Assembly (NCBI RefSeq): GCF_003387375.1
Contig: NZ_QUNG01000007.1
Location: forward strand, 1-64,000
DNA from: Marinomonas pollencensis
Lineage (GTDB): Bacteria > Pseudomonadota > Gammaproteobacteria > Pseudomonadales > Marinomonadaceae
Reading direction: 5' to 3'
Length of the DNA stretch: 64,000 bases
A program made the translations under genes and the position numbers. Shown here piece after piece: positions 1-64,000 of this stretch. The notes under the pieces are model-generated. The model saw nothing but the letters and a program-made list of their open reading frames with translations. It was not told the origin of the DNA and did no database searches. Position 1 is the stretch's first letter. Every line of letters begins with the position of its first letter.

Positions 1-87
1 ACGCTCACCAACGAAAGCGGTACAGCAAGCATAATCAGCGGCTCGGTTGAATCCAATAGCAATCTGAATGTCATCTATCGGCCTTAA
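1..87 (+). CDS. 3' end of an unidentified gene (partial)
   Basis: The first 28 codons of the window are open in frame 1 and stop with TAA at 85-87. The visible tail is Ser/Asn/Thr-rich and ends NVIYRP. It could be the C-terminus of a secreted, pilin-like or surface protein, but nothing identifies a family. The AT-rich non-coding stretch that follows supports this being a real gene end. Confidence 0.45.
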   Translation, partial: TLTNESGTASIISGSVESNSNLNVIYRP

Positions 88-583
88 GCTGAGGTATTCT
101 CATGTGTAAAAACTACTTTTAGAGGAGCCAGAACCACAGACGGCTCACATTACGCTTTAAAACGCCCATATTTCGTTTTAATTTCCTGCTTAGTATCCTG
201 AGAATGTCTGACTTTTATAGAAAAAGTTTTTAATTCTGTGCATTTATACTAGTTTAATGCCTGTCTTAATTATTCTGTTTAATTATTGAGATGCCTGTCT
301 GAATTATTTTTGATTACTGGGGGAATCGTTAAAGCTTTAAGCAAGTATATTGATTGCAGTCTAAGCAGCTTAGTCTTCGTTGAGGCCGGTGAGTTGTGGT
401 TACTGTATTTGTCGTTTACCGCGGGTTAAAAAGTTTATGTTTTATTTCATTTGAAAGTTATTTTGTAACATAACATTCTTAAATGACTTAGTTTTTAATA
501 CTAAGTTGATATGGCTTTGGTAAGCTTAATGTTAACGTGATAAGCCGATTAAACGATGTCCTTAATGAAGGGGTATGTGCTTT
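88..583. other. Non-coding stretch of about 495 bp
   Basis: No convincing gene in either strand; the only ORFs are short and lack coding character. It contains an imperfect 18-bp direct repeat (257-274 and 291-308, both beginning ATGCCTGTCT) and the left copy of a 14-bp repeat TTTGTCGTTTACCG (408-421) whose other copy is at 1110-1123, beyond the next gene. No tRNA-like fold or clear terminator was seen. Confidence 0.5.
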
Positions 584-1048
584 ATGTTTACTAAAGAAAT
601 GGCGTATACGGCGCTGCAAACTTGGTGTGACAATGTAGTAAAAGTTGGAAAAGTGTACGCTGAAGGGGGTGATGCTCAAGCAGTTTCTTTACAGGTGCTG
701 TCGGATAATTATGATTACGATAATGGCCATGTATTGTTTAAGCCTACGCAAACATTTGGTGAACAGACTTTTCGTCCAACAAAAGAGGGTGCTCTGTCTT
801 ATTTTGTCGGGGGCAATAGCGAGTTTCCTAATGATAAAGGCTTTAAGCTCAAGCCTTGGGTTAAGGTCTGGTACAGTAAGGAAGATTTGATTCTGCATAA
901 TGACTTAGCCATTGTGCAATGTAATGTACACTTTATAGGCAGTGATGATAGTCATATTTTTGTGAATAAAAGCTTTGTTTTTAGAGAGTGTGATGATGGT
1001 AAAGTTCGGATTATTCTTCATCAATCTTCATTACCCTATCAGCCTTAA
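584..1048 (+). CDS. NTF2-like/SnoaL-like small protein of unknown function
   Basis: A 154-residue soluble protein with no signal peptide or membrane segment. It begins with an amphipathic helix (ALQTWCDNVVKVGKVYAEGG), then alternating polar strands with many aromatic and Asp/Asn residues, ending in conserved-looking strands (VNKSFVFRE, KVRIILHQSSLPY). This helix-then-curved-sheet layout resembles the NTF2/SnoaL fold, in which proteins bind small ligands or act as scaffolds; I cannot assign a substrate. The ATG at 584 is preferred over the in-frame ATG at 575 because the AAGGGG ribosome site (568-573) is about 10 bases from 584 but only 1 from 575. It stands alone between two non-coding stretches and is flanked by a 14-bp direct repeat. 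Homologues are sometimes given enzyme names such as phosphoribosyl-AMP cyclohydrolase, but no such motif is visible. Confidence 0.6.
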   Translation: MFTKEMAYTALQTWCDNVVKVGKVYAEGGDAQAVSLQVLSDNYDYDNGHVLFKPTQTFGEQTFRPTKEGALSYFVGGNSEFPNDKGFKLKPWVKVWYSKEDLILHNDLAIVQCNVHFIGSDDSHIFVNKSFVFRECDDGKVRIILHQSSLPYQP

Positions 1049-1343
1049 ATGTTTTTGTTTCAGTTGCTGTTAAAAATTAATCCGTTAAAGCGGCTCATAG
1101 CTAATTAGGTTTGTCGTTTACCGTTTTGCATTGATCTATGCTTCTCGTGCTAAGTTTTACTTCTCATGGATGAGAGTTCGTATTATCCCCCCGTTGAGCT
1201 GAAAATTAATATCGTTTTCTACCTCTAGATAAGGATACCTTATTTCTATTATATGCATGACGCCGCAATATTTTATCAGGGGTGGTAAAATTTCTTTGAC
1301 GGGTTTCAAATGAATTGAACGAATTTCTTACTGTGGAGTGTGT
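1049..1343. other. Intergenic region before the MFS gene
   Basis: About 295 bp without a gene. It holds the right copy of the 14-bp repeat (1110-1123). A GGAG ribosome site lies at 1335-1338 just before the MFS start. No strong stem-loop was seen, so the small upstream gene has no obvious intrinsic terminator. Confidence 0.4.
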
Positions 1344-2657
1344 ATGTCGGATAAAGGTCTTCTTGGGTCTGTCTATGAAAAAATTGCCAATGAAGAAGAT
1401 GCTCGAGCCTGTGAGCGAATTGATGAGTCGGCTTGTAAAGAAGTTCCAGGTAATTTTATTAAGCTGATTATCGCTCAGTTTTTTACCAATTTAGGTGACG
1501 CCATCATTAATCCAAAAGTCACTCTGCCGTGGATTCTTCAAAGCGTTGGTGCTCCAGCGTATTTAGTCGGCTGGTTGGTTCCGATTCGTGAATCTGGATC
1601 TTTGTTGCCGCAGTTGGCGATCGCGAGTGTAATTCGTAAGTTACCCATTCGAAAATGGGTATGGGTTGTTGGCAGTGTGATTCAATCGTTGAGCATCGTC
1701 GCTGTGGGGCTTGTGGCTCTGACATTTACAGGTACGTTGGCGGGTTGGTTAATCATGCTGTGCTTGGTCGTTTTCAGTTTGGCGCGAGGCTTGAGTTCTG
1801 TTGCATCAAAAGATGTATTGGGAAAAACTGTGCCGAAACGTCAACGTGGGCAGGTGACTGGTTGGTCTGCAAGCGTAGCAGGTTTGGTTACGGTGGGTAT
1901 CGCCGTGGTAATGATGCTCAGTGTTTTCACTGAATTTGAAGCCAGTCCTGTGATATACGGCTCCTGTTTAGTAGCCGCGGCCATGGTATGGTTAATCGGT
2001 GCAGTAGTCTATTCGCGAGTGGTTGAATTTTCGGGTGAAGTTGATGGCGGTCGTAATGGCTTGATGGAGGCCCTAAAGCAGTTAAGCTTGTTGAAAACAG
2101 ACCGAGCGTTTCGTTTGTTTGTGATTACGCGATCTTTGTTTCTTTGTACTGCTTTGAGTGCGCCGTTTTATGTGGTGTTGGCGCAGCAAAAATTAGGCAA
2201 CGATGTCTGGGTATTGGCGATGTTTTTGTTTGCTAGTGGGCTTGCTTCACTTGTCTCTGCTCCTTTTTGGGGACGATTTTCGGATCGCTCGAGTAAAAAA
2301 GTAATGATGCTGGCTTGTTTATTAAGTTCAGTGGTTGGCTTTGTTTTGTTTGCAGTTTCCTATTTTCAACCGACCCTATTTCATCATGTTTTATTATTAC
2401 CTGTTTTGTACTTCTTACTCACCATTGCCCATCAGGGCGTACGTGTAGGGCGCAAAACGTATTTGGTGGATTTAGCTGATGGCAACAAACGTACGAGTTA
2501 TGTGGCAGTGAGTAATACTGTGATTGGTGTCATGCTGTTACTAATGAGTTTGATAGGCACGCTGACGCAAGTGATTTCCATAGAAGGTTTGATTGTCACA
2601 TTTTCTGTGATGGCCATTGTTGGCGTACTGATGGCGATGCGTTTACCAGAAGCTTGA
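1344..2657 (+). CDS. Major facilitator superfamily transporter
   Basis: A 437-residue inner-membrane protein with about twelve hydrophobic segments from residue 35 to the C-terminus. It has a short charged cytoplasmic N-terminus and a central loop near residues 225-245 (FSGEVDGGRNGLMEALKQL). The loop FWGRFSDRSSKKVMM in the second half has the MFS A-like G-x-x-x-D-R signature. NPKVTLPWILQSVGAPAYLVG near the first helices is typical of putative exporters in this superfamily. The substrate cannot be inferred. The ATG at 1344 is chosen over the in-frame GTG at 1338 because GGAG at 1335-1338 overlaps the latter. The gene is transcribed alone and ends at a shared terminator facing purK. Confidence 0.8.
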   Translation: MSDKGLLGSVYEKIANEEDARACERIDESACKEVPGNFIKLIIAQFFTNLGDAIINPKVTLPWILQSVGAPAYLVGWLVPIRESGSLLPQLAIASVIRKLPIRKWVWVVGSVIQSLSIVAVGLVALTFTGTLAGWLIMLCLVVFSLARGLSSVASKDVLGKTVPKRQRGQVTGWSASVAGLVTVGIAVVMMLSVFTEFEASPVIYGSCLVAAAMVWLIGAVVYSRVVEFSGEVDGGRNGLMEALKQLSLLKTDRAFRLFVITRSLFLCTALSAPFYVVLAQQKLGNDVWVLAMFLFASGLASLVSAPFWGRFSDRSSKKVMMLACLLSSVVGFVLFAVSYFQPTLFHHVLLLPVLYFLLTIAHQGVRVGRKTYLVDLADGNKRTSYVAVSNTVIGVMLLLMSLIGTLTQVISIEGLIVTFSVMAIVGVLMAMRLPEA

Positions 2658-2682
2658 TGGGTTTAGCTGAAACGCTAGGCAT

Positions 2683-2730
2683 AAAAAAACCGCAGAGCCA
2701 TCTTTAAGGTATGGCTAACTGCGTTTTTTT
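2683..2730. terminator. Bidirectional intrinsic terminator between MFS gene and purK
   Basis: An A-run, the stem CGCAGagCCAT / ATGGctaaCTGCG and a T-run form a terminator usable from both sides, placed between two convergent genes. Confidence 0.8.
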
Positions 2731-2754
2731 GAAGAAAATATCTTTTCGTAGCAC

Positions 2755-3819
2755 TTAACCTGGTAAGTTTTCTTTTAACCAGCTAATTGCTTGAGGATAA
2801 GGTTCTGGCAAAGCAAGGGAGTCTAGTGCATTAACCAGTACAGTAGGGTTTCCACTGCAGAAGTTTAGGTGACCAACTTTGCGTCCTGGTCTGACTTCTT
2901 TTTTGTACCAATATAATTCTAAGCTTTTAATGTTCAGCCACTGGTAGTCTAGATTCACACCAATAAGATTGACCATCATGCTTTGATTTTTTATCTCTGC
3001 TTCGACAAGAGGCAAGCCAGATACCGCGCGGACATGGTTTTCGAATTGGCAGACATTGCTTCCTGCTTGTGTCCAATGGCCACTGTTATGCACACGAGGC
3101 GCCAGTTCGTTGATAAGCAGTTCATCCCCTACGCGGAAGCATTCCATAGCCATCACACCGACGTAATCTAAGGCGTCCATCAGTTTGCCGAGCATCGTTT
3201 CTGCGGTACTTTGATACTGATCAAGGCGCTTCAATGGTGAAATAGAAGCATACAGAATGCCATTGATATGAAGGTTAAGTGTCAATGGGTAAAAGTACTT
3301 CTTACCGTCTTTACCGCGAACCCCGACCAAGGATACTTCTTCATCAAAATTAATCGCTTGTTCAGCAATAGCTTGGCCTTTCCAATCTTCTGGGATCTCA
3401 GACTTCTCCGCTTGCTTAAGCCAATATTGGCCTTTGCCATCATAGCCGCCACGACGGCGTTTCATGAGTACACGCTCACCTAAGGTTTGATAGGCGTAAT
3501 CAGCAGTTGAATCCTGTTCAACTGGAAACCAAGGCGCTGTTGCAAGGTCAAGGCGGTCTAGCCATTGTTTTTGCGTCAGGCGGTCTGCCAATTGCGGAAA
3601 GGTTGCCAAGTTAACAAAGTTGTTGTGCGTTGCAAGTTGCTCTGTGGCGACAGTGGTGGGCCACTCTTCTCGCTCAGCAGTGACAATATCATCCGCCTGC
3701 AATGGAAGTTCGTCATTTGACTCAATGTCGACAGGACGAACGTCTAGCCCCAGCGGAGTGCCCGCTTGTTTTAACATGGCGCCAAGCTGACCGGCACCTA
3801 ATACCCATAAAGTTGACAT
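2755..3819 (-). CDS. purK: N5-carboxyaminoimidazole ribonucleotide synthase PurK
   Basis: 354 residues, the normal PurK length. It carries out ATP-dependent carboxylation of aminoimidazole ribonucleotide with bicarbonate in de novo purine synthesis, feeding PurE. The N-terminus WVLGAGQLGAMLKQAG is the family's pre-ATP-grasp motif. The ATP-grasp core contains MKRRRGGYDGKGQ (glycine-rich loop) and the metal/ATP region INELAPRVHNSGHWT. The ATG begins immediately after the purE stop codon, and the GTGAGG ribosome site lies inside the end of purE, so the two genes are translationally coupled. The start and product are secure. Confidence 0.96.
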   Translation of the reverse strand: MSTLWVLGAGQLGAMLKQAGTPLGLDVRPVDIESNDELPLQADDIVTAEREEWPTTVATEQLATHNNFVNLATFPQLADRLTQKQWLDRLDLATAPWFPVEQDSTADYAYQTLGERVLMKRRRGGYDGKGQYWLKQAEKSEIPEDWKGQAIAEQAINFDEEVSLVGVRGKDGKKYFYPLTLNLHINGILYASISPLKRLDQYQSTAETMLGKLMDALDYVGVMAMECFRVGDELLINELAPRVHNSGHWTQAGSNVCQFENHVRAVSGLPLVEAEIKNQSMMVNLIGVNLDYQWLNIKSLELYWYKKEVRPGRKVGHLNFCSGNPTVLVNALDSLALPEPYPQAISWLKENLPG

Positions 3820-4311
3820 TTAGGCCTCACGAGGATCTGGGTTAGCAAGAACAGTTTCAGTTTGTTGAGTACGAAACGCATCAATCTTTTTTGCCAGCTC
3901 TGGGTCCGAGTTCGCCAGAATTTGACAAGCCAATAGACCCGCATTAAAGGCTCCTGCTGTGCCTATGGCTAAGGTGCCAACCGCAACGCCTTTAGGCATT
4001 TGAGCGATCGACAATAAACTGTCCATGCCGTTTAAAGCTTTGCTCTGTACTGGCACACCCAGCACTGGTAGGCGAGTGTGCGCAGCAACCATGCCTGGTA
4101 AGTGAGCTGCACCGCCAGCGCCACCAATAATGACTTGAAAGCCTTTTTCAGCAGCTTGTTCAGCAAACTCAGTTAGCTTGACTGGTGTGCGGTGGGCAGA
4201 AACCACTTCAACGTGATAGTTCACGCCAAGTATGTCCATGATTTCAGCGGCACTTTCCATAGTAGCCCAGTCACTTTTAGATCCCATAATAAGGGCAACT
4301 TTTGCTTGCAA
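3820..4311 (-). CDS. purE: N5-carboxyaminoimidazole ribonucleotide mutase PurE
   Basis: This is the class I mutase that converts N5-CAIR to CAIR in purine synthesis. From the TTG start at 4311 the protein has 163 residues, the family's usual length, and begins [18 protein letters not shown]. The MGSKSD, SAHRTP and [12 protein letters not shown] motifs that line the nucleotide pocket are intact. A longer frame open to 4338 would add nine residues (KITIRRIVL) unlike known PurE N-termini. The CAGGAG at 4319-4324 sits seven bases before the TTG, which decides the start. First gene of the purEK operon; the stop codon abuts the purK ATG. Confidence 0.95.
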
Positions 4312-4500
4312 AACAATTCTCCTGATAGTGATTTTCAACGTGGTGTGCTGAGGGGCAGAGCGACGTTGATAGATTAAATAGAGTCGCTTGTTATTAGGTG
4401 GCCTAACACATAAATAAAGCGATATTAATTGGCCGATAATATAGCCGATTTTGAGGGAAACAGCGAGTAGAAGCAGGCGATAACAAGCGAACAGTGAGGT

Positions 4501-4530
4501 AAAAAAAGAGCGACTTAAAGTCGCTCTTTT
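4501..4530 (-). terminator. Terminator of the gap-pykA-mgsA operon, overlapping the mgsA stop
   Basis: Palindrome AAGAGCGACTTTAAGTCGCTCTTTTTTT read on the minus strand. The left arm is the last codons of mgsA (the end of KERL) and the TAA stop sits in the loop, so the terminator is built partly from coding sequence. Confidence 0.8.
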
Positions 4531-4985
4531 AGGTATTGATCATAATCGGGTATTCTGCGCTCAAATTCGCTGTCGAACAGCGGAGAAGAAATCAAGAAAT
4601 TGGCCGATGATACGCTGCAGGCGATCGGGATATTCCAGACCGCAGCAACGCGCAGTAACGCTTTTATATCTGGGTCATGTGGCATCGGCTCAAAGGGGTC
4701 CCAGAAAAAGATCAGGACATCAACTTTACCTTCTGCAATCATGCCGCCCAGTTGCTGATCACCACCAAGTGGGCCGCTGATAAGGGGTTGCACTGGTACT
4801 TTTAATTGCTTTTGCATTAAATTCCCAGTGGTCCCAGTGGCCATTAAGTTGTGCTTAATCAGCTTTTCTTTGTGCTTTTCCGCCCACTCAATCAGCTCTG
4901 GCTTCATGTTATCATGGGCCACCAAAGCAACGTTTTTACGTACTGGCGTGGTGATGGTTTTTTTCAGCAAGACTTTGCTCGTCAC
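4515..4985 (-). CDS. mgsA: Methylglyoxal synthase MgsA
   Basis: 156 residues, normal for the family. It converts dihydroxyacetone phosphate to methylglyoxal and phosphate, a bypass of lower glycolysis used when sugar phosphates accumulate. Visible motifs are [10 protein letters not shown] at the N-terminus, TGTTG (phosphate binding), [11 protein letters not shown] with the catalytic Asp, and [14 protein letters not shown]. The start is a GTG seven bases after the pykA stop. Its likely ribosome site GAGGA lies in the final codons of pykA, indicating coupling in a gap-pykA-mgsA transcript. The last codons form one arm of the terminator. Confidence 0.95.
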
Positions 4986-4991
4986 AGTAGA

Positions 4992-6440
4992 TTATTCCTC
5001 TGTTTCGCCCACTTTCACAATTTTCATCATGTTAGTAGTGCCGTGGCTGACTAGGTGGTCACCTTTTGTCACGATAACCAAGTCGCCATCACTGATTAAT
5101 CCCAATGATTTAACGTGATCAACAAGACCTTTTACTATGGTTTCAATGTTGAACTCTTTTGAAGAGAATGCCACTGGGGTAACACCGCGGTATAGGTTGA
5201 CTTTATTTAGTGTCGCTTGATTTGGCGATAGCGCATAAATAGGCAAGCCAGAACTAATGCGAGACATTAGCAATGGAGTAGTGCCAGACTCAGTTAAACT
5301 GATGATCGCTTTTACGCCTTCAAGGTGATTGGCTGCGTACATGGCAGACATAGCAATCGTTTCATCAATGTTAGTAAAAGTAACGTCGATACGGTGCTTA
5401 GAACGATTGATAGCGGGCTGTTTTTCTGCGCCCAAACAAACGCGATTCATGGTTTGAATCACTTCTTCTGGGTATGCGCCAGCAGCCGTTTCCGCAGACA
5501 ACATGACGGCATCGGTCCCATCGAGTACTGCGTTTGCAACATCGAATACTTCTGCGCGGGTTGGCATAGCACTAGTAATCATGGTTTCCATCATTTGTGT
5601 CGCCGTGATAACAGGGCGGTTCAATTGACGGCAGCGTTTGATCATGTGTTTTTGTACGCCGATAAGCTCGGCATCACCGATTTCTACACCAAGGTCACCA
5701 CGAGCGACCATTACTGCGTCTGAAGCAAGAATAATGGAGTCTAGCGTTTCGTTATCAGCAACGGCTTCAGCGCGTTCTACTTTAGAAACGATGCCAGCTT
5801 TAAGACCCGCTGCTTCAGCCAGAGCGCGTGCTTCGTGAAGATCAGCGGCGCTACGTGGGAAAGAAACAGCAAGATAATCTGCTTTTAATGCCGCGGCTGT
5901 TTTGATGTCTTCTTTATCTTTTTCCGTCAACGCTGCAGCAGATAAGCCGCCACCTTGGCGGTTGATCCCTTTGTTATTAGAAAGTGCACCACCAACGATG
6001 ACTTTGGTAATAACTTCTAAGCCTTTTACTTCAAGGACTTCAAGAACTACGCGACCATCGTCTAGTAATAAAATATTACCTGGCTGAGAGTCTTTTGCTA
6101 GCTGTGGGTAGTCAATTCCTACACGAGTTTCATCGCCACTGTTCTTATCAAAGCCCACATCTAAAATGAAGGTTGCACCGTCTGCTAATTCTATTTTCGT
6201 ATCTTTAAAGCGAGCGATACGAATTTTAGGCCCCTGTAAGTCACCAAGAATAGCCACATGACGGCCATTTTTCTCCGCCATTGCACGAACCACATTCGCA
6301 CGATCAATATGATCTTCTGGTTGGCCGTGGGAAAAATTAAGACGGAAAACATTGGCACCAGCTAGGATCAATTTCTCGATCATTTCTGGAGAGCTGGAAG
6401 CAGGACCAAGTGTTGCAACAATTTTTGTTCTACGAGTCAT
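4992..6440 (-). CDS. pykA: Pyruvate kinase (PykA type)
   Basis: From ATG 6440 the protein has 482 residues and starts [15 protein letters not shown], matching the E. coli PykA beginning. A longer frame open to 6491 adds 17 residues without homology and is rejected. It makes pyruvate and ATP from phosphoenolpyruvate and ADP. Motifs include [31 protein letters not shown] and [10 protein letters not shown] with the catalytic and metal ligands, followed by the C-terminal allosteric domain (DLVIVTKGD). It sits between gap and mgsA; 82 bases and a stem-loop separate it from gap. No strong ribosome site is visible before 6440. Confidence 0.95.
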
Positions 6441-6487
6441 GATAGAGTACCAAACATTAAAAAGCGTGTGATGGAGTATAAGATAGG

Positions 6488-6513
6488 ACAAAGGCCGCGT
6501 CAGCAGCCTTTGT
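6488..6513 (-). promoter_or_regulatory. Intercistronic stem-loop between gap and pykA
   Basis: ACAAAGGC and GCCTTTGT form an 8-bp inverted repeat with a 10-base loop just after the gap stop codon. There is no strong T-run on the minus strand, so an mRNA-stabilising or partial-termination role is more likely than full termination. Confidence 0.5.
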
Positions 6514-6522
6514 TAATAATGA

Positions 6523-7536
6523 TTATTTAGCGCTCATTAATGCGATAGTATTGTCTAACATGCGATTAGAAAAGCCCCATTCGTTGTCATACCATGCCAT
6601 GACTTTTACCAACTTACCTTGAACGCGGGTTTGTGTCGCATCAAAGTTAGAAGTGTAATCGTTATGGTTAAAGTCGCTAGACACTAAAGGCTCATGGTTT
6701 ACATGCAGCACTTGCGCTAAAACAGGGTCTGCTTTTACCGCATCTTCAATAATTTGGTTTACTTCTTCTACTGTGGTTTCGCGTGGCGCCAAAAAGGTTA
6801 AGTCCACCAGAGAAACGTTGATAGTAGGAACGCGAACCGCCATGCCGTCAAATTTACCCACTAGCTCAGGAACCACTAGGCCAACCGCTGCTGCTGCACC
6901 GGTTTTACTCGGAATCATGTTCATTGCCGCTGCGCGAGCACGGTATAGATCATCATGATATACGTCTGATAGGCGTTGATCATTTGTGTAAGCGTGGATG
7001 GTTGTCATTAAGCCGCTTTCAATACCCAATTTATCACTAAGTGGTTTCGCAATTGGTGCTAAGCAGTTAGTAGTACAAGAAGCATTAGAGATAACCGTCA
7101 TGTCAGCCGTTAAAACGTCTTGGTTTACGCCGTAAACAACGGTCGCGTCTACTTCTTTACCTGGTGCAGAAATGATAACTTTTTTTGCACCAGCAGAGAT
7201 GTGTGCGCTGGCTTTTTCTTTTGTTGTGAAGAAACCAGTACATTCGTAGACAACGTCTACACCTAACTCTGCCCAAGGAAGGTCCGCAGGGTTACGTTCA
7301 GAGAAAGTGCGGATTTTGTCCGAATTGACATACAAAGCATCGTTGTCAAAAGTGACTTCGCCATTGAAACGGCCATGAACTGTGTCATATTTAGTTAGGT
7401 GAGCATTGGTTTTTGAATCACCAAGATCATTAATAGCAACCACCTGAATTTGGTCGCGTTTGCCCGATTCGTATAGGGCTCTAAGAGTGTTGCGTCCAAT
7501 ACGTCCGTATCCGTTGATTGCTACTTTAATAGTCAT
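6523..7536 (-). CDS. gap: Glyceraldehyde-3-phosphate dehydrogenase (class I)
   Basis: 337 residues from ATG 7536 ([16 protein letters not shown]). An in-frame GTG at 7542 lies inside the GAGGTGAG ribosome site and is unlikely to be the start. The N-terminal Rossmann motif GYGRIGRN, the catalytic Cys in SNASCTTNC and the C-terminal [12 protein letters not shown] are all present. The enzyme oxidises glyceraldehyde 3-phosphate with phosphate and NAD(P) to 1,3-bisphosphoglycerate. It is divergent from edd and is the first gene of the gap-pykA-mgsA unit. A HexR-like palindrome lies at 7619-7633, about 83 bp upstream of the start. Confidence 0.96.
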
Positions 7537-7618
7537 ACTCACCTCTAAATATCGTGAAACCCCATCTTGCTCTTGCTCATCTATAGGAGGAAGGCAAATG
7601 GATAAATGTATTCTTTGA

Positions 7619-7633
7619 CGTAAAAATACTACA
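7619..7633 (-). promoter_or_regulatory. Putative HexR operator, gap-proximal
   Basis: Read on the minus strand the site is TGTAGTATTTTTACG, matching 13 of 15 positions of the HexR consensus as I recall it (TGTARTWWWATTACA). It lies 83-97 bp upstream of the gap ATG. Confidence 0.45.
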
Positions 7634-7782
7634 TAACGTAATTTTCAAGCAAGGATAGCGGTTGAAATAGCTGTTTTTGATTAAAAAGTATGCGTTCGTA
7701 GTATGTTTTTAACATCATACAATAAAATATGTTACTGCTGGATGATATTTTAAAGGAAAAAAGAGGTTTTTGGCGACTATTT

Positions 7783-7797
7783 TGTAAATTAATTACA
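7783..7797. promoter_or_regulatory. Putative HexR operator, middle of the gap/edd region
   Basis: TGTAAATTAATTACA matches 14 of 15 positions of the recalled HexR palindrome. It lies 124-138 bp upstream of the edd ATG. Confidence 0.65.
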
Positions 7798-7852
7798 TTA
7801 TTTTATCTTTGATCGTATTTTTATGGTTTTTCTGGATGATTTTTTTTAAAAA

Positions 7853-7867
7853 TGTAGTAATATTACA
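7853..7867. promoter_or_regulatory. Putative HexR operator, edd-proximal
   Basis: TGTAGTAATATTACA matches all 15 positions of the recalled HexR consensus. It ends 53 bp before the edd ATG, where repression of an edd promoter is expected. Confidence 0.75.
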
Positions 7868-7920
7868 AAAAATGATTTCACGTCAGTCGGGCAGTGACTG
7901 CGACAGAAACGGAGCAAAGT

Positions 7921-9735
7921 ATGAATCCTATCGTTACGAAAGTAACTGAAGCCATCATTGAGCGTAGCCAGTCTTTACGAGCTCAATACTTATCCGATAT
8001 GAAAAAAGCACAAGAGCAAGGGCCACATCGTGGGAGCTTATCTTGCGGCAACTTAGCTCATGGATTTGCAGCCTGTCAGCCGACTGACAAGCAGAAGCTG
8101 ACATTAATGGAAGAAGCGAACATTGGTATCATCTCTTCCTATAACGATATGCTTTCTGCCCATCAACCATATGAAAATTACCCTGACCAAATTCGTCAAG
8201 CCGTGGCTGAAATGGGTAGTGTTGCGCAATTTGCCGGTGGTGTACCAGCCATGTGTGATGGAGTAACTCAGGGTCAAGATGGCATGGAGTTGAGTCTCTT
8301 TAGTCGCGACAATATAGCCCAAGGGGCTGCGATTGCCTTGTCCCATAATATGTTTGATGCCGCTTTGTATTTAGGTATCTGTGACAAGATTGTTCCTGGC
8401 TTGTTGATTGCTGCATTGCGTTTTGGTCATTTGCCTGCCTTGTTTGTGCCAGCAGGGCCAATGCATTCTGGTATTTCTAATGCAGAAAAATCAGCAGTGC
8501 GTCAGCGTTATGCACAAGGCCAAGCAAACCGTGAAGAATTGCTAGAAGCGGAATCTGCGTCTTATCACAGTGCTGGTACTTGTACTTTTTACGGTACCGC
8601 GAACTCGAATCAATTGCTGGTTGAAATGATGGGACTGCAATTGCCTGGATCATCATTTGTGAACCCCAATGATGAGTTGCGTGGTGCGCTAACAAAACAT
8701 ACCGCACAATTGGCAACCAAGATTACTTCCTTGGGGCGTGATTTCCGTCCTTTGTATGAAATCGTTGATGAACGCAGCATTGTTAATGCCATCGTTGGTT
8801 TATTAGCCACAGGTGGTTCTACTAACCATACGATGCATATTGTCGCGTTTGCTCGTGCGGCGGGCATTATTATTACTTGGGATGACTTTGCGGCTTTGTC
8901 TAAAGTCGTTCCATTGCTTACACGCATTTATCCAAATGGCCAAGCGGATATTAACCACTTCCATGCGGCTGGTGGCATGGCTTATTTGGTTAAGCAGTTA
9001 TTAAAAGGTGGGTTATTGCATGAAGATGTAATGACGATTGTAGGAAAAGGGCTAACACATTATACCAAAGAGCCTTTCTTGGACGGTGATAAAGTCGTCT
9101 GGCGCGATGGTACAGAGAGCAGTTTGGACCTTGATGTGGTTCGTCCAATTGAAAACCCCTTCAGTAAAGAAGGTGGCTTATCTCTACTAAAAGGTAATTT
9201 AGGCCGTGCTGTCATCAAAGTCTCTGCGGTAGCTGAAGAAAACCGCATAGTCGAAGCGCCTGCAGTGATATTTCATAGCCAAAATGATTTGGCCGATGCG
9301 ATTTCTAAGGGTGAATTAGAGCGGGATTGCATTGCTGTGGTTCGCTTTCAAGGGCCAAAAGCGATAGGCATGCCTGAGTTGCATAAGCTCACACCTTATT
9401 TGGTTAATCTACAAGACAAAGGCTACAAAGTGGCGCTTGTAACAGATGGCCGTATGTCTGGCGCATCTGGCAAGGTGCCTGCCGCGATTCACTTAACACC
9501 TGAAGCTGTTGCTGGTGGCTTGATTGCTAAAATCCAAGAGGGTGATTTGATTCGTCTTGATGCCGTAGAAGGGACGATCTCAGTGCTCGTTTCTGATGAG
9601 GAGTTGGCATCCCGTAGTGCCGCTCAACAAGATTTAACTGCTTCTTACCAAGGTATGGGGCGAGAGCTATTTAGCGCTCAGCGGGCTCTAGTGAGCGGTG
9701 CTGAACAAGGTGCTTGTAGCTTGTTTAATGACTAA
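7921..9735 (+). CDS. edd: 6-phosphogluconate dehydratase (Entner-Doudoroff)
   Basis: 604 residues from ATG 7921 ([17 protein letters not shown]), colinear with E. coli Edd. An upstream in-frame GTG at 7894 is rejected because GGAG at 7911-7914 is correctly spaced for 7921. The enzyme dehydrates 6-phosphogluconate to KDPG. The IlvD/Edd family motifs are intact: [13 protein letters not shown] and TSYND-like [13 protein letters not shown] near the N-terminus, [14 protein letters not shown] and [13 protein letters not shown] with Fe-S cysteines, and [14 protein letters not shown] near the C-terminus. eda, zwf and pgl are not in this window. Three HexR-like sites upstream and a terminator downstream mark it as a single-gene unit. 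Confidence 0.96.
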
Positions 9736-9780
9736 TTAATAGTTTCCTCTGACTACTAACGTTTGTTAGTAATGGTGTTT

Positions 9781-9807
9781 AGGGCTTGCTTTGCAAGCCC
9801 TTTTTTT
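9781..9807 (+). terminator. Intrinsic terminator of edd
   Basis: AGGGCTTGCtttGCAAGCCC followed by seven T residues, 45 bp after the edd stop. Confidence 0.85.
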
Positions 9808-9984
9808 GTTTGCCACCCCGTCAGGTTGAAAGAAATCTGTCTCACCATGATTGGGGGAAGAGAGTCCGAATCAGACCAAGAGTAGGCGCTCTTAAGGTAG
9901 TGCGTTGCTGACCAACGCCAAGGCTTGAAGGGCGATAGAAGGTTTGTAGTAGGTTAGCAGTACACAATGCAAATCAAGCTGTTT
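9808..9984. other. Non-coding, possibly degenerate mobile DNA
   Basis: No open frame of useful length and no recognisable RNA gene. The minus strand shows short peptide-like runs broken by stops, next to the decayed IS orfA, so it may be part of the same remnant; I could not identify the source. Confidence 0.3.
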
Positions 9985-10192
9985 TGGTAGCTTAGGTTTG
10001 GTAGACTAATCCATGTTGTCGTGTTTTCGACGTCAAGTCAGCACTCTTGATCGGCCATGAATTCCATAGGTTTTTCTCAGCTTGCTTATAAGGCATGTTG
10101 CTTTTTTCTACGGCCATCATTATCTGCAATTTAAAGCCCATTGTGTGATCACCTTGAGTGTGCAACTGCTTGGTATTACTTGATGTCTCCAT
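9985..10192 (-). pseudogene. Decayed IS3-family transposase OrfA remnant
   Basis: The open part reads GDHTMGFKLQIMMAVEKSNM then PYKQAEKN, the start of an IS3/IS911-type OrfA helix-turn-helix (typically FKL..V..VEKG..TYKQAQ). After AEKN the family sequence continues only in another frame, as YGIHGRSRVLT then stop then RRKHDNMD then stop then STKPKLP; the usual form is YGIQGRSTVLTWLRKHG.LDWS. So there is one frameshift near 10070 and two nonsense codons, TGA and TAG, each where Trp is expected. No OrfB, terminal repeats or target duplication were found. It is clearly non-functional, a leftover between edd and putP. Confidence 0.6.
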
Positions 10193-10240
10193 AATAGGTC
10201 TTCTAGGTGTAAGCCTATTTCAGGACGGAATAGAAGGCAT

Positions 10241-10275
10241 AAAAAAGCCCAGCTCAAAATATGAGCTGGGCTTTA
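10241..10275 (-). terminator. Intrinsic terminator of putP
   Basis: AAGCCCAGCTCatattttGAGCTGGGCTTTTTT on the minus strand: an 11-bp stem and a six-T run, 23 bp after the putP stop. Confidence 0.85.
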
Positions 10276-10297
10276 TTATGAATCAGAAGTGTCGTAC

Positions 10298-11797
10298 TTA
10301 GTCTAGAGTGTCCAATGCTTCTGTGTATTCATCGAACTTATCAGTCACTGCTTTCTCTGGAGCTCCGCTAATCAGGCTAAAGATAACGATAGCAATAGTT
10401 GAGAAGATGAAGCCAGGTACAATTTCGTATAGATCGAAAATGCCACCGTGAAGCTGTTTCCAAACAACGATAGTTACGCCACCCACAATGATACCAGCAA
10501 GGGCGCCATTGCGGTTCATGTTACGCCAGAACAGGCTCAACAGGATGGCTGGGCCAAATGCTGCGCCGAAACCAGCCCATGCGTAAGATACTAAGCCAAG
10601 TACCGAGCTGTTCGGGTTTAGGGCAAGAATCAAAGCAACAATAGAGATGGCAACAACAGCAAAGCGTCCAACGTTAACGATTTCTTTTTGTGATGCATTC
10701 TTATTGATCAGCTGCTTGTAGAAGTCTTCAGCCAAAGCGGAAGAAGAAACCAATAATTGGGAATCCGCTGTACTCATGATCGCCGCTAGGATAGCAGCAA
10801 GTAGGATACCAGCAACCACTGGGTGGAAGACCGCGTTAACCATGATCATAAAGATTTTTTCTGGGTCTGCTAGGTTGCCGCCTAAGTGGTTATCAACGTA
10901 AACGATACCAGACAAGCCAATAGCAAGTGCACCAGCCATACATAAGATTGTCCAAATCACCGCGATACGACGAGCAGACGTGATGTCTTTGTTAGAGCGA
11001 GAGGCTTTAAAGCGCGCTAGAATATGAGGTTGACCGAAGTAACCTAGGCCCCAAGCGACTAGTGAGATAATGCCGATTGCAGACAGAGGCTCACCTTTAA
11101 CGTTAGTCCAGATGTCTAATAGCTCTGGGTTTTTAGCTGCCAGTGTCGTAGACAATTCTGACCAGCTGCCATCAAGAGCAACGACAGGAACGATCATTAA
11201 AGCGGCAGCCATCATTAAACCTTGTACTAGGTCGGTCCATGCAACCGCTAGGAAACCACCGAATAAAGTGTAAGAAACCACACATACAGTACCGATGACA
11301 ACGGCGTAGGTGTAATCAAGGTGGAAAACCGTTTCAAACAATTTACCGCCGGCTACTAGACCTGAACTTGTGTAAAACAAGAAAAATAGCAGGATGAAAG
11401 CCGCAGAAATGGTTTGAATAAGTTTGGATTTATCTTGAAAGCGCGTTGCTAGGAAGTGAGGAATCGTTAGCGAGTTATCTGCTTTAATACTGTATGTACG
11501 CAAACGTTTTGCACACAATAACCAGTTTAACCAGGTGCCGACTAACAAACCGCCGCCAAGCCAAATAGATTCCATACCAGAGGCAAATGCGTAACCAGGT
11601 AGACCAAGCAATAACCAGCCACTCATATCAGATGCGCCAGCGGAAATAGCAGTAGGCCAAGGTCCTAGTGATCGACCTCCAAGAAAATAGTCTTCTGCGT
11701 TGGATGTAAGTTTGTAGGCATAAAGCCCAATACCAAGCATGACAATAAGATAAGCTAAAAACGTAAAGCTTATCGCATAACCAGTGTTCTCAATCAT
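10298..11797 (-). CDS. putP: Sodium/proline symporter PutP
   Basis: 499 residues, the PutP length, with about thirteen transmembrane helices. It imports proline with sodium across the inner membrane for use as carbon, nitrogen or compatible solute. N-terminal SNAEDYFLGGRSLGPWPTA and ISAGASDMSGWLLLGLPGYAF carry the substrate and sodium residues of the solute:sodium symporter family; MSTADSQLLVSSSALAEDF is the second family signature. It is transcribed alone with AGGGA before the ATG. putA is not nearby, so a dedicated catabolic role is not shown by context. Confidence 0.93.
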   Translation of the reverse strand: MIENTGYAISFTFLAYLIVMLGIGLYAYKLTSNAEDYFLGGRSLGPWPTAISAGASDMSGWLLLGLPGYAFASGMESIWLGGGLLVGTWLNWLLCAKRLRTYSIKADNSLTIPHFLATRFQDKSKLIQTISAAFILLFFLFYTSSGLVAGGKLFETVFHLDYTYAVVIGTVCVVSYTLFGGFLAVAWTDLVQGLMMAAALMIVPVVALDGSWSELSTTLAAKNPELLDIWTNVKGEPLSAIGIISLVAWGLGYFGQPHILARFKASRSNKDITSARRIAVIWTILCMAGALAIGLSGIVYVDNHLGGNLADPEKIFMIMVNAVFHPVVAGILLAAILAAIMSTADSQLLVSSSALAEDFYKQLINKNASQKEIVNVGRFAVVAISIVALILALNPNSSVLGLVSYAWAGFGAAFGPAILLSLFWRNMNRNGALAGIIVGGVTIVVWKQLHGGIFDLYEIVPGFIFSTIAIVIFSLISGAPEKAVTDKFDEYTEALDTLD

Positions 11798-12197
11798 TGT
11801 AGTTCCCTAGTCGTCGATAGAATCATCTTAATGCATGGCACTGACATCGAGTGCTTCAATACTGTTGAAAAGTATTTGTTTGATGGCAGGCCTAAATAGT
11901 ATCTAGCAGGAAAAAACTGCATCTATTTGCACTGAATAATTATAATTTTTAATAGTTAAAGTCGCTGAAATATGACTAAAAAGCGAATGATCAATTATAT
12001 TATATTTTGACCATTTTTAGCACAGTTCATGACTAGGTTGTGCATTCTAGGTAGGTATAGACGGATTATCTTTCAAAAAACTCTGGTAAAGTTACAAAAT
12101 AATCCGGACCTGATGCGAAAAAGAAGAAATGTGAGTCAAAAAAGTGTCAAAAAGACAAAAGGCACCTAAGGTGCCTTTTGTGAGCGAATCAGTAAGT
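11798..12197. other. putP upstream region and hexR 3' region
   Basis: 400 bp without genes. It holds the putP promoter region (AT-rich, no promoter assigned with confidence) and, at 12156-12180, the hexR terminator. I did not find a HexR-like palindrome here. Confidence 0.4.
12156..12180 (-). terminator. Intrinsic terminator of hexR
   Basis: CAAAAGGCACCttAGGTGCCTTTTG followed on the minus strand by TCTTTTTG, starting 17 bp after the hexR stop. Confidence 0.8.
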
Positions 12198-13064
12198 TTA
12201 CTTTTTCTCTACTTTAGGAAGACGCGTATCTTGTACACTTAATTTTAGTTTACGAAGATGTGCGTTAAATTCTGGACCACGCTTTAAAAGCACGCCAGTG
12301 GCTAAAGCATCAATCAAGGTTAGGTAGACAATACGCGAGCTCATTGGCGTATAAATGTCGGTATCTTCTGTTTCTTCAATTGGCAGTACAATTGAGCAAT
12401 GCTCAGTTAATGGAGAGTCAGGGTTAGTAATGCCAATTACGGTAGCGCCTGCTTCACGAGCGACGCGAGCAGTTTCTATGAGCGGTAATGTTCGTCCGGT
12501 ATAAGAAATAATCACTACTGCATCGCCCGGATGTGTTCCGGCTGCAGCCATGCGTTGCACTAAAATATCTGTATAAGCGACAACCGGCATGTTTAAGCGA
12601 AAGAACTTATGGTGGGCGTCTTTCGCAACAGGACCTGATGCGCCTAAACCATAAAACTCAATACGGCGGGCTTGGGCAAGCACATCAACCGCTCGGCTGA
12701 TTAGAGATTCAGGTAACATTTCTTGAGCGCGGGTTAGATTGTTCTTCGCTGCTTCAAAAATCTTACTGGTTACCGCTCCTGGAGCATCATCTGGTTCTAC
12801 GTTTAAATTAACGTAAGGCGTACCGGTGGCTAAGCTTTGAGCTAAGGACACTTTAAAATCAGGGAAGCCACTTCCAATTAAGCTGCGGCAGAAACGGTTT
12901 ACAGTGGGTTCACTGACTTCTGCGCGTGCTGCTAATTTAGCAATACTGGAATGGATGGTGGTTTTTGGGTCGGCAAGAATGGCCTCAGCTACTTTTCGCT
13001 CTGATTTGCTCAAAGTGCTTAGTCGTTCTTGTATCTTACGAATAATGTCTTCGTGTTTATTCAT
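12198..13064 (-). CDS. hexR: HexR-type transcriptional regulator (RpiR family)
   Basis: 288 residues. The N-terminal RpiR helix-turn-helix (about 1-77) includes SKSERKVAEAILADP, SIAKLAARAEVSEPTVNRF and the downstream CRSLIGSGFPDFK. A SIS sugar-phosphate-binding domain (about 125-255) contains EFYGLGASGPVAKDAHHKF and ISYTGRTLPLIE. HexR proteins sense KDPG and control Entner-Doudoroff and lower glycolytic genes. Here the gene lies 2.5 kb from edd/gap, whose shared upstream region has three HexR-like palindromes. It is divergent from the phosphotransferase gene at 13154. I saw no operator in its own short upstream region. Confidence 0.9.
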   Translation of the reverse strand: MNKHEDIIRKIQERLSTLSKSERKVAEAILADPKTTIHSSIAKLAARAEVSEPTVNRFCRSLIGSGFPDFKVSLAQSLATGTPYVNLNVEPDDAPGAVTSKIFEAAKNNLTRAQEMLPESLISRAVDVLAQARRIEFYGLGASGPVAKDAHHKFFRLNMPVVAYTDILVQRMAAAGTHPGDAVVIISYTGRTLPLIETARVAREAGATVIGITNPDSPLTEHCSIVLPIEETEDTDIYTPMSSRIVYLTLIDALATGVLLKRGPEFNAHLRKLKLSVQDTRLPKVEKK

Positions 13065-13153
13065 TGATCTGCTTCAAAATTGGCTATTGACTCGGATAGT
13101 TATGTTGCTCATTCTGACAGCGACTTACAACTCTGGCAATAAAATGATTAAAA

Positions 13154-14041
13154 ATGGTTAATTTATCCGGTTATTTAGACAAAATTGTGGTGGCTTTACC
13201 CCAAAATAGCACAATTACCGCTATTCCTTTGGAAGAAGGTTTTTCAAATCATGTCTATCGATTGGACTGGGAGGGAAAAGCCCAATGGGTATTGCGTATT
13301 CCCGGTCTGGATGAATCTGCTTTTTGTATTGATCGCCAATCCGAGTTGCAAGTAATGAATATGGCCGCGCAAGCAGGCTTGTCTCCTAAACTAGTATGGC
13401 AGGATAAGATGGGCGCATTTGCCTGTCGTTTTGTTACTCCGCCTTCTTTTCCATGGACGGTTAGCCATTGCGATAAAAATATTATACGCATCAAAGAATT
13501 ACTATTGAAAACGCATCAGCTGCCTGCGGTTGAACGAGTATTTTGTATTTATAAATTGATCGAACATTATTTAACCGGCATTGCCGATCGGTTGCTGGCG
13601 AAGCCTGAATTAAACCAAGAATACGATTACTTACATTCTCAGTTTGACGTCTTGCAAAGAGTGATTCCGAATCATGCCTTGGTGTTATGTCATAATGATC
13701 TAAACCCAAAAAACATACTAATGGACGATGAAGCCGCATGGCTTATCGATTGGGAATATGCCGGCATGGGAGATCCTTTATTTGATCTTGCTGTTGTGGC
13801 TCGGTCGCACAATTTAACCGCATCTCAGCGTCAGAGGCTTCTTGCTGCTTATCATCCTGAATTAGATTTGGCGGACAGTGAGTGGCGAATCCTGCAGTAC
13901 GGTTTAGCCTATGCGCTGCGTGAAATGACTTGGCTGTTATTGAAGCATTTAACAACCCCTGAAGACCCCCAAGGACTGGCTCGCTACCAAGAATTTAAAG
14001 CGGCGCCTTGGTTGAATCCATTTTTCTCCCAGAACCCATAA
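13154..14041 (+). CDS. Choline/ethanolamine-kinase-like phosphotransferase (APH fold)
   Basis: 295 residues. The N-lobe has EEGFSNHVYRLDW (nucleotide loop) and WVLRIPG (Lys/Arg position), and the C-lobe has the Brenner loop LCHNDLNPKNILM (catalytic Asp) and the metal motif LIDWEYAGMGDPLFDLA. These are characteristic of the choline/ethanolamine kinase, LicA and ThiK branch of aminoglycoside-phosphotransferase-like enzymes. The substrate (choline, thiamine, a sugar or other) cannot be decided. It lies 14 bp before ung, so the two may be co-transcribed. No strong ribosome site precedes the ATG. Confidence 0.75.
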   Translation: MVNLSGYLDKIVVALPQNSTITAIPLEEGFSNHVYRLDWEGKAQWVLRIPGLDESAFCIDRQSELQVMNMAAQAGLSPKLVWQDKMGAFACRFVTPPSFPWTVSHCDKNIIRIKELLLKTHQLPAVERVFCIYKLIEHYLTGIADRLLAKPELNQEYDYLHSQFDVLQRVIPNHALVLCHNDLNPKNILMDDEAAWLIDWEYAGMGDPLFDLAVVARSHNLTASQRQRLLAAYHPELDLADSEWRILQYGLAYALREMTWLLLKHLTTPEDPQGLARYQEFKAAPWLNPFFSQNP

Positions 14042-14055
14042 TATAGAGTAAGAAG

Positions 14056-14727
14056 ATGAAGCTACCGATGAGTTGGCAGACCAGATTAGCCAATGAATTT
14101 GATAAAGACTATATGCAGTCTTTGATGCAATTTCTAGTGCGTGAGAGGGCGCAAAAATGCATTTATCCTGAGGCAAATGATTGCTTTAATGCGTTGCTTG
14201 AAACGCCTTTTGAACAAGTGAAAGTAGTGATATTAGGGCAAGACCCTTACCACGGAGCAGGTCAAGCCCATGGTTTATCATTTTCGGTGAAACCTGGGGT
14301 GAAAGTGCCGCCTTCATTAGTCAATATCTATAAGGAATTAGAGAGTGATTTAGGCATACTACCTGCCGCCCATGGTTTTTTGAATCAATGGGCAAAACAA
14401 GGGGTGTTATTGCTCAACAGTGTGTTAACAGTAGAAGTGGGAAAAGCTGGCTCCCATCAAAAAAAGGGCTGGGAAACTTTTACGGATAAAATCATTGAAT
14501 TGATAAACCAAGAGCAAGAAGGTGTGGTGTTTTTACTATGGGGGGCATATGCCCAGAAAAAAGGCCGTTACATTGACCGCCAAAAACATTGTGTTTTAGA
14601 AAGCGTGCATCCATCTCCTCTGTCTGCTTATCGTGGTTTTTTGGGCTGTCGTCATTTTTCAAAAGCGAATGAGTACTTGCAAGCTAAAGGTAAAACGCCC
14701 ATAAACTGGGCATTAGCACCAGTTTAA
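14056..14727 (+). CDS. ung: Uracil-DNA glycosylase Ung
   Basis: 223 residues, family 1 length. It removes uracil from DNA as the first step of base-excision repair. The water-activating motif GQDPYH is at residues 61-66, the uracil-pocket LLLNSVLTV follows, and the DNA-intercalating loop HPSPLS begins at His185. Two ATG codons (14056 and 14068) are possible; the first is preferred because AGAGTAAGA lies just upstream. It follows the phosphotransferase gene closely and ends at a terminator shared with ygfZ. Confidence 0.96.
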
Positions 14728-14742
14728 CAGAGGAGTCGGTTT

Positions 14743-14768
14743 AAAAAGGAGCTGGTGAGCTCCTTTTT
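14743..14768. terminator. Bidirectional terminator between ung and ygfZ
   Basis: AAAAAGGAGCTggtgAGCTCCTTTTT, with A-run and T-run on either side of the stem; it serves both convergent genes. Confidence 0.85.
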
Positions 14769-14774
14769 CATGTC

Positions 14775-15695
14775 CTACTTCAATGTATCTAACTGATAAG
14801 GTAGAGGCAGTAAGGTCACGGCTTGGTCTCCTAAAAAGAAGTGATCCACATCTGTAGGTTCTATATTGATGATGATTTGGGCAATATTCAGGCCATTAAA
14901 ACACGCTTTTTTAAAGAGGCTGCCAATGTTTTTTCCATCACTGTCCAATAGTGTAGGAGCTACCTCACTATTGCCTTCCCAGCTGAAAAGCGCCAGCTGT
15001 TTTTTTGATTTGCCACGGTATTGCATGCGGGCAACGATTTCTTGTCCCGTGTAGCAACCTTTTGTAAAACTGATGCCTCCTGTGCGCTGCATATTGAGCC
15101 ATTGCGGTAACACTTCTTCGCTGTGCTCAGCATTGATCAATGGTCGTGCTGTGAGCAAAGATAATAGTTCTGCCTGAGCTGGCGCCTTTGCCGTTTCGCT
15201 CTGAGCTTGGCTATTAGGCAGTAAGCGAATGCTTGCTTTGGAAGGAAACTCGCTAATCGTAAGCTGAATAGAACCTTGCTCCGTTTCAGTTGGCAGTTGT
15301 TCTATTAAAGCGTCTGGAACCTCAGTGCTCGTCGCAGCGCTAAATTCTGTCTGAACGGTATAGTCATCCGATGCTAAGTTGAGCTCTGCTTTAAAAAAAA
15401 CGGCGTACTTTTTTAACTGGTTTAGCGTTGTTTCAAGTAACGCCTCGTTCATAATGAGTAAGATATCTTCTTCTACTTGAACGGCATAAAAGTTGCTGAT
15501 GATGCGTCCTTTAATGCTACAGATTGCACCGTATAGAGCGTGATCAGCAGACAGTTTTGTCATGTCGCAAGAAGTTTGGCCTTGCAGTAGTTTTTTGGCA
15601 TCGCTGCCTTGAATTCGCAGTATGCCCAGGTCAGGGGAATGAGAAACGACGTCTTGATCCAATAACGACGCTGCTAAATTCGATAAAATATTCAT
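14775..15695 (-). CDS. ygfZ: Folate-binding protein YgfZ (Fe-S/tRNA modification factor)
   Basis: 306 residues with a GcvT-like fold. YgfZ uses folate to support certain iron-sulfur enzymes, including the tRNA-methylthiotransferase MiaB. The diagnostic KGCYTGQE motif with the essential Cys is present, followed by RMQYRGKSKK. The early GILRIQGSDAKKLLQGQTSCD is the other family signature. It stands alone, convergent with ung. The sdhE gene, often its neighbour, is 13.5 kb away here. Confidence 0.9.
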   Translation of the reverse strand: MNILSNLAASLLDQDVVSHSPDLGILRIQGSDAKKLLQGQTSCDMTKLSADHALYGAICSIKGRIISNFYAVQVEEDILLIMNEALLETTLNQLKKYAVFFKAELNLASDDYTVQTEFSAATSTEVPDALIEQLPTETEQGSIQLTISEFPSKASIRLLPNSQAQSETAKAPAQAELLSLLTARPLINAEHSEEVLPQWLNMQRTGGISFTKGCYTGQEIVARMQYRGKSKKQLALFSWEGNSEVAPTLLDSDGKNIGSLFKKACFNGLNIAQIIINIEPTDVDHFFLGDQAVTLLPLPYQLDTLK

Positions 15696-15836
15696 CAGTA
15701 AAGCCTATAGCCGAAAATAACACGGCATGATTGACAGTATGTTTGAAGGTGGGAAGCCATTACGATAAAGCATGACTGTGTCTTCCCTATACAAGGTTAA
15801 GTGGCGTTTATTTTAAGTTTTTCAATTGCCGGCCAG

Positions 15837-16844
15837 CTAATTGGCAGGCATTGCTTCAGAAAACTGCTCTTTTATCTGCAGAATCTTAGGCATTTCTTGG
15901 ATCAACAGCATAACCAGATAAGGATCAAAATGCTTACCGCTCTGACCTTGAATAAAGTCGATCGCTTCTTCTACTGACCAAGCTCTCTTGTAAGGTCGTT
16001 CTGAGGTAAGCGCATCAAATACATCGACGAGGGCCACGATACGACCTTCAATTGGAATGTCTTCGCCAGATAAACCATATGGGTAGCCGCTGCCATCCCA
16101 TTTTTCATGGTGGCTAATAGCGACTGAGCGGGCTAAGGCAATGAGGTGTGATTTCGGGTTGGATAATATTTCTGCACCGATATGAGTGTGGTTTTTCATG
16201 ATTTCATATTCTTCTTCGGTCAGTTTTCCTGGCTTAAGAAGAATGCTATCAGCGATGCCTATTTTACCTAGGTCATGCATTGGTGCTGCCATCATTAATT
16301 CATCAGCAACAAACTCATTGTAACCACAAGCCATGGCGATAATCTTAGCAAAGTGACTAACTCGCTGAACATGCATGCCGGTTTCGTTATCTTTGTATTC
16401 AGCTGCCCGTCCTAGGCGTTGGATTAAATCAATGTGCGTGGCTTTAAGAACGTTTGCTTGAATTAAAGATAAGTGTGTTTTTACTCGAGCGAACACAATG
16501 GTGGGGGTGATGGGCTTGGTAATATAATCCACGGCGCCAATTTCAAAGCCTTTTGCCTCATCCACAGTATCGCGTAACGCAGTAACAAAGATCACAGGGA
16601 TATGCTCTGTAGCCGGGTTTTTCTTGAGCCTTTCACACACCTCGAAGCCTGTCATTTCTGGCATCATGACATCCAGCAAGATGAGGTCTACTTTTTCTTT
16701 TTCGACAATTTTTAGCGCATCTTCACCGGAACGGGCGAACGAAAGGCGGTATTTGTCCTCTAGTACCTTTTTTAACACTCTAAGGTTGGTTGGCTCATCA
16801 TCAACCAATAAAATTCTAGGAGAGTTAATGGCGCCAAGTATCAT
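15837..16844 (-). CDS. Response regulator with HD-GYP c-di-GMP phosphodiesterase domain
   Basis: 335 residues. An N-terminal receiver domain (about 8-125) has VDDEPTN, the phospho-acceptor Asp in LILLDVMMPEM, and the Thr and Lys positions VTAL and ITKP. The HD-GYP domain (about 140-325) has AAPMHDLGKIGI and SHHEKWDGSGYP, both with intact metal ligands, so hydrolysis of cyclic di-GMP is expected. The ATG overlaps the last four bases of the upstream hybrid kinase gene, showing tight coupling. The natural reading is that the kinase's phosphorelay drives this output. Confidence 0.92.
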   Translation of the reverse strand: MILGAINSPRILLVDDEPTNLRVLKKVLEDKYRLSFARSGEDALKIVEKEKVDLILLDVMMPEMTGFEVCERLKKNPATEHIPVIFVTALRDTVDEAKGFEIGAVDYITKPITPTIVFARVKTHLSLIQANVLKATHIDLIQRLGRAAEYKDNETGMHVQRVSHFAKIIAMACGYNEFVADELMMAAPMHDLGKIGIADSILLKPGKLTEEEYEIMKNHTHIGAEILSNPKSHLIALARSVAISHHEKWDGSGYPYGLSGEDIPIEGRIVALVDVFDALTSERPYKRAWSVEEAIDFIQGQSGKHFDPYLVMLLIQEMPKILQIKEQFSEAMPAN

Positions 16845-19800
16845 AGAGTTTCCTCTTCTGTATGAGATTGTTTGAGCCGTTCGAGCTCGATTATCCCTTG
16901 TTCAAAATCAAAATTAAACAAGTATTCAATGGCTTGGGTTACCTCTAGCTTTAATAGCGAAGGCGCACTGTTTATTAATTGTGTCATTTTATTGTCATCC
17001 AGCTCGCCACTTTTAGCGAGTGTGATGATCTCATTCATTAAGTTACGCATATTATTTAAACTAGCGGTTGGGCCCAGAGGGGTAGAGTCACTATGCGTTT
17101 CTATTTCTTGATCGGCTTCGTGATGGCTAAAGCGTGCTAGCTCTTCTAAAAAGCGAGTAAAAGAGAGTTCTAACTTGATGATATTATCATTGCAATCCTG
17201 CTGTGCTTGAGTGCGCGCGGCATTTTCTAGGCTGCTTGCTTGCTGAGATAAATTGACCAGAGCTAGGTTCGCTGCAACGCCTTTAAGAGCATGGGCTGAC
17301 TTGCTTAGTTCTTGGTAGTTATCGGCCTCTAATAAACTCATAAAATGGTCGCTAATAGCCGTATTTTTGATCGAAAAATCATTGAGTTCTTTGAGATAGA
17401 GCTGACGCTCGCCCCACAAGTCTAATCCTTTCTCGAAGTGGATTTCTTTGCGTTTGAGTGGGGTAAGCTGGCTTTCATTGGCTTCTGATTGCAATGGTAG
17501 GTCGGTCATATCTAAGACACGAGCCATTTCATTGTTTAATGCCAAGCGATCGATGGGTTTGGTTGCAAAGCCATTCATACCTGCTTTTTTGGCATCCCGG
17601 CGGTCTTCCATTAAAACACTGGCGGTCAAAGCAATGACTGGCGTGTTTGGTATGTTGTGACTGGTTTCATAGGTTCGTATCACTTGTGTGGCAGTGACCC
17701 CGTCCATTTTAGGCATTTGCAAATCCATTAGCACCAAGTTTGGCCGTAGCGACTTATAAGCCTCTACCGCTTCTAAACCGTCCCGTGCGCTAAACACCGT
17801 ATGTCCTTGACGAGAAAGCAGGTGCGACAAGAGTGTAATATTTTGCGGTATATCGTCTACCACCAAGATGTCTTGAGGGGGGATACACAGTAGCGCATTA
17901 TTATCAGAAGCTTTAGGGGCTTCTACCTCATTTAGGGGGATGTCGAAATAGAAGGTGCTACCTACATTGACAGTACTTTTAGCATGAATAGTGCCGCCCA
18001 TTAGTGCCACCAACTGTTTAGAAATACTAGTGCCTAACCCCGTTCCCCCAAAGCGGCGGCTCATTGAAGCATCCGCCTGAGTAAATGGGTCGAAAATCTT
18101 CTCCAGTCTGTCTGCTTCAATACCTATGCCTGTATCGGTTATTTCAAAGCGAATAAAGGGCGAAGTCACTGGGTAAACATTGAGTTCCACCTGGCCAGAT
18201 TCTGTGAACTTAATGGCGTTACCTATTAAGTTGATCAGCACTTGACGGATGCGCTCGCCAGCACCCAAATAGGCAATAGACAAAGAGTCCGCCATATTAA
18301 ACTGTAAGGAAATGCCTTTGTTTTTGGCTTGTAGCCATAGAGTAGAAATGGATGAGTCGACCAGCTCAGAAAGGATAAATGGCTGTAGGTCTAACTCTAA
18401 TTTATTTTTTTCAAGCTTTGCGCTGTCTAAAATATCATTAAGTAAGTAGAGCAAAGAGCGAGCTGATTGATTAATGGTATCTAGGTGCTTTTGTTGTTCG
18501 GGGGCATTGCCCATTTCAAGTAATAGCTCTGAGAAACCAATAATGGAATTCATTGGGGTGCGTATTTCATGGCTCATGTTAGCCAGGAAGGCCGCTTTAC
18601 TTTCGGCGGCAACTTCCGCTTCTTCTTTTGAGCGTCGCAGCTCTTTTTCCATTTTAACACGCTCGGTAATATCGAGCATGACGCCATCGATCCATTCAGG
18701 AATATCGTCTTCATTAAAGACGATGCTGCCATTTTCTAACACCCAGATAGTGTCACCGTTTTTATGTTTCAGACGGTATTCAAGAGAGTAAGACGTACGT
18801 TGGTTCATGGCGTTGGAAATAGCTTGGTTGACCCGCTCTATTTCATCCGGGTGAATGCATTGCTCCACCAATATATTACCTTGGTAGAAATCGTCGGCGT
18901 GCCATCCGATAAGTTTTTCTACAGCATCGCTGATAAAAATAGGAGGGATGTCGTGTGCAAATAAGGTCCGAAAAGACACCCCAGGGATGTTTTTAATCAG
19001 CGAGCGATATTGCTCTTCGCTTTTCTTAATCTTTTCTTCCATTTCTTTGCGGGCAGATATGTCTGTCACAAAACCAACGAACATAGGTTTTTGCCCAGCA
19101 ACTTCAACCCGACCAATAGCTAAGCGAATAGGAACAATGTGCCCATTACAGTGAAGCGCTCTAATTTCATTATCAGACCCATCTTTTTGTTTTGCGGCGT
19201 TTTTAAGGTAGCTGATCAGCGCTTTACGACTATGAAGGTTATTTGATTTGGGCAGCAAAATAGAGATACGTCTACCAATAACCTCATCTTCACTCCAGCC
19301 AAAAATACGTTCGGCAGACTTGTTAAAAGCAACGATAGTGCCCTTAGCGTCGATGGAAATAATCCCATCTATAGCAGTGTCCAGTGTGGTTTGTAGGCGA
19401 AGCTCATTTTCTGCTTTTTCTTGAAATAGCTGACGGTAACGAATTTGAGAGGTGATGTTCGTTGCTAATATAGAAACCAAGATGGTGATGATGCCAATGA
19501 TCAGAGAAAGCCCGTCGTGTGAGCTTTGCGACGAGCTTACCATATGGTTGGGGGTTGTTATAACAAAGCGAGCGCCTTCCATACCAGCATAATGCATGCC
19601 TGAAATCGCTGCACCCATAATAATCGCGCTGACCCCATTGATTACTTGTTGGTTTAACCTAGGCCAAGCTGTCGTAATGTAGTGGCGAATGGATAACGCG
19701 ATAATAGCCAATACCACGGCAATCACGAGTGATGCAAAGAACCACAAAGGATCGTAGAGTAAGGTGGCATGCATATCCATGGCTGCCATACCCATATAGT

Positions 19801-20221
19801 GCATAGTCCCTATGCCTGCTCCTACGGCCGCGCCGCCCAGTACGAGTTTCCAAATGGTCAAATTCTGCTTATCGGCGAGAATATTAAGCGCTATATAAGA
19901 GGCGATAAGGCTGGGTATTATAGAAATGAGAGTTAGGACTAAGTCGTATTCCATTTTGCCATTCATTTGGAACGCAAGCATGCCAATGAAGTGCATGCTC
20001 CAAATTCCTCCAGCCATAATGAAAGAGCCAGATAGTAAAGCAATTTTTTTGTAGCGAGAGGAGGCAATATAGCCAGCAACAGTGGCGAAATGCAGGGTAA
20101 AAAAAGAAGCCGCAATCGCCACAATGATGGATATCATCACCAGCTTTAAATTATAGTGTCCGACCATAAGCAGGTTTTGTGGGATAACCTGTGTTACAAA
20201 AAAAGAGTCAAGTCCATTCAT
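16841..20221 (-). CDS. MHYT-PAS-PAS hybrid histidine kinase with REC and Hpt domains
   Basis: 1126 residues. A membrane MHYT sensor (about 20-260, seven hydrophobic segments) has three metal-ligand motifs at residues 76 (MHFIGM), 140 (MHYMGM) and 209 (MHYAGM). Two PAS domains follow (about 275-390 and 400-525), then HisKA with the phospho-His in ANMSHEIRTP (about residue 551) and an ATPase domain with LINLIGNAIKFTESG, DTGIGI and RRFGGTGLG. A receiver (about 805-925, VDDIPQ, MDLQMPKMDG, ALTAS) and a C-terminal Hpt domain (SAHALKGVAANL) complete a full phosphorelay. MHYT domains are proposed to sense oxygen, CO or NO through bound metal. The downstream gene is a REC/HD-GYP phosphodiesterase with ATGA overlap. 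The ligand is not known. Confidence 0.93.
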   Translation of the reverse strand: MNGLDSFFVTQVIPQNLLMVGHYNLKLVMISIIVAIAASFFTLHFATVAGYIASSRYKKIALLSGSFIMAGGIWSMHFIGMLAFQMNGKMEYDLVLTLISIIPSLIASYIALNILADKQNLTIWKLVLGGAAVGAGIGTMHYMGMAAMDMHATLLYDPLWFFASLVIAVVLAIIALSIRHYITTAWPRLNQQVINGVSAIIMGAAISGMHYAGMEGARFVITTPNHMVSSSQSSHDGLSLIIGIITILVSILATNITSQIRYRQLFQEKAENELRLQTTLDTAIDGIISIDAKGTIVAFNKSAERIFGWSEDEVIGRRISILLPKSNNLHSRKALISYLKNAAKQKDGSDNEIRALHCNGHIVPIRLAIGRVEVAGQKPMFVGFVTDISARKEMEEKIKKSEEQYRSLIKNIPGVSFRTLFAHDIPPIFISDAVEKLIGWHADDFYQGNILVEQCIHPDEIERVNQAISNAMNQRTSYSLEYRLKHKNGDTIWVLENGSIVFNEDDIPEWIDGVMLDITERVKMEKELRRSKEEAEVAAESKAAFLANMSHEIRTPMNSIIGFSELLLEMGNAPEQQKHLDTINQSARSLLYLLNDILDSAKLEKNKLELDLQPFILSELVDSSISTLWLQAKNKGISLQFNMADSLSIAYLGAGERIRQVLINLIGNAIKFTESGQVELNVYPVTSPFIRFEITDTGIGIEADRLEKIFDPFTQADASMSRRFGGTGLGTSISKQLVALMGGTIHAKSTVNVGSTFYFDIPLNEVEAPKASDNNALLCIPPQDILVVDDIPQNITLLSHLLSRQGHTVFSARDGLEAVEAYKSLRPNLVLMDLQMPKMDGVTATQVIRTYETSHNIPNTPVIALTASVLMEDRRDAKKAGMNGFATKPIDRLALNNEMARVLDMTDLPLQSEANESQLTPLKRKEIHFEKGLDLWGERQLYLKELNDFSIKNTAISDHFMSLLEADNYQELSKSAHALKGVAANLALVNLSQQASSLENAARTQAQQDCNDNIIKLELSFTRFLEELARFSHHEADQEIETHSDSTPLGPTASLNNMRNLMNEIITLAKSGELDDNKMTQLINSAPSLLKLEVTQAIEYLFNFDFEQGIIELERLKQSHTEEETL

Positions 20222-20610
20222 ATGTCTATTCTTACCTATGGTTTAGAGGGGTTGTGTTCTCTATAGCCTGTAAAGGCACTATGTCCAAATAATAGGGTTT
20301 AATAAAAACGCTTAATACTAAAATCAATAAATCTAACAGCCTTGTTAATTTAAGATCGTAGTTGTGTAGCTGGTTCTAGTTGCTGAAAAGCTAGAATGAT
20401 ATAAGTTTTAATTAGAGTCAAAGCAAAGTGATATAACTATAACGTTTTTAGACTTGTTTTTGTGCGAAAACTTGATGAATTTTATGCATTAACAGTACGA
20501 AATAGTCCCGATGCAAAATTCTCTTTGACTTAGCCGCGAGCTGTTTTCAATATAAAGCTAACGACAATAATAAAAGCGCTTAGCAGCGACCAATATGAGA
20601 AAAATAAATT
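20222..20610. other. Divergent upstream region of the MHYT kinase and xylB
   Basis: 389 bp of AT-rich DNA with no ORF of coding quality. It must hold the promoters for the kinase (minus) and xylB (plus). No convincing operator or stem-loop could be singled out, and the ribosome site before xylB is weak. Confidence 0.4.
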
Positions 20611-22110
20611 ATGTATTTAGGCCTTGATCTTGGAACGTCTGGATTAAAAGGGGTTGTTATTGATGACCACGGTAGTCTTATTGCGCAAGAAAATGTGGCA
20701 TTAAGCAGCAGTGCACCACACCCTTTATGGTCAGAGCAAGATCCTGAAACATGGTGGCAAGCTTGTTGTGAAGTGGTTGCCTTACTCCAGCAGAGGTTGG
20801 ATTTAACTAAGCTAAAAGCCCTAGGCATAGCAGGGCAAATGCATGGTGCCACCTTACTAAATGCACAGGGTGAGGTGCTGCGTCCTTGTATCTTATGGAA
20901 TGACGGACGTAGCCAACAACAATGCCAAACTCTGATGGCAAACTGCCCTCAGATGGTCGCACTTTCGGGCAACCTTATTATGCCTGGCTTTACTGCGCCT
21001 AAAGTTCAATGGGTGCGCGAAAATGAAGCGAGTATTTTTGCGCAAATAAGTCGCGTATTGTTACCAAAGGATTATTTGCTTTACCGGCTTACAGGGGTGT
21101 TCTCAACGGATTGCTCAGATGCGGCTGGCACATTATGGCTAAACCCACAGACTCGCCAATGGGATGATGAGTTACTGGCCGCAACTGGGCTAACGCAACA
21201 GCAGATGCCAAAGGTCTTTGAAGGCAGTGATGTTATCGGTTGCTTGTCTCAAGAGGTTGCTGAGCAGTTAAAACTGCCGTGTATTTCTGTGGTTGCTGGT
21301 GGCAGTGATAATGCGGCTGGGGCAGTTGGAATGGGAGTTACTCGACCAGGGCAAGGGTTATTGTCGTTGGGGACATCAGGGGTGTATTTCACTGTAAGTG
21401 AAGCGCATAGGGCGAACCCAGAAAACACCGTACATGCATTTTGTCATGCTTTGCCTAATCGCTGGCATCAAATGGGAGTTACGTTAAGCGCAGCTAACTC
21501 ATTGTCATGGCTTTCAAAAACAACAAACTTGTCAGTACAGGCTTTATTAGAGGCGCTAGAACACTCTGCGAAGACAGAAACAAGTGTTCTTTTTCTCCCT
21601 TATTTAAGTGGTGAGCGGACACCATATAATGACCCTTATGCTCAAGGGCAATTTGTCGGAGTGAATAACTCGACTCGAGTTGAAGATATGACGCTTGCGG
21701 TATTGGAAGGAGTGGCCTTTTCATTATTAGACTGTCAAAACGCATTAGCCACCGCTGGAAGCGAAGTAACAGAGCTGTCCCTTATTGGAGGTGGCGCACG
21801 CTCTGCTGTTTGGCGACAAATATTATCCAATGTATTAACGAGGCGTTTGTTGTATCGCGATGGTGGAGAGGTAGGGCCTGGTTTAGGCGCTGCTCGCTTA
21901 GCCCTATTAGGCGATAAGCAGCAAGCAGGAGGCAATATAGACAGTCTAATTGAGCAGTATTGTTTGCTACCTGATGTGTTAGACAGACATGAACCAGAGA
22001 CCAGCCAAACTGCTTATTATCAGAAAAAATATGAGTTGCATAAGGCTTTTTTTAACAGCACTCAGCATTTAAATAAGGCGTTGTCTGAGTTGCTAGCTGA
22101 AAAGGAGTGA
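20611..22110 (+). CDS. xylB: Xylulokinase
   Basis: 499 residues, FGGY kinase family. It phosphorylates D-xylulose to xylulose 5-phosphate. The N-terminal LGLDLGTSGLKGVV, GIAGQMHGATLL, PCILWNDGR and MPGFTAPKVQWV follow E. coli XylB closely. The catalytic Asp lies in VVAGGSDNAAGAVG, and LSLGTSGVYF and LIGGGARSAVWRQIL mark the ATP-binding half. It is convergent with the AraC regulator of the polyol cluster. Its product would complete a route from D-arabinitol through D-xylulose into the pentose phosphate pathway, like mtlY beside the Pseudomonas mtl operon. Confidence 0.94.
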   Translation: MYLGLDLGTSGLKGVVIDDHGSLIAQENVALSSSAPHPLWSEQDPETWWQACCEVVALLQQRLDLTKLKALGIAGQMHGATLLNAQGEVLRPCILWNDGRSQQQCQTLMANCPQMVALSGNLIMPGFTAPKVQWVRENEASIFAQISRVLLPKDYLLYRLTGVFSTDCSDAAGTLWLNPQTRQWDDELLAATGLTQQQMPKVFEGSDVIGCLSQEVAEQLKLPCISVVAGGSDNAAGAVGMGVTRPGQGLLSLGTSGVYFTVSEAHRANPENTVHAFCHALPNRWHQMGVTLSAANSLSWLSKTTNLSVQALLEALEHSAKTETSVLFLPYLSGERTPYNDPYAQGQFVGVNNSTRVEDMTLAVLEGVAFSLLDCQNALATAGSEVTELSLIGGGARSAVWRQILSNVLTRRLLYRDGGEVGPGLGAARLALLGDKQQAGGNIDSLIEQYCLLPDVLDRHEPETSQTAYYQKKYELHKAFFNSTQHLNKALSELLAEKE

Positions 22111-22115
22111 GTTTA

Positions 22116-22155
22116 AAAAAGTAAAGGCAGTGGCTTTATTATAGTCACTGCCTTT
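22116..22155 (-). terminator. Terminator of the AraC regulator gene
   Basis: AAAGGCAGTG / CACTGCCTTT stem (22123-22132 and 22146-22155); on the minus strand it is followed by ACTTTTTT. The plus side lacks a good T-run, so xylB may terminate less efficiently here. Confidence 0.65.
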
Positions 22156-22179
22156 CAGGTTCAGAGTGTCGTGCGAGGG

Positions 22180-23082
22180 CTAGTGGGTTGTAAGTGATTG
22201 ACCTTCAAAGCGTTTATTGCTTTGTGATCGGAAGTCTCGTGGTGTGACACCTTTTAATTCATGGAAGCGTCGATTGAAGTTCGCGACGTTATTAAAGCCC
22301 ACTTGAAAGCAAATATTAGCAATCTGTTGATCTGTTTCTGTTAACAAGTTGCAAGCTCTGCTAATACGCACACGATTCACAAACTCGATAAAGCGGTTCC
22401 CCGTCGCTTTCCTAAAAAAACGTGAGAAGTGGCTATCTGACATATTAATTAAGTTGGCTGCGTTCGATAAGCTAATGTCTTGATTATAGTTTTGAGAAAC
22501 ATAATCGACCACAGTATTAATTTTGCGCTGTAATGCTTCGTTCGATTTTAGATCAATTTGAACCGTCGACAGTAAACGATAGTTTTGACTTTGAGCCAGT
22601 TTTTTTAGCAGAGGCAGGGCTTGAATTACACGTTGTAGACCACTGCTATCTCGTACTGCTTCAAAGTTTTCTCTAAGTTCATCAAGGTCTAGGTCGAAAA
22701 ACTCAATGCCTGATTTTGCTCTTAATAACATGGGCAGGATTTCGGCCAATTCAGGGATGATTTTCATACCATCAGAAAAGGCTTCATGGTCAAAGCGGAT
22801 AACCATGTCTCTGACTTCTACCGGCTCTTGGTTGTGTTGGCTGATCCAGTTATGGGGGAGTCTTGGGCCGGTTAAGATGAGCTGGCCTGGGCTAAAGTTA
22901 CCGATATAGTCACCTACAAACACTTTGCCTGATGTCGCCACAATAAAGTGCAACTCATAATCATCGTGAGCATGCCAGCGAATCAGGTCACTAGGATAGC
23001 CATGTTCTAAATAGCGAATGGTTTCAATGCCATTATCGACTAGTTCGTATTCTGGTGTATTGCGTTTTGTTGTTGTGGACAT
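22180..23082 (-). CDS. AraC-family regulator of the polyol cluster (MtlR-like)
   Basis: 300 residues. The N-terminal cupin-like ligand domain includes WHAHDDYELHFIV and LTGPRLPHNW. Two C-terminal helix-turn-helix motifs follow (about 190-290): DISLSNAANLINMSDSHFSR and IANICFQVGFNNVANFNRRF, ending KGVTPRDFR. The layout and the neighbouring mannitol/arabinitol-type transporter and dehydrogenase match MtlR, the activator of the Pseudomonas polyol operon. It is transcribed in the same direction as the operon but follows its terminator, so it is probably expressed separately. Confidence 0.85.
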   Translation of the reverse strand: MSTTTKRNTPEYELVDNGIETIRYLEHGYPSDLIRWHAHDDYELHFIVATSGKVFVGDYIGNFSPGQLILTGPRLPHNWISQHNQEPVEVRDMVIRFDHEAFSDGMKIIPELAEILPMLLRAKSGIEFFDLDLDELRENFEAVRDSSGLQRVIQALPLLKKLAQSQNYRLLSTVQIDLKSNEALQRKINTVVDYVSQNYNQDISLSNAANLINMSDSHFSRFFRKATGNRFIEFVNRVRISRACNLLTETDQQIANICFQVGFNNVANFNRRFHELKGVTPRDFRSQSNKRFEGQSLTTH

Positions 23083-23220
23083 AATGTTTACCTAAAACAA
23101 AAATCAAAGTCTTGCTTTAATGATGTATAGAAAAGCTGCCTACAAGCATTCGTGAAGATGAGTGCATTTTTACTGAGGCTGACAGAGGCACTATTATGCC
23201 TCAGCAAAGTGTATTTAGCG

Positions 23221-23256
23221 AAAATTGAGCAAAGAGGTGAGGCTACTTTGCTCAAT
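23221..23256 (-). terminator. Terminator of the polyol transport/dehydrogenase operon
   Basis: Perfect 11-bp stem ATTGAGCAAAG / CTTTGCTCAAT with an 11-base loop, followed on the minus strand by TTTTCG, 8 bp after the dehydrogenase stop. Confidence 0.7.
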
Positions 23257-23264
23257 ATTGTCGA

Positions 23265-24695
23265 TTATGGGTACCTGAGTCGCGCTTGCTCGATAGCATG
23301 TGAGAGGTCTGTGACAAAACTTGGGTAATCTCTAGACACATTGCCCCATAGATAAGCGTCTGTTGCGAATGCTTGGATGCCAGCGTCATCATTGGTGAAT
23401 GCCTTCATCGCGCTGGCGTTGGGCTCATGGTATTGGATGTTTAATTGGCCTGATGCCACTTTATGAATAAAAACAAACCAGTAGGCGATACCTTGTATGG
23501 TTTTTTGAGGCGTGTTACCCAGCTGATAGGATCTAACCAGTGATGGGTAGACAAAGATAGGGAATTTCGCATAGCCATCGGTGCATATCCGATCTACTGT
23601 GTCGCCAATATTGGCATTACTGAAGCGTGCTGCAATGATCTCAAAATAAGCCTGTAAATCGACAATAGACTCACCAATTGCAGGGATGGCATCTTGTTTA
23701 ATAAAGTCTGTGAAATACTGTTTTAATTCATCATCACGCATGGCTTCATCAAAATAGGTGAGGCCTTTCAGTGCGGCTTGATAGGTAACACAGGTATGAC
23801 CTGCATTGAGAATGCGGATTTTGGCTTCTTCGTAAGGATCAACTTTCTCAACAAACTGGACCCCGACAAGATCCAATGCGGGTTTCTCACCGGCAAAATT
23901 GTCTTCGATAACCCATTGTACAAAGTCTTCTCCCATGACCGTCATTTCATCGTCAATGCCAAACCGCTGTTGTACATCCTGAACGTGAATCGGGCTAGGT
24001 TTTGGTGTAATGCGATCCACCATGGCACAAGGAAAAGACACGTTTTCTGTTACCCAGTCAGCAAGCTGGTGGTCATGTTTCGCGGCCAAGAATTGCATCA
24101 GGCCGGTTTCTAATAATTCACCGTTATGACGTAAATTATCACAGCAAAGCAGGGTGACTTTGGCTTTTGAGGTTTCGCTACGCAGCTTTAAACCCGCGTA
24201 CAAAAAAGCGTATAAGGTGTTTCTTGCACCTTCTATGTCTGCTTTTATGGCAGGGTGTGTCAACATAAGGGTACGGTTTTCATCGAGATAATAACCCCCT
24301 TCAGTGACGGTCGAGGTGACTAGCTGTGTGTTTGCATCAGCGATGGCTTCATCGACTAATTGCGGTGTTTTGGCACCATCGATTTGGCGCACAATTGAAC
24401 GAATATGTACGTATTCAGCGGCGCCATCTGGCGCCATTGTTTTAAGTACATATTCACCGTTTTGCTGACTAAAACGAGCAAACATTTCGCTGTCTTGTGG
24501 GCGAATGTTAACCCCGGTTAAGCCCCATTTTTTGCCTTCAGGAAGTGCCAGTAGACGATCAAAATACATGGCTTGATGGGCGCGGTGAAAGGCTCCAACA
24601 CCAAGGTGAACAACACCTGGCTGAATGTCTTCTCTTGCATAGTTCTGAGCGCAGAGCTGCTCAGAATTATGTTTAGCATTAAGATAGTTAGTCAT
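23265..24695 (-). CDS. Mannitol/D-arabinitol dehydrogenase family protein (DalD-like)
   Basis: 476 residues, long-chain polyol dehydrogenase family. The N-terminal VVHLGVGAFHRAHQA binds NAD(H), TEGGYYLDENR and CDNLRHNG line the cofactor site, and MVDRITPKPS plus YEEAKIRILNAGHTC carry the catalytic Lys/Asn/His region. EYVLKTMAPDG, TEGGYYLDE and EEAKIRILNA look more like D-arabinitol 4-dehydrogenase than Pseudomonas mannitol 2-dehydrogenase. A xylulokinase and no visible fructokinase support arabinitol as a substrate; mannitol and sorbitol remain possible. Its ATG overlaps the end of the ATP-binding gene by 8 bp. Confidence 0.85.
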   Translation of the reverse strand: MTNYLNAKHNSEQLCAQNYAREDIQPGVVHLGVGAFHRAHQAMYFDRLLALPEGKKWGLTGVNIRPQDSEMFARFSQQNGEYVLKTMAPDGAAEYVHIRSIVRQIDGAKTPQLVDEAIADANTQLVTSTVTEGGYYLDENRTLMLTHPAIKADIEGARNTLYAFLYAGLKLRSETSKAKVTLLCCDNLRHNGELLETGLMQFLAAKHDHQLADWVTENVSFPCAMVDRITPKPSPIHVQDVQQRFGIDDEMTVMGEDFVQWVIEDNFAGEKPALDLVGVQFVEKVDPYEEAKIRILNAGHTCVTYQAALKGLTYFDEAMRDDELKQYFTDFIKQDAIPAIGESIVDLQAYFEIIAARFSNANIGDTVDRICTDGYAKFPIFVYPSLVRSYQLGNTPQKTIQGIAYWFVFIHKVASGQLNIQYHEPNASAMKAFTNDDAGIQAFATDAYLWGNVSRDYPSFVTDLSHAIEQARLRYP

Positions 24696-25791
24696 TACCA
24701 GCCTCCTCGGCGATCACAGAAATAACGCGATCGCTTTCGTTAAACAGAATGACTTCACTGCTATCGACTTTAATATGAACTAAGTCGCCATCTTGTAGAG
24801 TGCTGCGTGCAGAGGCTTTTAAGATAATAGTCTGATTGTTACCCAATTGAATGTGAGCATAAGCCTCTGAACCTAGGTGTTCTACTAGCTCGACACGGCC
24901 AGTAAAGTCACCATTTTCTTCAACTAATGATAAATGCTCTGGACGAATACCCATCACGATTGCTTTCGGCAGTGGGCCAGCTAAGCGATTAGCAGGGAAA
25001 GACAAGCTGCTGTCGAGCAGGTTCAAGCTCAGTTGATCTCCTTGAACGGCAAAGTTATCGACGGGGATTAAGTTCATTTTTGGTGTGCCGATAAACTCAG
25101 CCACAAAGCGACTATTAGGCTGGCGGTACAATTCTAACGGTGTACCCACTTGTTCAATTTGCCCAGCATTCAAGATGACCACTCGATCCGCTAATGTCAT
25201 CGCTTCAATCTGATCGTGGGTAACGTATACCATGGTAGTGCCCAGTTTCTTGTGTAAGCGAGCCAGTTCCAAACGCATTTGTACACGTAGTGCTGCATCT
25301 AGATTCGATAAAGGCTCATCGAACAAGAATACTTTTGGCTGGCGTACGATAGCGCGACCAATTGCTACCCGCTGACGTTGGCCACCAGACAATTCTTTTG
25401 GTTTACGATCCAGCAATGGATCAAGCTGCAATGATGCAGAGACAGAGCGAACTTTTTCTTGGATTTCAGCATCAGGCACTTTGGCAAGACGCAGTGCAAA
25501 CGATAGATTGTCTGCGACCGTCATGTGAGGGTACAAAGCGTAAGACTGAAACACCATGGCCAAATCACGTTTCGATGAAGCCACTTCGGTAATGTCTTTA
25601 CCGTCGAGCTCAATGGTACCGCCAGAGCTTGATTCTAAGCCGGCAATGGTACGTAGCAATGTGGATTTACCACAGCCAGAGGGGCCAACGAAGACAATAA
25701 ATTCGCCTTCCTTGATGTTTAGGTTGATGCCACGTAATGCATGGTAGCTATCGTAATGTTTTTGTAATTCTGAAATAACTAAGTAACTCAT
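24688..25791 (-). CDS. Polyol ABC transporter ATP-binding protein (MalK/SmoK type)
   Basis: 367 residues. The ATPase domain (about 1-235) has Walker A VGPSGCGKST, Q-loop MVFQSYALYPHM, signature ELSGGQRQRVAIGR, Walker B VFLFDEPLSNLD and the switch His in VYVTHDQIEAM. A C-terminal regulatory OB/TOBE domain (about 240-367) includes MGIRPEHLSL and GSEAYAHIQLG. This is the MalK-like arrangement of CUT1 sugar importers. It follows the two permeases and overlaps the dehydrogenase gene, and it should energise the uptake of sugar alcohols. Confidence 0.92.
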   Translation of the reverse strand: MSYLVISELQKHYDSYHALRGINLNIKEGEFIVFVGPSGCGKSTLLRTIAGLESSSGGTIELDGKDITEVASSKRDLAMVFQSYALYPHMTVADNLSFALRLAKVPDAEIQEKVRSVSASLQLDPLLDRKPKELSGGQRQRVAIGRAIVRQPKVFLFDEPLSNLDAALRVQMRLELARLHKKLGTTMVYVTHDQIEAMTLADRVVILNAGQIEQVGTPLELYRQPNSRFVAEFIGTPKMNLIPVDNFAVQGDQLSLNLLDSSLSFPANRLAGPLPKAIVMGIRPEHLSLVEENGDFTGRVELVEHLGSEAYAHIQLGNNQTIILKASARSTLQDGDLVHIKVDSSEVILFNESDRVISVIAEEAGND

Positions 25792-25809
25792 GGCTAAGAT
25801 TCCTAATAA

Positions 25810-26640
25810 TTATTTTACGGCACCAAATGTAAGGCCTTGGACAAGTTGTTTTTGGCAGAACCAACCGAATACTATGATTGGTGCGCATGCCAATGTAGAT
25901 GCAGCGGACAGTTTGGCCCAGAACAAGCCTTCAGGGCTTGAGTAAGAGGCTATCATGGCCGTCAAAGGCGCTGCATTGGAGGCGGTTAAGTTAAGAGACC
26001 AAAATGCTTCATTCCAACATAGAATGATGGATAGCAAGCCTGTTGATGCAATACCGCCTACGGACAAAGGAAGTACCACTTTAACCACTTCTCCCCATGG
26101 GCTGGCACCGTCCATTCGAGCTGCTTCCAGAATTTCTTTTGGTAAGTCTTTAAAGTAAGAGAACAGCATCCAAATAATGATAGGCAAGTTCATTAGCGTG
26201 AAGATAATGATCAAGCCAATGCGGCTATCTAATAAACCGTTGTTACGGAAAAGAATGTAGATAGGCACCAATACACCTACTGCTGGTAGCATCTTAGTAG
26301 ACAACATCCACAACAAGATGTCCTTGGTGCGCTTGCCTGGAAAAAACGCCATTGAGTAGGCTGCTGGTACCGCAATGATCAAGGCGATAATCGTAGAACC
26401 AAATGAAGTGATCACTGAGTTCATTGCATGCAATAAGTAGTCGCTGCGGTCTTGAACCACTTTAAAGTTGTCTAAAGTCGGTTCAAAAAACAAAGATGGC
26501 GGTACTGAGATTGCTTGTAACTCCGTTTTAAAAGATGTGATAAACATCCAAAAAATAGGGAAGAAGAGCAAAAGGGCAACAAGCCAAGCAAATAGGCCTG
26601 TTATAAGTGTTTTTAATTTACGTTGCTGATTAAGAGTCAT
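25810..26640 (-). CDS. Polyol ABC transporter permease (MtlG/SmoG type)
   Basis: 276 residues with six predicted membrane helices. The cytoplasmic EAA loop, reading EILEAARMDGASPWGEVVKV then VLPLS, contacts the ATPase and marks a CUT1 importer permease. It pairs with the other permease encoded just upstream (10 bp gap). The family and neighbours indicate mannitol, sorbitol or arabinitol import. Confidence 0.9.
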   Translation of the reverse strand: MTLNQQRKLKTLITGLFAWLVALLLFFPIFWMFITSFKTELQAISVPPSLFFEPTLDNFKVVQDRSDYLLHAMNSVITSFGSTIIALIIAVPAAYSMAFFPGKRTKDILLWMLSTKMLPAVGVLVPIYILFRNNGLLDSRIGLIIIFTLMNLPIIIWMLFSYFKDLPKEILEAARMDGASPWGEVVKVVLPLSVGGIASTGLLSIILCWNEAFWSLNLTASNAAPLTAMIASYSSPEGLFWAKLSAASTLACAPIIVFGWFCQKQLVQGLTFGAVK

Positions 26641-26650
26641 CTTATTTACC

Positions 26651-27511
26651 TCACACCGTTAGGTTTTTGCCGACGGCACGAATTAGGAAGAATGCAACGA
26701 TATTGGCAAGTAATACGGCGAATAAACCACCCGCAGAAGCCACGCCTACATCGTATTGAAGAAGAGCTTGGTTGTAGATCAAGTAAGCTAGGTTGGTACT
26801 TGCGTAGCCTGGGCCACCACCGGTACTAACAAAGATCTCAGCAAATACAGCCAACAAGAAGATAGTTTCTATCATCACAACCACGGCAATTGGACGGGCT
26901 AGATGAGGAATTGTTAGGTAGCGGAAAATATGCCAGCCTGTTGCGCCATCCATTTGTGCCGCTTCTTTCTGCTCTGTGTCTTGAGATTGTAGTGCGGTAA
27001 CAAAGACCAGAATGGCAAATGGAAGCCACTGCCAGCTAACCATAATGATGACGGACATCAAGGGGTAAGTGCCGAGCCAATCTATCGGTTGCAGCCCAAG
27101 AGACTGTGATATCCAGGCAAAGATGCCGTACACCGGGTTCATCATCATGTTCTTCCAGATTAAGGCGTTAACCGTCGGCATGATGAAGAAAGGTGAAATC
27201 AATAAAACGCGAACTATGCCACGCCCGAAAAAAGGTTTGTCGATTAAGGCTGATAACATCACACCTAGGACGACGGTAATAATTAAGGCTGATAGCAAGA
27301 GTATCAGGGTATTTGCAACGGCAGTAATAAAACCAGGATCCGTGATGAAAAACTCAAAGTTCATTAGACCAACAAAGTTGTTTTGGCCTGGGTACAGAAG
27401 GTTGTAACGAATCGTTGAAAAATAGATAGTCATTGATAACGGCACTATCATCCACACTAAAAGCATGATGACGGATGGCGCCATTAATAAGCGAGTGATT
27501 GAGCGCTTCAT
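26651..27511 (-). CDS. Polyol ABC transporter permease (MtlF/SmoF type)
   Basis: 286 residues, six or seven membrane helices. The EAA-like loop reads KEAAQMDGATGWHIFRYLTI then PHLARP, consistent with the MalF-type subunit of CUT1 importers. It is the first permease after the binding protein, separated from it by 97 bases that hold a strong stem-loop. It forms the membrane channel with the following gene product. Confidence 0.9.
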   Translation of the reverse strand: MKRSITRLLMAPSVIMLLVWMIVPLSMTIYFSTIRYNLLYPGQNNFVGLMNFEFFITDPGFITAVANTLILLLSALIITVVLGVMLSALIDKPFFGRGIVRVLLISPFFIMPTVNALIWKNMMMNPVYGIFAWISQSLGLQPIDWLGTYPLMSVIIMVSWQWLPFAILVFVTALQSQDTEQKEAAQMDGATGWHIFRYLTIPHLARPIAVVVMIETIFLLAVFAEIFVSTGGGPGYASTNLAYLIYNQALLQYDVGVASAGGLFAVLLANIVAFFLIRAVGKNLTV

Positions 27512-27564
27512 GGTAGGTATCTCTTATTATAATGAATAGGGCGTCGTGCGACGGTTCAAAATAA

Positions 27565-27599
27565 GAAACCAAGGTCGCTTAATTCGCCACCTTGGTTTC
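27565..27599 (-). promoter_or_regulatory. Stem-loop between binding-protein and permease genes
   Basis: Perfect 11-bp stem GAAACCAAGGT / ACCTTGGTTTC with a 13-base loop, 9 bp after the binding-protein stop. On the minus strand it is followed by TTATTTTG. It probably stabilises the upstream message or partially terminates, giving more binding protein than permease. Confidence 0.65.
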
Positions 27600-27608
27600 A
27601 GATCTAGA

Positions 27609-28925
27609 CTAGTAGCCCGCTTGACGCATCTGACGCTCTGCCGCTTTTTGCGCATTATTTAATGCTTGCTCAACTGTCATTGCACCAGCAAGTGCTCCAG
27701 AAATCATTTGCCCTGTCGTTGTACCAATCGCTTGGAACTCAGGAATAGAGGCAAATTGAACACCCACATATGGGGAAGGTTTTAAAGTGCTGTCTTGAGG
27801 ATCAGCCGATTTAATGGCTTTAAGCTCTGCTTTCGCAAATACCGCAGCTTCTAAGAAGTTAGGGTTTTGGTAAGTACTTTCACGAGTACCCGTTGGTACA
27901 GCTGCCCAGCCGGCATCTTTCGCGACTAATTTAACGTAGTCTTTAGAGGTCGCCCAGCGGACAAATTTCTGTGCAGCTTCTTCATGTTTGGTTGCAACAG
28001 GAACCGCTAGAGCCCAAGCCCATAGCCAGTTTGCACCCTTTTTAGTCACTTCTTGTGGAGATTGAGCAAAGGCGACTTGATCAGCAACTTTACTCTGAGA
28101 AGGGTCGGTTACGAATGAAGCTGCAATGGTCGCATCAATCCACATACCGCATTTGCCTTCGTTGAAAAGAGCTAGGTTCTCATTAAAGCTGTTTGAACTG
28201 GCACCAGGAGGTCCGTACTTGCCAAGTAAATCAACGTAGAAGTTAACTGCTTTAGTCCACTCAGGGGAGTTGATTTCTGGTTTCCAGTTCTCGTCAAACC
28301 AACGACCACCGAATGAGTTCGCAATAGTGGTAACAAGCGCCATGTTGTCGCCCCAGCCAGCTTTACCGCGTAAGCAAATACCATAAACACCATTGTCAGG
28401 ATCATTAACGGCTTTTGCTACATCACGAATATGGTCCCAGCTGTCATTGTCATGGATTTCCATGCCAGCGGCTTTCACTAAGTCTTTACGGTACATAACC
28501 ATTGAACTTTCGCCGTAAAATGGCGAAGCATATAAGGTGCCGTCGTATGAAAGGCCACTGCGGATCGAAGGTAAGATGTCTTTTTTATCGTAATCGCCGC
28601 TTGCGTCGATTGGTTCTAACCAACCACGTTGACCCCAAATAGGTGCTTCGTACATACCAATGGTCATCACGTCATACAGACCGCTTTTGTTAGCAATGTC
28701 TTGGGTGACATTTTGACGTAGTACGCTTTCTTCTAGCGTTACCCATTTGACTTTAATGCCAGGGTTAGCTTTTTCAAACTCAGGAGTCAGCTTTTGCATC
28801 TCAATCATGTGACCGTTATTCACGGTTGCCACAGTAATTTGGGTATCAGCAAAGGCGTTTGCAGTGGTAATCGCAGTCGCTAGCGAGATGGCGCAAGCAA
28901 CCGTGTTTTTTGAAAGGCTTTTCAT
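27609..28925 (-). CDS. Polyol ABC transporter substrate-binding protein (MtlE/SmoE type)
   Basis: 438 residues with a cleavable signal peptide (hydrophobic core ACAISLATAITTANAFA), so it is periplasmic. The mature protein is a family 1 extracellular binding protein: TVATVNNGHMIEMQKLTPEF, an acidic and aromatic ligand cleft (YGESSMVMYRKDLVKAAG) and a C-terminal VGVQFASIPEFQAIGT. It is the first and presumably most expressed gene of the operon. A 7-bp palindrome lies about 57 bp upstream of its ATG. The exact sugar alcohol is inferred from the dehydrogenase and xylulokinase neighbours. Confidence 0.9.
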   Translation of the reverse strand: MKSLSKNTVACAISLATAITTANAFADTQITVATVNNGHMIEMQKLTPEFEKANPGIKVKWVTLEESVLRQNVTQDIANKSGLYDVMTIGMYEAPIWGQRGWLEPIDASGDYDKKDILPSIRSGLSYDGTLYASPFYGESSMVMYRKDLVKAAGMEIHDNDSWDHIRDVAKAVNDPDNGVYGICLRGKAGWGDNMALVTTIANSFGGRWFDENWKPEINSPEWTKAVNFYVDLLGKYGPPGASSNSFNENLALFNEGKCGMWIDATIAASFVTDPSQSKVADQVAFAQSPQEVTKKGANWLWAWALAVPVATKHEEAAQKFVRWATSKDYVKLVAKDAGWAAVPTGTRESTYQNPNFLEAAVFAKAELKAIKSADPQDSTLKPSPYVGVQFASIPEFQAIGTTTGQMISGALAGAMTVEQALNNAQKAAERQMRQAGY

Positions 28926-29241
28926 TAGGTTCTCCCTATTTGGAGGCTTTTGTTTTTATAGTCATACCTAGTCTTGATAATTGATTACCAAGTAATCATC
29001 AATATAGAGCTATCTCAATTGACTCGCTAGTACGTAAATTGCTAATACATGTACTATTTTGTTTCTTTTTTACCGATAAAAAGGAAAAACAATCAAAAAA
29101 ATATGTATAAATAGAGATCTTTTCTTTCAAGATCCTGACATTTCAGTGGTTTAGTGATTATTGTCATGGAATCTGATGTAGCGGTTTTCCGCGTGCAGGC
29201 AAATCGATATAATGAGAGCATTCTATATTGAGGGTAATTTC
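28926..29241. other. Divergent region between the polyol operon and sdhE
   Basis: 316 bp, AT-rich, no gene. It must contain the polyol operon promoter (minus) and the sdhE promoter (plus). The palindrome at 28982-28998 is the only obvious structured element. Confidence 0.45.
28982..28998. promoter_or_regulatory. Palindrome upstream of the polyol operon
   Basis: TGATTAC caa GTAATCA, a perfect 7-bp inverted repeat centred about 65 bp upstream of the binding-protein ATG. It could be an operator or a leader hairpin; AraC proteins usually bind direct repeats, so the binder is uncertain. Confidence 0.35.
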
Positions 29242-29517
29242 ATGAGTTTGACTGCGGATTCTATCGCCTATAGGCGCCTTAAAATGCAATGCCGTCGAGG
29301 TATGCTGGAATTAGATGTGCTTCTTGAGCCATTTTTGGATGAGGTGTTTTTAACACTAGATGAGGAAGATCAGCAGCGCTTTAGTACTTTGTTAGCCTGT
29401 GAAGATCAAGCTTTGTTCGAGTGGTTTATGCAAAGAGAAGTGCCAGAAGACCCGGATTTTGCTCGTATTGTCGAGATTATTCTGACTCGTGTTCAGCCTG
29501 AAAACTACCGCGCTTAA
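29242..29517 (+). CDS. sdhE: Succinate dehydrogenase assembly factor SdhE
   Basis: 91 residues, the family's length, small and acidic. SdhE promotes covalent attachment of FAD to the succinate dehydrogenase flavoprotein. The hallmark RRGMLELD (RGxxExD) is at residues 17-24, after YRRLKMQC. The ATG at 29242 is preferred to the in-frame ATG at 29212 because GAGGGTAA lies just before it and the protein then matches known SdhE proteins. Its end overlaps the next gene by 29 bases, as in the E. coli sdhE-ygfX pair. Confidence 0.92.
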   Translation: MSLTADSIAYRRLKMQCRRGMLELDVLLEPFLDEVFLTLDEEDQQRFSTLLACEDQALFEWFMQREVPEDPDFARIVEIILTRVQPENYRA

Positions 29518-29929
29518 GCCTTCCGCTTTAGGCACAGCATTCTGGCTTTTGTTGGCAGGCTGCTGTGCGCTACTCCTACGTTTATTTTGGCCACCGATAG
29601 AAACCTGGCTGGCTCTATTTTGCTGTGTTTTTGTGATCCTTTCTTATCGCCTAGTGAGATACTTGATCGGCGGTGCTTTAGCCATTGGGATTGATGAAGA
29701 TGGCGCTTTTTTAAAGCAGGGTTCGGCTTTTTATCGACTGGATTTCATACGCGTGAACGGTGTGCAATTGATTGCAAAGCAAGTCAGGAAAGACACGTGG
29801 TGGCAGCGCTTTTGGCCTACTTATTGTGTGATTTACCGTGACAGTTTGCCTTATTATGAGTACCGAGTGATGCGCTCCTATGCTGCGCAACAAAAAATGT
29901 TAAAGCGCAGCAAGGCGACATCAAAGTAA
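29489..29929 (+). CDS. YgfX/CptA-like inner-membrane protein
   Basis: 146 residues from a GTG start. Two hydrophobic segments (about 14-30 and 37-58) precede a cytoplasmic part rich in Trp, Arg and Tyr (DTWWQRFWPTYCVIYRDSL). Position after sdhE, size and topology match YgfX/CptA, in E. coli reported as a membrane toxin-like partner of SdhE that affects FtsZ and MreB. Sequence conservation in this family is low, so the name rests mainly on context. The GTG lies inside sdhE; no ATG is available near the N-terminus. Confidence 0.65.
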   Translation: MFSLKTTALKPSALGTAFWLLLAGCCALLLRLFWPPIETWLALFCCVFVILSYRLVRYLIGGALAIGIDEDGAFLKQGSAFYRLDFIRVNGVQLIAKQVRKDTWWQRFWPTYCVIYRDSLPYYEYRVMRSYAAQQKMLKRSKATSK

Positions 29930-29932
29930 TAC

Positions 29933-31528
29933 TCAGTTAGTCGTGTCAGGGTGCAGTATAGTTGGTTTGCTGTTGGTTAATTTGTCAGGGTAATCCAAGG
30001 TGAAATGAAGGCCACGGCTTTCTTTTCGAGACATGGCTGAACGAATAATTAGATCCGCGACCACCGCGAGGTTGCGCAGTTCTAGTAAATCACTAGACAC
30101 CTTATAGTTGGTGTAAAACTCTTGGATTTCAGAGCGTAATAAATCCACCCTATGTTTAGCTCGCAATAAACGTTTATCCGTTCTTACTATGCCCACATAG
30201 TCCCACATAAAGCGGCGTAATTCTTGCCAGTTATGGGTAATGACAACATCTTCGTCTGAGTCTGTTACCTTGGTTTCATCCCAATCTGGTATCTTAATAT
30301 CAGCCGATTCGGTTCGATTGTTCATAATATGTTGCGCCGCAGATCGGGCAAATACGATGCATTCTAACAGCGAGTTGCTGGCCAAACGGTTGGCACCGTG
30401 AAGCCCTGTGTAGGCGGTTTCTCCAATGGCATAAAGGTTGCGAATATCGGTAGAGCCATGTTGGTCTACTACTACGCCACCACAAGTGTAATGGGCGGCT
30501 GGAACCACAGGAATTGGTTGTTTGGTCATGTCATGACCGTATTCTAAACAGCGTTTATAAATCGTCGGAAAATGTTCTTTTATGAAGCTTTCGTCTTTGT
30601 GAGAAATATCCAATAGAACATGGTTTATGCCCAAGCGTTTCATTTCATGGTCAATCGCTCGCGCCACAATATCTCGTGGTGCTAGCTCTGCGCGTTCATC
30701 AAATTGAGGCATAAAACGCGAGCCGTCAGGAAGGCGAAGTTTTCCTCCTTCACCGCGAACCGCTTCAGAAATCAAAAAGGTTTTGGCTTTAGCGTCATAC
30801 AAACAAGTCGGGTGAAATTGATTAAACTCCATGTTGCCGACGCGACAGCCTGCACGCCATGCCATAGCAATGCCATCACCTGAGGCAGTATCTGGGTTGC
30901 TGGTGTAGAGATAGACTTTACTGCTGCCGCCACAAGCCAGAGAAACTGACTGGCCATGGAATACTTCTATGACATCGTCATCAAGGTTTAATGCATAAAC
31001 ACCGACGACCTTATTCTCGCCTGCTAGCCCCAGTTTTTCTGTGGTTACTAGGTCTATGGCGACACGATCAGGGAAGAAGGAAATATTCGGGTGGTTAGCA
31101 GCATTTTTAATCAAGGTTTTAGAGATCGCTAAGCCGGTAGCGTCCGCGCTGTGAATAATCCGGCGGTGGCTGTGGCCACCTTCTTTGGTTAGATGGTAGC
31201 TCTCAGTTTCACCATAACGTGTGAATGGCACGCCTTGATCGATAAGCCAATCAATACTCTCTTTTGAATGCTCAACAGTAAAACGGATAGCGTCGGCATC
31301 GCCCAGTTCAACACCGGCATCAATAGTGTCATTAATATGAGATTCGATGGTGTCTTCGTCCGATAGTACTGCTGCTACACCACCTTGTGCATAAAGAGTT
31401 GAGCCTTCGCGGATATCGGCTTTGGTTAGAATAGCGACGCTGTGGGTGTTAGCCAGTTCTAGTGCTAACGTTAGGCCGGCTGCGCCTGCGCCAATGATGA
31501 CGATATCGTGTTTAAAATGTCGGCTCAT
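29933..31528 (-). CDS. nadB: L-aspartate oxidase NadB
   Basis: 531 residues from ATG 31528 ([19 protein letters not shown]), similar to Pseudomonas NadB starts; an ATG at 31546 would add six residues and cannot be excluded. It oxidises aspartate to iminoaspartate, the first step of de novo NAD synthesis. The FAD-binding [52 protein letters not shown] and [15 protein letters not shown] motifs are intact. It is divergent from rpoE, a gene order shared by many gammaproteobacteria. Confidence 0.95.
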
Positions 31529-31664
31529 AATATTGATCTGATTCATGTCTAAAGTATTAATGTTACTATTGTTATTGCGTAATAGTGAACTATTTCTGAC
31601 GGTGTGTTTTATTTCTCCACAATGTGTACTCTGTGCAAATATAAAAGTCTCTATAGATTATATG

Positions 31665-31691
31665 GGAACTCGCTTTGTGTCTTGTTGTCTT
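31665..31691 (+). promoter_or_regulatory. Candidate sigma-E autoregulatory promoter of rpoE
   Basis: GGAACT, 17 bases, then TCTT, resembling the GGAACTT-N16/17-TCTRA form of sigma-E/AlgU promoters. The ATG of rpoE is about 53 bp downstream. This is pattern matching only; the -10 element is imperfect. Confidence 0.4.
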
Positions 31692-31743
31692 CTCTTAAAA
31701 TAAGCAGCACTGGCGCGCTAATGAGGTTTAACAAGAGGTGCCT

Positions 31744-32337
31744 ATGCAGCACGAAACGTCTTCAGATCAGGCGTTAGTTCAAAAAGTCCAGCAAGGTGAT
31801 AGCAAGGCTTTTGATCTTTTAGTTCTAAAGTACCAATACAAGGTGATCGGGCTGATTGGCCGTTATGTTCAAGACAAACATGAAGTACTAGATGTGGCGC
31901 AAGAGAGTTTTATTAAAGCTTATCGCGCTATAGATTCCTTTCGAGGAGAAAGTGCTTTTTATACCTGGCTTTATCGTATTGCGGTTAATACGGCTAAAAA
32001 TTATCTAGTGAGCCGCTCACGCCGACCACCTGGCTCTGATGTAGAACTGGATAACGACGAGTCATTCAGTGTTTATGATGCGCTACTCGATTCAAGTACA
32101 CCAGATGCAATTTTAAATAGAAATCGCTTAGAAAAAGCGATTCACGAAGCCATTAAAGGCCTTCCAGAAGAACTGCGTGGCGCATTGAGCTTGAGGGAGT
32201 TTGATGGCTTAAGTTATGAAGAGATTGCCCAGATAATGGACTGTCCAGTTGGGACGGTGCGATCAAGAATTTTCCGCGCTCGAGAAGCAGTGGAAAAACA
32301 TATACGTCCATTTATGGATGGAGGAGATGATTTATGA
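31744..32337 (+). CDS. rpoE: Extracytoplasmic stress sigma factor RpoE/AlgU
   Basis: 197 residues. Sigma region 2 (about 10-95) contains AFDLLVLKYQYKVIGLI and DVAQESFIKAYRAIDSFRGE and FYTWLYRIAVNTAKN. Region 4 (about 130-190) contains LPEELRGALSLREFDGLSYE and IMDCPVGTVRSRIFRAREA. It directs RNA polymerase to envelope-stress genes and, as AlgU, exopolysaccharide genes. The ATG at 31744 is chosen over GTG 31738 because AGAGGTG sits directly before it. Its stop overlaps the rseA ATG (ATGA), ensuring coupled synthesis of the inhibitor. Confidence 0.96.
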   Translation: MQHETSSDQALVQKVQQGDSKAFDLLVLKYQYKVIGLIGRYVQDKHEVLDVAQESFIKAYRAIDSFRGESAFYTWLYRIAVNTAKNYLVSRSRRPPGSDVELDNDESFSVYDALLDSSTPDAILNRNRLEKAIHEAIKGLPEELRGALSLREFDGLSYEEIAQIMDCPVGTVRSRIFRAREAVEKHIRPFMDGGDDL

Positions 32338-32969
32338 CAGCGTCTGATGATAGCCAACAAGCTGTATTAGAAAGCTTGTCTGCAATGTTTGATGATGAAG
32401 CAAATCAACAGGATCTTCATGATTTAATGGCGCAGGACTCAGCCGATCTAAATGATAAAATGGCGGCGTTCCATCTTATCCAACATACTTTAAGAAAAGA
32501 AACGGATGTTGATTTAAATATCCAATCTGGCTTTAATCTGGCGGCTCGAGTTAGCGCTCAGATAGAGCAAGAAACGGGTGAAAAAAACGCGTCTAATGTT
32601 GTTGCCTTGGCGCCTTTGTTGCCTTCATTAACACCTGATATGGTCTCTGATATAGCGCCCCAAAAGCGTTATTTTTGGAGCGGCTTTGCCGTCGCAGCCA
32701 GTGTGGCGTTTGCCATAGTGGTCGGTGGTAATTTGCTACTCAACCCAGAGCCAAACAAAGCGCCAACCGTTGCAGCACATACCGCCAGCGATATTGATAC
32801 CTTAACCGTGCCTGTTACTTCCCTTGCTGAGTTAAAAAAACAGCCTATGGATATTGATAATTTACGTTTACAAAATTATCTACGCCAGCATGCTGAGCAA
32901 GCAACAATGACCGTTGGTCGAGGTATGATTCCGATGGCTCGTATTGCGAGCTACCCAATAAAAGAGTGA
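32334..32969 (+). CDS. rseA: Anti-sigma-E factor RseA/MucA
   Basis: 211 residues. The cytoplasmic N-terminal domain (about 1-110) begins with the acidic LESLSAMFDDEANQQDL that binds sigma-E. One membrane helix follows at about 113-137 (FWSGFAVAASVAFAIVVGG), then a periplasmic tail ending in MTVGRGMIPMARIASYP, like the MucA tail that meets MucB. It holds RpoE inactive until cleaved by site-1 and site-2 proteases. It overlaps rpoE by four bases and lies 4 bp before rseB. Confidence 0.92.
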   Translation: MTASDDSQQAVLESLSAMFDDEANQQDLHDLMAQDSADLNDKMAAFHLIQHTLRKETDVDLNIQSGFNLAARVSAQIEQETGEKNASNVVALAPLLPSLTPDMVSDIAPQKRYFWSGFAVAASVAFAIVVGGNLLLNPEPNKAPTVAAHTASDIDTLTVPVTSLAELKKQPMDIDNLRLQNYLRQHAEQATMTVGRGMIPMARIASYPIKE

Positions 32970-32973
32970 CAGC

Positions 32974-33942
32974 ATGACTTTGTCTGGATTACTACGGGTT
33001 AGTTTAATGATGCTTTGTGCGTCACTTTCTAGTTTAGGGTATTCGGCGTCTAACACGCCTGATGCCGCTCATTTATTAGAGCAGATGTCCAACTCCTTTT
33101 CGACCTTAGACTACGATGGGATTTTTATTCATTCGGAAAATACTCGAATGAATAGTATGCGTGTGCAGCACCAGCAGCGAAAAGGCAAAGAATACGAAAG
33201 TCTGGTCGATCTTGATGGTAATAAAATACAAGTTATTCGTATTGATGATACGGTGATTTGTGTTTATCCCAATGAAGCGGTTGCGGATAAGCAAGTTATG
33301 TCGAGTACGCCATTTAAGCGTTTTATTGGGTTAGATAGTGAGCATTTAAAGCTTGGTTATAATTTAGTGGTCAGCAATAAAGTGGCTCGTATCGCAGGGC
33401 GTGAAGCATATCAATTGCGTCTAGAACCGAAAGATCAATATCGTTATGCCCATGAGGTTTGGCTAGATAAGGGTAACTATTTTTTGCTGAAACACGATAT
33501 GCTGGATCAAAATGACGCTTTGCTCGACCGGATTCAATTTACTTCAGTGACGTTTGACCCAGACTTGAAAGTCGCAGATTTCACCCCCAACAAAGAGTCC
33601 TATTCGAAGCAATTAGTTGAGCCTAAAGCTCGGCGTGTTAAAAGCTTGTGGAAATTTGACTGGCTGCCTGAAGGTTTTTCTTTAGTGTGGCCTGAAGCGC
33701 GAGCTTTAAATCATGGTACCAGCATGTTGCTGCTATCTGATGGTATGGCAACCATTTCGGTTTTCGTTGAACCCGTAATGAAAACAAAAGCAACGTCATA
33801 TCTGTTAATTGGAGCAACTGTCGCTGGAGAAAAAACGTTAAAAGTGGGTAAACAATTGTATTTAGTGACCATGGTTGGAGAAGTCCCTAAAGTAACAATT
33901 GAAAAGCTTATGTCGGTGTTTATGCCAAAGGCAAGATTATGA
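32974..33942 (+). CDS. rseB: Sigma-E regulatory protein RseB/MucB
   Basis: 322 residues with an N-terminal signal peptide (LMMLCASLSSLGYSAS), periplasmic. The lipoprotein-sensor-like domain (LLEQMSNSFSTLDYDGIFIH onward) is typical of MucB/RseB, and the C-terminal domain includes WKFDWLPEGFSLV. It shields the periplasmic tail of RseA from proteolysis and releases it on envelope stress. Its stop codon overlaps the rseC ATG. Confidence 0.92.
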   Translation: MTLSGLLRVSLMMLCASLSSLGYSASNTPDAAHLLEQMSNSFSTLDYDGIFIHSENTRMNSMRVQHQQRKGKEYESLVDLDGNKIQVIRIDDTVICVYPNEAVADKQVMSSTPFKRFIGLDSEHLKLGYNLVVSNKVARIAGREAYQLRLEPKDQYRYAHEVWLDKGNYFLLKHDMLDQNDALLDRIQFTSVTFDPDLKVADFTPNKESYSKQLVEPKARRVKSLWKFDWLPEGFSLVWPEARALNHGTSMLLLSDGMATISVFVEPVMKTKATSYLLIGATVAGEKTLKVGKQLYLVTMVGEVPKVTIEKLMSVFMPKARL

Positions 33943-34406
33943 TTGAAGAGTCCGGTACGGTACTTTCCACTGAGAAAGGGTTTGCCGAAGTAGAAACGAT
34001 TCGAACCAGTAGTTGTACTGCGTGTCGAGCTAGGCATGGTTGTGGCCATCATGCGATTGCCCAAGTATCTGCTAGTAATCGTATGCGCATGAAAGCCATT
34101 GATAGTTTTGATGTGCGTGTGGGCCAAAGAGTCACTGTAGGTATCCCAGAAGATACCTTATTACAAGCCTCAGTATGGATGTATTTTATTCCATTATTAG
34201 GCTTGGTAGCTGGCGCGACACTGCCTTCATTATGGCATGCCAGTAGCGGCGTTTCGGTTGTTTTGTCCATCTTAGGGTTTCTTTCAGGGCTTTGGTTAGC
34301 CAAGAAGAAATCACAGAAAGAAGAGAATAACCCCGATTTTTATCCAAGAATTTTACGTATTGAAACCACTCAGGGTAGTGAAATTCCTTTAATCTTTACG
34401 CCTTGA
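33939..34406 (+). CDS. rseC: RseC/MucC family membrane protein
   Basis: 155 residues. The N-terminal part has a cysteine cluster TSSCTACRARHGCG, proposed in the family to bind metal or redox centres. Two hydrophobic helices (about 85-105 and 110-128) are followed by a Lys/Glu-rich tail. RseC/MucC modulates sigma-E signalling and is linked in some species to electron-transfer complexes. Four-base overlap with rseB. Confidence 0.88.
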   Translation: MIEESGTVLSTEKGFAEVETIRTSSCTACRARHGCGHHAIAQVSASNRMRMKAIDSFDVRVGQRVTVGIPEDTLLQASVWMYFIPLLGLVAGATLPSLWHASSGVSVVLSILGFLSGLWLAKKKSQKEENNPDFYPRILRIETTQGSEIPLIFTP

Positions 34407-34463
34407 ATCAAAAAATCTTCACCTGGCACAGTAAAACTTGATACGTCTTAAGGAGACAAATCA

Positions 34464-35882
34464 ATGAACAGATTGCTTAAGCAAATTAATATAGGAGCCA
34501 TCAGTGTTTTCATGATGTTCTCCATGTTCGCCCATGCTGCTGAATTGCCTGATTTTACCAAGTTGGTGGAAAAAGCCTCTCCGGCCGTGGTTAACATTAG
34601 TACTGAACAAATGGTAATGACAAAAACAGCGGCGGAAGGCAACGGTCCTCAAATGGGGCCAAATAGCCAAGAGTTGAACGAATTTTTCCGTCACTTCTTT
34701 GGTCAGCAACCCTTTAATGGTGGTGAATCTCAAGCACCACAAGAGAGGGAAAGAAGTTCATTAGGTTCAGGTTTTATTATTTCAGCGGACGGTTACATTC
34801 TTACCAATAACCATGTTATTGATGGCGCAGATGTTATTCATGTCCGTCTGAATGATCGTCGTGAATACACTGCAAAAGTGATCGGTACTGATAGCCGTAC
34901 CGATCTGGCCTTATTAAAAATTGATGCCAAAGATCTGCCAACCGTGAAGATGGGTGACTCTGATAAATTAAAAGCAGGTCAGTGGGTGTTAGCGATTGGT
35001 TCGCCGTTTGGGTTTGATTACACGGTCACTGCCGGTGTGGTAAGTGCTACCGGTCGTAATCTGCCTTCTGATAACTACGTACCTTTTATTCAAACGGATG
35101 TGGCGATTAATCCAGGTAATTCTGGCGGTCCTTTGTTCGATCTAGATGGTGAAGTAGTGGGTATTAACTCACAAATTTATACCCGCTCTGGTGGCTTTAT
35201 GGGCGTGTCGTTTGCGATTCCTTCCAAGGTCGCCATGTCGGTTGTTGATCAGCTTAAAGCAAATGGTAAAGTGTCTCGTGCTTGGCTAGGTGTGTTGATT
35301 CAGGATGTAAACAATGACCTGGCTGAATCCTTCGGCCTAAAACGCCCACATGGGGCCCTAATTAGTCGTGTTATGCCTGATTCCCCAGCACAAAAAGCTG
35401 GCCTTAAATCCGGGGATATTATTTTAGCCTTTGATGGCAATAATATTAATCACTCTGGTGAGTTGCCTTACATTGTCGGCCAAATGAAGTCTGGCGACAG
35501 TGTGGATGTAGACATTTTCCGTGATGGCAAAGATAAAACCATCACCTTGTCACTGGAGTCACGTCCAGACAATCAGCAAACGCAAGCTCAGAAGAAGCAA
35601 GATGAAAATCGTTTGGGTATGGTTGTGGCGGATGTGCCAGTAGAATTAGCCAAGCGTTTAGACATTGAAGGCGGGGTGATTGTGAAGAAAGTGATTGGTG
35701 GCACAGCGTCTCGTAATGGTTTAGCCCAAGGTGATGTTATTACCATGCTTAACGGCCAAGCGATTAAAGACGCAGATGATTTCTCAGCCATTGCCAAACA
35801 AGTTCCAGATAATCGCTCCGTTCCAATGCGAGTGATTCGTGATGGTTACCCAATGTTTATCCCATTTAAAATTACTAAATAA
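34464..35882 (+). CDS. degP: Periplasmic serine protease DegP/MucD
   Basis: 472 residues with a signal peptide (FMMFSMFAHAAELPDF). The trypsin-like domain has the catalytic triad His in LTNNHVIDGAD, Asp in TDLALLKID and Ser in NPGNSGGPLFD. Two PDZ domains follow (about 275-365 and 380-470), including AWLGVLIQDVN and LGMVVADVPVELAKR. It degrades or refolds misfolded envelope proteins. A strong AAGGAG ribosome site precedes the ATG. It is 57 bp after rseC and probably belongs to the same rpoE-mucABCD unit. Confidence 0.94.
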   Translation: MNRLLKQINIGAISVFMMFSMFAHAAELPDFTKLVEKASPAVVNISTEQMVMTKTAAEGNGPQMGPNSQELNEFFRHFFGQQPFNGGESQAPQERERSSLGSGFIISADGYILTNNHVIDGADVIHVRLNDRREYTAKVIGTDSRTDLALLKIDAKDLPTVKMGDSDKLKAGQWVLAIGSPFGFDYTVTAGVVSATGRNLPSDNYVPFIQTDVAINPGNSGGPLFDLDGEVVGINSQIYTRSGGFMGVSFAIPSKVAMSVVDQLKANGKVSRAWLGVLIQDVNNDLAESFGLKRPHGALISRVMPDSPAQKAGLKSGDIILAFDGNNINHSGELPYIVGQMKSGDSVDVDIFRDGKDKTITLSLESRPDNQQTQAQKKQDENRLGMVVADVPVELAKRLDIEGGVIVKKVIGGTASRNGLAQGDVITMLNGQAIKDADDFSAIAKQVPDNRSVPMRVIRDGYPMFIPFKITK

Positions 35883-35900
35883 GCTGTTTAAGTAGGTTGC

Positions 35901-35943
35901 AATAAAAAGCTCTGTTGGCATTCGCAAACAGAGCTTTATTTTT
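35901..35943. terminator. Bidirectional terminator between degP and argA
   Basis: AAAGCTCTGTTtg ... caAACAGAGCTTT stem followed by ATTTTTG on the plus strand and a T-rich run on the minus strand. Confidence 0.85.
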
Positions 35944-35984
35944 GCTTAAGGCAGGTTGCTTAGATGGTACGAGCGAAGTTAGGT

Positions 35985-37295
35985 TTAGAGCGATTTAGCA
36001 AAGATTTTTGAGTTACGTTGGTAATTGTAAAGCGCTTGTTTTTTAGCAGGCAAGGAAGCTAAAGAGGTTTCACTAAAACCGCGCTCGATAAACCAATGGG
36101 CGGTACGAGTCGTCAATAAAAAAACCCTTGTTAAATTGAGACTCTTAGCCGCTTGTTCAATGCCCTTTAACAGGCGATCTCCACGATTGGCGCCTCGATA
36201 GTCGGGGGATACGGCTAAACAAGCTAGCTCGCCAGCATTTTCTTGCTCAAACGGGTAAATAGCCGCACAAGCGACAATAGCGCCATCGCGTTCAATTACG
36301 ATAAAACGATCAATCTCATTTTCTAGGAGCTCTCTAGAGCGACGAACCAGCACGCCTTTTTCTTCTAAAGGTGCCAGTAGGGCCATCATGCCCCCAACAT
36401 CGTCTATGTGCGCCGGTCGAAGTTGCTCATAACTGTCTTCATCAATCATAGTACCAGCCCCCTCACGAGTGAAAAGTTCCCGTAATAGACCGCCATTCTC
36501 ATTAAAAGAAATGATATGAGCTCGTGGTACATGCTGGCGAACCGCGGCGACACAGGCTTCTAATGCCGCTTGTGTAATGCTGTTGAGCCGTTTGCTACTG
36601 AGAATGGTTTGCGCATCATGTATGAGCAACTCTGAATGCAGCTTGTCTTGGTTGTCAAAGATGCCTTCTTCTTCGGTTAAGATAATCAGTTTGTCGGCTT
36701 TTAGCTGAATCGCGGCTTGAATGGCGACTTCTTCACCTTTGAGGTTGAACACTTCCCCTGTTGGGGAAAAACCTAAATGGGGGAGCAGCACCATGTTGTC
36801 ATCTTCTAGTAATCGGAAAATGGCCTCAGAGTCGATACGACGAACTTCACCTGAGTGACCGTAGTCGATGCCATTTACGACCCCAAGAGGACGGGCAATC
36901 ACGTAATTACCACTGCACACTTTCAGGCTTGCTCCAGCCATAGGAGTGTTGGACAGGCCCATCGATAATTGCGCTTCAAGTTGAACGCGCACCGCGGCCG
37001 ACGCTTGAATAATGTCCATAAGCTGGTCTTGTGGGGTAATACGGTAGCCTTCCTCAAACACACTGTTATGTTGTCGTGTTGAGAGGATTTTATCTATTTG
37101 AGGGCGTGCCCCTTGCACTAACACAAGTCGGATACCGAGAGAGTCTAGCAAGGTTAAATCGTGAATAATGCCAGAGAAGTGAGGGCTTTCCAGCGCTTCC
37201 CCAGGAATTAAAATGACAAAGGTTTTTCCTCGGTGGGCATTGATATACGGAGAGGAGTGGCGAAACCAGTCCACATAATTTAGCTCGTCAGACAC
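35985..37295 (-). CDS. argA: N-acetylglutamate synthase ArgA
   Basis: 436 residues from GTG 37295 (VSDELNYVDWFRHSSPYINAH), matching Pseudomonas ArgA length and start (about 432). A frame open to 37352 adds 19 residues that read through the end of argE and is rejected. The N-terminal amino-acid-kinase-like domain binds arginine for feedback inhibition (VQGARPQID, GVVNGIDYGHSGEVRRID). The C-terminal GNAT domain has LACLAVSPDYRGANRGDRLL. It makes N-acetylglutamate from glutamate and acetyl-CoA. The GTG overlaps the argE stop by 8 bp. Confidence 0.93.
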   Translation of the reverse strand: MSDELNYVDWFRHSSPYINAHRGKTFVILIPGEALESPHFSGIIHDLTLLDSLGIRLVLVQGARPQIDKILSTRQHNSVFEEGYRITPQDQLMDIIQASAAVRVQLEAQLSMGLSNTPMAGASLKVCSGNYVIARPLGVVNGIDYGHSGEVRRIDSEAIFRLLEDDNMVLLPHLGFSPTGEVFNLKGEEVAIQAAIQLKADKLIILTEEEGIFDNQDKLHSELLIHDAQTILSSKRLNSITQAALEACVAAVRQHVPRAHIISFNENGGLLRELFTREGAGTMIDEDSYEQLRPAHIDDVGGMMALLAPLEEKGVLVRRSRELLENEIDRFIVIERDGAIVACAAIYPFEQENAGELACLAVSPDYRGANRGDRLLKGIEQAAKSLNLTRVFLLTTRTAHWFIERGFSETSLASLPAKKQALYNYQRNSKIFAKSL

Positions 37296-38481
37296 GCTTT
37301 TTCTCGTCTTTTTGTAAGTTAAAAGGGGTGTTTTGCATACAGTATCGCTCAATTAATTCGCGTAAAACACCTTGCATGGGTTTGATTTGTTCTAAGGCCA
37401 TAAATTCGTTTGGCTGGTGGGCTTGATCAATGGATCCTGGCCCTAAGATTAACGTTTCGATACCTAGTTGATTTAAAAAGGGACCTTCCGTTGCAAAGGA
37501 TACGCTGCTTGCTGTCTTTTTGGTGAGTTTTTCACAGGTCTTAATTATGTCTGATTCTATGGAGGTGAAGAAAGACGGGACGTCAGGAAAAAGGCTATTT
37601 ATTTCTATTTGAGTGCCGGTTTTTGATTCTATTCCAGGCAGTATTTTGGTGATTTCTTCAACCAGAGATTGGTTGCTCATACCAGGTAAGGCACGTAAAT
37701 CAAAATCTATTTCACATTGACCACAAATTCGGTTCGCGCTATCTCCGCCATGGATGCAGCCAAAGTTCATGGTTGGGTAATCTACCACAAAGGAAGAATC
37801 TTGGTAGCGGTCTTTTAATTGGTGGCGAAATAGCATTAGCTCAGACATCACAGAATGCATGGCTTCCATTGCATTATTACCCAGCGCTGGGTTTGAAGAA
37901 TGGCCAGATTGCCCCGTCACTCTAATCCGCTCCATCAAGATGCCTTTATGGGCATGGATAGGGGTCAGTGAGGTAGGCTCGCCAATTAAAGCATAGCGTG
38001 CCTTAATTTTATTTTGTGACACCAGAGCTCTAGCCCCCGCCATTGACGTTTCTTCGTCTGCAGTGGCTAGCACAATTAAAGGCTGCTTAAGGTCTTTTAA
38101 TGCCATTTCTTGAACTGTATCAAGTACAATGGCAAAAAAACCTTTCATGTCGCAGGAGCCAAGACCATACAGCTTGCTGTCCCTTTCTTTTAATTGAAAT
38201 GGGTCTGACTGCCAACGACCTGGGTCGTAAGGAACGGTATCGGTATGGCCTGACAGCACTAACCCGCCTTCGCCAGCTCCTAAAGTGGCAATCAAATTGA
38301 GCTTGTTCGGCAGCCCTGGAATGGGCATCACTTCGCATTGGAAGCCAAGAGAAGAGAGCCAGCCTTCCAGTAACTCAATCACGCCTTTATTTGACTGATC
38401 CCAGTTTGATTGACTAGAACTGATAGATGGCGATGCAATAAGCTGCGACATCATACTGATAAGCGACGGTAATGCAGCCAT
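37288..38481 (-). CDS. argE: Acetylornithine deacetylase ArgE
   Basis: 397 residues, M20 metallopeptidase family. It hydrolyses N-acetylornithine to ornithine and acetate. Zinc-ligand motifs are SGHTDTVPYD, LGSCDMKGF and ATADEETSMAGA, and IGEPTSLTPIHAHKG and VTGQSGHSSNPALG are also typical. First gene of the argE-argA pair; its final codons supply the argA ribosome site. Linear (ArgE) and acetyl-recycling routes can coexist, and argJ is not visible here. Confidence 0.93.
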   Translation of the reverse strand: MAALPSLISMMSQLIASPSISSSQSNWDQSNKGVIELLEGWLSSLGFQCEVMPIPGLPNKLNLIATLGAGEGGLVLSGHTDTVPYDPGRWQSDPFQLKERDSKLYGLGSCDMKGFFAIVLDTVQEMALKDLKQPLIVLATADEETSMAGARALVSQNKIKARYALIGEPTSLTPIHAHKGILMERIRVTGQSGHSSNPALGNNAMEAMHSVMSELMLFRHQLKDRYQDSSFVVDYPTMNFGCIHGGDSANRICGQCEIDFDLRALPGMSNQSLVEEITKILPGIESKTGTQIEINSLFPDVPSFFTSIESDIIKTCEKLTKKTASSVSFATEGPFLNQLGIETLILGPGSIDQAHQPNEFMALEQIKPMQGVLRELIERYCMQNTPFNLQKDEKKRV

Positions 38482-38611
38482 GGTGGCTCCTCAGGCAGAG
38501 TAGAGTGATGATCTATATTACTATTGTCGGTTAGGCATCTGATACAATTATAATGATTAAGTGGTCTCTGAGGCTAATTTAGCATCAGAAGTAAAAGAGG
38601 TTCGTATATTT

Positions 38612-39571
38612 ATGGCTACCGAGCTAGAACTAAAGTTAATGGTTCAGTCCGAGTATCTCAAGTCTGCCAGTGAATTTTTAGATGAATTTTGTCTGCTTTC
38701 ACAGACTAAGACAGCAACTCGTCAAGCAACACAATCTTTGATGAATGGGTATTTTGATACTGAAGAAGCGACCTTGATGCAGGCAGGAATTGCACTGCGG
38801 ATTCGAGCGGTCAATCAGCAATTTATTCAAACAGTAAAAACTCGAGGTAGCAATCGAGTCGGCATGCATGCGCGTGGCGAATGGGAGTGGTCGATCCCTA
38901 GTGATCAGTTGAATCTGTCTTTACTTAATGAGGTTCCGTTACCTGATTCCTTAGCGGATATGGCTTGGAGTCGTCACTTATTGGAAGTATTTCGTACCGA
39001 TTTTGAACGCCAGATTTGGTTAATCGAAGAACATGGTACTGCAATGGAAGTGGTATGTGATTGCGGAAAAGTAACCTCGCCCTTTGGTGAAGATAAGATT
39101 AGTGAATTAGAGCTTGAGCTGAAGTCGGGTGATGAAAGCGGCTTGTATCGCTTTGCTCTGCAGCTTGCTAAGCAGCTTCCGGTACAGGTTAGTACGGTTT
39201 CAAAAGCGCAAAAAGGCGTACGTTTGAAACAAGGAACAATTGAATTTCCAGAGAAGCCGAATGTGGGCGCATCAAAATTAGCGCTGGCTGCATATTGGTA
39301 TGAAGTATGGCTGGTCTACTGGGAAGCGATGTTGTTTATGAAGGACGACATCTTGATCCAGCCTGTGCGTCATTCAATGGCACAATTAGCTCGCTGTTTA
39401 CCGCAAGAGCTGGCGAGTCGCCTCGATCGCCTTGACGAAATATATCAGACAATATTACAAACCGAGGATGCCAAATTATTGTCAGCCTTTGCCTCAAATA
39501 AAGAGACGGGCATTATTATGTTAGAAATTGCTCAATGGTTAAATCGAACCTCTTATGGCGCGTCTCAATAA
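38612..39571 (+). CDS. CYTH-domain inorganic triphosphatase (YgiF-like)
   Basis: 319 residues from ATG 38612 (MATELELKLMVQSEYL). The N-terminal CYTH domain has the ExExK signature ELELK and basic/acidic tunnel residues (GIALRIRAVNQQF, QTVKTRG, ISELELELKSGD). A C-terminal CHAD-like helical region (about 210-319, ALAAYWYEVWLVYWEAM, QPVRHSMAQLARCL) follows. E. coli YgiF has this arrangement, hydrolyses tripolyphosphate and lies upstream of glnE, exactly as here. A longer frame from 38561 lacks homology. AAGAGG precedes the start. Confidence 0.85.
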   Translation: MATELELKLMVQSEYLKSASEFLDEFCLLSQTKTATRQATQSLMNGYFDTEEATLMQAGIALRIRAVNQQFIQTVKTRGSNRVGMHARGEWEWSIPSDQLNLSLLNEVPLPDSLADMAWSRHLLEVFRTDFERQIWLIEEHGTAMEVVCDCGKVTSPFGEDKISELELELKSGDESGLYRFALQLAKQLPVQVSTVSKAQKGVRLKQGTIEFPEKPNVGASKLALAAYWYEVWLVYWEAMLFMKDDILIQPVRHSMAQLARCLPQELASRLDRLDEIYQTILQTEDAKLLSAFASNKETGIIMLEIAQWLNRTSYGASQ

Positions 39572-39631
39572 GCATGCATCAGACATTCACAAGACACGGC
39601 GAATAAGAACAATATAGAGAAGGAAAACGTC

Positions 39632-42547
39632 TTGACCCCACCGGCTTTAAATCCAGTATACACGACCTTTTGCCAGCAAATTAATAACCGTGACTTGCTT
39701 CTAGAAGCCATTCAAGAAGCGCGTCAACGTCATACTTTAAGTGTGTTAGATGAGTCGCAAATTGCAGTGCTAGAGCCGCTTTGGCTGTTAAGTGAATACT
39801 TACATCAGCAATGTGTGCGATTTCCTCATTGGTTAGATGAATTGCTTGTTTTAGAGCGTCTGTCCGAGCTGCCATCGTTAGCAGATTTGTCCTGTTCAAC
39901 AAGGCCTTTGTTTAATGGCGAATCTGCCATTATTGAGCTGGATGAAAGTGCCATGATGTCACGCTTAAGGCTGTATCGGCAGTGGTGGATGGTGCGTTTA
40001 ATCGCCTTGGATATACAGCAGAAAATTAGCTTAACAGAGCTTACATTGAGGCTTAGTCGGCTAGCGGATGTCTGTGTTAATGCCAGTATAACCTGGACTC
40101 GCCATCACTATAGTGGCTTATACGGCGATGCGTTAGACAGCGCTGGGCAGCCGCAATCGTTAATTGTCATTGGAATGGGAAAGCTGGGCGGTAATGAGCT
40201 TAATTTGTCGTCTGATATCGACTTAATTTTTGCTTTTCGTGAACATGGCGACACGCAAGGTGGGAAGAAAAGCCTATCCCACCAAGAGTATTTTACCAAA
40301 CTTGGTCAAAAGCTAATCCAGCATTTGGATAAAATAACGGCGGAGGGTTTTGTATTCCGTGTCGACATGCGCTTACGTCCTTTTGGTCAATCTGGGGCTC
40401 TGGTGCTGAATATGGATTCATTGGAAAACTATTACCAAGATCAAGGTCGAGATTGGGAACGTTATGCGATGATTAAAGCCCGTGTGATGGCAGGTAATGG
40501 TCAAGACAGAGCTGAGTTTGAAATGCTCAGAAAGCCTTTTGTTTATCGTAAGTACCTCGATTTTGGTGCGATTGGTGCTTTGCGAGATCTGAAGAAAATG
40601 ATTGCCAAAGAAGTGCGTCGCAAAGACATAGAGCACAATATCAAACTCGGTGAAGGAGGTATCCGAGAAGTTGAGTTTATCGTTCAAGCGTTGCAAATTC
40701 TTCATGGTGGGCGTGACAGTGGCTTACAGTGTCCTGCGCTATTAAAAGTCTTACCTTACCTTTCTGAGCAAGAGTATCTAACGGCCACAGAAGTAGAACA
40801 GTTGCATGATGCGTATCAGCTGCTCAGACGAACAGAGCATGCATTACAGGCGGTGAAAGATGAACAAACTCAGCTGTTACCAGATGATGAGTTAGAGCGT
40901 ACTCGTATTGCTTTAATGGTTGGTTTTGATTCTTGGCAAAATTTGGATTCTGCCCTTTGGGAGGTTCGCCGTAATGTGCATGCTTTATTTTTGGAGCTAA
41001 TCGATGATGGTGAAGAGACCAGTGAGGAGATAAAGGATCAAGATGTATGGCGTTTATTGTTGAAAAATGCCGAGGATAAAGAAGCCATTGGTGATGCACT
41101 TGAAGGTGTTGAGTGGCAAGAAAAAGAAGCGACAGTACAGGCGATTTCGGTTTTTTTAGCATCAAAAAATATTGTCTTTATGCAGCCGATTGGCCAAGAG
41201 CGTCTGGCGATTTTTTTTGCTATGTTTGTCGCTCAGTTAAAGCATGAAAGCTCGCCGGATTTAGTCGTAAACCGGGTATTGCCTATTTTAGAAGCCGTAT
41301 TGCGCCGTACTGCTTATCTTGTTCTGTTGTGTGAAAACCCAACGGCGATTACGCACCTTATTCGTCTGTGCCGCGAGAGTGCTTGGTTTAGTGACGCGAT
41401 TTCAGCGACGCCATCCTTGCTGGACGAATTGCTCGACGCTACGACGTTATTTTCGCCGCCGACGAAAAAAATGTTAGAAGATGAGCTTCAGCAAATCTTA
41501 TTTCGCTTACCTGAAGACGATGAAGAAGCTCAAATGGATGCGATGCGTCGTTTTAGGTTATCCATTATTTTACGTATTGCTGCCTGTGATATCACAAATA
41601 TACTGCCTATTATGAAAGTGAGTGATCACTTAACATGGTTGGCTGAAGTGTTGCTAGAGCAAGTTTTGCATCAATCTTGGCGCTATCTGACCGCAAAGCA
41701 TGGTTTTCCAGTTAGCCATGGTGACGCTGCGATAAGACCTCAGTTAGCCATTATTGGCTATGGTAAATCGGGAGGTTGGGAGTTGGGTTATGACTCTGAC
41801 CTTGATTTAGTCTTTATTCATGATGCCCAAGCAAATGGTTACACCAACGGTGATAGAAGTATTGATAACCTGACTTTTTATACTCGTTTGGGGCAGCGTT
41901 TGATTCATATTATTACCAGCTTTACTGCAGCTGGAAGATTATATGAAGTGGATATGCGGTTGCGACCTTCTGGCAACTCCGGATTGCTGGTGACACGATT
42001 AGAAGCGTTTCATGAGTATCAGCAAAAAGAGGCCTGGACATGGGAGCATCAGGCATTGACTCGAGCGCGTGCATTAGCGGGAGAGAGCAGCTTAAAAGCG
42101 AAGTTTGAAGCTTGCCGTCGAGCGGTGATTGGCGCTCAGCGAAACCGACAAGAATTAAAAGCCGAGGTGGTTAAAATGCGTGAAAAAATGCGCGCGCATT
42201 TGGATACTGGAGGAAAAGAAAAAGGCTTTGACCTTAAACAAGGGGCTGGTGGCATCATAGACATTGAATTTATGGTGCAATATTTGGTGTTGGCTTGGTC
42301 ATCTCGATACCCTGAATTAATGGCGTACTCGGATAACGTGAGGCAATTAGAGGCTGCTGCGAAGGTTGGCTTATTGTCAGCAGAAAAAGCAGAAAAGATG
42401 ATAGATACTTATACTTTATATCGATCTTATAGCCATCGCCTGACTTTGCAGAAACAAGGGCGTGTGGTGTTGGGTGATGCATTGATTACGAACCAATCGT
42501 TAGTTAATCGATATTGGGATGAATTTATCAATTCGCCAAGCCTATAG
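39632..42547 (+). CDS. glnE: Glutamine synthetase adenylyltransferase/deadenylase GlnE
   Basis: 971 residues from a TTG at 39632, with AAGGA about eight bases upstream. Two nucleotidyltransferase domains are visible: deadenylylase with GMGKLGGNELNLSSDIDLIF (about 180) and adenylylase with GYGKSGGWELGYDSDLDLVF (about 710). Each is followed by helical GlnD-UR-like domains with the conserved KLGEGGIREVEF and KQGAGGIIDIEFMVQ. It adds or removes AMP on glutamine synthetase in response to PII and glutamine. The GlnK/GlnB-type PII at 55.4 kb is a likely partner. Confidence 0.95.
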   Translation: MTPPALNPVYTTFCQQINNRDLLLEAIQEARQRHTLSVLDESQIAVLEPLWLLSEYLHQQCVRFPHWLDELLVLERLSELPSLADLSCSTRPLFNGESAIIELDESAMMSRLRLYRQWWMVRLIALDIQQKISLTELTLRLSRLADVCVNASITWTRHHYSGLYGDALDSAGQPQSLIVIGMGKLGGNELNLSSDIDLIFAFREHGDTQGGKKSLSHQEYFTKLGQKLIQHLDKITAEGFVFRVDMRLRPFGQSGALVLNMDSLENYYQDQGRDWERYAMIKARVMAGNGQDRAEFEMLRKPFVYRKYLDFGAIGALRDLKKMIAKEVRRKDIEHNIKLGEGGIREVEFIVQALQILHGGRDSGLQCPALLKVLPYLSEQEYLTATEVEQLHDAYQLLRRTEHALQAVKDEQTQLLPDDELERTRIALMVGFDSWQNLDSALWEVRRNVHALFLELIDDGEETSEEIKDQDVWRLLLKNAEDKEAIGDALEGVEWQEKEATVQAISVFLASKNIVFMQPIGQERLAIFFAMFVAQLKHESSPDLVVNRVLPILEAVLRRTAYLVLLCENPTAITHLIRLCRESAWFSDAISATPSLLDELLDATTLFSPPTKKMLEDELQQILFRLPEDDEEAQMDAMRRFRLSIILRIAACDITNILPIMKVSDHLTWLAEVLLEQVLHQSWRYLTAKHGFPVSHGDAAIRPQLAIIGYGKSGGWELGYDSDLDLVFIHDAQANGYTNGDRSIDNLTFYTRLGQRLIHIITSFTAAGRLYEVDMRLRPSGNSGLLVTRLEAFHEYQQKEAWTWEHQALTRARALAGESSLKAKFEACRRAVIGAQRNRQELKAEVVKMREKMRAHLDTGGKEKGFDLKQGAGGIIDIEFMVQYLVLAWSSRYPELMAYSDNVRQLEAAAKVGLLSAEKAEKMIDTYTLYRSYSHRLTLQKQGRVVLGDALITNQSLVNRYWDEFINSPSL

Positions 42548-42555
42548 AGATGATC

Positions 42556-42586
42556 AAAAAACAGACGCTTAGCTGTCTGTTTTTTA
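42556..42586 (+). terminator. Intrinsic terminator of glnE
   Basis: AAAAAACAGACgcttagctGTCTGTTTTTTATT, 9 bp after the glnE stop. Confidence 0.85.
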
Positions 42587-42743
42587 TTCAGGATTATTCT
42601 TTTTTGAGTGTTTTTTGACCTTTTTTCCCTGTTTTTGATCGTAAAATGATCAGTTTGTCGCTATAGTTAAATAATTGGTTGATTATTGAACTGTTCGGTG
42701 GCGCCCAACTGCGTCATTTTAGAATGGCTGAGGGAGGGGAGTT

Positions 42744-42956
42744 ATGTCAGAAATTAATGGCGTGGGTGCAGCCTCAATGTCTTATGCTAAAGAAGCATAT
42801 AGCGCAAATTTGAATAAAGATGTGATTGCGCACAGAGGTCAACAAGCGTTGGATTTACTAGAAAGTGCAAGTGCGGTTAGCTCCACACCAAGTGCCAGCA
42901 GTGGTAACCACATGACCACAGATAACTTAGGACAGAGTGTTAATATTCGAGTTTAG
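42744..42956 (+). CDS. Small YjfB-like protein (putative motility-associated)
   Basis: 70 residues with no signal peptide or cysteine. A helical segment (KDVIAHRGQQALDLLESASA) is followed by a low-complexity Ser/Ala stretch and a conserved-looking end LGQSVNIRV. This pattern (helix with repeated Ala/Gln, then LGxxVxIxx terminus) resembles the YjfB family, whose genes often lie near flagellar genes, but no flagellar gene is in the window. A very strong GGAGGGGAG ribosome site directly before the ATG and flanking terminators support a real, separately expressed gene. Confidence 0.65.
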   Translation: MSEINGVGAASMSYAKEAYSANLNKDVIAHRGQQALDLLESASAVSSTPSASSGNHMTTDNLGQSVNIRV

Positions 42957-43002
42957 CGCTGTTCCCCCTAATGTGTTCTCCAAGGGGCTAGGTTAGTCAA
43001 AG

Positions 43003-43040
43003 AAAAAGCCTTCAATAACTCATTATTGAAGGCTTTTGTC
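43003..43040. terminator. Bidirectional terminator between the small gene and sbmA
   Basis: AAAAAGCCTTCAATAActcaTTATTGAAGGCTTTT, a 12-bp stem between convergent genes. Confidence 0.85.
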
Positions 43041-43062
43041 GTTTTATAGTGAGCCTTTATGG

Positions 43063-44352
43063 TTAAGAGTTCTCTTCTTGTTTAGCTAGAAACTCTTGAT
43101 CAACACTTGGCAATGGTTGGTCATTAATCGCAGCCTCGAACGCTTTCAAGCGTTTATGGATCGACAACAGCTCTACTATGGTAGTCCAGGAATTCACCAG
43201 GAATTGAAATGAGCTTTCTACTTGACCGAAGGCATTAGAAATACGTTGCATGATCCCCAGAGTAAAGGCACCTGCAACTATCGATGGGCCTAATGCAATC
43301 AGTGGTACTAATACACCGGCTTGCAAATAACCGTAACGCACTACGTTGAAGTACAAATAGTTGAAGTAGAGGCGGAAGTAGTTTTTACGCACATTCGCAA
43401 ATAGCTCGGCTAATTTTGCTGGCTCAGCGCGGTCTTCAAAATCTTCACCATAGACCAATTCTTTTCGATAGGCGGCTTCTACTCGTTGATTTTTAAACTC
43501 AAGACCAGGTAAACGAATCCCTGCTACCGCTAACAATGTCGTGCCTATTATTGCCCATAAAATAGCGACAAACACTAAAGCCTGAGGAACTTCGCCAATA
43601 AATGGCAGCGTGGTAACGTAAGAAGACAGCCCCCAAAGCACGGGTAAAAATGCCAGTAGCGTCATAATCGAGTCTAAAAAGCGAACCCCAAGGCTTTCTA
43701 CAATATTGGCAAAGCGCATGGTGTCTTCTTGAATACGTTGTGATGCCCCTTCAATTTGTCGAACTTGTTGCCATTTAGACGTGTAGTAATCATTCATTGC
43801 GGTACGCCAGCGAAACACATAGTGGCTAACGAAAAAGTTATTTAATACCGACACGGTAATCGCAACCAGAGCGATAATCGCAAAGGTCGATAATTGAGAG
43901 TAAAACTGAGTGAGTGTAATGCTATTAGGGGCGCTTAAGGCCTTTTGAATAAGATCATAGAAGCTACCGTACCATTCGTTAATCATTACGCTTACTTGGA
44001 CTTGAAACCAAGTAATAAAGACGATTAACCCAGAGCCGATGACAGACCACTTCGCCCATTTTTGGCCGCCGTAAGCCACCCAAGCGCCGATAAAGAGGGC
44101 ATAACATACCAGCATATATTGGTATAGCCAGACGTCCACGGCAAATTCTTGAGCGCTCGCAAATGCCATTTTGGCGGCCTGATCTGCATCTTGAGCTAAG
44201 GCGTCAGGAAAATGTACGCCAAATAAACTGCCGAGACTCAGCGTGCTGCCTAAATCTTGTACGGCAAGATACCAGCCTAATACACAGACAAGTGCCCATA
44301 AGGCAAAACTCAAAAAGAATAACTTAGGCTTCGGAAAAAAGGATAAAAACAC
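43063..44352 (-). CDS. sbmA: SbmA/BacA-family peptide transporter
   Basis: 429 residues from a GTG start (MFLSFFPKPKLFFLSFALWA), with about eight membrane helices and no ATPase domain. Very close to E. coli SbmA through NNFFVSHYVFRWRTAMN, QEDTMRFA, LPGLEFKNQRVEAAYRKEL and FQFLVNSWTTIVEL. SbmA imports proline-rich peptides, microcins and some antibiotics in a proton-driven manner; BacA homologues matter in host association. It is transcribed alone. GAGAGAAC lies before the GTG. Confidence 0.93.
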   Translation of the reverse strand: MFLSFFPKPKLFFLSFALWALVCVLGWYLAVQDLGSTLSLGSLFGVHFPDALAQDADQAAKMAFASAQEFAVDVWLYQYMLVCYALFIGAWVAYGGQKWAKWSVIGSGLIVFITWFQVQVSVMINEWYGSFYDLIQKALSAPNSITLTQFYSQLSTFAIIALVAITVSVLNNFFVSHYVFRWRTAMNDYYTSKWQQVRQIEGASQRIQEDTMRFANIVESLGVRFLDSIMTLLAFLPVLWGLSSYVTTLPFIGEVPQALVFVAILWAIIGTTLLAVAGIRLPGLEFKNQRVEAAYRKELVYGEDFEDRAEPAKLAELFANVRKNYFRLYFNYLYFNVVRYGYLQAGVLVPLIALGPSIVAGAFTLGIMQRISNAFGQVESSFQFLVNSWTTIVELLSIHKRLKAFEAAINDQPLPSVDQEFLAKQEENS

Positions 44353-44662
44353 GTTTTGTTCTCTCTTTGGCTAAAGGGGTTAACCTCGGGATAAGTAGTT
44401 GATCTACTAAAACTTGTCTAATAAGACTAGTTTGAAGCTTAAACTAGTCCCGAACGAAGAACAATCAAACTCCTATTCAAGAAGCTGTAAACAAAGAATA
44501 AAGTTGCGTAAAACTATTCACTTAATAGGCGTAGGGACAAAAAAGTGCATTGAGAATGTAGCAGGGAGGGAAAGTTGTGGACTAATAAAAAATCGGGCAC
44601 TCCACAAAAGCGCAGCCCCGATTTTAGATATAAATAATTAACCCGTTGTTCGGGTTGATAAT
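44353..44662. other. Intergenic region between sbmA and argD
   Basis: 310 bp holding the sbmA promoter and argD 3' end. Two hairpins are visible: AAATCGGG...CCCGATTT (about 44589-44625, long loop) and AACCCGttgttCGGGTT (44640-44656). A 75-codon plus-strand frame here (44414-44641) runs through both the first hairpin and low-quality sequence and is not called. Confidence 0.45.
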
Positions 44663-45937
<1,275 letters not shown>

Positions 45938-48900
45938 TTATATCAGGTTTCTCAACTCGCGAATAGCGACAGTTACCATAGCAAGTGTGAGTTCGCTTTC
46001 TGTTTTGATTTCACTGAAAGTCGTTCTGTAATGCTTGATATTATCGTTATTTTGCTCGCGCCAGTAAGTCAGTCTCTCATCCAGTTCTTTGATCTCTGGG
46101 CTTGATTGAATCACTTCCTGAGTGAGGGTTCTGAGGCTGTTGTCTACTTCATCGCCAAGGCCTGCCTTAGCGCGACGTTGCCACATATCTTCTGCGGACA
46201 GCTCGAACACACTATGGCGTAGCCAATGCAGTTCTAAGTCCATCTCTAAAGCAAAGTAGGTTTGTGCGACATCCAATACTTCTTTCTCGGTATTGCTGGC
46301 AACACGAATGATGTCCAGACCGTAGAACAAGTAATGCAATGCAGACAGTTTTTCTGCCACTTCTGCTGGAATACCTTGCTCAGCCAATTCTGCGTTGATC
46401 TCAGCGAGATGGGCTTGACTTGGCTCTGTTAGGATCGCCTGCATGTTCGCTCGAATGATCTCAACACCTGGCTTATACGTATCTTTTAGGCGCTGAATAG
46501 ACAAGCTTTCACGGGTGTTGCGAAGCAACCAAAGTGTCGTACGTTCAAGTAAAGCTTGAATGCGGATCAATAGGTTGTTTAGTACCTCATTGGACACCTG
46601 GAAGTCTAGATCGTTGATGGCATCCCATAGTGAAGGAATATCAAAAATGTCTTCCGCTGCCATGTAAGCACGAACCAGGTTAAGTGCAGACGCGCTGGTT
46701 TCTTCCTGTACATAGGTACTGAAAGTAGGCCCCATGCGGTTACCAAGGTTGTTAGTAACGTGGCCTGCAATGATTTCTTGCGCCAATGGGTGAGAAGCCA
46801 TTTGATCGCCAAAGCGCTTGGTTAGCTCTTTCGGGAAGTACTGATGGATTTGAGTAATCAAATCAGGGTCTTCGCCAATGCCGTCTTCCACAAGCTGTTC
46901 AGAAAGCTTGATCTTAGAGTACGCCAAGAGTACAGAAATCTCTGGACGAGTCAGTCCTTGATTTTTGTTCAAGCGTTTTTTGATTTGTGAATCGCTTGGT
47001 AAAAACTCGATTTCACGATTCAGTCGACCTTCGCGTACCAAGGAAAGGATCAAACGCCAGTGATCGGTCAAACGCTCAGCAGACTGCGCGTTCGCCAATG
47101 ATAAAACATGGCTTTGTCCTAGGTTATGGCGTAGTACAAGGTGGCCTACTTCGTCCGTCATTTGAGCCAGCAAAGTATTACGCTGCTTCTCAGTCATGTC
47201 GCCATTTTCAACCACACGGTTAAGCAGGATCTTAATGTTTACTTCGTGGTCTGAGCTGTCCACACCGGCCGAGTTGTCGATGGCATCAGTACTAATTAAA
47301 CCGCCATTTTGAGCAAACTCAATACGACCACGTTGTGTTAGACCAAGGTTACCGCCTTCGCCGACAATTTTACAGCGCAGCTCTTTGCCGTTAACACGTA
47401 AGGTGTTGTTGCCGCTATCGCCGACATCGGCGTGTGTTTCACTCTCGGCTTTAACATAAGTACCGATACCGCCATTCCAAAGCAAATCAACCGGCGCTTT
47501 TAGAATCGCATTGATTAGATCGGTTGGCGCCATGGATTTCATATTGCCTTCGATACCCAGAGCTTTACGAATGTCCGCATTGATAGGGATGGATTTCGCA
47601 GAGCGATTAAAGATACCACCACCTTTTGAAATCAACTCTTTGTTGTAATCTTCCCATGATGAGCGAGGTAGATTAAACATACGTTGACGTTCTGCGAAGG
47701 AGCTAGCGACTTCTGGTGTCGGGTCAATAAAGATGTGCATGTGGTTAAATGCAGCGATCAAGCGAGTGTGCTCAGACAGCAGCATGCCGTTACCAAATAC
47801 ATCCCCTGCCATATCACCAACGCCCACGGCAGTAAAATCAGTGGTTTGGCAATCGATGCCGATTTCTTTAAATTGACGTTTTACGGATTCCCATGCACCA
47901 CGTGCAGTGATACCCATTTTCTTATGGTCGTAACCATTGGAACCACCAGAGGCAAAAGCATCGCCTAACCAGAAGCCGTATTTTTCAGAAATGCTGTTGG
48001 CAAGGTCAGAGAAAGTGGCGGTGCCTTTGTCAGCCGCGACAACTAGGTATGGGTCATCTTCGTCGTAGCGTTCAACAGAAAGTGGGGCAACCACTTCGTT
48101 TTGCACTAGGTTGTCGGTAATGTCTAGCAAGCCGCTGATAAAGGTGGTGTAACAACGTACCACTTCTGCTTGAACTTCTTCACGAGAAGCGTTTTTCTTC
48201 AGTTGTTTGGCAACAAAACCGCCTTTCGCACCAGAAGGTACAATCACGGCATTTTTTACCATTTGAGCTTTTACTAGGCCAAGTACCTCAGTACGGAAGT
48301 CTTCCATACGGTCTGACCAACGAAGACCACCACGGGCAACTTTACCGCCACGCATGTGTACACCTTCAACCCAAGGTGCGTAAACGAATATCTCAAATTT
48401 CGGACGCGGTAGTGGTACCGCAGGGATCAATGAAGGGTCCAGTTTGAAAGAGACGTAGTCTTTGATCTCGTTATTTTCATCAGGCTGATAGAAGTTGGTA
48501 CGAATCATTGCCTGAATCACAGAAAGGTAGTGCTTCAGGATTCGATCTTCGTCCAAGTTCGCTACTTGATCCAATTCAAGATCAATTTTTTCAAGTAACT
48601 TTTGGATTTTATCTTCGCGCTTAGCCGTCAGGCTAGGATCAAAACGTTGCTCGAATAATTGCACTAATAAACGGGCAATATTGGCGTTTTTCTCTAGGGT
48701 TTGCTGCATGTATTGCACAGAAAACGGTACTTGGAGTTGCATCAAGTATTTGGTTAATGCGCGCAGCATAGTGACTTGGCGCCAAGTCAAAGAAGCATTC
48801 AATACCAGGGCATTAAAACGGTCGTTTTCGATGCGGCGGCTAAAGACTTGATTAAATGCGTCTTGGAAAGCCACACGTTGTGCGTTCTTCTCAAGATTTA

Positions 48901-50761
48901 CATCAGCATCAACACTGATAGCGAATTCTACAATCCAAGTGTTTTTGATGTCTTCTTCGTGATTGTCTAGTTCGTAAGGACGTGCTTCAAGTACACGCAA
49001 GCCCATGCATTCAAGAATAGGCAATACATCAGACAGTACCAAAGAGGTGCCTGAACCATAAACCTTGAAGAAGTAATTGTGCTTACTTTGGCCTACTTGG
49101 CGGTATAGATGGGTACTGATATCCCCTTCACCTGCCAATGAACTAAGACGTTCAATGTCTAATACGGCTGAGTTTGGAGAGAAGTCTTCACGGTAAGCCG
49201 CAGGTAGGTATGGTGCGTACTGTGAAAACAGAGTATTTCCAGCTTCTTCACCATTGCTTTTATGTAGAGCGGATAAAAGCTTGTCTTCCCATGAGCTCAT
49301 CGCTTCTTGCATCTTACGTTGAATGTCTTCTTCGTCGATGGATGGGCTATTTTGTGGGTCTGCGATTTGAATCGTGAAGTTTACGCGAGCCAATACTAGC
49401 TGTGAGAACTGCACGTTGAATTCAGAGCTGGTGCCGTTGCAAGCAGTCATCAGAATGTCTTGCATATGCATACGCAATTCTGTGTTGTAGCGATCGCGAG
49501 GCACATACACCAAGGCATTTAAGAAGCGGCCATAAATGTCTTTACGCAAGAAAACTCGTAATTGGCGACGTTCTTGAATCGCTAAAATGCTTTCGATGGT
49601 ATCGTAAAGCTCAGCAACTGGCGCTTGCAACATCTCATCACGAGGGTAGCTGTTTAGAATGTGCTTAAGGTTTTTGCCTTTGTGGCTGTTCGGGTCAACA
49701 TTTGCTTGTTCAACAATATGGTTTAATTTCTTACGCAATAGAGGAATGTCTTGTAAACGCGCCACATAAGTTGCAGAAGAATATAAGCCGAAGAAACGCC
49801 ATTCACCGATCACATTGCCTTTTTTATCAAAGCGCTTAACACCCAAGTAATCTAGGTGAACAGGGCGGTGAACCGTGGAAATAGCGGTCGACTTAGTAAG
49901 AATCAGCGCGTTGTTGTTGTCTACTGCTAGCTCAGCTAGTCGGTTATTAAGGACAATGTCACGCTTTACTTTTTTATCATTGATGTCGCGGAAGGTACCT
50001 AAACCAGAGCCATCGACCAGTTTTAGGTGGGCTTCGTCTTTTTCTGCGACTAGGTCATAAGCGCGGAAACCAATGAAGGTGAAATGGTCATTGGCGATCC
50101 AGCGAAGAAAATCAAGATTCTCTTGATGTTCTGCGTTATCTTTTAGGTGAGCAATGTTTTCAGATTCAGCGATAATCTCGCTCAATTTGCTCTTCATTGT
50201 AGGCCAGTCGCCCACAGCTTTTTTAACATCGATTAGACTGGTCAGTAATTCGTCTTTGATTTCGTCTAGTAAATTGATGTCAGATAGACGGTCGATTTCA
50301 AAGCGCATTAGTGCTTCGTTTTGCTCAATTGGGGCGTCTAAATTAATGTTTTGCAGCTCGCCTTTCTTATTGCGAATCGCAGGTACAACTGGGTGAGCCG
50401 TTAAATGGATAGTGTGGCCTAGGCGAACAAGAGCCATGTTAAAAGAAGACACTAAGAATGGCATATCTTCCGTTAAGATCTCGATCACGGTGTGTGTCGA
50501 ATGCCAGCTGTGTTCTTCGTAGTTAGGGTTGTAAACGCGAACTTTTGGTTGAGAATTTGAGCGTTGTTGGATGAAATCCCAAAGGCAGACAATAGTGCCG
50601 TATAGGTTTTCAATTGACTCATTCACCAAGTCTTCCGTTAATGAGTCCTGGAAGTATAGGTGGGCAAGGTGAACAAGATTTTGAGCTTCACTGCTGCTGA
50701 AGTTGTCTCGTATCTCAGCTTCAATACGCTCGATTAATTCGGTTTTTTTGTTATCAGTCAT
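45938..50761 (-). CDS. gdhB: NAD-specific glutamate dehydrogenase, 180-kDa class
   Basis: 1607 residues, the size of the large NAD-dependent enzymes. It deaminates glutamate to 2-oxoglutarate and is catabolic. The long N-terminal ACT-containing region (about 1-700) precedes the catalytic core, with RGGLRWSDRMEDFRTEVLGL, VIVPSGAKGGFVAKQL, VGVGDMAGDVFGNGML (Rossmann-like) and LWNGGIGTYVKA. A long C-terminal extension follows. GAGGATGAG precedes the ATG. An ArgR-type half-site lies 125-140 bp upstream, in line with arginine induction of gdhB in Pseudomonas. argD follows after a strong stem-loop. Confidence 0.95.
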   Translation of the reverse strand: MTDNKKTELIERIEAEIRDNFSSSEAQNLVHLAHLYFQDSLTEDLVNESIENLYGTIVCLWDFIQQRSNSQPKVRVYNPNYEEHSWHSTHTVIEILTEDMPFLVSSFNMALVRLGHTIHLTAHPVVPAIRNKKGELQNINLDAPIEQNEALMRFEIDRLSDINLLDEIKDELLTSLIDVKKAVGDWPTMKSKLSEIIAESENIAHLKDNAEHQENLDFLRWIANDHFTFIGFRAYDLVAEKDEAHLKLVDGSGLGTFRDINDKKVKRDIVLNNRLAELAVDNNNALILTKSTAISTVHRPVHLDYLGVKRFDKKGNVIGEWRFFGLYSSATYVARLQDIPLLRKKLNHIVEQANVDPNSHKGKNLKHILNSYPRDEMLQAPVAELYDTIESILAIQERRQLRVFLRKDIYGRFLNALVYVPRDRYNTELRMHMQDILMTACNGTSSEFNVQFSQLVLARVNFTIQIADPQNSPSIDEEDIQRKMQEAMSSWEDKLLSALHKSNGEEAGNTLFSQYAPYLPAAYREDFSPNSAVLDIERLSSLAGEGDISTHLYRQVGQSKHNYFFKVYGSGTSLVLSDVLPILECMGLRVLEARPYELDNHEEDIKNTWIVEFAISVDADVNLEKNAQRVAFQDAFNQVFSRRIENDRFNALVLNASLTWRQVTMLRALTKYLMQLQVPFSVQYMQQTLEKNANIARLLVQLFEQRFDPSLTAKREDKIQKLLEKIDLELDQVANLDEDRILKHYLSVIQAMIRTNFYQPDENNEIKDYVSFKLDPSLIPAVPLPRPKFEIFVYAPWVEGVHMRGGKVARGGLRWSDRMEDFRTEVLGLVKAQMVKNAVIVPSGAKGGFVAKQLKKNASREEVQAEVVRCYTTFISGLLDITDNLVQNEVVAPLSVERYDEDDPYLVVAADKGTATFSDLANSISEKYGFWLGDAFASGGSNGYDHKKMGITARGAWESVKRQFKEIGIDCQTTDFTAVGVGDMAGDVFGNGMLLSEHTRLIAAFNHMHIFIDPTPEVASSFAERQRMFNLPRSSWEDYNKELISKGGGIFNRSAKSIPINADIRKALGIEGNMKSMAPTDLINAILKAPVDLLWNGGIGTYVKAESETHADVGDSGNNTLRVNGKELRCKIVGEGGNLGLTQRGRIEFAQNGGLISTDAIDNSAGVDSSDHEVNIKILLNRVVENGDMTEKQRNTLLAQMTDEVGHLVLRHNLGQSHVLSLANAQSAERLTDHWRLILSLVREGRLNREIEFLPSDSQIKKRLNKNQGLTRPEISVLLAYSKIKLSEQLVEDGIGEDPDLITQIHQYFPKELTKRFGDQMASHPLAQEIIAGHVTNNLGNRMGPTFSTYVQEETSASALNLVRAYMAAEDIFDIPSLWDAINDLDFQVSNEVLNNLLIRIQALLERTTLWLLRNTRESLSIQRLKDTYKPGVEIIRANMQAILTEPSQAHLAEINAELAEQGIPAEVAEKLSALHYLFYGLDIIRVASNTEKEVLDVAQTYFALEMDLELHWLRHSVFELSAEDMWQRRAKAGLGDEVDNSLRTLTQEVIQSSPEIKELDERLTYWREQNNDNIKHYRTTFSEIKTESELTLAMVTVAIRELRNLI

Positions 50762-51054
50762 TAGAACTCATCCTCATGAGTGGTGTTCTTTATAAAACTA
50801 GTTGTCATTGTTAGATCACGAAAGTGCTACTTCAGGACTGCCAAACGATTATTATGAAAACTTGCCTCCTTTGATAGGCTTGAAATTACGCAATTGCGAC
50901 ATTTAGTTCTCTTATTTAAAGGTTTTTCCGAAAAAGAGCTTGATTCAAACAGGAAAACCCTTTGTTATCCATTTTAAACGAAATAAACTTCTTTTTTACT
51001 CATTGATCGCAGGATAATAATTTGTACAAGAGTGAATTTGCATCGAGAGAAATC
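50762..51054. other. Divergent gdhB/argR regulatory region
   Basis: About 293 bp between two divergent starts with no gene. Contains the ArgR-like half-site (50886-50901). A TTG-started extension of the regulator to 51022 is possible but has no better ribosome site. Confidence 0.45.
50886..50901 (-). promoter_or_regulatory. Putative ArgR half-site upstream of gdhB
   Basis: On the minus strand the site reads TGTCGC-AATTGCGT-AA, fitting the TGTCGC-N8-AA half-site described for Pseudomonas AraC-type ArgR. The adjoining second half-site, expected 21 bp away, is poorly conserved. Confidence 0.45.
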
Positions 51055-52074
51055 ATGCAGGCGAGTAAAAAACCTCAAAAATACGGATTTTTGCTTCTCC
51101 CACACTATTCAATGCTCGGATTTTCATCAGCCATCGAAACCTTGCATATGGCGAACTGGGTGACAGGAAAAGAGTTATATCGTTTTTGCACCATAGGGCA
51201 TGGTGTGAGTGAGATTGCCTCAAATACAGGGGTTACAACCCATACCGACTACACTACAGTCGATGCTCCGAAGGATTTAGACGCCATCTTTGTCTGTGGG
51301 GCCTCCCCAGTGACACAAAACGAAAGTCAGACTTTAGAAAATTGGCTAAAAAAGCAGGCTCAAAAGCAGGTTCACCTAGGTGGTTTATGCACAGGAAGCT
51401 ATTTATTAGCCAAAGCAGGGCTGTTAAATGGCTATCGAGCGACCATTCATTGGTGGAATATAGCGAATTTGCGCGATGAGTTTCCCGATACCATAGTGTC
51501 GAGTCACTTATTTGAAGTAGATAGGGATAGGTTCACCTGTAGTGGCGGTACTGCGGCGATGGACATGATGTTGTTTTTGATTGGTAAGCAGCATGGCATG
51601 ACGCTTGCTAGCACTATTTCAGAACAATTTGTCTGTGAGCGCATTCGTACCCACGATGATCCGCAAAGGATACCTTTGCAAGCGCGCATCGGCACCGGAC
51701 AACCGAAATTGGTCGAGGCAGTGCAACTAATGGAGGCGAATATTCGTGAGCCTCTATCATCTGATGATATTGCTTACCACGTTGGGGTGTCTCGCCGACA
51801 TCTAGAGCGCTTGTTTAAGCAGAATTTGAGCTCAGTACCTTCGCGCTATTACTTAGAGTTACGCCTACAGCATGCAAAGCAGATGCTGTTACAAACAGAT
51901 AAGTCGATTACTGAGGTAGGTTTAGAGTGTGGTTTCACTACGGCCCCTCACTTTAGTACGACTTATAAGGGCTTTTTTGGACTATCGCCAAGGGCAGAAC
52001 GAAAAAATCTGCAAATTAAAGTGGATCAACCTGATCATACGGACAGGAAAAAAAGACAATTATGGAAAAAATAA
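51055..52074 (+). CDS. argR: AraC/GlxA-family regulator, ArgR-like
   Basis: 339 residues from ATG 51055 (MQASKKPQKYGFLLLPHYSM). The N-terminal DJ-1/PfpI-like domain (about 8-190) has the nucleophile-elbow-like GGLCTGSYLLAKAGLL and ATIHWW. The C-terminal AraC domain (about 220-320) includes LSSDDIAYHVGVSRRHLERL and SRYYLELRLQHAKQMLLQ and ITEVGLECGFTTAPHFS. The C-terminal half closely resembles Pseudomonas ArgR, which senses arginine and activates transport (aot) and gdhB. Here it sits between gdhB and an arginine-type transporter, the expected targets, although in Pseudomonas it ends the aot operon rather than preceding it. Confidence 0.85.
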   Translation: MQASKKPQKYGFLLLPHYSMLGFSSAIETLHMANWVTGKELYRFCTIGHGVSEIASNTGVTTHTDYTTVDAPKDLDAIFVCGASPVTQNESQTLENWLKKQAQKQVHLGGLCTGSYLLAKAGLLNGYRATIHWWNIANLRDEFPDTIVSSHLFEVDRDRFTCSGGTAAMDMMLFLIGKQHGMTLASTISEQFVCERIRTHDDPQRIPLQARIGTGQPKLVEAVQLMEANIREPLSSDDIAYHVGVSRRHLERLFKQNLSSVPSRYYLELRLQHAKQMLLQTDKSITEVGLECGFTTAPHFSTTYKGFFGLSPRAERKNLQIKVDQPDHTDRKKRQLWKK

Positions 52075-52209
52075 TTTAAAATACAGGTTACGAGCTATTT
52101 TGATCTATGAGCACATTGCTTTTCCCTGCTCTGATAGCGGTAGGGTGTGCTTTCTCAGGTGCTATTTTCGTACTCGAAGATAAAAACGAAATATAAAAAG
52201 GTAATAAAC

Positions 52210-52977
52210 ATGTCGAAAGTCCCGGCTCTAGAGCTAATAGACATTCATAAAACGTTTGGGAATGTGGAGGTGCTTAAGGGAATCTCCTTAAAAGCCTATG
52301 ACGGGGATGTTATTTCAATTCTTGGATCAAGTGGCTCAGGAAAAAGCACATTTTTACGTTGTATCAATATGCTAGAAAATCCCACTAAGGGCGAAATCAT
52401 TTTTAATGGTGAGTCTTTAAACTTGGTGCCTAGTGGTAGTGATTTGGTTTCCGGCAACATGAAGCAGCTGACAAAAATGCGTCAGCAGATTGGCTTTGTT
52501 TTTCAAAGCTTTAATTTATGGCCTCACATGACTATCTTACAAAATGTGATGGAAGGTCCTGCTCATGTTCTTAAGCGCCCTAAACATGAAGTGATGGCTT
52601 ACGCTGAACATCTTCTTGATAAAGTAGGGATAGCAGATAAGAAACATATGTACCCGAACCAATTGTCTGGCGGACAGCAGCAGCGTGTTGCTATTGCGAG
52701 AACGCTAGCGATGGATCCACAAGTCATATTATTTGATGAACCTACTTCAGCGCTTGACCCTGAGTTAGTGGGTGAAGTATTAGGTGTAATGCGTAATTTG
52801 GCTGATGAAGGCAGAACTATGCTGATTGTTACCCACGAGATGAATTTTGCTCGTGAAGTATCCAGTGATGTGGTGTTTCTTCATCAGGGAGTGGTTGAAG
52901 AACAAGGCGCTCCAAGTAAAGTGTTTGGATCTCCAGAGTCTGAGCGTTGTAAAGCATTCTTATCTAGTGTGTTTTAG
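52210..52977 (+). CDS. Arginine/ornithine-type ABC transporter ATP-binding protein
   Basis: 255 residues from ATG 52210 (MSKVPALELIDIHKTFG); an upstream ATG at 52147 would add 21 residues without family support. AAGG at 52198-52201 lies just before 52210. Walker A LGSSGSGKST, Q-loop FVFQSFNLWPHM, signature LSGGQQQRVAIAR, Walker B VILFDEPTSALDPE and switch His VTHEMNFA are intact. This is the HisP/AotP type of the polar amino acid family. First gene of the transporter cluster downstream of argR; the basic-amino-acid specificity is inferred from context. Confidence 0.9.
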   Translation: MSKVPALELIDIHKTFGNVEVLKGISLKAYDGDVISILGSSGSGKSTFLRCINMLENPTKGEIIFNGESLNLVPSGSDLVSGNMKQLTKMRQQIGFVFQSFNLWPHMTILQNVMEGPAHVLKRPKHEVMAYAEHLLDKVGIADKKHMYPNQLSGGQQQRVAIARTLAMDPQVILFDEPTSALDPELVGEVLGVMRNLADEGRTMLIVTHEMNFAREVSSDVVFLHQGVVEEQGAPSKVFGSPESERCKAFLSSVF

Positions 52978-53043
52978 CGCATTGTGCAGGCGATGTTGGA
53001 TTTAAATAAAGTAAAAAAATAACGGTTCACTAAGGAATTTTTC

Positions 53044-53799
53044 ATGAAATTAAAAACTATTATTATGGGCTCTGCCCTTTTTGTTGGTGCTGCACTGACC
53101 GGTGCCTCCGCGCACGCGGCTGATAAAATTCGTTTCGCAACAGAAGGAGCTTGGGCTCCGTTTAACTACATCGATTCTACTGGTACGCCACAAGGTTTTG
53201 ATGTGGATATTGCGCACGCGTTATGTGCACAAATGAAAGCGGATTGTGAGATTGTGACCCAAGATTGGGATGGTCTTATTCCAGGCCTAAAAGTGCGTAA
53301 ATTCGATGCGATTATTGCGTCTATGTCTATTACTCCAGAGCGTGAGAAAGTAGTAGATTTCACTAACAAATACTACTCAGGTGGATTGCGTTTCTTAGGT
53401 CGTACTGGTGAGACAGTTGATCTGAAAAATCTAGATGGTAAAACCATTGGTGCACAGCGTGCTACCTTAGGTGCACAATACCTAGAAGATAACTACTCTG
53501 GCAAAGCCAAGCTTAAATTTTACGATAACCAAGACAATGTTTACTTGGACTTAGTGTCTGGTCGTCTTGATGTTGTATTGTCTGATGAATTGCCGACTTA
53601 TAACTGGTTAAAAACATCTGGTAACGGCGATAAGTTTGAGTTTAAAGGTGATGCCTTTATGAAGAATGATAATATCGGTATTGCGGTTCGCAAAGGCGAT
53701 AAGTTGAAAGATAAGCTAAACGAAGCGCTAAAAGCAATTTTAGCGAACGGCACTTATCAGAAAATTAACGCTAAATACTTCCCATTTTCTATCTATTAA
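53044..53799 (+). CDS. Arginine/ornithine-type periplasmic binding protein
   Basis: 251 residues with a signal peptide cleaved near SAHA-AD. The mature sequence is a family 3 solute-binding protein: IRFATEGAWAPFNYID, GFDVDIAHALCAQM, DWDGLIPGLKVRKFDAII, SMSITPEREKVVDFTNKYY, close to HisJ/ArgT/AotJ. The acidic ligand pocket fits a cationic amino acid. It is followed by a strong 12-bp stem-loop before the permease genes. Confidence 0.9.
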   Translation: MKLKTIIMGSALFVGAALTGASAHAADKIRFATEGAWAPFNYIDSTGTPQGFDVDIAHALCAQMKADCEIVTQDWDGLIPGLKVRKFDAIIASMSITPEREKVVDFTNKYYSGGLRFLGRTGETVDLKNLDGKTIGAQRATLGAQYLEDNYSGKAKLKFYDNQDNVYLDLVSGRLDVVLSDELPTYNWLKTSGNGDKFEFKGDAFMKNDNIGIAVRKGDKLKDKLNEALKAILANGTYQKINAKYFPFSIY

Positions 53800-53818
53800 T
53801 CGATAGAAAATCGACATA

Positions 53819-53847
53819 CCCTTTAGCTCAATTACTGAGCTAAAGGG
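53819..53847 (+). promoter_or_regulatory. Stem-loop between binding-protein and permease genes
   Basis: Perfect 12-bp stem CCCTTTAGCTCA attac TGAGCTAAAGGG, 20 bp after the binding-protein stop and 32 bp before the permease. It lacks a real T-run (GTTGTTTCC), so mRNA protection or partial termination is likely, giving excess binding protein. Confidence 0.7.
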
Positions 53848-53878
53848 GTTGTTTCCTGTTTAATTCTGAGAAAAAAAT

Positions 53879-54568
53879 ATGATTGATCTTCATGGATTCG
53901 GTCATCAGCTGTTACAAGGCGCATTGGTCACCGTAGAGCTTGCTCTTGCCTCTTTAGTTGTTGGTCTTGTGCTCGGTTTATTGGGCGCCGCCGCTAAGTT
54001 ATCGTCAATAAAACCCCTGCAATGGATTGCGAATATCTATACCACCTTAATTCGGGGTCTTCCTGAATTATTGACGGTATTGATTATTTATTTTGGAGCG
54101 ACCACCGTCTTAATGTCGATTGCGGGTCTATTCGGGTATGATGAATACATTGAAATTGGTGCGTTTGCAGCAGGTGTGACAGCGTTGGGATTGACTTTTG
54201 GTGCGTACGCAACTGAAGTATTTCGAGGTGCATTGCAATCTATTCCTAAGGGGCAGCATGAATCCGCTGTGGCGTTAGGAATGGGCACATTTCACAAATT
54301 CTATCGAATTATTTTGCCACAGGTTTGGCGTATCGCTTTACCCGGTTTAGGCAACTTATTTTTGGTGCTGCTAAAAGACACCGCATTGGTTTCTGTGGTG
54401 GGTTTAGAAGATATTATGCGCAAAGCAAATATCGCTGTGAGTAGCACAAAAGAAGCATTCTTGTTTTATCTTGTGGCAGCGATTATGTATTTGGTTTTAA
54501 CCATTGTCTCTATGGGGGTGGTTTCTTATCTAGAAAAGCGCGCTCGTCGTGGCTTAACAAGAGGGTAA
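53879..54568 (+). CDS. Arginine/ornithine-type ABC transporter permease (HisQ/AotQ type)
   Basis: 229 residues, about five membrane helices. The EAA loop reads GALQSIPKGQHESAVALGMG in the family-typical position, and LKDTALVSVVGLEDIMRKA is the usual C-terminal signature of polar amino acid permeases. It pairs with the next gene product. Three bases separate the two genes, so they are co-translated. Confidence 0.9.
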   Translation: MIDLHGFGHQLLQGALVTVELALASLVVGLVLGLLGAAAKLSSIKPLQWIANIYTTLIRGLPELLTVLIIYFGATTVLMSIAGLFGYDEYIEIGAFAAGVTALGLTFGAYATEVFRGALQSIPKGQHESAVALGMGTFHKFYRIILPQVWRIALPGLGNLFLVLLKDTALVSVVGLEDIMRKANIAVSSTKEAFLFYLVAAIMYLVLTIVSMGVVSYLEKRARRGLTRG

Positions 54569-54571
54569 ACG

Positions 54572-55282
54572 ATGGATTTTTCAGTAGTTGTAGAATACTT
54601 CCCTCGTTTATTAGAAGGGACCTGGGTTAGCATACAATTGGTTCTCTTATCAATTGTATTGGGTGGTTTGTTTGCTTTGCCAATTGCACTTGCGCGGATA
54701 TCGCCAGTGCTTTGGATTCGCTCGCTGCCTTTTGCTTACATCTTCTTTTTTCGTGGTACACCTCTGCTGGTGCAGATTTTCTTGGTTTACTATGGTGCTT
54801 CACAATTTGATGTTGTGCGGGAGAGTGTCTTGTGGCCGATTCTGCGTGAGCCATTTTGGTGTGCGATTATTGCTTTCACCTTGAATACCTCAGCTTATAC
54901 CGCTGAGATCTTTCGTGGTGCTATCCAGGCAATTCCACCAGGTGAAGTGGAAGCCTGTAAAGTAGTCGGCATGTCAAAAACACAAATGTATCGTCGAGTA
55001 TTATTGCCACGGGCATTTGGTATCGTACTGCCAGCTTACGGAAATGAAATTATTTTGATGCTCAAAGGCAGTGCCTTAGCCAGTACCATTACGATTTTAG
55101 ATCTTACTGGAATGGCGCGAACTATCATTGCGAGAACTTATACGCCGATTGAGATTTTTCTGGCGGCCGGTGCAATTTATTTGCTAATCAGTATGGTGAT
55201 TATTGCTATCTTCCGTCAGGTTGAAAAGCATCAGAACCGTTATTTGGGGTCTGTTTCAATTAAGGTCCCAGATAAGGGGTAG
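54572..55282 (+). CDS. Arginine/ornithine-type ABC transporter permease (HisM/AotM type)
   Basis: 236 residues, about five membrane helices. RGAIQAIPPGEVEACKVVGM is the EAA loop, and MLKGSALASTITILDLTGMA the permease signature. FFRGTPLLVQIFLVYYG near the second helix is typical of the family. It completes a four-component importer with the ATPase, binding protein and the preceding permease, and ends at a terminator shared with the PII gene. Confidence 0.9.
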   Translation: MDFSVVVEYFPRLLEGTWVSIQLVLLSIVLGGLFALPIALARISPVLWIRSLPFAYIFFFRGTPLLVQIFLVYYGASQFDVVRESVLWPILREPFWCAIIAFTLNTSAYTAEIFRGAIQAIPPGEVEACKVVGMSKTQMYRRVLLPRAFGIVLPAYGNEIILMLKGSALASTITILDLTGMARTIIARTYTPIEIFLAAGAIYLLISMVIIAIFRQVEKHQNRYLGSVSIKVPDKG

Positions 55283-55318
55283 GGTTAGAACTTCGCATTG
55301 GGTTATGTCATAGCAAAA

Positions 55319-55347
55319 TAAAAAAGAGGCCTAGGCCTCTTTTTTGT
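55319..55347. terminator. Bidirectional terminator between the transporter and PII genes
   Basis: AAAAAAGAGGCCtaGGCCTCTTTTTT: a perfect stem with runs of A and T on both sides. Confidence 0.9.
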
Positions 55348-55418
55348 GTTTTTGATGGGGAAACAGGGGAGTAAGTGTGTTCGCTGCTTATAATGCCCCT
55401 GCCAATTTAACTCAGTGG

Positions 55419-55826
<408 letters not shown>

Positions 55827-55885
55827 TCAGGAATAGGTTATGGTCTATATTTGTTACTCTGAAGAGGGATGTTTCGAGGTGTGCT

Positions 55886-56263
55886 ATGCAAGACAGCGAC
55901 TGCTTTTTGGTCTTTGAAGCCAACATAGACCGTTTTATGAAAGGATTGAAGAAAGGGCTTTGGCGAGCTGCTGGCTTGCATTTTCGCCAGTTATCAACAC
56001 CACAGAACTTGGTCAGCTTTTCTGTTTGGGATGGCGACATAGCAGTGCAGCTGCGTTTTGTTGTGATTGCCTTGGGTCATAATCAGGCATTGGGGCGTTT
56101 GTCATGGCTTGATAAAAAAGGACTGGATCACGTTTGTTGTTTCGTCAACGATGACTTCCAATGCGTCGCACCGGTTGCAAATGGGGTATGGCGAGCACAA
56201 AAGCAGCGTGTGGGAGAGGTGTGTCTGCGGCGCTTACAAGAACTGAAAGCGGGCTTGTTGTGA
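55886..56263 (+). CDS. Unrecognised 125-residue protein
   Basis: I do not recognise this family. A 125-residue soluble protein without signal peptide, rich in aromatic and basic residues. It has an amphipathic N-terminal helix (DRFMKGLKKGLWRAAGLHF), a hydrophobic central strand (VQLRFVVIALG), a CC pair at residues 84-85 and additional Cys at 6, 93 and 113, and a basic C-terminal helix (AQKQRVGEVCLRRLQELKAG). GAGGTG five bases before the ATG and a downstream terminator support expression. It is divergent from the PII gene, sharing a 128-bp upstream region, and convergent with hemE. Confidence 0.7.
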   Translation: MQDSDCFLVFEANIDRFMKGLKKGLWRAAGLHFRQLSTPQNLVSFSVWDGDIAVQLRFVVIALGHNQALGRLSWLDKKGLDHVCCFVNDDFQCVAPVANGVWRAQKQRVGEVCLRRLQELKAGLL

Positions 56264-56298
56264 ACTGGCTTGCGATTTAAGTTTGGTTAGCCGTGCTC

Positions 56299-56328
56299 TA
56301 AAAGCCACCTGAGTCGGTGGCTTTTTCG
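56299..56328. terminator. Bidirectional terminator between the unknown gene and hemE
   Basis: AAAGCCACCtgagtcGGTGGCTTTTT; the plus side has five T residues and the minus side CTTTTAG. Confidence 0.85.
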
Positions 56329-56344
56329 CAATTATCAATTGGCG

Positions 56345-57448
56345 TTAATCTAGACCATTCAAAGTGTCGAGGTCATCATAGCTTTGTTCATGGTATTTGG
56401 CGCCCAATTCATGCACCGCATCGATCAGGTATTTAGGCTGCTCTGGATTGACGAATTGATGGATGCCGTGGCCTAGGTTGAACACATGTCCTGTGCCATG
56501 GCCAAACCCTGCTAAGGTGTTTTCTACTTCGCGTTCGATCACCGCTTTGTCTGCATACAAGACACAAGGGTCAAGGTTTCCTTGCAGTGCGACTTTATCG
56601 CCCACTCGAGCTCGAGCTTCAGCCATGTCTGTTGTCCAGTCCAATCCTAGGGCGTCAGGTCCTGTTGCAGCCATGTTTTCTAGCCATTGGCCGCCATTTT
56701 TGGTGAACATGATGACGGGGACTTTTTGGCCTTCATGGGTACGAATTAGACCATCCATGATTTGTTTCATGTACATTAAAGAGAACTGCTGATACATAGG
56801 GCCACTCAAAACACCGCCCCAAGTATCAAAAATTTGTACTGCTTGGGCCCCTGCTTTTATTTGGCCGTTAAGGTAGTCGATAACCGACTTTGCCAGTTTA
56901 TCCAGCAGTGCATGAAGCACTTCAGGTGTTTGATACATCATGGCTTTAATATGGCGAAAGTCTTTACTTGAGCCGCCTTCAACCATGTAGGTAGCCAATG
57001 TCCATGGACTGCCAGAGAAGCCAATTAAGGGAACGCGTCCATTCAGGGCGTGACGAATCGTCGTGACTGCTTTCATCACGTAATCTAGGTCGTTAGCTGT
57101 GGCAATGGGGAGGGCATCCACATCAGCTTTGGAGCGAACTGTGTGCTTGAATTTTGGGCCTTCCCCCGTCTCAAAGTACAGACCCAAGCCCATTGCATCT
57201 GGAATGGTTAAGATATCTGAAAAGAGAATGGCCGCATCCAGCTCATAACGCTCTAAAGGTTGTAGTGTGACCTCACAGGCAAAGGCGTCATTTTTGCACA
57301 GACTCAAAAAGTCACCAGCAGTGGCACGGCTCGCACGGTACTCAGGTAGATAGCGGCCAGCTTGGCGCATCATCCATACTGGTGTTGTATCAACAGGCTG
57401 CTTGAGTAGGGCGCGCAAGAAGCGATCATTTTTGAGCTCAGGAAACAT
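56345..57448 (-). CDS. hemE: Uroporphyrinogen decarboxylase HemE
   Basis: 367 residues. It removes four carboxyl groups from uroporphyrinogen III to give coproporphyrinogen III in haem synthesis. The family signatures [17 protein letters not shown] near the N-terminus and [17 protein letters not shown] in the middle are intact, and [15 protein letters not shown]-like [18 protein letters not shown] gives the catalytic Asp. The C-terminal [14 protein letters not shown] is also conserved. Transcribed alone; 148 bp upstream region. Confidence 0.96.
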
Positions 57449-57596
57449 TCAGACTCTCCGATTAGTTCTTTGTTGGGTACAGTTTACCTAACTTGTTTAG
57501 TAAAAGTAGATCCAATAAATACAATTTATGACAACTTGCCTTGAAAATGACAAAGACATTGATTTATCTCATTCTTTTTAATGGCTTCAGTGATTT

Positions 57597-58409
57597 TTAG
57601 TCGCCCACATAGCGCCTCAAGCTGTGTACTTGAACCCGCTGTAGTGCCTGTTCAATTTCTCCAGAGGCGTGCAAGTCACTCAGTACTTTAGGGAAGGCGG
57701 CTTTGGTTTGAGAGACACTCATACCTGGTTTAAGGTGTGGCGAATACAATGCTTTTAGTAGGATGTAGTCAAGTGGGCTGAGGTAGGTATCAACACTGAC
57801 GTCATTAAAGATAGAAGGAAATACATCATTGGAGTCGTTTGGTAGACCGAGTGTTTGAGTTATCTCCTCGACTACGCAGTCCAATAGACGGGCTTTTTCT
57901 CTAGCGTAATCCACCGGAATAATAATCACAGCTCGCGTGATTTCTGAGCGCTTATTGAGGCGGAAATTACCAAGGCAAACGGCTTCATTGATGGCTTTAC
58001 GAATTTTATCTGGATTGCCAATATAACGGCGTACTTTATCTTCAAGTTTTTGGTAGGCGGTAAAAATGACTAAGATGCCGGCATCTTTTGCTTTAGGAGT
58101 AAAAAAAATAGGGTGATCAGTAATGTAAGCTAGGTGTTTTATCTGCACATCTAATAGCTCATGCTGTAAATCTGCATCCCCATAATCGCTTTCAAAATAC
58201 ACTTTTATGGGGTTCTCCCAGCGAATCAGTTTAGGGTGTTTGATTTCTCTGTATTCGCGCTTTAAAGCAATTTTGATAAAGCTTTGTTCGATATAAGCAT
58301 CTGTCTGCCAACGTTCTAGAGCAATGGCTTGGCGACTAAAAAGCACAAGCAGCAAAAGAATAAGGCTAAATAGGGTCGCTTGGCTGTGGCGCAGTAAGTT
58401 TATTAGCAT
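57597..58409 (-). CDS. DUF2927-like secreted protein
   Basis: 270 residues with an N-terminal signal/anchor segment (LFSLILLLLVLFSRQAIA). A conserved-looking core includes RWENPIKVYFESDY, EAVCLGNFRLNKRSEITRAV, CVVEEITQTLGLPNDSNDVF, PSIFND and LSPLDYILLKALYSP. This matches my memory of DUF2927 proteins, which look like distant relatives of secreted zinc peptidases but lack an obvious HExxH; function unknown. Its start lies inside the Nudix gene with a 44-bp out-of-frame overlap, suggesting translational coupling. The upstream gene encodes a Nudix hydrolase; no functional link is known. Confidence 0.7.
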   Translation of the reverse strand: MLINLLRHSQATLFSLILLLLVLFSRQAIALERWQTDAYIEQSFIKIALKREYREIKHPKLIRWENPIKVYFESDYGDADLQHELLDVQIKHLAYITDHPIFFTPKAKDAGILVIFTAYQKLEDKVRRYIGNPDKIRKAINEAVCLGNFRLNKRSEITRAVIIIPVDYAREKARLLDCVVEEITQTLGLPNDSNDVFPSIFNDVSVDTYLSPLDYILLKALYSPHLKPGMSVSQTKAAFPKVLSDLHASGEIEQALQRVQVHSLRRYVGD

Positions 58410-58899
58410 AATGGCGTAATGCGTCCAAAGAATCAGGAGTAAAAAGCAAGTTGTCGGTGTTTTCTAATATGTAATTTATGCTCATTTCATGGATCGATGC
58501 CACTTCTTTTGCTTGCAAAGTCAATGGTCCATCTATTTCTTCATCATAGCAGCAGGTATAAATTTTTCCCCAAATTTTAAAGCCTTCACCTTGCGTGAAA
58601 AAAACGCCTTGCGAGGTAAGTGTTAAGTCGATCCCTAGCTCTTCTTGAAGTTCACGATGAGCGGAGTCCAGATAGGACTCACCACTGTCCACCACTCCGC
58701 CAGTTGAGATGCCATAGTAACCTGGGCAGAAGGCTTTATTATCGGTGCGCTTTTGGACGATTAGGTTGCCCTTATTGTTGAAGACTAGAATGTAGGTTAC
58801 ACGATGGTAATCTTTACCGAAGTCCATCAAACGGCGAGGCGTTTCACCAATAACTGTGTTGTCTTTGTCCACTAGGATGATGATTTCTTCGGCGGGCAT
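58366..58899 (-). CDS. Nudix hydrolase (YfcD-like)
   Basis: 177 residues. The Nudix box GGVVDSGESYLDSAHRELQE then ELGI (about residues 67-90) is complete, giving the metal-binding Glu residues. The N-terminal VDKDNTVIGETPRR and VTYILVFNNKGNLIVQKRT resemble the YfcD/isopentenyl-diphosphate-isomerase-like branch. The substrate is not predictable from sequence. It overlaps the DUF2927-like gene by 44 bases. A weak ribosome site precedes the ATG. Confidence 0.85.
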   Translation of the reverse strand: MPAEEIIILVDKDNTVIGETPRRLMDFGKDYHRVTYILVFNNKGNLIVQKRTDNKAFCPGYYGISTGGVVDSGESYLDSAHRELQEELGIDLTLTSQGVFFTQGEGFKIWGKIYTCCYDEEIDGPLTLQAKEVASIHEMSINYILENTDNLLFTPDSLDALRHYANKLTAPQPSDPI

Positions 58900-59178
58900 A
58901 AAATTCTCAAAAGGTTTAAAGGGGCTATAGGTAAGCGATTTATGTAAAGGGTATCGGCATTTATCTTGAAAGAAAAGAGTTGCTATTAGTTCGGTTGTCT
59001 CAAAGGCGACCTGAACTTTTGTATATCGTGCAATCAGTGGCTGAGAAAAGCCAGGGAGTATAAAAAGCAGGTATCATGTTAACGCCCACTGTTCTGTTAA
59101 TTCTCGTCTAGATGGGGCGTTAAAGAATCTCGCCTAGATCGACGAAGCGGACCGCTGTTATTTTTATAATTTGCTGTA
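58900..59178. other. Divergent region between the Nudix gene and astE
   Basis: 279 bp without a gene. It contains a 9-bp inverted repeat TTAACGCCC / GGGCGTTAA (59079-59087 and 59115-59123) enclosing 27 bases, and two related segments TCTCGTCTAGAT (59102-59113) and TCTCGCCTAGAT (59128-59139). The hairpin may act in the astE leader. Confidence 0.4.
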
Positions 59179-59190
59179 ATGGAAACTATG

Positions 59191-60210
59191 ATGATCCCAA
59201 ATAATGACTTTCTCGCACTGACATTAAATAACCCAGAAACGCTCGCCCCTTTTCAACTGGAATTTAATGGTGGTCAAGGCTTTGTAGAAGAGACTGGGAT
59301 ACTAAGATTAGAACCACAGCAAGCAACAGACATTAATCTAGTGCTGTCAGTGGGAATTCATGGCAATGAAACGGGCCCTATTGAGTTAGTCAATCAGCTA
59401 CTCAAAGCCATTTTAGAAGGCCGTTTTGCATTAACCGTGCGCCTTTTGGTGATTATTGGGAATCCAATTGCAGCAAATCGGGCAGAGCGCTTTTGTGACG
59501 TAAACTTGAATCGCTTATTTAGCGGAGCATGGCGTCATTATGAAGGTTTAGAAGTACCTAGAGCACAATCTTTAGAGCAAGCCGTGACGCGTTTCTTTGC
59601 CGGCAGCGCAACCGGTTCGGTACGTTTACATTACGACCTGCACACGGCGATTCGAGGCTCAGAGTACGAAAAATTTGTCGTGCATCCGTTTATTGGAGAT
59701 GCCCCCTATGATTTACAGCAACTGGGCTTGTTAGCCGCTTCAGGCATTGATGCTGTGTTGTTATCACAGCAGCCCACCACAACCTTTTCTTATTATTCAT
59801 CCGCTGAACATGGCGCTCATGCTTTTACTGTAGAACTGGGTAAGGTTTACCCTTTTGGGGAAAATGATTTGTCTCGATTTGAGGCGATTAGACAGACCTT
59901 AATAACCCTGATTAGTGATGCCAGCTTTCCAAAATTGGAGCGGGACGCAATAGATTCTAAGCTTAAATTTTTTGCGGTGCAGGATGCCTTAGTAAAAGAC
60001 CACGAAGATTATCAGTTAACAATTTCTGAGGATGTAAAAAACTTTACAGGATTTGAGAAGGGCTACGAGTTAGCGCACTCTTCACAGAGTCAATACCTTA
60101 TCAAAGCCAGCGGAGATGCGATCATTTTTCCGAACGCTAATGTACCGATAGGGCAGCGTGCAGGGCTGGTCGTTCGGCCAATGAGATTAGCGGATTTAGC
60201 GCTTAGATAA
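59191..60210 (+). CDS. astE: Succinylglutamate desuccinylase AstE
   Basis: About 339 residues from ATG 59191 (MIPNNDFLALTLNNPE); in-frame ATGs at 59179 and 59188 are also possible and the start is not settled. It hydrolyses N-succinylglutamate to glutamate and succinate, the last step of the arginine succinyltransferase pathway. The zinc site is visible as GIHGNETGPIEL and HYDLHTAIRGS, with the catalytic Glu in FTVELGKVYPFG. CDVNLNRLF is the family's substrate motif. No other ast gene is adjacent; argD at 44.7 kb could supply the aminotransferase step. Confidence 0.92.
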   Translation: MIPNNDFLALTLNNPETLAPFQLEFNGGQGFVEETGILRLEPQQATDINLVLSVGIHGNETGPIELVNQLLKAILEGRFALTVRLLVIIGNPIAANRAERFCDVNLNRLFSGAWRHYEGLEVPRAQSLEQAVTRFFAGSATGSVRLHYDLHTAIRGSEYEKFVVHPFIGDAPYDLQQLGLLAASGIDAVLLSQQPTTTFSYYSSAEHGAHAFTVELGKVYPFGENDLSRFEAIRQTLITLISDASFPKLERDAIDSKLKFFAVQDALVKDHEDYQLTISEDVKNFTGFEKGYELAHSSQSQYLIKASGDAIIFPNANVPIGQRAGLVVRPMRLADLALR

Positions 60211-60235
60211 AGCTGGTCTGTCAGCCCTTAATGGG

Positions 60236-60260
60236 CTGGCTGGTTAGCCAGAGTTTTTTC
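60236..60260 (+). terminator. Intrinsic terminator of astE
   Basis: CTGGCTggttAGCCAG then AGTTTTTTC. An overlapping alternative hairpin CAGCCCttaatGGGCTG (60222-60238) precedes it. Confidence 0.75.
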
Positions 60261-60306
60261 CTAAGTTAGAGAATATGAGCTTGAAATTTAGAGGGTAATT
60301 TTATAT

Positions 60307-60321
60307 TGTTACGTTATAACA
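60307..60321. promoter_or_regulatory. Putative Zur box upstream of znuA
   Basis: TGTTACGTTATAACA resembles the gammaproteobacterial Zur operator core TGTTATAnTATAACA (five of seven positions in the left arm, all seven in the right). It ends 26 bp before the znuA ATG, a suitable place for zinc-dependent repression. Confidence 0.55.
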
Positions 60322-60347
60322 TTTATTGAGAGAGTGGTTTAACGATA

Positions 60348-61445
60348 ATGAATAAGTTGTTAGTTGCCCTAGGTACGTCTGTTTTGTCGCCTGTTTTGTT
60401 GGCTAAGCCAATCATTGTTACCAGTATTAAGCCTGTATCTATGGTAGTAGCCGCCGTTGCAGGCGATCACGCTAAGATTGAGCAAATAGTTTCTAGTACG
60501 GCTTCACCTCATGATTTTGCTTTGCGTCCTTCGGATCTTGCTAAAATTAGTCAAGCTGACACGGTTGTTTGGGTTGGTGAATCGCTCGAGCGCTTTTTAG
60601 AAAAACCACTAGAGAATGCAGGTAAAGAAGACTCGGCAATTGAATGGCTCGCGTTAACAGGCATGACGCTGCAAAATTTTGATGAAGGTCATCACGATGA
60701 CCATGCAGATCATGACGAACATCACGATGACCATGCAGATCATGACGAACATCACGATGAGCATGCAGATCATGACGAACATCACGATGACCATGCAGAT
60801 CATGACGAACACCACGATGACCATGCAGATCATGACGAACATCACGATGACCATGCAGATCATGACGAACATCACGATGACCATGCAGATCATAACGAAC
60901 AGGCTTCCGGCCATGAAGGGCATCACCACGAAGGGGTGAACCCACATGTTTGGCTGTATCCAGAGAACGCCAAAGTATTAGCAGAAGCGGTTGCCAAGCG
61001 TTTATCAAAGATAGACCCTGAAAATGCAGCAAGCTACCAAGCTAACTTGGCCGATTTCGAAAAAGGATTGGCGCTAAAAGATGCTGAATTGAAAGCGTCA
61101 CTAGCGACAGTAAAAGACGTCCCTTATATCGTTTTCCACGATGGTTATGGTTATTTTGAGGATCACTATGGTTTGGATCATGTTGGCGAGGTGACTGTTA
61201 GCCCAGAACGTAAGCCGGGTGCGAAGAAGATCGCCGAGATTCGCGAAATGATTAACCATAACAAAGTGCAATGTGTCTTCAGCGAACCACAGTTTAGCCC
61301 AGCAATTGTGAGAACCTTGCTTGATGGTACGGATGTGAATTCAGTGCCTTTGGACCCATTAGGAACAGACATTGCAATGAATCGCGGCGCCTATTTGGCT
61401 TTCTTGTCTGAAATTGGTGGCCAATTTATGAGCTGTTTACGCTAG
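60348..61445 (+). CDS. znuA: Zinc ABC transporter periplasmic binding protein with His/Asp repeats
   Basis: 365 residues. Signal peptide (LLVALGTSVLSPVLLA) then the cluster A-I binding-protein fold: SIKPVSMVVAAVAGDHAKI, the first ligand His in ASPHDFALRPSDL, a second in GVNPHVWLYPENA and a third in YIVFHDGYGYFE. Between the first two lies an unusually long acidic/His loop (residues about 111-195) made mostly of seven tandem HHDDHADHDE units encoded by 30-bp repeats. Such loops bind zinc and aid uptake or sensing in ZnuA. No znuB or znuC is adjacent, so the permease and ATPase are encoded elsewhere. Confidence 0.93.
   Translation: MNKLLVALGTSVLSPVLLAKPIIVTSIKPVSMVVAAVAGDHAKIEQIVSSTASPHDFALRPSDLAKISQADTVVWVGESLERFLEKPLENAGKEDSAIEWLALTGMTLQNFDEGHHDDHADHDEHHDDHADHDEHHDEHADHDEHHDDHADHDEHHDDHADHDEHHDDHADHDEHHDDHADHNEQASGHEGHHHEGVNPHVWLYPENAKVLAEAVAKRLSKIDPENAASYQANLADFEKGLALKDAELKASLATVKDVPYIVFHDGYGYFEDHYGLDHVGEVTVSPERKPGAKKIAEIREMINHNKVQCVFSEPQFSPAIVRTLLDGTDVNSVPLDPLGTDIAMNRGAYLAFLSEIGGQFMSCLR
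60690..60899 (+). repeat. Seven tandem 30-bp repeats inside znuA
   Basis: Seven in-frame copies of a 30-bp unit beginning CATCACGATGACCATGCAGA and encoding HHDDHADHDE. Copies differ by only a few single bases (copy 3 has GAGCATG, copy 5 CACCACG after the boundary, copy 7 CATAACG), so expansion looks recent. Confidence 0.9.
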
Positions 61446-61561
61446 ATAATTCATTGTTTGATATATCGCCGCTGCGGAGTGAGTAGGAAAATTCGCTCCG
61501 TAGTAGGCGACTTGCTATGTCCTCTGTATAATCATTCAACTAAATTATCCAGGGATGTCTT

Positions 61562-62572
61562 ATGAACGATTCGTCTACCACTAATTTATCTTCTCTTGAT
61601 GCCCCTTTAGATACAAACAATGTTGCTGTTGACGCAATGATTGAGAGTGCCCGTAATACTTTATCTATACAAGCAAAAGCACTCGCCAGCTTAGCCAATC
61701 AAGTGACGGCTGAGTTTCCAAAAGCCGTTCGTATGATTCTGTCGAGCGAAGGCCGAACGATTATTTGTGGCATGGGGAAATCTGGATTAATCGGCAAAAA
61801 AATTGCCGCGACGCTTGCTTCCACTGGCACACCGAGTTTTTTTCTTCATCCTGGCGAAGCCTTTCACGGCGATCTAGGTATGATTCAGCCTCAAGATATT
61901 CTTATCTTAATTAGCTATTCAGGCGAAACTGAAGAGCTGATGCGCTTATTACCGTCACTGAAAAGCTTTGGCAACCCAAGTATCGCTATCGTTGGTAACA
62001 TGAACTCCTCATTGGCGAAGCACTGTGACTGTGCTTTGGATATTTCCATTGATCGGGAAGTTTGTCCGAATAATTTAGCGCCAACCACATCGACTACCAT
62101 GACCACTGCTATGGGCGATGCATTGGCGGTAGCCTTGATGGAGTGTCGACATTTTCAACCGCAAGACTTTGCGCGCTTCCATCCTGGTGGTAGTTTAGGG
62201 CGCAAATTACTTACCCGCGTTAAAGACCTAATGCACAGTAAAAACTTGCCTGTTTGTACGCCTGATACCTCATTAAAAGAAGCCATCACTGTGATGACTC
62301 AAGGGCGTATGGGGGTGGTCTTGATTCAAGAGCAAGATCAATTACAGGGTATTTTTACCGATGGTGATTTACGACGCGCTATGCTCAAAGACAGCGTTGG
62401 CATGATAGATAAGACAATGTCGGAATTGATGACGCCAAATCCAAAAACCATTAATGAGAATGTCATGATAGTGGAGGCTGAAGAGCAAATGCTACGTGAT
62501 AAAATTACCTTGTTGGTGGTGACCAATGACGACGATAAATTAGCCGGTATTTTAGAAATTTACGATCGATAA
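61562..62572 (+). CDS. kdsD: D-arabinose 5-phosphate isomerase KdsD
   Basis: 336 residues. It isomerises ribulose 5-phosphate to arabinose 5-phosphate for KDO synthesis. An N-terminal SIS domain (about 35-200) contains GRTIICGMGKSGLIGKKIAA, STGTPSFFLHPGEAFHGDLG and LISYSGETEEL, with the catalytic His region intact. Two C-terminal CBS domains (about 220-330) include VMTQGRMGVVLI and FTDGDLRRAM. AGGGATG lies before the ATG. Followed after 69 bp by kdsA. Confidence 0.95.
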   Translation: MNDSSTTNLSSLDAPLDTNNVAVDAMIESARNTLSIQAKALASLANQVTAEFPKAVRMILSSEGRTIICGMGKSGLIGKKIAATLASTGTPSFFLHPGEAFHGDLGMIQPQDILILISYSGETEELMRLLPSLKSFGNPSIAIVGNMNSSLAKHCDCALDISIDREVCPNNLAPTTSTTMTTAMGDALAVALMECRHFQPQDFARFHPGGSLGRKLLTRVKDLMHSKNLPVCTPDTSLKEAITVMTQGRMGVVLIQEQDQLQGIFTDGDLRRAMLKDSVGMIDKTMSELMTPNPKTINENVMIVEAEEQMLRDKITLLVVTNDDDKLAGILEIYDR

Positions 62573-62638
62573 GCGAATGGCTTAGTTAGTGCGCCTCAAA
62601 ATCCAGGCGTGAATAATCTACATATTTAACTGGAGTGA

Positions 62639-63499
<861 letters not shown>

Positions 63500-63502
63500 T
63501 TC

Positions 63503-64000
63503 ATGGATGTGGATTTTCTCGCCTCTTATCCCTCGCTAATGGCTGCCGACGCGCTTAAAAGCAAGCTGGCTGAACTGCAGCTGGTGGTGTTTGATGTAGA
63601 TGGTGTATTAACCGATAGCGGCTTACTTTATTCTGCCAGTGGTGAAGAAGTGAAGCGCTTTAACGTCAAGGATGGGGTAGCGATGAAGCTGCTGCCCAAA
63701 TGGGGCGTAACCGTGGCGGTAATTACCGCTAAAGACTCTGCGCCATTGCGTCGTCGTATGGAAGACTTAGGCGTTAAACACTTTTACCCAGGGTGCCATG
63801 ATAAAGCGGCGGCGTTTGATGAGCTGGTGGATAAACTGGCAGTAAACCCTTTACACAGCGCCTATGTAGGGGACGATGTTATCGATTTGCAAGTGATGCC
63901 CAAAGTAGGGGTGTCTTTTTGCCCGAGCGACGCTCATATTTTAGTACAGCGCCACTGCCATTTTGTCTTGAATCAAGCTGCAGGACAGGGCGTTGCACGG
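63503..64000 (+). CDS. kdsC: KDO 8-phosphate phosphatase KdsC (3' truncated by window)
   Basis: 166 codons, open to the window's edge. Starts three bases after the kdsA stop (MDVDFLASYPSLMAADALKS). HAD phosphatase motif I VVFDVDGVLTDSG (nucleophile Asp31 and Asp33), motif II AVITAKDSAPLRRR and motif III YVGDDVIDLQVMPKVG are intact. KdsC proteins are short tetrameric HAD enzymes, and only the C-terminal 10-25 residues should be missing. The 4-bp spacing indicates co-translation with kdsA. Confidence 0.93.
   Translation, partial: MDVDFLASYPSLMAADALKSKLAELQLVVFDVDGVLTDSGLLYSASGEEVKRFNVKDGVAMKLLPKWGVTVAVITAKDSAPLRRRMEDLGVKHFYPGCHDKAAAFDELVDKLAVNPLHSAYVGDDVIDLQVMPKVGVSFCPSDAHILVQRHCHFVLNQAAGQGVAR

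Follow-up and report, generated by a model that had tools for sequence, protein, structure and literature searches.

Tandem in-frame repeats in the histidine-rich loop of the zinc-binding protein ZnuA in Marinomonas

The znuA locus and its repeat array

The gene under study in the 64-kb window (the whole stretch of DNA that was analysed) is znuA (60348..61445, + strand), which encodes the 365-aa protein that binds zinc in the periplasm for the Znu ABC importer. The protein scores 305.7 bits against the NCBIfam equivalog NF007091 (ZnuA), for which the cut-off is 268, and 205.5 bits against Pfam PF01297, and znuA is the sole PF01297 match in the source genome (3.87 Mb, 42 contigs). The NF007091 cut-off is passed in 46 of the 48 Marinomonas genomes, the exceptions being G017, which has a giant loop, and G041, which has no match. 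Alignment to 7rcj places the three histidine ligands for zinc at His55 in an SPHD motif (codon 60510..60512, + strand), His200 in NPHVW (60945..60947, + strand) and His264 in FHDGY (61137..61139, + strand), and each motif is present at 47 of 47 loci of the genus. The residue preceding the first histidine ligand is proline at all 47, whereas in E. coli this position is the ligand Glu59; the definition of ZnuA admits either glutamate or water as the fourth ligand (PMC8900738, drawn on in excerpt, as are the other papers cited by PMC number).

Between the first and second ligands, and directly 5′ of the His200 codon, lies a loop rich in histidine and acidic residues (residues 109-198; 60672..60941, + strand), bounded with HMMs of the N- and C-terminal core. 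It has 90 aa, of which 32 are His and 38 Asp or Glu, in keeping with the His/Asp zinc loop described by the first-pass annotation of this DNA. The loop is predicted to be disordered: in an AlphaFold model built on a 26-row alignment (mean pLDDT 80.3, pTM 0.75), pLDDT is at least 90 at 207 of 365 residues and falls below 50 across nearly all of residues 114-193. The same model was looked at for the two-lobed ZnuA fold with its long linking helix, and a helix is present at residues 224-253 (pTM 0.75).

Within the loop is a 30-bp tandem array of seven units encoding HHDDHADHDE (60690..60899, + strand), in frame with the znuA open reading frame. TRF run on the whole window reports it at 60690-60901 (period 30, 7.1 copies, 97% matches, score 403), as one of two rows; the second, a 15-bp repeat of 1.9 copies at 10787-10815, scores 51. 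Alignment of the units reveals three substitutions in all: units 1, 2, 4 and 6 are identical DNA, unit 3 carries GAC>GAG (D>E), unit 5 a silent CAT>CAC and unit 7 GAC>AAC (D>N). The first-pass annotation had proposed recently expanded 30-bp tandem repeats in a ZnuA gene, and this holds up, the family match and the seven in-frame units being clear and the near-identical DNA looking recently duplicated. It had also counted seven copies of HHDDHADHDE differing by a few bases; the number of units and the few differences stand, but only five of the seven are exact in protein.

A protein rich in His and Asp may look repetitive without any duplication of DNA, and a permutation test was therefore run in which synonymous codons were shuffled within each array 2000 times, with protein and codon usage kept. 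In the window array, 55 of the 57 pairs of codons that specify the same residue one unit apart match exactly, where the shuffles lead one to expect 34.4 (p=0.0005, the lowest value that 2000 permutations can give). The array is due neither to chance nor to composition alone. A 161-aa antisense open reading frame (60547-61032, minus strand) and other small open reading frames overlap it, and these are treated as by-products of the repeat; a second hit of the genome search, on the minus strand, falls in this stretch as well.

Short repeats may also be collapsed or falsely expanded in assembly, and the source genome is a draft of 42 contigs, which leaves the exact count of seven provisional; moreover, the largest array of the genus, that of G017 with 45 copies, holds an ambiguous base. 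However, the units in the window are told apart by their own substitutions, and arrays with a TRF score of at least 100 occur in five of seven single-contig relatives, an observation that bears on the phenomenon and not on the count of seven. An artefact of this kind is very unlikely.

Upstream of znuA is a Zur-like operator, ATATTGTTACGTTATAACATTTA (60303..60325, + strand), with 16 of 22 matches to what we take to be the E. coli Zur consensus, and this is the sole site to score at least 16 in a scan of the + strand of the window. A first scan of promoters, confined to a narrower stretch, gave at least 15/22 in 37 of 47 genus znuA genes, the 95th percentile of shuffled sequence being 13-14, while the other 10 scored 10-13/22, the level of shuffled sequence. 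When a wider upstream stretch was taken, the core TGTTAYNTTATAAC was present in 47 of 47, a count made without a shuffle control. These matches suggest that the znuA of the window is probably under Zur control. Genes for an ABC-3 permease (znuB-like), an ABC ATPase (znuC-like) and a Fur-family regulator are adjacent to one another on another contig of the source genome (G000:C5), and the znuC-like and znuB-like products presumably partner the ZnuA of the window. A search of the 8-kb zur-znuCB stretch yielded no Zur-like site.

On the same contig, a NicO-family (nickel transport) gene (L102:6196-7128, minus strand) adjoins the Fur-family, znuC-like and znuB-like genes and contains a perfect 6-bp repeat of 7.7 copies within a (His-Asp)n stretch; the C-terminus of the ZnuC-like protein and the N-terminus of the Fur-family protein are likewise His-rich.

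Loop length and repeat turnover in Marinomonas

The genus was surveyed in 48 Marinomonas genomes, one per species, and znuA was found in 47; the one genome with no match, G041, is 77% complete. With HMMs of the flanking core used to set its limits, a loop could be defined at 47 of 47 loci. The median length is 74 aa (range 26-301), 38 of 47 exceed 50 aa, and the loops carry from 7 to 98 histidines; for zinc SBPs the loop region has been given as 12-50 residues (PMC4542158). The largest, L078 from G017, is made up of an 18-bp unit (HDDHKG) in about 45 copies and reaches about 301 aa in an open reading frame of 580 aa, a size that is provisional, the assembly being a draft with one ambiguous base inside the array.

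Comparators from the rest of the order have a median loop of 28 aa (range 16-80), with 10 of 93 loci above 50 aa. Arrays with a TRF score of at least 100 are present in 32 of 47 genus loops against 4 of 93 order loci, and at a score of at least 50 the counts are 45 of 47 and 20 of 93; the comparison takes loci as unrelated by descent. The comparators come from 97 places outside the genus that passed a filter of E<=1e-40, of which 94 were fetched; G236 and G190 (matched over the second half only, near contig starts) and G241 (internal stop) were left out, the loop of L192 was not definable, giving 93 loci, and two fetched loci share one genome (G173). A further 47 loci (L004-L050) had been picked out in part through His-rich peptide patterns and, being biased, were not used as a comparison; their median loop is 34 aa, and 4 of 47 have a TRF score of at least 100.

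The 32 genus arrays scoring at least 100 have 17 different best periods. Outside the loop, across 177 kb of flank and core from the 47 loci, a TRF score of at least 100 is reached at one locus and of at least 50 at two; arrays are thus nearly absent from flank and core, and their presence in the loop is not the effect of a repeat-rich genome. When synonymous codons are permuted, 18 of the 32 arrays reach p<0.01 and 21 reach p<0.05. Eleven are without signal, one of which (L059) is uninformative, having one codon per residue, and the others are taken to be older or degenerate. Judged from these sequences, the loop of ZnuA has the behaviour of a coding minisatellite across the whole of Marinomonas.

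In every genus loop with a TRF call (46 of 46) the best period is a multiple of three, which agrees with the expectation of the first-pass annotation that a change of unit number keeps the frame. A phase-variable contingency locus, switching on and off, was considered and rejected because the reading frame is kept.

In two metagenome-assembled genomes, titled Cognatishimia sp. and Alphaproteobacteria bacterium, the ZnuA loop measures 114 aa (L035, with a 117-bp array of 2.1 copies) and 74 aa (L037, with a 45-bp array of 3.2 copies) respectively. Repeat-built ZnuA loops seem to occur outside the order Pseudomonadales too.

The distribution of the periods among related species was assessed on a core-protein tree. 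With best periods as labels ('no strong array' being one label), the tree requires 29 changes, where the minimum possible is 17 and label shuffles average 30.9, with 29 or fewer in 17 of 200; the labels are crude, the related arrays L055, L053 and L051 being labelled 45, 81 or 90, and so 29 overstates the independent origins, and what is claimed is many separate expansions, not 29. On this evidence array periods appear to follow the core tree weakly at most, related species often differing in their unit.

Closer comparisons tell of changes in copy number. Each of the six genus pairs with core DNA identity of at least 90% (one genome is common to two of the pairs) has loops of unequal length, namely 92/83, 84/48, 52/48, 49/33, 53/49 and 53/59 aa. 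In the case of G008 and G015, both draft assemblies, a 4.07-kb alignment at 97.0% identity has a sole gap of 27 bp, exactly one unit. The first-pass annotation had expected copy number to vary between strains; the difference seen here is between close Marinomonas relatives, one genome per species being compared. The nearest relative of the window, G007, has 77.7% core DNA identity to it; TRF reports a 30-bp period in its loop (2.4 degenerate copies, 78%, score 86), whereas a separate period scan prefers 9 bp, with the codon signal absent. Judged by eye, HHEDHADHDD-HHNEHADHDE in G007 matches the unit of the window. We infer that the 30-bp unit predates the lineage of the window and was amplified or homogenised there, shared ancestry resting on TRF and the eye.

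Long loops might substitute for a missing ZinT partner, and indeed ZinT (PF09223) was found in none of the 47 genus genomes searched (of 48). However, a search of 245 order genomes, a set that includes 11 from Marinomonas, found it in only six, and most comparators are short-looped and without ZinT. Moreover, the loops of the ZinT carriers G079, G109 and G235 measure 56, 80 and 55 aa and belong to the ten comparator loops that exceed 50 aa. Compensation for ZinT was rejected, the three carriers with a fetched znuA having long loops, and we regard it as the least credible of the explanations considered here. The other carriers, G158, G180 and G253, have no ZnuA match at the search cut-off. All six ZinT-carrying order genomes belong to one family (f33), in which the loops of L172, L191 and L152 measure 55-80 aa.

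Constraint on the loop and its possible function

When adjacent units are compared across the 32 pooled arrays, nonsynonymous differences number 267 at 4238 sites and synonymous differences 263 at 649, a pN/pS of 0.155 by simple counting, in which units were picked by DNA similarity and are not independent and in which two arrays, L060 and L072, contribute 74 of the 267. Since a synonymous change at a His, Asp or Glu codon is a transition, transitions were also compared alone; they occur at 0.0224 per site at codon positions 1 and 2 against 0.1535 at position 3, a ratio of 0.15 that becomes 0.12 in arrays with at least 90% matches. Across 47 of 47 genus loops the His fraction stays within 0.24-0.42. 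The low rate of nonsynonymous change and the steady His fraction together mean that the units turn over with their composition preserved and, as far as such comparisons indicate, that the protein sequence of the loop is constrained while its DNA changes.

These figures bear on the simplest account of the loop, that it is an unconstrained disordered spacer gathering slippage repeats as a neutral by-product, its length and sequence being irrelevant. The wide scatter of lengths (26-301 aa) is what this account would lead one to expect, loops are dispensable in several of the proteins tested (excerpts of PMC7858048 and PMC9820375), and the self-similar codons CAY, GAY and GAR are plausibly prone to slippage. 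Neutrality is nevertheless difficult to reconcile with the depression of nonsynonymous change between units (pN/pS and transition ratio as above), with a His fraction held in all 47 loops despite differing units and with periods that are multiples of three in 46 of 46 loops, and we consider it unlikely.

The reading that we favour, to which we assign a probability of about 0.72, is that the array is a minisatellite in coding sequence, situated in the disordered His/Asp-rich loop of a genuine and probably Zur-controlled ZnuA, reshaped by slippage and selected for its histidine and acidic residues as a low-affinity zinc antenna or buffer. Slippage in replication, or unequal recombination between units, would gain or lose whole multiples of codons, and selection would purge changes that spoil the His/acid make-up. 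By analogy with other ZnuA proteins, AdcA and ZrgA, the loop would act as a tethered, low-affinity, many-site antenna or buffer beside the cleft, raising the local zinc concentration and passing zinc to the His55/His200/His264 site. Extra units would then add capacity or capture rate, not affinity at the main site.

This last point departs from the first-pass annotation, in which it was suggested that copy number may tune zinc affinity, an idea that the literature on other loops does not support. Deletion of the loop of Citrobacter koseri ZnuA keeps one high-affinity site and loses two of three zinc sites (PMC8900738), and loop sites in other proteins are reported to be 3-4 orders of magnitude weaker (PMC4542158). 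Loop deletion spares the tight site and the sites of the loop are weak, so a gain of units should raise capacity or capture rate and not tighten binding at the main site; an effect of unit number on these, rather than on zinc affinity, is the likelier. In the case of AdcA, zinc recruitment under scarcity is helped by the loop and, redundantly, by a second domain, and loss of the loop alone is without significant effect on growth (PMC7858048), while the loop of ZrgA is described as 'non-essential' (PMC9820375). The function of the ZnuA loop 'remains enigmatic' according to a 2022 paper (PMC8900738), and no measured zinc binding for any loop as long as that of Marinomonas ZnuA was found in the literature searched.

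A regulatory role has also been put forward in print, namely that the loop senses high zinc (Wei et al. 2007, cited in PMC8900738), to which we add that a loop sensing excess could damp delivery to ZnuB, a longer loop damping more; the sensor itself was proposed by Wei et al., and damping in proportion to length is our extension. Low-affinity sites would suit a sensor of high zinc. However, there is said to be little conclusive evidence for either role of the loop (in the excerpt of PMC8900738), and the present sequences give nothing that favours braking over capture; a brake is, in our estimation, about as improbable as neutrality.

A further step would be to see the loop as an evolvable dial of zinc capacity. 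A slippage-prone coding minisatellite would supply graded changes, always in frame, in how many zinc sites are tethered, and selection would keep it both mutable and His/acid-rich, so that lineages, and also conspecific strains, could quickly adjust how the periplasm captures or buffers zinc. We offer this larger proposal tentatively and consider it rather unlikely.

Low-complexity regions of prokaryotes, His-rich ones included, have already been surveyed (PMC6821194), and zinc SBPs with long His-rich loops are familiar. In open-licence PMC, a scope outside which most subscription papers lie, none of the titles or abstract starts among the matches listed referred to ZnuA loops as minisatellites or to Marinomonas ZnuA. 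What the present survey offers is a single genus with 47 orthologues in which the ligand motifs are conserved and the loops run from 26 to about 300 residues, including a pair (G008/G015) whose loops differ by a single repeat unit. This is a natural series of variants in which loop length could be measured against zinc stoichiometry, capture rate or nothing, and it is an example of a disordered metal-binding segment in which the DNA turns over while composition is constrained. The array in the window is a single instance of a process that runs through the genus.

Comparison with known systems

The protein of the window resembles the cluster A-I ZnuA proteins of E. coli (2OGW/2PRS), C. koseri (7RCJ) and Salmonella (2XQV) in sequence family and in its three His ligands, and also in its C-terminal cysteines and in having a structurally disordered His/Asp/Glu loop that precedes the second ligand; probable Zur control is common to both. 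It differs in the length of its loop (90 aa, and 26-301 in the genus, where 12-50 residues are given for zinc SBPs in PMC4542158) and in the tandem units of which this is built, in having Pro in place of the ligand Glu59, and in that its gene does not adjoin the zur-znuCB genes. The ZnuA of P. aeruginosa likewise has no carboxylate before the first His ligand, according to the excerpt of PMC4542158, but the acidic region that forms its loop has 15 residues.

Disordered His-rich loops are also found in ZrgA of V. cholerae and PA4063 of P. aeruginosa, where they bind several, mostly weak, zinc ions, and the lower capacity of PA4063 has been ascribed to its shorter loop (PMC9820375). The fold of these proteins is different, and their loops are not described as tandem repeats in the excerpt of the same paper. 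AdcA of S. pneumoniae shares a His-rich loop, which aids zinc recruitment under scarcity (PMC7858048). Unlike the protein of the window, AdcA has a loop of 17 residues and an extra ZinT-like domain, and is a lipoprotein.

At the level of DNA, the closest parallel is with coding minisatellites, or VNTR loci, which consist of tandem in-frame units that are gained or lost between relatives. The znuA arrays are alike in both respects, gain and loss being known here from comparison between species. They depart from the general class in that the Marinomonas unit itself differs from one species to another while the composition of the loop stays the same.
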